A stretch of 21,063 bases of DNA from positions 1 to 21,063 of IMG/VR virus record IMGVR_UViG_3300018428_002002. The stretch is one strand, 5' to 3'. The notes under the pieces were generated by a model that was given only the letters and a program-made list of their open reading frames with translations, was not told the DNA's origin and made no database searches. The position numbers were made by a program, and so were the translations under genes. The DNA comes from a virus. This document shows positions 1-21,063 of this stretch, in pieces (within the stretch, counting starts at the first letter, position 1; each line of letters begins with the position of its first letter).

Positions 1-1
1 A

Positions 2-613
2 CAACTTGCTGATGTCTTCCTTGGCAAGATTACTAACTGGTCTGAGTTTGGTTGTGCTGACAAGAAGATCGTTACAGTGTGGCGTTCCGATGGTAGTGGC
101 ACCACCAAAGGATTCACCAACTCCCTATCAGCATTCTCTCCTGAGTGGAAGAAGACTGTAGGCACAGGTAAGTCAGTCTCCTGGCCAGTTGGTATCGGTG
201 GCAAAGGCAACTCTGGTGTTGCTGCCAGCATCAAAAACCTTGAAGGTGCTATCGGTTATCTGAACTATGGTTATGTAACTGGCGATCAGTTCCAACAAGT
301 TGCTCTACAAAACAAGGCAGGTAATTATGTCACAGCAAATGCTGAAACATCTGCAGCAGGTCTATCAAAGATCGACCTGGACGATCAGCTTCGTGGTGCT
401 GACGCTAACCCTGCTGGTGCCAATGCATACCCTATTGTCTCCCTTACTTGGATCCTAGCGTATCCTGAGTATGAGAAGAATGATGATGTGAAGGACATGC
501 TTCGCTGGATGCTGACCCCTACCCAACAGGGCAAGGCAGACGCTCTTGGTTATGTTCCTCTTCCTGAGGACCTTCGTCAGAAAGCGCTGACAGCAGTTGA
601 ATCTCTTAAGTGA
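2..613 (+). CDS. pstS: Phosphate-binding periplasmic protein PstS, 3' part (5' end outside window)
   Basis: This is the C-terminal 203 residues of a PstS-type phosphate ABC-transporter binding protein; the frame is open from base 2 and the start lies upstream of the window. The PstS signature is clear: a Trp-Arg-Ser-Asp-Gly-Ser-Gly-Thr-Thr stretch about 25 residues into the visible part, whose Arg, Asp, Ser and Thr contact phosphate in this family, followed by the FTNSLSAFSPEW region. The C-terminal part has the family's SLTWILAYPEY and LRWMLTPTQQGKADALGYVPLP segments. Marine T4-like cyanophages commonly carry pstS, where it is thought to raise phosphate uptake by infected cells under P limitation. 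In hosts and some phages it answers to PhoB, but any Pho box would be outside this window. The gene ends 20 bp before a strong terminator. The GTG at 77 is an internal codon. Confidence 0.95.
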   Translation, partial: QLADVFLGKITNWSEFGCADKKIVTVWRSDGSGTTKGFTNSLSAFSPEWKKTVGTGKSVSWPVGIGGKGNSGVAASIKNLEGAIGYLNYGYVTGDQFQQVALQNKAGNYVTANAETSAAGLSKIDLDDQLRGADANPAGANAYPIVSLTWILAYPEYEKNDDVKDMLRWMLTPTQQGKADALGYVPLPEDLRQKALTAVESLK

Positions 614-633
614 TTCGGTAACTACTACTACAC

Positions 634-660
634 AGGACCTCTTGACGGAGGTCCTTTTTT
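634..660 (+). terminator. Rho-independent terminator after pstS
   Basis: A perfect 8-bp stem (AGGACCTC at 634-641 pairing with GAGGTCCT at 648-655) with a 6-nt loop runs straight into a T tract (655-660). It ends the pstS transcript and separates it from the hli group. Confidence 0.93.
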
Positions 661-662
661 AC

Positions 663-671
663 TATATAATA
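663..671 (+). promoter_or_regulatory. Putative promoter -10 region before hli
   Basis: A TATATAATA element sits just after the pstS terminator and about 27 bp before the hli start. It resembles a sigma-70 -10 box and is well placed to restart transcription after the terminator. No convincing -35 is seen because the upstream bases are the terminator itself. A GGAGG ribosome-binding site follows at about 690. Confidence 0.45.
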
Positions 672-697
672 TGTAAAGATTTGTTACTGGAGGTAAC

Positions 698-916
698 ATG
701 ACTGTAACAACCAATGAGTTCGGGCAACAGAATCTGTTTGCCAAAGAACCACAAATGTACGTCTCTAAGACCGACGCCGAGCGTTACGGTTATGAGACCT
801 ATGCAGAACGTGCAGAGAAACTGAACGGTCGAGTCGCCATGCTTGGTTTTGTCGCAGCAGTTATCTCTTATGCAACAACTGGTAGTCTCTTCTTCTTTGG
901 AGCATTCGGTATCTGA
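698..916 (+). CDS. hli: High-light-inducible protein (Hli), 72 aa
   Basis: This is a single-helix chlorophyll-binding protein of the Hli/SCP family, thought to sit in the thylakoid membrane near photosystem II and to quench or hold chlorophyll under light stress. The chlorophyll-binding motif AEKLNGRVAMLGF lies at about residues 39-51 (E40, N43, R45, M48), followed by a hydrophobic helix and TTGSLFFFGAFGI. The N-terminal 35 residues are a polar extension, as in many phage Hli proteins. A GGAGG Shine-Dalgarno sequence 5-6 bp before the ATG fixes the start. The stop overlaps the next ATG by one base (TGATG), so the two genes are probably translationally coupled. Hli genes are frequent host-derived auxiliary genes in cyanophages, usually near psbA or other photosynthesis genes. 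Confidence 0.95.
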   Translation: MTVTTNEFGQQNLFAKEPQMYVSKTDAERYGYETYAERAEKLNGRVAMLGFVAAVISYATTGSLFFFGAFGI

Positions 917-1146
917 TGGACAACTCCCTGATTGAACTTCTCACATACTATGTAATTGTCGCCGTTGTTTTTCTCGGCGCACCAGGGGTATTCTTTTTTA
1001 TTGCCTTCATGCCTGCCCTTCAAAATACAAAGGGTCGCATGGTTGGATACAATGATCACAAAACGTATGGAGATTCATCCATTTACGAAAACACAAAAAG
1101 TGATTCAGACAAATACTTCTTACAAATTAGCGGAGATAATCCGTGA
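916..1146 (+). CDS. Small single-span membrane protein, function unknown
   Basis: A 76-residue product that I do not recognise. The start overlaps the hli stop (TGATG), which suggests coupled translation; a GGAG lies 13 bp upstream. Residues about 5-34 are strongly hydrophobic (ELLTYYVIVAVVFLGAPGVF and on), predicting one transmembrane helix near the N terminus. The rest is polar, rich in Asn, Asp, Lys, Ser and Tyr, and probably soluble. Its position between two hli genes suggests a thylakoid or photosystem-related role, but that is inference from context only. A second reading frame over the same bases (956-1255) has no membrane or family features and is treated as a shadow. Confidence 0.65.
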   Translation: MDNSLIELLTYYVIVAVVFLGAPGVFFFIAFMPALQNTKGRMVGYNDHKTYGDSSIYENTKSDSDKYFLQISGDNP

Positions 1147-1187
1147 CACTTGGCCTCAATTATTTTATTTAAAAGGAGCAAAGAACA

Positions 1188-1295
1188 ATGACAGAACGTG
1201 CAGAACGGATCAACGGATGGGCAGCGATGCTCGGAGTGATTGCAGCGATCGGTAGTTATGCCACCACAGGACAAATCATTCCTGGTATTTGGTGA
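1188..1295 (+). CDS. hli: Short high-light-inducible protein (Hli), 35 aa
   Basis: A 35-codon gene easily missed for its size: ATG at 1188, TGA at 1293-1295. The product begins MTERAERINGWAAMLG and ends with the Hli tail TTGQIIPGIW, which I know from picocyanobacterial and phage Hli proteins. Nearly the whole protein is the one chlorophyll-binding helix. Where the classical motif has Asn-Gly-Arg-x-Ala-Met, this copy has Asn-Gly-Trp-Ala-Ala-Met (W11), while the Mg-ligating Glu (E6) and Asn (N9) remain. An AAAGGAG Shine-Dalgarno sequence lies about 8 bp before the ATG. It sits 41 bp after the small membrane protein and probably shares the upstream hli transcript. Two Hli proteins of different length and motif in one operon could form heterodimers; that is inference. 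Confidence 0.9.
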   Translation: MTERAERINGWAAMLGVIAAIGSYATTGQIIPGIW

Positions 1296-1324
1296 TATAA
1301 TTAGAATACTGATTGATTATTAAC

Positions 1325-1870
1325 ATGCAAATGGAAACTCGTATTCCCTCAGTCAAGTTTGTACTTCGCAAAGAAGGACCTTGTTTGACTTGTGGTGAAT
1401 TTGAAAAGGTTAATGCCATTGACTTGTTCCAGGGCAAGAGAGTTCTTGTGTTCTCTCTCCCTGGTGCGTTTACACCAACATGCACAACTCAACAACTTCC
1501 TGGTTATGAGGCAAAGTATGATGAGTTTGTTGCCGCTGGTATTGATGAAGTATATTGCATCTCTGTAAATGATGCTTTTGTCATGAATGCCTGGGCAAAG
1601 GAGTTGGGAATCGAAAAGGTTAAGTTGCTTCCCGATGGCAATGCAGACTTTACCCGCAATATGGGTATGCTTGTCTCAAAGGGTAATCTTGGTTTTGGTA
1701 ATCGCTCTTGGCGCTATGCCATGGTTGTTGACGATGGTGTCGTTGAGTGGATGACTGTTGAACCTGGACAGAAGTCTAATGCGACGGATGATCCTTATGG
1801 TATGACTAGTCCAGAGGAACTTCTTAAATACCTGACACGGTATGCTGAGAAGCGTCCAGTTAATTTCTAA
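1325..1870 (+). CDS. Peroxiredoxin, Prx5 / type II (AhpC-TSA superfamily)
   Basis: A thiol peroxidase that reduces hydrogen peroxide and alkyl hydroperoxides in the cytoplasm using a peroxidatic cysteine. The Prx5 active site FSLPGAFTPTCTT is plain, with peroxidatic C53 (numbered from the ATG at 1325) and the Pro, Thr and Thr of the PxxxT-C motif. Downstream Prx5 blocks follow: CISVNDAFVMNAWAK, LLPDGNADFTRNMGM and GFGNRSWRYAMVVDDG, including the family Arg (NRSWRY). Length (181 aa) is normal for the subfamily. Unusually, a Cys-x-x-Cys pair (C20, C23) lies near the N terminus where cyanobacterial relatives, as I remember them, have a Gly-Pro-Asn-Pro-rich stretch. No clear Shine-Dalgarno sequence precedes the ATG; TTG at 1313 and ATG at 1331 are alternative starts. 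Beside two hli genes, a photo-oxidative-stress role in the infected cell is a natural inference. Confidence 0.9.
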   Translation: MQMETRIPSVKFVLRKEGPCLTCGEFEKVNAIDLFQGKRVLVFSLPGAFTPTCTTQQLPGYEAKYDEFVAAGIDEVYCISVNDAFVMNAWAKELGIEKVKLLPDGNADFTRNMGMLVSKGNLGFGNRSWRYAMVVDDGVVEWMTVEPGQKSNATDDPYGMTSPEELLKYLTRYAEKRPVNF

Positions 1871-1875
1871 AATTA

Positions 1876-1886
1876 CTAAATAAATA
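1876..1886 (+). promoter_or_regulatory. Putative phage late promoter (CTAAATAAATA)
   Basis: This AT-rich element 30 bp before the 1916 gene contains the TAAATA core of the T4-type late promoter (TATAAATA). The same core precedes five or six other transcription units in the window at similar distances. Confidence 0.55.
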
Positions 1887-1915
1887 CATCTAGTAAAGAT
1901 ATTCGGACAACAACA

Positions 1916-2110
1916 ATGGCTCTTAACGAACCCACATTAGCACGACTGAGAAAAATTGCCGCTGCTGTTAAGGCGGGCGATACCGTGTCCGAGATGAATC
2001 TCACATGGGCACAAAAGAACGCTATCTACGATGAGACTGCAGCAGCAGATCTCAAAGCAGCAAAGAAGTATATCGAAGCGGCAGATCAGGAAGACACAAC
2101 AGAAGTCTGA
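1916..2110 (+). CDS. Small hypothetical protein, 64 aa
   Basis: A 64-residue soluble protein that I do not recognise. It is rich in Ala, Lys, Glu and Asp and looks mostly helical: LARLRKIAAAVKAGD, then LTWAQKNAIYDETAAADLKAAKKYIEAA. There is no signal peptide, no Cys and no membrane segment. A late-promoter-like CTAAATAAATA lies 30 bp upstream and a strong terminator 37 bp downstream, so it may be a one-gene transcription unit. This isolation by its own promoter and terminator is the best evidence that the gene is real. There is no obvious Shine-Dalgarno sequence before the ATG. Confidence 0.7.
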   Translation: MALNEPTLARLRKIAAAVKAGDTVSEMNLTWAQKNAIYDETAAADLKAAKKYIEAADQEDTTEV

Positions 2111-2146
2111 TTTTTAATTAAAAACTTTATAACTAATATAAGAGTT

Positions 2147-2171
2147 AAGTCCCTTTATAGGGACTTTTTTT
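2147..2171 (+). terminator. Rho-independent terminator
   Basis: An 8-bp stem (AAGTCCCT at 2147-2154 with AGGGACTT at 2159-2166), a TTAT loop and a T7 tract. The next ATG (2172) follows the T tract directly, so the following gene either uses read-through transcripts or is poorly served by this start. A 14-bp perfect palindrome, TTTTTAATTAAAAA, lies upstream at 2111-2124. Confidence 0.9.
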
Positions 2172-2396
2172 ATGGAATTATTTCTGAGACCATTAGACGA
2201 TCCAAATGGCGTAACATGGAGCATCATTTGGAGTTTGGTTATTCTCCTAGTAGGAGTTGGTTACTACATATATACGATACTTAAATTAGCAACAGAGGAG
2301 ATGAAGCATGGGAGCCATGACACCACCGAGCAGGAAGAGTTGCTACAACTTCCGAGTGATCGAGATCAACAGAGTAGTGGACGGGGACACGATTGA
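2172..2396 (+). CDS. Small membrane protein, function unknown
   Basis: A 74-residue protein that I do not recognise by family. Residues about 15-41 (TWSIIWSLVILLVGVGYYIY and on) form one transmembrane helix; the N terminus is short and the C-terminal 30 residues are acidic and polar (TEQEELLQLPSDRDQQSSG). The ATG abuts the T tract of a terminator and has no Shine-Dalgarno sequence, so initiation would be weak or leaderless. The 3' end overlaps the nuclease gene by 89 bp in another frame. Small one-helix proteins are common in these phages. The hydrophobic span is convincing, but expression is uncertain. Confidence 0.55.
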   Translation: MELFLRPLDDPNGVTWSIIWSLVILLVGVGYYIYTILKLATEEMKHGSHDTTEQEELLQLPSDRDQQSSGRGHD

Positions 2397-2766
2397 TGTA
2401 ACGATTGATCTTGGATTTGACCTCTATAAAAAGGAGAGAGTTAGAATAGCAGGAGTTGATACTCCAGAGAAGAGAACTAGAGATCTTGATGAGAAGGAAC
2501 TGGGTATCGACGCTACCAACTGGATGAAGGAGAAACTAGAGGGTGCTATTCATGGGGACGATGATCTCGTCATTAGAACTGAACTGGTTGGTGGTATGGG
2601 TAAGTATGGTCGCCTTCTTGGTTGGTTATATATTGGAGATGCAGAAGTATCGTTAAACGAACAAATGATTGACGAAGGATACGCTTGGGAGTATGATGGA
2701 GGAACAAAGCAGAAAAACTTTGAAGAACTTCGGGAGATTCGCAGGGCACATGGTACTTTAGTATAG
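2308..2766 (+). CDS. Staphylococcal-nuclease-like (thermonuclease, SNc) protein
   Basis: A Ca2+-dependent phosphodiesterase of the staphylococcal nuclease fold (OB-fold), expected to cut DNA or RNA. The family blocks are in order: VVDGDTIDVTIDLGF (D27 as the Ca ligand), RVRIAGVDTPE (R46, D51, T52 and E54, equivalent to Arg35, Asp40, Thr41 and Glu43 of S. aureus nuclease), and KYGRLLGWLY (R102, equivalent to Arg87). All catalytic and metal positions are therefore present. At 152 aa it is a bare catalytic domain, and it lacks a signal peptide, so it should act inside the infected cell, perhaps in host DNA breakdown or nucleotide salvage. An AGAGGAG Shine-Dalgarno sequence lies about 10 bp before ATG 2308; ATG 2317 is an alternative. 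The first 89 bp overlap the preceding membrane-protein gene. Confidence 0.9.
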   Translation: MGAMTPPSRKSCYNFRVIEINRVVDGDTIDVTIDLGFDLYKKERVRIAGVDTPEKRTRDLDEKELGIDATNWMKEKLEGAIHGDDDLVIRTELVGGMGKYGRLLGWLYIGDAEVSLNEQMIDEGYAWEYDGGTKQKNFEELREIRRAHGTLV

Positions 2767-2802
2767 TACTGTACTTTTTAAGTTAAAAAATTGTAAAGTG
2801 CC

Positions 2803-2811
2803 CTAAATAAA
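2803..2811 (+). promoter_or_regulatory. Putative phage late promoter (CTAAATAAA)
   Basis: The TAAATA core lies 16-25 bp before the first of three exported-protein genes. The placement matches the other TAAATA elements in the window and suggests late expression of the 2827-4810 cluster. Confidence 0.5.
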
Positions 2812-2826
2812 AACAACGTAGTTTTT

Positions 2827-3330
2827 ATGAGGGACATGAAGAAACTTCTTCCCTTAGTAATGATATTGATGACCGCATCAGCAGCAAATGCTGGCGGATT
2901 AGTTCATAAGATGTCTTCCAGTGTTCAATTGACTGTTGATACTGCAAGATCTACCGCAACACGGTTGGGTTCCCAATACAGTGTATCTGGTTCTAATGTA
3001 AGTACTTCTGACGGTACAAATTCAGGTGCTCTTAGTGCTGGTACTATTAGTAGTGGTGTCTATGACCCTGGTACTATTACTGCAACACAAGCAACTTCTG
3101 GTGAAGCATTCTCTTATAGTGCATCCTTCCTTCAAGGAGATGCGATTCCAACTTCTGCTCCTACTGTAGGTGCTGTTCCTAACTTCGGTTCAGTTACAAG
3201 TTATGCATCGGGATCTGCTGGATCTCTGGCTGGTACAATTGCAACCGATGGTGGTATTACTCTGACCGCTGGTGGAGCTGGTACAAGTGCTGTCGGACAA
3301 TTTGTTTCTGAGATCACTGTAATTGACTGA
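2827..3330 (+). CDS. Exported protein with signal peptide, Ser/Gly/Thr-rich, function unknown
   Basis: A 167-residue protein with a textbook Sec signal peptide: basic start (MRDMKK), hydrophobic core LLPLVMILMTASA and likely cleavage after Ala-Asn-Ala (residues 20-22). The mature part is rich in Ser, Thr, Gly and Ala, contains no Cys and has beta-strand-like alternation, for example FGSVTSYASGSAGSL and ITLTAGGAGTSAVG. It is the first of three adjacent secreted proteins of similar style. I recall clusters of signal-peptide genes like this in marine T4-like cyanophages, but their role is not known to me. Export to the host periplasm or surface, or assembly into an extracellular structure, are possibilities. 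Starts at 2827 and 2836 (ATG AAG AAA, preceded by GAGGG at a very short distance) are both possible. Confidence 0.8.
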   Translation: MRDMKKLLPLVMILMTASAANAGGLVHKMSSSVQLTVDTARSTATRLGSQYSVSGSNVSTSDGTNSGALSAGTISSGVYDPGTITATQATSGEAFSYSASFLQGDAIPTSAPTVGAVPNFGSVTSYASGSAGSLAGTIATDGGITLTAGGAGTSAVGQFVSEITVID

Positions 3331-3341
3331 GGATATTCGCG

Positions 3342-3815
3342 ATGACCCATTCTGGAAAGATGAAGTGGTCTATTGCGACGAGTGTGGTGGCAATCCTGAC
3401 TTTAAGTGCCACCGCCCAGGCAGTTCCCGTTGTCCCAAACTTCACACAGGGCTCGATGACGAGCCATACAGAGACGACCAGTAAGGTCACTGAAACGATT
3501 AACTCTATAGATTATTCAACAGGATGGCAATACTCCGTAACTGGCACGAACGTGTCCAACAATGGGCAACCTTTGTTACCTCCAACAACAACAAACAATG
3601 TAACCGTGAATCCTCTAGGAGGAACAGAAGGAACAGTAACAAGTTCCGCAACTGGATTGAACTTCAACAACTCCAACTTCACAATAACAGACCCTGGAAA
3701 AGCATTCCAATTTACAACCACGTACCAAGGTCCTGGGGTCACAAATCAAACTGTAATTCAGAGGGTTACAGAGGTACAAAGCGTAACGGATACTACAAGT
3801 ATCTTTACCCAGTAA
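3342..3815 (+). CDS. Exported protein with signal peptide, Thr/Asn-rich, function unknown
   Basis: A 157-residue product. A signal peptide lies at residues 7-28 (KMKWSIATSVVAILTLSA, cleavage near Thr-Ala-Gln-Ala), and the mature part is dominated by Thr, Asn, Ser and Val with no Cys. Segments such as TTNNVTVNPLGGTEGTV and QRVTEVQSVTDTTSIF look like beta strands. It starts 11 bp after the previous gene; TGAGGAT serves as a Shine-Dalgarno sequence for ATG 3342, and ATG 3360 directly before Lys-Trp-Ser is an alternative start with a more usual signal-peptide length. The coding sequence of the next gene's signal peptide overlaps its last codons in the -1 frame. Confidence 0.8.
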   Translation: MTHSGKMKWSIATSVVAILTLSATAQAVPVVPNFTQGSMTSHTETTSKVTETINSIDYSTGWQYSVTGTNVSNNGQPLLPPTTTNNVTVNPLGGTEGTVTSSATGLNFNNSNFTITDPGKAFQFTTTYQGPGVTNQTVIQRVTEVQSVTDTTSIFTQ

Positions 3816-4810
3816 TTGGGTTACTGGTTGCCTCCCCCGTCAGTGCTGCTGATGTGGGAGGTGTTTCTGCGACTGCAAATCCAATCGCAAATAGTTCAGG
3901 CTCGGTGACCAATCAGGCGATTCAGGTTTTACAAGGCCCATATATCACTAATACTTATGGGGGAGGGATCAGTTGTCAAGGTCCCACTATGAATTTTACT
4001 CCTTACATTACTCATGCTAGGAATGATAAGGAACCATTTGAAACTTATTACATGGAACCTCAATATGATAATAGGGACTTTGAGGGTCGCATGGTGGAAG
4101 TTCAAAAGAATGTAAAGAACTGGCCCTGGGAATCTTGGTACGACGATAGAACTTATACGGACGCAAGTGGTAATGAAGTTCGTGCCTATGAAGATGGTGC
4201 GGACATGACCATCACTGTTATGGAGATGCAGGGGGATGGTGTTCCTGATAATCCAGGAGTCGAACTCTGGCAAAAACCAGTAAGAACTGGTATGACCAGG
4301 AACTATAGTACCAACATTGGATTCTCTGCAACAATGTCATTCCCTCTTGATGGTGGATTGCAGGAGAGATGTAAAGAAGCAGCAGAAACTCAAATTGCTT
4401 TGCAACAACAAATGGTTGCCAATAAGCGGTTAGATTTTGAGCTAGCCAGATTAAAGAATTGTGGAGATTTGATGAAACAAGGAATCCGCTTCCATCCTAG
4501 AAGTCCTTATGCGAAGATATGTGCGGATGTTATGGTTAATAATGTATCATACATTAAACCACACAGCCATAGTATTCCTCCTACTTCTTCAATGGGCGAA
4601 CAGAGCGCAGCGCCTTCACCGCAGAGTTCCTCTGACGCTGCTCTGCTCGGCGCTCCGATGCAGACTGGAGCGGGATCTTCTTACCCCGTAAGGTCGCAAT
4701 CTTCTTCATTACCTTCTTCACAGTTGGCTTCACCACTTTTAACAAAAGATCAGCAAGAGGTTTTGCGAGCAACGCAGAACTTGTCGCTACCACAGCAATT
4801 GAGGCGGTAG
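3776..4810 (+). CDS. Third exported protein of the cluster; conserved cyanophage protein with no visible start codon
   Basis: The frame encodes a signal peptide (KRNGYYKYLYPVIGLLVASP, then Val-Ser-Ala before cleavage) followed by a mature protein whose opening (GSVTNQAIQVLQGPYITNTY) I recall as conserved in marine T4-like cyanophages. A helical, coiled-coil-like stretch (QIALQQQMVANKRLDFELAR) and RFHPRSPYAKICADV follow; Cys residues occur near the start of the mature protein and in the helical part. No ATG, GTG or TTG lies in frame between 3527 and the signal peptide; the given start is approximate, placed at an ACA codon after GAGGG (3761-3765). The only in-frame ATG upstream (3524) would give about 80 residues that merely shadow the preceding gene. 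The first in-frame GTG (3854) would remove the signal peptide. After about base 4580 the protein is low-complexity and lies antisense to the 264-aa-class minus-strand gene. Confidence 0.65.
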   Translation, partial: TKRNGYYKYLYPVIGLLVASPVSAADVGGVSATANPIANSSGSVTNQAIQVLQGPYITNTYGGGISCQGPTMNFTPYITHARNDKEPFETYYMEPQYDNRDFEGRMVEVQKNVKNWPWESWYDDRTYTDASGNEVRAYEDGADMTITVMEMQGDGVPDNPGVELWQKPVRTGMTRNYSTNIGFSATMSFPLDGGLQERCKEAAETQIALQQQMVANKRLDFELARLKNCGDLMKQGIRFHPRSPYAKICADVMVNNVSYIKPHSHSIPPTSSMGEQSAAPSPQSSSDAALLGAPMQTGAGSSYPVRSQSSSLPSSQLASPLLTKDQQEVLRATQNLSLPQQLRR

Positions 4811-5369
4811 TAGTAATAGCACCAGCATTGGGAATGTTTGAGATGATTTGATCAGGAATACTAAGTTGTTCTGTAACCATCAAGCATTCCTTACCAACGA
4901 CCTCATATCCAGTAATCTTTTTATTACCCTCTAGGATCTTCCCTACGGGGTTTTTTAACTGCTGTTCTCTGGTAGGACACTCTGGTAATGGTTCCTTTGT
5001 CTTTGGAACTTTTGGTGTTGCGGGTGTGGGTGCTTCCTCTTGCTTTGGTGGTTTTATTGGTGGCGGTTTTGGTGCTTCTTGATTACTTGTATATTCTAGT
5101 TTGTTTCTATCGTAATCTATAGGATAAAAACTTGGTGTGCCTGCATCACAAAGAGTCATCACTCCATCAGGATCTTCGTCCTTGAGTGTTGTATTCTTCC
5201 TACTCTCTTTATGTGCTTCTACACATCCAGGAATATTAACAATGGGTGTACCCACCTGACTGGTTACAGGTGGGTATATTGGTATTGCCATTGGGGGATT
5301 TGTTGTCGCCCAACTGGGTGCATAAGTTTGGATATCGATATCATCAACACCAATAGGTCTAATTTCCAT
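4581..5369 (-). CDS. Conserved cyanophage proline-rich protein with hydrophobic segment, probably virion/membrane associated
   Basis: The last gene of a three-gene minus-strand operon, giving 262 aa from the ATG at 5369; the TTG at 5375 is less likely because TAATG couples the ATG to the preceding stop. The N-terminal part (DIDIQTYAPSWATTNPPMAI, then PIYPPVTSQVGTPIVNIPGC) matches, from memory, a family conserved in marine T4-like cyanophages. A Pro/Lys-rich linker at about residues 98-130 follows, then a hydrophobic segment (GAITTTASIAVVATSSALLA) and a strongly basic tail (ERRAEQRQRNSAVKALR). This tail looks nucleic-acid or membrane-surface binding. The conserved tail is encoded where the convergent plus-strand gene overlaps it by about 230 bp, which favours this strand as the constrained one. 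Function is unknown; a structural role is inferred. Confidence 0.8.
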   Translation of the reverse strand: MEIRPIGVDDIDIQTYAPSWATTNPPMAIPIYPPVTSQVGTPIVNIPGCVEAHKESRKNTTLKDEDPDGVMTLCDAGTPSFYPIDYDRNKLEYTSNQEAPKPPPIKPPKQEEAPTPATPKVPKTKEPLPECPTREQQLKNPVGKILEGNKKITGYEVVGKECLMVTEQLSIPDQIISNIPNAGAITTTASIAVVATSSALLAKPLADLLLKVVKPTVKKVMKKIATLRGKKIPLQSASERRAEQRQRNSAVKALRSVRPLKK

Positions 5370-6007
5370 TAGCAATCATTAAACGCACTACCAACTTCAG
5401 ATCCAATAGCAGATCCTGCTTTGTTGCCAAGGAGAGTTGCCCATCCTGCAGCTAACCATCCTATATATGGGATGTTCATAACAGCAGGTACTACAAGACC
5501 AGTACTAATTGCTGTTCCTGCCATTGCACCTTGTGACCGTGCTCCAGCGTCCGCCACGATGCACTCTACTTCTTTCGCAGACTTTCCCACTTCATCTATT
5601 TCACCTCCTGCTCCTCCTATGTTGCGAACTCCTTCCATGGTGTATTGATCACGACGATATTCAGTTCGTTGCTCAGATCCTCCGCCAAAGAGTCCTTTCT
5701 TTTCACGGTCAAGTTCTAATGATTTGCTAGATTCTAAGATAGCAGGATCATTTGCTCTATATTCAATCTCATACCCATCTTTACCTGCTTTGATTTTGTA
5801 TGAAGAATATGGAGTGCCTCGTGGAATATTAATAGCAGGAAGTTTTGGAGGTTCTGCCTTCCTGTCGATTAGATAACCAAGAAGACCTAGATGTGAGATA
5901 GCAAATAATGCACCAGCAGTGCTGATCATTATCTTCCACCCAGATGGTTTCTTTGGTTCTGATGTTGCTGGAATGTAGTCGTTCTTCTCTTGTTTAAATA
6001 CACTCAT
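5369..6007 (-). CDS. Membrane-anchored protein with C-terminal glycine-zipper-like region
   Basis: A 212-residue product, middle gene of the minus-strand operon. The N terminus (about 23 residues) is polar; one transmembrane helix follows at about residues 24-47 (WKIMISTAGALFAISHLGLL). The middle is charged (GYEIEYRANDPAILESSKSL, LDREKKGLFGGGSEQRTEYR). The C terminus is Gly/Ala-rich with small-residue spacing, TAISTGLVVPAVMNIPYIGW then LLGNKAGSAIGSEVGSAF, resembling glycine-zipper membrane segments. Its ATG overlaps the stop of the upstream 76-aa gene (ATGA), and its TAA overlaps the ATG of the next gene (TAATG), so all three are probably translated together. I recall homologues in T4-like cyanophages but know no function. 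Membrane insertion or virion-internal location are both possible. Confidence 0.75.
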   Translation of the reverse strand: MSVFKQEKNDYIPATSEPKKPSGWKIMISTAGALFAISHLGLLGYLIDRKAEPPKLPAINIPRGTPYSSYKIKAGKDGYEIEYRANDPAILESSKSLELDREKKGLFGGGSEQRTEYRRDQYTMEGVRNIGGAGGEIDEVGKSAKEVECIVADAGARSQGAMAGTAISTGLVVPAVMNIPYIGWLAAGWATLLGNKAGSAIGSEVGSAFNDC

Positions 6008-6234
6008 GGTAACGTGGGGATAGCAGGACCAGTTGTAGTTGGAAGTTCTGGCATAGCTGCATCAATCAATCCAGGAAGTGCTCCTGAGACTGCTTCTGTT
6101 ACGGCTGTAGTTACTCTTTCTCTGGCATTCTCTACTAAAGTATCCTTATTAACATAGAGATAACCAGCACCAGCAACAACGGAGAGAGATACAAGACCAG
6201 ACGCGAGCGCGATGACATTGATTATTTTTTGCAT
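6004..6234 (-). CDS. Small membrane protein, conserved in T4-like cyanophages
   Basis: A 76-residue product and first gene of the minus-strand operon. Residues 4-28 (IINVIALASGLVSLSVVAGA) form a membrane helix or uncleaved signal anchor, followed by YLYVNKDTLVENARERVTTA, an amphipathic helix, and a short Pro-rich end (LPTTTGPAIPTLP). The pattern of a hydrophobic start, VNKD and a DAAMPELPT end is one I associate with a small conserved cyanophage protein of unknown function. It is preceded by a CTAAATAAATG late-promoter-like element 20 bp upstream on the minus strand, and its stop overlaps the next start (ATGA). Confidence 0.75.
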   Translation of the reverse strand: MQKIINVIALASGLVSLSVVAGAGYLYVNKDTLVENARERVTTAVTEAVSGALPGLIDAAMPELPTTTGPAIPTLP

Positions 6235-6253
6235 GGTACAAACATAGTATACG

Positions 6254-6264
6254 CATTTATTTAG
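6254..6264 (-). promoter_or_regulatory. Putative late promoter for the minus-strand operon
   Basis: On the minus strand this reads CTAAATAAATG, carrying the TAAATA core, 20 bp before the 6234 start. With the element at 6288-6298 it makes a divergent pair in the 94-bp gap between the two transcription units. Confidence 0.6.
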
Positions 6265-6287
6265 ATGACATAGTTACGAAATTACGG

Positions 6288-6298
6288 TATAATAAATA
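6288..6298 (+). promoter_or_regulatory. Putative late promoter for the fibre cassette
   Basis: TATAATAAATA, containing ATAAATA at 6292-6298, lies 31 bp before the 1914-aa fibre gene. It also contains a TATAAT that could act as a sigma-70 -10 box. It is the only obvious promoter for the 6329-15354 block of overlapping genes. Confidence 0.6.
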
Positions 6299-6328
6299 TT
6301 ACCATAGACGTAATATTTTGGGATATTA

Positions 6329-9300
6329 ATGGGCACCTTCAGGAAGTCTCTTAAACTTGGGAAGAAATCCAGACAGATTGAAGAGAATCTAAAGAAACTG
6401 GATAAGGAGTTAGAAAAGACAGGTGCTCTCGATGAGACTGCCAAGACTCCTGCTGCTCCACAGGAGGAGCAGCTGAGGAAGTTTGATTGGCGTAGGGAAT
6501 TTTTCCCTGAGAAGGATCAGTATGAAATGGTCAATCTCCTCTACGAAGAGCGTCAGCAAAAACTAAAAGACGCAATTGGTGAAGAGAAGATTAGAATTGC
6601 GGAAGAAGTTGAGAGTCTTAGGGAAGCAGTAGAGAAGAAGAGAGAACTCAAGCAACTTCAAAAAGTAGATCAGCATCTTGCAAACATTGATGTTGAGTTC
6701 TACAAACTGCGTGATGATCTTGTTGAGAACATCAATGAGAACATGTTCCCCAACATCCCTGCCATTGAGCAGAAGTTGGATGAGATCCTCACAGTATATG
6801 GTAAGTTAAGTGACAGAATCTCTGAGGGATTCCTTAATGAACCTAGTGGTTCTCCTCAGGGTGGAGATCCACTTGCTAAAACTGACTTCGTAACTTTTGA
6901 TCAGTTAAAGCAACACTATTCTCTGTACCTGGATAGAATCTCTACACAACTCGCTACCCTTGGTGGCGGTGGTGAAGTAGAACTGAAGTATCTTGATGAC
7001 GTTGTTGGTATTGCAACTAACCCATCTGCCTATGATGGTAAGTATCTGAAGTACAACCATACATCTAGGAAATTTGAGTTCTCTGATGTTGGTCCTATTG
7101 GTATCACAACAGAACTTCAGACCCTGAACAATGTAATGGGTCTTGGTAATACTTCTAACATCGGAATGAGTGTTGGTGTATCTACCTTTGCGGGTAAAGT
7201 TACCGTTGGTGGTGCAACCACTGCTTTGGTAGTTGATGGTAACGTAAGAGTAGTTGGACTGCTGACTGTCGGTTCTGGAACTATCGTTATTGATGGTGAC
7301 AATGACAGTATTGGAATTGGATCAGTAACACTGTCTGAGACTAAAGTTACTCAACTTGATAATCTCACAGGAGATACTGGTAACTTCTCTGGTGATGTAA
7401 AGGTTGTTGGTGTCCTTACTGCTCTGTCTCTGGACTCCTCTAATGTATCTGTTGCAGGTTCTATTACAGGTACTACCTTCTATGGTGATGGATCTCAACT
7501 GACTGGGGTATCTGCTGGTGTTGGTACGACTAGTATTAGTACAGAATCTATTACTGTAACTGGTATACTGACTGCAGGTCAGATTAAGAGACCAGATGGT
7601 CTTGCCACACAGTTCCTTAAAGCGGATGGATCTGTTGACAGCAATACTTATCTGACTGCTGAAGCACAGAATCTTGACGGTATTCTTGCACTTGGTAATA
7701 CCACAACTCGTGGTATGAGTGTTGGTGTTCTGACTGCTACATCTTTTGTTGGTGATGGTTCTGGACTTACCAATCTTGTATTTACTGGTGGTGATATTAT
7801 ATTCACTGGTATTACTACCTTTAATACGAACGCTCTCTTCGCTGATAATAGAAAGGCAGTCTTCGGCACAGGAAGCGATCTTCAAATCTTCCATGATGGT
7901 GCTGACTCTTACATCTCTGAACTGGGTACTGGTAAATTAATTCTCAATACCAATGGTCCAAATATTGAACTTAAGTACAACAATGCAGAGTTTGCTGCTA
8001 AGTTCAATCAGGATGCTGGTGCTCTGTTCTATTACAACAATCTCAGTAAGTTAGAGATTCTTGGTACAGGTGCAACCACATATGGTACTCACTATGCGAC
8101 TTCCTTTGCTGGAAGTGGTGCATCTCTGACTGGTATTACTACTGCACAGATTGTAGACTTCGGTAATGTTGTCTTTGGTATTGGTAGCAGCACAAATGTC
8201 AATACCACAGGAACAATTACTGCTGGTGCATTCTATGGTGATGGATCTACCTTAACTGGTATTGCAACTCCTGCATTTGTCAATCAGAAGATTGCTGATC
8301 TGGTGGACTCAGCTCCATCGACTTTGGATACATTGCAAGAGCTGGCTACGGCACTCGGGGATGACCCTAATTTTGCAACTACAACCACTAATCTGATTGG
8401 TACTAAGGCATCTCTTGCTGGTGCTGCCTTTACTGGATCAGTTACGGTATCTAATGGATACCTCAGCGTTGGTTCTACAATGCTGTCTCAATCCAGATTA
8501 TATGCAAAAGAGAGAGTTTATATTGGTGAGAATGAGAATATTCAACTGTATCAGGTAGAAACTGGTAACCCAGTATTTTTAACTTATAGTTACCTTGATC
8601 TTGCTTCTGGTGGCAGTGCTGGGTCTAGTGGAGTTATCAAACATGGTAATAGAGATGGGTTCTACGGTGGAGAACTTAGCATCCAGAATGGTGGTAACTT
8701 AAAGTCTGCCGTATTCAATAGTGGATGGGGTGGTGTAGATCTCTATCACTGCGTCAGTGGTGACTTCCCAACTCTTAGATTCTCTACCACTGCAACTGGT
8801 GCTGGTGTTGTAGGTATCCTGACAGCAGACCGTATGGTAGGTGCTGCTACAAGCAACATCATTCCATTCCTGTATGCTGATCCAAGTGCTCTTCCAAGTG
8901 CTGGAGACTATCATGGTGCATTTGCTCATGTTCACTCTACTGGTGGAGCATACTTTGCACATGGTGGAGTTTGGACGAGACTTGTACAATATGATGCTAC
9001 TGAGAGTAATGTTTCTATCGGCACTGCTAACTTTACTACTAGTGGCAACATTGGAGCAGGTATTGTAACTGGTACTAGTGCTGAGTTCCGTAATCTTAGA
9101 CTTGGAACCTTCGGTACTAACAACATCTACGGAGTTTCTGGTCCTCTGTACCTTGACTCTGAGCACGGTGAAGTTGATGTTGTTAATAACTTCCATGTAA
9201 ACGGTATCAGCACACTGGGTAGAGTTGTTGCTCAAGATATTGTTGGACTCTCTAGTGCAAACTTCTCGGGAATTGTTACCGCACAATCCTTCCGTGGTGA

Positions 9301-12073
9301 TGGTTCTCAATTGACTGGTGTTGGTGCTACCAACCTCAACAGTCTTCTTGATGTCAATGCACCAACTCCTTCTGCTGGTCAGGTTCTGAAGTGGTCTGGT
9401 AGTGAGTGGCAAGCAGCAGCAGACCTTACTGGTGCTGGTGGTACTGGTATTGGACTGTCTGATCTGTCTGTAACTACTGCATCTGTTGGTGTTGCATCAC
9501 TGTCTTACAACAATCAATCTGGTGTATTCACATACACACCACCTGACTTCTCTAGTTACCTCAGCAGTAACATCACAACAAACGTATCCTTAGGTAATGG
9601 ATACACCTTTACTTACGACTCTTCTGCTACTGCAAGGTTTGGAACTGTTGGTAGTAATAATTATGGTGATATCTTCTGGGGCACTGACAGCAGTGCAACT
9701 GGATTCCATATTAAAAACAATGACTTTGATGGTGCTCTCTATCTGACCAACACTGGTACGGATGGTGTATACATCAGATCGACTGCAACTGAACTTGGTG
9801 CGTCCTTCAAGGCAAATGCAGAAGCAAATCTGTACTATGATAATGCACTTAAGTTCTCCACATCAGGAGTAGGTGCTACTGTTTATGGAGACCTTCAGGT
9901 CAACAGTGGTGTAAATATTGCTGGTGTTATCACAGCACAGGAGTTTAAAGGAACATTCACAGGTGTTGTAAACTATGCAACCCTTGCTGGTGTTGCAAGT
10001 ACTGCAAACTATGCAACTGAGTCTGTAACTTCTGGTTATGCAAACGTTGCTGGTATTGCTTCTGGAATCTCTGGAACACCAAACATCACTGTTGGTGAAC
10101 TTACTACCACTGGCGCATTTGTAGTTGGAGCAGGTCAGACCTCTTCCTTCGGTGACAGAGTTACCGTAAGAGATGATCTCAGTGTTGAAGGATCTACACC
10201 TACTCTTAGAGTTCAGGACTCGGATTCTACAGAGAGTTATGCTTATCTTCAGTATGATGCTTCTGGCGATCCAACTTTAAAGTTGAGATCTAGAGCAAAT
10301 ACTAATACACCAGATTTTGTTTGGGATTCTGAAGCATCTGGAGGTATTGATAATACCACTAGATTGATGTATATGAAGGGTGGTCCTCGTGGTAATTATG
10401 ACCATGGATATGTTTCCTTCGGTAGCACAGTTGCTGAAGAGAGACTGCATGTTGGTGGTTCTCTGAAGGTTACTGAGAACATCAATGCTTCTGGTATTAT
10501 CACTGGTAATATCATCAGAGCAACTCAAGGTGTTGATGCTCCTCTTTATATTGCTGAATCTGTAGATGATAATTTTGAGTATAACATGGTTATGCTCAGT
10601 GGAACTGGTCAAGGCGGTAATGCTTATCGCGTTACCATGGTTGATAATGGTGGAATCACATTCAACCCATTCCAGAATAGACTGACACTTAATAATGTGA
10701 CAGCGAATCAGTTTGGATTCTTCGGTAATGGTACTAACATTACTGGTATTCCAACTGCAATCATCGCTGGTAATGGAATCTCTATTGGTTCTTCTACTGG
10801 TCTTGTCACTATCAGTGCAACTGCAACTGGAATCAGTACTACTGAGACTCTGGTAACTGCTGGTATAAATGCTCTTGGTGTTGTAACTGCAACTCAGTTT
10901 GTTGGTGATGGTTCTGGACTGACTGGTATTGTTGCTTCTGGATCTGGTGTTGTTATTCAAGACGAGGGTAGCAACATTGGTACTGCAGGAACAATCAACT
11001 TTGTTGGTACTAATGTAAGTTCTTCGCTCTCTAATGGAACTGCCACAGTCACTGTTGGTGATGCATATGCTCAGGTTGCTGGTGTTGCAACAGTTGCTCA
11101 AGGACTGACTGGCACTCCTAATATTATCGCTGGATTCACCACCACTAATGATCTTTATGTTCAGGGTGGAAATCTTGGTATTGGTTTGGATCCAAACCCA
11201 TCATATTCTATTGATTGTCTCGATAGCATTAGAACATTTGGTGGTGAGATTTGGATGCCAAGAGGATCTAATGGATCCCTTCTCCTTAGAAATGCTATTG
11301 ATAACCTTCGTGAGATTAACAGTGTTGGATCTGGATCCCATATTATCATTCAGCATCCTTCTTACAATGGTGGAGTTGGTATTGGTACAACCGTCCTGGA
11401 TGGATATAAGTTTAGAGTCCATGGAGGATCTCAATTCTCTGGTATCGTAACCGCAACTCAGTTTGTTGGTGATGGTTCTCTCCTGACAGGCATTGTTGCT
11501 TCTGGAACTGGTATTACCATCCAGGAAGAAGGATCTAATGTTGGTACTGCAAGTACAATCAACTTCGTTGGTGCTGCTGTAACTGCAACCATCTCTTCTG
11601 GAACTGCAACTATTAATATTAGTCCTGCAGTATCCACTGGATCTGGTGGTAAGTTTGTTGATAATATTGCTGGAATTCATACAACTTCTGCAGTTGGTGT
11701 CAAGACTGATCAACCCAAGTCGGCTCTTCAAGTTGAGACATTTGGTATAGAAGCAGGCATTGGAACATTTGTTGCTGTTGTTGGTACACCAGTTGACATT
11801 GATCAATTCAATGTGAGCACATCTCCATTCAGAACGGCAGAATACACTTTGCACATTCATCATGCAAATGGTATGCAATCACAGAAGGTCCTGGTTATGC
11901 AGGATGGATCTAATGCATACTCTAACGAGTTTGCGATTATGTATTCATCTACAGATGCTCTTGTCTCCTTCGCATCTACTGTGACTGGCGGTGTATGTAA
12001 ACTGCAAGCAACACCATTGACAGGAACAACTGGTATAACTACATATAGATTCTCTAGAGGAACTCTTCTCTGA
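6329..12073 (+). CDS. Giant tail-fibre-like virion protein, 1914 aa, with GDGSxLTG repeats
   Basis: A host-recognition or virion-surface fibre of the kind found in marine T4-like cyanophages. The N-terminal 160 residues are charged and helical (KLGKKSRQIEENLKKLDKEL and on), a likely coiled coil for attachment or trimerisation. The rest is repetitive beta-structure. FxGDGSxLTG-type motifs start at about residues 384, 473, 593 (degenerate), 635, 988, 1465 (degenerate), 1524 and 1712, and DLQIFHDG-type units occur, for example at about 515. A TLDTLQELATALGDDPNFA module lies at about 660-690 and is shared with other phage fibres. Two 126-bp units 564 bp apart encode near-identical repeats. The C-terminal 130 residues (from about SALQVETFGIEAGIGTFVAV) form a non-repetitive tip-like domain ending TTYRFSRGTLL; no intramolecular chaperone (S74) motif is seen. 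The stop overlaps the glycosyltransferase start (TGATG). A weak GGGAT precedes the ATG. Confidence 0.88.
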   Translation: MGTFRKSLKLGKKSRQIEENLKKLDKELEKTGALDETAKTPAAPQEEQLRKFDWRREFFPEKDQYEMVNLLYEERQQKLKDAIGEEKIRIAEEVESLREAVEKKRELKQLQKVDQHLANIDVEFYKLRDDLVENINENMFPNIPAIEQKLDEILTVYGKLSDRISEGFLNEPSGSPQGGDPLAKTDFVTFDQLKQHYSLYLDRISTQLATLGGGGEVELKYLDDVVGIATNPSAYDGKYLKYNHTSRKFEFSDVGPIGITTELQTLNNVMGLGNTSNIGMSVGVSTFAGKVTVGGATTALVVDGNVRVVGLLTVGSGTIVIDGDNDSIGIGSVTLSETKVTQLDNLTGDTGNFSGDVKVVGVLTALSLDSSNVSVAGSITGTTFYGDGSQLTGVSAGVGTTSISTESITVTGILTAGQIKRPDGLATQFLKADGSVDSNTYLTAEAQNLDGILALGNTTTRGMSVGVLTATSFVGDGSGLTNLVFTGGDIIFTGITTFNTNALFADNRKAVFGTGSDLQIFHDGADSYISELGTGKLILNTNGPNIELKYNNAEFAAKFNQDAGALFYYNNLSKLEILGTGATTYGTHYATSFAGSGASLTGITTAQIVDFGNVVFGIGSSTNVNTTGTITAGAFYGDGSTLTGIATPAFVNQKIADLVDSAPSTLDTLQELATALGDDPNFATTTTNLIGTKASLAGAAFTGSVTVSNGYLSVGSTMLSQSRLYAKERVYIGENENIQLYQVETGNPVFLTYSYLDLASGGSAGSSGVIKHGNRDGFYGGELSIQNGGNLKSAVFNSGWGGVDLYHCVSGDFPTLRFSTTATGAGVVGILTADRMVGAATSNIIPFLYADPSALPSAGDYHGAFAHVHSTGGAYFAHGGVWTRLVQYDATESNVSIGTANFTTSGNIGAGIVTGTSAEFRNLRLGTFGTNNIYGVSGPLYLDSEHGEVDVVNNFHVNGISTLGRVVAQDIVGLSSANFSGIVTAQSFRGDGSQLTGVGATNLNSLLDVNAPTPSAGQVLKWSGSEWQAAADLTGAGGTGIGLSDLSVTTASVGVASLSYNNQSGVFTYTPPDFSSYLSSNITTNVSLGNGYTFTYDSSATARFGTVGSNNYGDIFWGTDSSATGFHIKNNDFDGALYLTNTGTDGVYIRSTATELGASFKANAEANLYYDNALKFSTSGVGATVYGDLQVNSGVNIAGVITAQEFKGTFTGVVNYATLAGVASTANYATESVTSGYANVAGIASGISGTPNITVGELTTTGAFVVGAGQTSSFGDRVTVRDDLSVEGSTPTLRVQDSDSTESYAYLQYDASGDPTLKLRSRANTNTPDFVWDSEASGGIDNTTRLMYMKGGPRGNYDHGYVSFGSTVAEERLHVGGSLKVTENINASGIITGNIIRATQGVDAPLYIAESVDDNFEYNMVMLSGTGQGGNAYRVTMVDNGGITFNPFQNRLTLNNVTANQFGFFGNGTNITGIPTAIIAGNGISIGSSTGLVTISATATGISTTETLVTAGINALGVVTATQFVGDGSGLTGIVASGSGVVIQDEGSNIGTAGTINFVGTNVSSSLSNGTATVTVGDAYAQVAGVATVAQGLTGTPNIIAGFTTTNDLYVQGGNLGIGLDPNPSYSIDCLDSIRTFGGEIWMPRGSNGSLLLRNAIDNLREINSVGSGSHIIIQHPSYNGGVGIGTTVLDGYKFRVHGGSQFSGIVTATQFVGDGSLLTGIVASGTGITIQEEGSNVGTASTINFVGAAVTATISSGTATINISPAVSTGSGGKFVDNIAGIHTTSAVGVKTDQPKSALQVETFGIEAGIGTFVAVVGTPVDIDQFNVSTSPFRTAEYTLHIHHANGMQSQKVLVMQDGSNAYSNEFAIMYSSTDALVSFASTVTGGVCKLQATPLTGTTGITTYRFSRGTLL
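10883..11008 (+). repeat. Direct repeat copy 1 inside the 1914-aa fibre
   Basis: This 126-bp segment aligns without gaps to 11447-11572 (offset 564 bp). It encodes VTATQFVGDGSGLTGIVASG and the following GSNIGTAGTINFVG. Most differences are at third positions or are conservative, so the unit was duplicated and then kept at the protein level. Confidence 0.85.
11447..11572 (+). repeat. Direct repeat copy 2 inside the 1914-aa fibre
   Basis: The partner of 10883-11008, encoding VTATQFVGDGSLLTGIVASG and then GSNVGTASTINFVG. In-phase repeats of this kind let fibre length change by recombination. Confidence 0.85.
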
Positions 12074-13167
12074 TGGCAATACGATTAAATGAAGAACACC
12101 AGACCACGGGGAGTGGTCTGGGATATCAAATGTCCTCATATGTTCTTATGAGGTCTTTGGCAAATAGGACTGGATTTAAATATGCTATAGATCCTCAGAA
12201 TTTGTATGCGCTGAAAAATACCTTTGATGGTTTAGTGATTGACGAAGAAGATGCTCCTGGGGTTCAAGGGAAGCATAGTGTTGAGTTTATGATTGATGAC
12301 TCGTTTGATGATGTATTGAAAACAGTCAAAGACAACACAACGTTGTATGGATATCCAACTCCATCGAATGCAATTGATATCACTCAGATTGAAGAAGTAA
12401 AATCTCATTTTAAATTTAGAGATGAGATTGAAAGTAGATGTAAGTCTTGGAAAGAAAGTGTAGTTGGTGATAGTGAAGTCATCGCAATTCATCTTCGCAG
12501 AGGTGACTTTGTAGATGATTACAGTGGAATGTTCTTGATTGATGATGACTACTATCTTAAAGCATTAAAGTTACTCCCAAAAGATATTCCTGTTTTAATT
12601 TTTACTAACGATAAGGAATATGTCCGTGGTAATGAGAATTTTAGTGGAGATAGATTTATTTTAGTTGATGATATTGTCAACTTCAATCAACCAACTAGTG
12701 ATCTATCTAGAGAAATAGATATAAATGTTGACAAGTCTGGAGATAATCTGTTTAATTATTCAGTTGTCCTAGAGTCGATGGGCAATCCTGAATTGGATGA
12801 CTATCTTCAGAATAAAATAGATAATAGATTATATAATTATTCGCATGACATGTGCTTGATGAGTATGTGTGATTATCATGTGATTGCAAATAGTACATTT
12901 AGTCTCTGGGCAGTAGAACTCTCAAATACCAAGAGAGTTGTTTATCCAATGTATTGGTCTCAGGGACTCAGTGATGATATAGATGCTGTTCTATGTGATA
13001 ATCCTGAGTCTTGTCGTCCTGGATTCAGGTGCAATCAAGATACTACGATTGCTAGAGATTTGGGTGGATTTGATCAAACCGCTTCTGCGTTGGGATATTT
13101 TATGAAGGATGACTGGATTGGATTGGAGAATCCAGATCAACGCGCTAAGAAATGGGGGTGCTGCTAA
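12073..13167 (+). CDS. GT11-family glycosyltransferase (alpha-1,2-fucosyltransferase-like)
   Basis: A 364-residue protein with the blocks of glycosyltransferase family 11, which transfers fucose from GDP-fucose to a sugar. The N-terminal GLGYQMSSYVLMRSLANRTG (from residue 15) corresponds to the family's GGLGNQMFQYAxGRALA block. The nucleotide-sugar motif HLRRGDF starts at H140 (R142, R143, D145). LIFTNDKEY and the C-terminal block VIANSTFSLWAVEL (ANSTFS at 272-277) are the other GT11 signatures. The C-terminal 60 residues are unusually Cys-rich and end Trp-Gly-Cys-Cys. The start overlaps the fibre stop (TGATG), and 0 bp separate its stop from the protease ATG, so it is co-translated with virion genes. 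Modification of the fibre or of host surface glycans is inferred. The donor sugar cannot be fixed from sequence alone. Confidence 0.85.
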   Translation: MAIRLNEEHQTTGSGLGYQMSSYVLMRSLANRTGFKYAIDPQNLYALKNTFDGLVIDEEDAPGVQGKHSVEFMIDDSFDDVLKTVKDNTTLYGYPTPSNAIDITQIEEVKSHFKFRDEIESRCKSWKESVVGDSEVIAIHLRRGDFVDDYSGMFLIDDDYYLKALKLLPKDIPVLIFTNDKEYVRGNENFSGDRFILVDDIVNFNQPTSDLSREIDINVDKSGDNLFNYSVVLESMGNPELDDYLQNKIDNRLYNYSHDMCLMSMCDYHVIANSTFSLWAVELSNTKRVVYPMYWSQGLSDDIDAVLCDNPESCRPGFRCNQDTTIARDLGGFDQTASALGYFMKDDWIGLENPDQRAKKWGCC

Positions 13168-15354
13168 ATGTCTGAGAAGAAGCGTTACATTGTTGGATGT
13201 ACTGCCCCAGCAGACTGGGAGTATATTCACGAACTATTAACTCAGGATGGAACATTAGATGATAATATTCCAACTGAAGCGATCACTAGTGACGACTTAA
13301 AAGAACATAGTCCAACCAGAGCATCTTATCTTTTAACAGATGAGGAAGCTGCACTTGTTGAGGCGCATGAAAAAGTTCTCTATTGTCACATAGCACAAGA
13401 AGACTTCTCACCACCACAAGAAGAGTTACATGCGACTCCTCAACAAGGATTTCGTCAAGTAGGCATTACCTCACAATATCGTCGTTGGGAAGCATTTAAT
13501 CTTATTACTACTACTGGTGGTAATACTCAAGATTTTGATATGGGTCGTAGTGGATTCCAATTGCTTAGACATTCACAAGCAGAAGACCCTTGGTATGATG
13601 GTACATCCAATGGTGGTAGACAGGTATTTGATAATAGAGTTCCTCGCTATGGTAGTGGTAAGAACGTTGATGTAATTGTATGTGACGAAGGATTTTGGTT
13701 GGGTCATATTGAGTTTTATAATCCATCTGATGTTAGAGATATTAGTAATAGCACCACAGATGGTAATGGAGATCCATACATCTTTGGTCCTGAGGATATG
13801 ATTGAGGGTAATGTCCTCAACAGTAACGGAAGATGCTATGCTCTTGATTTAATTGTTGATGCTCCATACTATATTGATCCTGACTTTTTTAATGCAAGTC
13901 CTGGAACTAGACTTGAAACGAGATGGGATGGAACAACCGTTCCTGTAAGTAGTGTTGCGGTAAACTGGTGGAGAAATAATACAACAACTTATCGCTCTGT
14001 TGGATTCACCACTTTTGGTACAGCAGCTGTTAGCACTGCATATAATAGAACAGATTCCAATGGAACAAATACATCAACTGCATATCAGAGTACTCATGGA
14101 ACTCAGTGTGCTGCTTCTTGCTTTGGCAGAACTCAAGGGTGGGCATACAATGCAAACAAGTGGGTATTGAATCTGTATGGATCTAGAAGTTCTGGTATTG
14201 AAGCAGGATTTGATGCCCAGAAGTTGTTCCACCAGATGAAACCAAATAACTCTGAACTTGGAACAAAGGATCCTACGATCAGTTCTAATAGTTGGGGTTA
14301 TCGTGCTGTCCCTAGTTCTTCTGGATACTCCTTTTATCAAGGAGCGGGTGGGGTAGCTTATACTAATGGTGGTAGTTGGTCCCTAGGACCATTTAACAGC
14401 AGTAATACCAGACCTGGATTCCAAAGGTATGTTGGATGGTATGGAGATTATTATGGTGGTCCAAGAATGAAGGGTGAGATGCTCCCTAATTCTACGACTC
14501 AAGCATTGGACGAATTGATTGCTGAAGGTGTTATCTTTGTTGGTGCCGCAGGAAACTCAAATCAAAAACAAACTAGTTGGGATCATCCAGATTTTAATAA
14601 CTACTGGAACACTGGTATTGGTGCTACTGTTGGAGATAACTTCTTCTATGAGTTTGGTCTGAGAGTATACCCATATTCAAATAGGAGAGGATTCCCTCAG
14701 CATGGTGGTATGATTAGAAGTGGTGTTGGTGGAACGGTTTACACATATCCTGTGATTAACATTGGTGCTCTTGATGATGATTATGCATCTACTCAAAGTT
14801 ATAAGGAGCGTAAGGTAAATTATAGTGATATGGGTAGTGAAATTGATTGCTATGCCGCTGCTGATGGTATCCTTACCGCAAAGAATGTAAGTGGATCTGG
14901 TAGAGCAAGACATGACACCAAACCATCTGGAGAAAGTGGATTTACTTATTATTATGATAATAAGTTCAGTGGAACCAGTGCGGCATGTCCTGTCGCATGT
15001 GGAATAATTGCAACTAAGTTAGAATATAATCGTAACTGGGGTTGGCAAGACGTAAGGAATTGGTTGAGAGGAGAGAACCAACCAGTTGGCGTGGGATCTA
15101 CACTGGCAAGAATGGAGAGTAACAAGTTTCATTTTGGTGTTGATAGCAACACTGCTGGATATGGTGATCAGGGTGGACAATCTACCTGGTCTGATGTTAA
15201 TAGTCTTGAGGGGTCTCTTCCAATTGTTATCTACGATGCGGAGACTGGTAATGAAACAGAACAGTCAAGTGGATCACCTGTTATTGAAGGAGTTAAAGTA
15301 TTCTCTGGTGATGGGATGGAGATTACAGGTAACTTTACAATATCTTACGAGTGA
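13168..15354 (+). CDS. Subtilisin-family (S8) serine protease, probably virion associated
   Basis: A 728-residue subtilase. The catalytic set is complete: Asp in VDVIVCDEGF (D173), His in STHGTQCAAS (H310), oxyanion Asn in VGAAGNSN (N463) and Ser in FSGTSAACPVACG (S604), the last an exact match to the S8 serine consensus. Residues 6-75 (KRYIVGCTAPADWEYIHELL, then SYLLTDEEAALVEAHEKVLY) look like an I9-type propeptide or a fold of that kind. The Asp-His (137) and His-Ser (294) spacings are about twice those of subtilisin, implying large surface loops. There is no signal peptide. The gene sits between a GT11 gene (stop directly before its ATG) and a second fibre, so fibre maturation or digestion of host surface protein are the likely roles. 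I recall related subtilases in marine T4-like phages. The 120-residue tail after Ser604 is of unknown use. Confidence 0.9.
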   Translation: MSEKKRYIVGCTAPADWEYIHELLTQDGTLDDNIPTEAITSDDLKEHSPTRASYLLTDEEAALVEAHEKVLYCHIAQEDFSPPQEELHATPQQGFRQVGITSQYRRWEAFNLITTTGGNTQDFDMGRSGFQLLRHSQAEDPWYDGTSNGGRQVFDNRVPRYGSGKNVDVIVCDEGFWLGHIEFYNPSDVRDISNSTTDGNGDPYIFGPEDMIEGNVLNSNGRCYALDLIVDAPYYIDPDFFNASPGTRLETRWDGTTVPVSSVAVNWWRNNTTTYRSVGFTTFGTAAVSTAYNRTDSNGTNTSTAYQSTHGTQCAASCFGRTQGWAYNANKWVLNLYGSRSSGIEAGFDAQKLFHQMKPNNSELGTKDPTISSNSWGYRAVPSSSGYSFYQGAGGVAYTNGGSWSLGPFNSSNTRPGFQRYVGWYGDYYGGPRMKGEMLPNSTTQALDELIAEGVIFVGAAGNSNQKQTSWDHPDFNNYWNTGIGATVGDNFFYEFGLRVYPYSNRRGFPQHGGMIRSGVGGTVYTYPVINIGALDDDYASTQSYKERKVNYSDMGSEIDCYAAADGILTAKNVSGSGRARHDTKPSGESGFTYYYDNKFSGTSAACPVACGIIATKLEYNRNWGWQDVRNWLRGENQPVGVGSTLARMESNKFHFGVDSNTAGYGDQGGQSTWSDVNSLEGSLPIVIYDAETGNETEQSSGSPVIEGVKVFSGDGMEITGNFTISYE

Positions 15355-15360
15355 TAAATA
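15353..15360 (+). promoter_or_regulatory. Putative late promoter (GATAAATA) overlapping the protease stop codon
   Basis: The TGA stop of the protease runs into GATAAATA, one mismatch from the T4 late consensus TATAAATA, 23 bp before the second fibre gene. No Shine-Dalgarno sequence is seen before the ATG at 15383. Confidence 0.6.
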
Positions 15361-15382
15361 CTAAAAAACCTGTGTTTGAATA

Positions 15383-18154
15383 ATGGCAGATAGATCTTTT
15401 GGTGTAAGAGAGATTAATATTGTTGGATCTGCTGGTACTCCTACGATCTCCAGTCCAGATAATATTAATCTGAATGGCAACAGAGTTGCTATTAGCACCG
15501 ACCTTCAGGTTGGAAGGAATGCAACCGTTAGTGGCATCATAACTGCTAATGCTTTTTACGGTGATGGAACTAATCTGACTGGTGTAACAGGTGTTGGCAC
15601 TCAGCGTGGAGATGATGAAGCACTAAACTTTGGAGATTCTGACGATCTTCAAATCTATCATAATGGTGTCAGTAATATTATTACGGGTATTAGTTCCAGG
15701 GGTACTGGAAAGGTAGATACTTTTCTTACAGTTCATGACCTCTATGTTAATGTTCATAGTGGTCAATATGCTTCTGCTAGATTCAAGGCAGGATCTGTTG
15801 GTGTAGAATTATACTCTGGTACTGCTAATAATAATGTTGGGTATCTTAGATTTGCTGCTGCTGGTATTGGTTGTACCGTATATGGTGATCTGAGAGTTAC
15901 CGCAGGAACTGGTGGATCTGGTGGAGCAGCATTCAGACGTAACGTTGCAATCGGAACAGATGTTCTTGAGGCAACTGATGCCCTTCTTGTGAAGGGAGAT
16001 GCAAATATAACTGGTGTTGTCACTGCAAACCAATTTGTTGGTGATGGTTCTCTTCTTACTAATCTCCCTGGTGGTGGAGGGGGAGGTTCTATTGCAGGTA
16101 TCGATACTGTCGGTACTTCGTTCTTTAATACTTTACATGCAACTGGAACCATTGACATTGGAACATCCAATGCTGGTGTTGCTGTAACTCACATGACCAT
16201 TGACTCTGCTGATGTCAGTGGTACTATTCGTAATAGAATTCAGAGTGGTGCTGGTAATACTAATGCTGTTCTGGACATTCAAACCAAAGAATTCTTAGTA
16301 ACAGATCCATATGCTGGTAAGGGATCGCTGATCTCTGCTGATGCATCGGGAACCAAACTATATCAGAACGACTCCGTAAAACTTTCTACCCTTGGAGCAG
16401 GTGCTACTGTCACTGGAACCATGTATGCTACGGCATTCTCTGGTGATGGATCTCAACTGACAGGAGTTCCTATCTCTGGTAATACTGGATCATTTGTTAG
16501 AGTAGACTCTCAAGAATTGGTTGTATCTGGTCTCTCTACATTCCAGGGCAATGTTTACCTTGGCGATGGTGATGTCCTGTATATTGGTGATGGTAATGAT
16601 CTTCAGTTATATCACAACAACGTCAATAGCGTTATAAGAGATGCTGGAACTGGAAGTTTATTCCTCCAATCTAATGACGTTAGATTGATGAGTGTTACTA
16701 ATAGCAACTTTGCTAGGTTCACTGAAGGTGCTGAAGTAGAGCTTTATTATAATGGATCTCAAAAATTCAATACCACTGGATATGGTGTTACTGTCCTTGG
16801 AACATTAGATGCTCAAGGACTTAACATCAGTGGAGTTACTACAACCACTGGTGCTATTCATATTGATTCAGATTCTGCTGATAGAACTGGATCAGCTTTA
16901 AAAATTGGTAATAGTATTAATGGTGATATTAGTATCTATCATACAGGTACAGAAAGTGTTTATTGGGATAATTATGGAAGAACAAGATTTGCTGGTGGCA
17001 AATGGGAGTGGACCAATCTTGCGGATAGTCAACAGGTTGTTGAGTTTGACCAGACTTATGGTGTTAAATTAAATTATTCTGGAACCAGAAGATTCATGAC
17101 CACCAATGATGGTGTTCATGTTTCTGGTATCATGACTGCTACTAGTGTCTCTATTGGTGCTAGTAATGCGGAACCCAATCTCACAATAACATCTGATGGT
17201 ACAGATACCTTTATTAAGGAGTTAAATTCTACTGGCGAACTGACTATCAGTACCAATCAACTCAAGATTGAGAACCCATCGTTTGAGACTCTTGCACGCT
17301 TCAATCAGGACGCAGATGTCAAATTGTATTATGACAATGCAGAGAAGTTTGCAACCACAAGTACTGGTGTAAATGTAAGTGGTATTGTTACTGCAACATC
17401 CTTCTCTGGTGAAGGTGGTGTTACTCGCTGGACCTTAGGTGCTAATGGATCTTCTGACTATACCTTTACTGGTATTGGATTCACAGAGACTAAGAATGAT
17501 CCAGATCTTCATCTTGTTCGTGGTCAGACTTATGAGTTCCTGAATAACTCTGGTGGATCTCATCCATTTGAAATTAGAACCAGTGCTGGTGGACAAGCAT
17601 ATAATCACGGTGTAACTAACAATGGAGCATCTAGTGGAATTATCAAGTTCCAAGTTCCTTATGATGCACCAACAAGTCTTGTCTATATCTGTACTGCTCA
17701 TAGCAGTATGGTTGGTAACATCTATATCGATGATAATACTGTAGGTCCAACCGTTCAAAACTTCACTGGAATTGTAACTGCAACCTCATTCCAAGGTAAC
17801 AGCACAACTGGTGATGGAAGCGACAGGGGATTTACCACCAAGTATTACATCACTGCTGATGGTTCTTCTAACTATAGATTTGCTGGACCAGGTGTTCTCA
17901 ATACCACTAATGACCCAACTCTTTACTTCCATAGAGGATTCACTTATATTTTAGAGAACTCTACTGGAAGTGGTCACCCATTTGAGTTGAGAGTTAGTGC
18001 TGGTGGTGCAGCATACAATCCAGGAGGAAGTTTCCTGACAGGATCCATTAATGGTACTCAGGTACTTACGGTTCCCATGGATGCTCCTAGTTCTATTGTA
18101 TACCAGTGTACTCTTCACAGCGGTATGTTGGGCACAATTAACTTCGTAAGCTGA
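15383..18154 (+). CDS. Fibre-like virion protein, 923 aa, with two C-terminal cupredoxin (blue-copper) domains
   Basis: The N terminus (MADRSFGVREINIVGSAGTP) is a start I associate with cyanophage fibre-like structural proteins. FxGDGxxLT motifs lie at about residues 58, 218 and 352, and DLQIYHNG / LYYDN..KF repeats at about 80, 400 and 630, matching those of the 1914-aa fibre. The last 245 residues are different: two tandem domains of about 105 residues (about 679-783 and 818-923). Domain 1 has GGSHPFEIR (H727) and YICTAHSSMVG (C770, H773, M776); domain 2 has GSGHPFELR (H865) and YQCTLHSGMLG (C909, H912, M915). That is a complete type-1 copper ligand set His-Cys-His-Met with the Cys-x2-His-x2-Met spacing of amicyanin. 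Copper binding on the virion is inferred. No Shine-Dalgarno sequence is seen; a GATAAATA promoter lies upstream. A terminator follows within 40 bp. Confidence 0.88.
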   Translation: MADRSFGVREINIVGSAGTPTISSPDNINLNGNRVAISTDLQVGRNATVSGIITANAFYGDGTNLTGVTGVGTQRGDDEALNFGDSDDLQIYHNGVSNIITGISSRGTGKVDTFLTVHDLYVNVHSGQYASARFKAGSVGVELYSGTANNNVGYLRFAAAGIGCTVYGDLRVTAGTGGSGGAAFRRNVAIGTDVLEATDALLVKGDANITGVVTANQFVGDGSLLTNLPGGGGGGSIAGIDTVGTSFFNTLHATGTIDIGTSNAGVAVTHMTIDSADVSGTIRNRIQSGAGNTNAVLDIQTKEFLVTDPYAGKGSLISADASGTKLYQNDSVKLSTLGAGATVTGTMYATAFSGDGSQLTGVPISGNTGSFVRVDSQELVVSGLSTFQGNVYLGDGDVLYIGDGNDLQLYHNNVNSVIRDAGTGSLFLQSNDVRLMSVTNSNFARFTEGAEVELYYNGSQKFNTTGYGVTVLGTLDAQGLNISGVTTTTGAIHIDSDSADRTGSALKIGNSINGDISIYHTGTESVYWDNYGRTRFAGGKWEWTNLADSQQVVEFDQTYGVKLNYSGTRRFMTTNDGVHVSGIMTATSVSIGASNAEPNLTITSDGTDTFIKELNSTGELTISTNQLKIENPSFETLARFNQDADVKLYYDNAEKFATTSTGVNVSGIVTATSFSGEGGVTRWTLGANGSSDYTFTGIGFTETKNDPDLHLVRGQTYEFLNNSGGSHPFEIRTSAGGQAYNHGVTNNGASSGIIKFQVPYDAPTSLVYICTAHSSMVGNIYIDDNTVGPTVQNFTGIVTATSFQGNSTTGDGSDRGFTTKYYITADGSSNYRFAGPGVLNTTNDPTLYFHRGFTYILENSTGSGHPFELRVSAGGAAYNPGGSFLTGSINGTQVLTVPMDAPSSIVYQCTLHSGMLGTINFVS
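17417..17731 (+). other. Cupredoxin-like domain 1 of the 923-aa fibre
   Basis: Residues about 679-783. Predicted copper ligands are H727, C770, H773 and M776. The distance from the first His to Cys is 43 residues (39 in amicyanin), and the GQTYEFLNNSGGSHPFEI strand-turn-strand resembles the GDTVTWVNND..PHNV region of small blue copper proteins. Confidence 0.75.
17834..18151 (+). other. Cupredoxin-like domain 2 of the 923-aa fibre
   Basis: Residues about 818-923, at the extreme C terminus. Predicted copper ligands are H865, C909, H912 and M915. It aligns with domain 1 throughout (ADGSSNYRF / ANGSSDYTF, GHPFELRVSAGG / SHPFEIRTSAGG), so the pair arose by tandem duplication, yet they are well diverged. 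Confidence 0.75.
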
Positions 18155-18161
18155 TAATTGA

Positions 18162-18188
18162 TTGACGTTAAATATATAAGAATATAAT
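18162..18188 (+). promoter_or_regulatory. Putative promoter(s) for glgP
   Basis: TTGACG (18162-18167) and TATAAT (18183-18188) are separated by 15 bp, a near-consensus sigma-70 promoter with a short spacer. A TAAATA late core (18169-18174) lies within it. The terminator hairpin of the upstream fibre begins just after the -10, so transcripts from here would start in or beside the hairpin. Confidence 0.55.
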
Positions 18189-18190
18189 AT

Positions 18191-18212
18191 AAGGGCAGTA
18201 ATGCCCTTTTTT
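18191..18212 (+). terminator. Rho-independent terminator after the fibre cassette
   Basis: The 7-bp stem AAGGGCA / TGCCCTT (18191-18197 and 18202-18208), with a GTAA loop, is followed by a T tract. It ends transcription of the virion cassette only 3 bp before the glgP ATG. Confidence 0.88.
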
Positions 18213-18215
18213 CGT

Positions 18216-20591
18216 ATGGTAACCAACGACATTTGTGATAGAGTTGAGAGTCATCTTCTCTACACACTGGGCAAGCGTCCAGATAAGGCAACATCACATG
18301 ACGTATACACTGCTCTGTGTTACGCGGTAAGGGATAGACTGGTAGACAATTATTTGGTTGACAAAGATCAACGTAAAGAAGTTGCATATCTGTCCGCAGA
18401 GTTTTTGATCGGACCACAGTTAAGCAATAATCTTCTCAATTTAGATATTCGTAGGGATGCTGAGAGTGCGGTCAGTAAGTATGGGTATACGCTAGAAGAA
18501 ATCATTGATCACTCTGTAGAACCTGGACTTGGTAATGGTGGTCTTGGTAGACTCGCTGCATGTTATATGGAGTCAATGGCAACTCTTAAGGTTCCTGCCA
18601 TTGGATACGGGATTAGATATAAGTATGGTATTTTTAAGCAGACGATTAGAGATAATCAGCAGGTAGAGGTTACTGATAATTGGCTGCATGGTGATTGGCC
18701 ATGGGAACTCTGCTATCCTGATGAATCAGTGATGGTTGGATTTGGTGGTAAGGTAGATAGGTATGGTGATAATGTCAGGTGGGTTCCTGATAAGTACGTT
18801 GTTGCAGTTCCTTACGATGTTCTTCAAGCAGGGTATAAGGTAGACAGTTGTGCTAAGATCCGACTTTGGAGAGCAGACGCTATTGATGTGTTTGACTTCA
18901 AAGCATTCAACCAGGGAGACTATCTGGGATCTGTAGAGAATAGTGTAACTACAGAGACTATCTCTAAGGTTCTCTATCCCAATGATGGCACTGATCAGGG
19001 TAAAGAACTGAGACTAAAGCAGCAGTTCTTCTTTGTCAGTGCTTCTCTTCAAGACATGATCCGAAGCATTCTTGAGCGTGGTCTTGCTATTGAGGACTTC
19101 TATCAGTATTATCAAGTTCAATTAAATGATACTCACCCATCAATTGCAGTTGCAGAATTGATGAGACTTCTTATGGATGAGCATCATCTGAATTGGGAAC
19201 TTGCATGGAGTATTACGAGCAAGTCAATTGCATACACTAATCACACCCTGCTTCCAGAGGCATTGGAGAAGTGGAGTGTAAGTCTATTTGAAAAACTTCT
19301 CCCCAGACACCTTGAGATCATTTATGAAATCAATTCCAGATTCCTCCAGATCGTCAGAATGCACTACCCTGGAGACGACGAGACTCTTCGCAAACTGTCT
19401 ATCATCGATGAGACGGGTGGTAGATATGTCAGAATGGCCAATCTTGCAACAGTCGGATCTCACCATATCAATGGTGTTGCTGCACTTCACTCAGATCTGA
19501 TCACTAAGAATCTGATGCCTGAGTTCTATGATCTTTGGCCTCATAAGTTTACCAATGTGACTAATGGTGTGACTCCTCGTCGCTGGTTGGCAGATTCAAA
19601 TCCAGCACTTGCAGAAGTTCTTGATGAGTATGTTGGTGACGACTGGGCATCTAACATGGATCGTCTGTCTGAACTTGAGAATTATGCTAATGATGATGTG
19701 GTCTTGGAGAAGATTGGTGCAACAAAACTCATCGGCAAATTCAAATTAGCACAATATATTAAGAAGACGCTCGGCATCTCTGTTGACCCGTCAAGCATGT
19801 TCGACGTACAGGTAAAGAGAATCCATGAATACAAACGACAGCATCTCCTTGCTTTATGGATTGTGTCTCGGTATTTGTATATCAAAAATCATAAAGACGA
19901 TTATGTTGTTCCACGTACAGTGATCTTTGGGGGCAAGGCAGCACCTGGATACTATATGGCGAAGGAGATCATTCGCTTCATCTGCAATCTTGCTGAGACC
20001 ATCAACTCCGATCCTGATATGGCAGGGAAGTTGCGTGTTGTATTCCTGCCAAACTATAGTGTGAAGTTGGGTGAGAAGGTCTACCCTGCTGCAGATCTCT
20101 CTGAACAGATCTCCACAGCAGGTAAAGAGGCATCTGGTACTGGCAACATGAAGTTTCAGATGAATGGTGCTTTAACAATTGGCACACTTGACGGTGCAAA
20201 CGTGGAGATCCGTGACCTTGTTGGGGAGGAGAACTTCTTCTTGTTTGGCAATACGGAAGAACAGATTGGGGATCTTTGGAAGAATGGATACAATCCAAAG
20301 GACCACATGAGTGGTGGACTATTTGAAGCAATTGAACTGATTAAGTCTGGTCACTTCTCCAATGGTGAGAAGAATGCCTTCTCTGCCATGATCGACAACC
20401 TACTGGAGAAAGATCCATTCTGTGTCTGTGCAGACTTTGCTGACTATAGTCGTGCTCAAACTGTGGTGGATACTACCTGGGGTAATAGGAAGGAGTGGAA
20501 CCGAAGGTCTCTGATCAATATCTCTAGGTCTGGGTTCTTCTCGTCTGATAGATCCATTCAAGACTACTGCGACAACATCTGGAAGGTCTGA
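18216..20591 (+). CDS. glgP: Glycogen phosphorylase (GT35)
   Basis: A full-length (791 aa) alpha-1,4-glucan phosphorylase, which releases glucose-1-phosphate from glycogen using phosphate and pyridoxal phosphate. Family blocks run end to end: AEFLIGPQLSNNLLNL near the N terminus, GNGGLGRLAACYMES, QLNDTHPSIAVAELMRLL, HHINGVAALHSDLI, NVTNGVTPRRWL, DVQVKRIHEYKRQ, GGKAAPGYYMAK and the PLP site EASGTGNMKFQMNGAL with the Schiff-base lysine K646. E. coli GlgP is 815 aa, so nothing large is missing. The start at 18216 is preferred because the in-frame ATG at 18201 lies within the terminator hairpin; neither has a Shine-Dalgarno sequence. The gene has its own sigma-70-like promoter and lies 199 bp upstream of psbA. 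It looks host-derived. It would supply glucose-1-phosphate to glycolysis and the pentose phosphate pathway during infection. Confidence 0.97.
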   Translation: MVTNDICDRVESHLLYTLGKRPDKATSHDVYTALCYAVRDRLVDNYLVDKDQRKEVAYLSAEFLIGPQLSNNLLNLDIRRDAESAVSKYGYTLEEIIDHSVEPGLGNGGLGRLAACYMESMATLKVPAIGYGIRYKYGIFKQTIRDNQQVEVTDNWLHGDWPWELCYPDESVMVGFGGKVDRYGDNVRWVPDKYVVAVPYDVLQAGYKVDSCAKIRLWRADAIDVFDFKAFNQGDYLGSVENSVTTETISKVLYPNDGTDQGKELRLKQQFFFVSASLQDMIRSILERGLAIEDFYQYYQVQLNDTHPSIAVAELMRLLMDEHHLNWELAWSITSKSIAYTNHTLLPEALEKWSVSLFEKLLPRHLEIIYEINSRFLQIVRMHYPGDDETLRKLSIIDETGGRYVRMANLATVGSHHINGVAALHSDLITKNLMPEFYDLWPHKFTNVTNGVTPRRWLADSNPALAEVLDEYVGDDWASNMDRLSELENYANDDVVLEKIGATKLIGKFKLAQYIKKTLGISVDPSSMFDVQVKRIHEYKRQHLLALWIVSRYLYIKNHKDDYVVPRTVIFGGKAAPGYYMAKEIIRFICNLAETINSDPDMAGKLRVVFLPNYSVKLGEKVYPAADLSEQISTAGKEASGTGNMKFQMNGALTIGTLDGANVEIRDLVGEENFFLFGNTEEQIGDLWKNGYNPKDHMSGGLFEAIELIKSGHFSNGEKNAFSAMIDNLLEKDPFCVCADFADYSRAQTVVDTTWGNRKEWNRRSLINISRSGFFSSDRSIQDYCDNIWKV

Positions 20592-20595
20592 GGGG

Positions 20596-20630
20596 TTGAC
20601 AGGTTCCCAAAACCCGTGGTACTATAAATA
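20596..20630 (+). promoter_or_regulatory. Putative psbA promoter region (TTGACA ... TATAAATA)
   Basis: A perfect -35 box TTGACA (20596-20601) is followed after 18 bp by TACTAT (20620-20625), which overlaps a perfect T4-type late element TATAAATA (20623-20630). Both early (host sigma-70) and late use of one site is therefore plausible. It lies about 160 bp before psbA, giving a much longer leader than other genes here. Confidence 0.65.
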
Positions 20631-20640
20631 CATCAACACG

Positions 20641-20790
20641 TTAAGGAATGTAAAGTTCCTTAAACGGTTGTAACACCCCAAACCGAGACCTATAGGGTGT
20701 CTAAAGCACGTCTCTCATACCTCTGCTTAGGGTGCAGAGGAATAGTAACTCCACCATTTCCCTGATGGTCTTACTAACTGTTTAATTAAA
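20641..20790 (+). other. Structured psbA leader with several hairpins
   Basis: No gene is seen in this leader. Inverted repeats found by eye: TTAAGGAA / TTCCTTAA (20641-20648 with 20656-20663, 7-nt loop); ACACCC / GGGTGT (20673-20678 with 20695-20700), which is exclusive with GAGAC / GTCTC (20685-20689 with 20710-20714); CCTCTGC / GCAGAGG (20720-20726 with 20734-20740, loop TTAGGGT); and ACCAT / ATGGT (20753-20757 with 20765-20769, loop TTCCCTG). The last two loops share a 4-base complement (AGGG with CCCT). A TTTAATTAAA palindrome touches the ATG and there is no Shine-Dalgarno sequence. Post-transcriptional control of psbA is inferred. Confidence 0.5.
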
Positions 20791-21063
20791 ATGGCTCAAT
20801 CTACTCTCGTCCAACAACAAGGACAATCTACCTGGGAATCATTCTGTGACTGGGTAACTTCCACCAATAACCGCCTCTATGTCGGTTGGTTCGGCGTCTT
20901 GATGATCCCAACTCTGTTGGCAGCAACTATCTGCTTCATCGTCGCCTTCATCGCTGCTCCCCCTGTGGACATCGATGGCATCCGTGAACCCGTCGCTGGT
21001 TCACTCATGTACGGTAACAACATCATCTCTGGTGCAGTTGTTCCATCTTCCAACGCAATTGGT
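20791..21063 (+). CDS. psbA: Photosystem II D1 protein, 5' part (gene continues beyond window)
   Basis: The first 91 codons of D1, the reaction-centre subunit that binds the PSII cofactors and is rapidly damaged and replaced in light. The D1 N-terminal blocks are unmistakable: [20 protein letters not shown], the first transmembrane helix [17 protein letters not shown], then [19 protein letters not shown] and [14 protein letters not shown]. Phage psbA genes are expressed during infection to keep photosynthesis, and so energy supply, going. The first dozen residues ([12 protein letters not shown]) differ from typical host D1 starts, as the D1 N terminus often does. The gene is preceded by a 160-bp structured leader and a combined early/late promoter. 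No intron or homing endonuclease is seen in the visible part. Confidence 0.98.

Follow-up and report, generated by a model that had tools for sequence, protein, structure and literature searches.

The cupredoxin fold, the concept of metal-bearing phage fibres (iron on HxH motifs; PMC11705849) and free phage plastocyanin (PMC3037559) are already known. The cyanophage plastocyanin PetE (T4-GC 225) is a blue-copper protein coded by cyanomyoviruses (PMC3037559); it is a free electron carrier in a metabolic cassette, and its ligand-loop spacing differs from that of the domains discussed here. The tail fibres with HxH motifs, for example T4 gp37 and that of alterophage R22Y, carry metal sites proposed to aid adsorption (PMC11705849), but the metal is octahedral iron rather than copper in a type-1 site. 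Amicyanin (TIGR02657; PDB 1aac, 1sfd) shares with the phage domains the cupredoxin fold and the C-x2-H-x2-M loop, and among stand-alone blue-copper families it gives the best profile match (E 9e-5). Amicyanin is a free periplasmic electron carrier, whereas the phage domain is a virion domain and scores far under the TIGR02657 cut-off. The best structural match, the N-terminal cupredoxin domain of the Hyphomicrobium nitrite reductase (PDB 2dv6, 6tfd), is part of an enzyme, in contrast to the phage fibre, which has no catalytic partner domain. Among phage proteins, cyanomyovirus gp9 (T4-GC 398, phrog_677) has a C-terminal domain and ligands like those of the fibre described below, yet its N terminus resembles T4 gp10/gp9 and it usually carries one domain, not two.

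In a literature search that did not cover preprints and most subscription journals, no paper was found that describes virion proteins with a conserved type-1 copper site, and the C-terminal domain of gp9 was nowhere described as a copper domain. Type-1 copper sites of this strict conservation, on baseplate and fibre proteins of common marine cyanophages, appear to be undescribed; existing annotations call the carriers "baseplate wedge tail fiber connector" or "hypothetical".

The stretch of viral DNA analysed here, referred to as the window, is 21,063 nucleotides long. On its plus strand an open reading frame at 15383–18154 translates into a tail fibre protein of 923 aa, which matches the PHROG tail-fibre families 8745, 24456 and 3484, and phrog_677 on its C terminus. 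From N to C terminus the fibre consists of an anchor (residues ~1–75) that is common to its own fibre family, a repeat-built shaft and a pair of predicted cupredoxin domains. The first domain (d1; residues ~678–786, 17414–17740, plus strand) matches the family profile with E 3.5e-48. Its first copper ligand is H727 (17561–17563, plus strand), and the remaining three lie in the loop C770-x2-H773-x2-M776 (17690–17710, plus strand); the ligand columns are invariant in 84/84 domains. A linker of ~28 residues (17741–17821, plus strand), whose translation holds the recurring fibre motif GIVTATSF, separates d1 from the second domain (d2; residues ~814–923, 17822–18151, plus strand; family profile E 4.4e-45), which forms the C terminus of the fibre. 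In the translation of d2 the corresponding ligands are H865 (17975–17977, plus strand) and the loop C909-x2-H912-x2-M915 (18107–18127, plus strand). The two domains are 47% identical in an end-to-end alignment, with ligands in register. The sequence-only reading from which this work started had placed two blue-copper domains at 17417–18154. By the family-profile limits (17414–17737 and 17822–18151) this span does comprise both domains and the linker, and the translation puts the protein length and all eight named ligand residues exactly where they had been claimed. The amicyanin-type spacing that had been read from the loop is also correct: the C-x2-H-x2-M loop falls exactly on the amicyanin loop in the family-profile alignment, and the spacing was counted family-wide. 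The distance between the first His and the Cys is mostly 41–47 in the phage domain family.

A structural model supports the assignment. The AlphaFold2 model of d1, built with 32 family sequences, has nine strands, a pLDDT of 93.9 and a pTM of 0.86. Searched against the PDB with Foldseek, it matches 40 chains at E<=0.001, most of which are cupredoxins or multicopper oxidases. With VIA-align, all 50 best rows are copper proteins (Z 9.6–11.9), the top match being 2dv6, the nitrite reductase domain named above (Z 11.9, 1.9 A over 96 residues, 23% identity). A fold other than a cupredoxin would have refuted the original proposal; the model instead gives a confident cupredoxin fold, the Greek-key beta-sandwich of that superfamily, and we take this predicted fold to be virtually certain.

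Profile searches agree when the family is used and are weak when it is not. A profile of 26 family members matches copper nitrite reductase (1.5e-5), amicyanin (9e-5) and plastocyanin (5e-4) in the PDB, and 11 of the 26 members match the amicyanin model TIGR02657 (best E 3e-7). On its own, d1 scores 14.7 bits against TIGR02657, below the curated cut-off of 110.2, and 14.1 bits against PF00127 (Pfam Copper-bind), below the gathering score of 21.2. A search of the whole window with PF00127 gave no match at the Pfam cut-off, and a PDB sequence search with the C terminus of the window fibre as a lone query gave chance matches only. Because the Copper-bind model reaches no better than E 0.07 on d1 and does not match d2, Pfam alone would miss the cupredoxin pair. 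Sequence and model evidence taken together indicate that the two domains at the fibre end are genuine cupredoxins and that both have the complete set of type-1 copper ligands, in amicyanin spacing. In BFVD, weaker structural matches come from giant viruses (pithovirus- and marseillevirus-like), where the proteins are called "beta-sandwich proteins" (e.g. A0A481Z6J5).

The copper ligands are among the most constant columns of the family. Only seven columns show no variation across 84 distinct domains (P707, G714, H727, Y768, C770, H773 and M776), and all four ligands are among them. The probability that four given columns of ~105 land in a random set of seven is ~7e-6; this is a rough figure of our own, as conservation of Cys and His is common and the profile is biased towards its own motif. 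Chance spacing of the ligands is ruled out by the invariance across these 84 domains. In a more permissive set of 156 distinct domains with a median identity of 42%, 148 keep H, C, H and M. Among these 148, the H-x2-M spacing is exact in all and the C-x2-H spacing in 146. Free loss of the ligands in homologues had been named as a second way to refute the proposal; the eight losses are instead confined to one different domain position, and the inference that the ligand set is under selection holds.

All eight exceptions are the second cupredoxin-like region of T4-GC 399. Homologues of this protein (for example L059 from 3343, L071 from 3343 and L044 from 3327) are coded by the gene after gp9 in cyanomyoviruses, are ~998 aa long, are annotated "baseplate wedge subunit" and have two cupredoxin-like regions. 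The first region keeps H, C, H and M. None of the eight distinct sequences of the second region retains the ligand set, although sequence similarity to the family persists. Judged by sequence, this region serves as a natural control: ligands that are not needed can be lost. Since it has lost the ligands and yet stays similar, ligand retention elsewhere can be ascribed to selection. A fibre homologue (L011, from 2470) is probably another ligand-less relative: an insertion splits its domain, and YYQSLIDPNRFG stands where C, H and M are expected. It is not part of the count of 156 domains.

The domain is widespread among cyanophages. With d1 as tblastn query, 344 GenBank phage records are matched, nearly all from cyanophages: 268 are named as Synechococcus phage, 51 as cyanophage, 19 as Prochlorococcus phage, five as marine virus and one as Pelagibacter phage. 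With d2 as query, 332 GenBank phage records are matched. By comparison, 2475 records match when the query is a T4-like major capsid protein; Escherichia phages account for 635 of these and Klebsiella phages for 327, and both groups are absent from the organism tallies of the domain matches (GenBank phage records, E<=1e-3). Among viral contigs, one peptide pattern yields 451 confirmed relatives. No plasmid relatives of the domain were found.

The commonest carrier is gp9 (T4-GC 398), annotated "baseplate wedge tail fiber connector", where the domain is C-terminal. Its family phrog_677 matches the window fibre with E 5.1e-65, the best stretch being residues 786–922 on profile positions 267–409. 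Further carriers are long fibres, T4-GC 399 and the subtilases of S-BM3 and L096, and in the podophages P-GSP1 and P-SCSP2 the domain lies near the protein N terminus. Depending on the protein, its position is C-terminal, N-terminal or internal. The idea of a cupredoxin carried on a virion protein stands, but it is not peculiar to the window fibre, being common in marine cyanophages. The distribution identifies the domain as a putative shuffled virion module of marine cyanophages, found on fibres, gp9-type baseplate proteins and subtilases. Host gene capture was considered as a source: a peptide pattern run over 84,980 genomes gave a single match, the phage-like contig L096. The pattern is narrow, and cellular relatives are not excluded. 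L096 is filed in the bin "Gammaproteobacteria bacterium MED685". Its genes include those for a T4-like capsid protein, a subtilase, a fibre with a cupredoxin domain and a probable haem oxygenase, and this content makes it look like a phage contig that was binned wrongly.

For one gp9-type carrier, presence in the virion rests on published mass spectrometry together with coordinate matching carried out here. In CsCl-purified virions of S-SZBM1, the protein S-SZBM1_206 was detected with nine peptides and 24.9% coverage (PMC9146016). The coding sequence at 146110–147606 of the S-SZBM1 genome, which encodes 498 aa and carries the domain, corresponds to S-SZBM1_206 by length and gene order. The identity is fixed because five neighbouring genes also equal the published lengths (2446, 511, 615, 532 and 6619 aa). 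Virion proteomics, which the sequence-only reading had recommended as a check, thus places a gp9-type carrier in purified S-SZBM1 virions, whereas the fibre of the window itself is yet to be detected in virions.

The N termini of gp9-type carriers match T4 gp10 (E 1e-10) and T4 gp9 (E 2e-4), which are outer baseplate proteins. The N terminus of the window fibre, judged without a comparison of it alone with gp10, appears to differ from the gp9 type and is common to its own fibre family. As it seems not to be of the gp9 type, the exact position of the window fibre on the particle is not fixed. A full-length model of gp9 has a mean pLDDT of 52.7, and since only its C-terminal domain is confident (mostly 77–92), the model was not used for placement.

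The gene that precedes the fibre (13168–15354, plus strand) encodes an S8 subtilase-like protein of 728 aa (PF00082, 53.3 bits vs a cut-off of 21.8), with a candidate triad by motif of D173/H310/S604. An S8 subtilase gene adjoins 31/31 open reading frames that have both the window-type fibre N terminus and a cupredoxin domain, and only 4/177 of the other domain-bearing frames. Many of the 31 loci are close relatives and some are truncated, so the figure describes an association and not 31 independent events. In L096 (5578–7989) and L046 (from 3134), S8 subtilases carry an embedded cupredoxin domain with its four ligands intact. Other genes of the window are recorded for completeness. A glycosyltransferase family 11 (fucosyltransferase-like) gene (12073–13167, plus strand) lies between a 1914-aa fibre and the subtilase. 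Directly 3' of the cupredoxin fibre is a complete glycogen/carbohydrate phosphorylase gene (18201–20591, plus strand; PF00343, 1022 bits), followed by psbA cut by the contig end; the phosphorylase arrangement is also found in L012. A Redoxin/AhpC-family peroxiredoxin gene (1313–1870, plus strand) adjoins a gene for a PstS-like phosphate-binding protein, which is truncated by the start of the contig.

The adjacent domain pair was seen only in this window among the loci read; in L086 and L050 the paired domains are far apart. In a 70-row tree, d2 clades with the C termini of related fibres (98/93 for the nearest six, 97/90 for the wider clade), and d1 is placed elsewhere, close to C termini that belong to other fibres (L006, for example), although the placement of d1 is weak. 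A recent tandem duplication is ruled out by the d2 clade that excludes d1 (97/90) and by the lack of direct DNA repeats of at least 20 bases. Because d1 and d2 take separate tree positions and the linker repeats the GIVTATSF motif, the tandem is best read as the product of domain shuffling within a repeat-built fibre.

Overall, the explanation that best accounts for these data is a shuffled type-1 copper module on virion proteins that serves as a copper-bearing contact domain in adsorption, and we hold it with somewhat more confidence than doubt. Its parts are not equally firm. That each site binds copper is inferred, without copper, spectrum or binding data, and is quite likely. The weakest step is that copper itself matters for adsorption; this is tentative, as an adsorption role rests on position alone. 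Copper would probably be taken from the medium after lysis, since the cytoplasm contains little free copper. The domains, inferred to be exposed at the far fibre end or the baseplate rim, would then act at adsorption as a copper-ordered and possibly redox-switchable contact domain, and the subtilase may trim the fibre or host surface proteins.

The conservation of the ligands bears directly on whether metal is needed at all. An inherited cupredoxin beta-sandwich could serve only as a stable binding knob, like the Ig-like domains of phages, and mobile beta-sandwich modules on phage fibres are often plain adhesins. The mobile position of the domain fits such a use, and the two ligand-less relatives, domain 2 of T4-GC 399 and the L011 fibre, suggest that the fold may be usable without copper. 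Four ligands kept in 148 of 156 domains at 42% median identity, and making up four of the seven invariant columns in the 84-domain set, argue against a metal-free adhesin, which we regard as improbable. The ligand spacing in turn weighs on the idea that an auxiliary metabolic gene for plastocyanin (petE) was joined to a fibre accidentally and that the domain takes part in photosynthetic electron transport. The S-SCSM2R genome annotation does call a relative PetE, but C-x2-H-x2-M is not the plastocyanin spacing, d1 fails the Copper-bind cut-off, the carriers are virion or fibre proteins, and free phage petE forms a separate gene cluster, T4-GC 225 (PMC3037559). This origin can hardly be credited.

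If copper is bound, it could also do more than order the domain. The main rival to the preferred reading is a redox-active centre that exchanges electrons with host-surface or environmental species (superoxide, for example), thereby gating attachment or protecting the fibre. The known stand-alone type-1 copper sites are electron-transfer sites, and a redoxin-family protein is encoded in the window. A redox-active centre could also connect to the light-dependent adsorption known for some cyanophages, which is reported for the cyanomyovirus P-HM2 and not for the podovirus P-SSP7 (PMC7112961). The domain was not checked individually in P-HM2, and light dependence is strain-specific and may have other causes; the published observation makes a redox role worth testing and is not evidence for it. 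We favour a copper-ordered contact domain in adsorption over the redox-active role, which seems unlikely at present. A different use of bound copper would be as a lure, in which a host metal-uptake receptor recognises the copper-loaded fibre, a copper counterpart of the Trojan (Ferrojan) Horse proposed for iron in phage tail fibres. There is a published precedent in the iron-binding HxH motifs that T4, alterophages and cyanophages have in their tail fibres (PMC11705849), and the domain is almost wholly confined to marine cyanophages. A type-1 site, however, buries its copper, unlike a siderophore-like ligand, and no receptor is known, which leaves the lure improbable.

A copper-ordered contact domain, the reading preferred here, means that marine cyanophages with the domain may carry copper at the part of the particle that meets the host. 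A far-reaching version, in which most marine T4-like cyanophages have many working blue-copper sites, filled from seawater, on their fibres and outer baseplate, and use them as a redox switch to control attachment or the triggering of the baseplate, is distinctly unlikely; if true, the switch would be the first redox-metal sensor known on a virion. If the sites are loaded, cyanophage virions would be copper carriers, and the domain would be a concrete and testable candidate for the means by which redox state, copper supply or light acts on adsorption to Synechococcus and Prochlorococcus.
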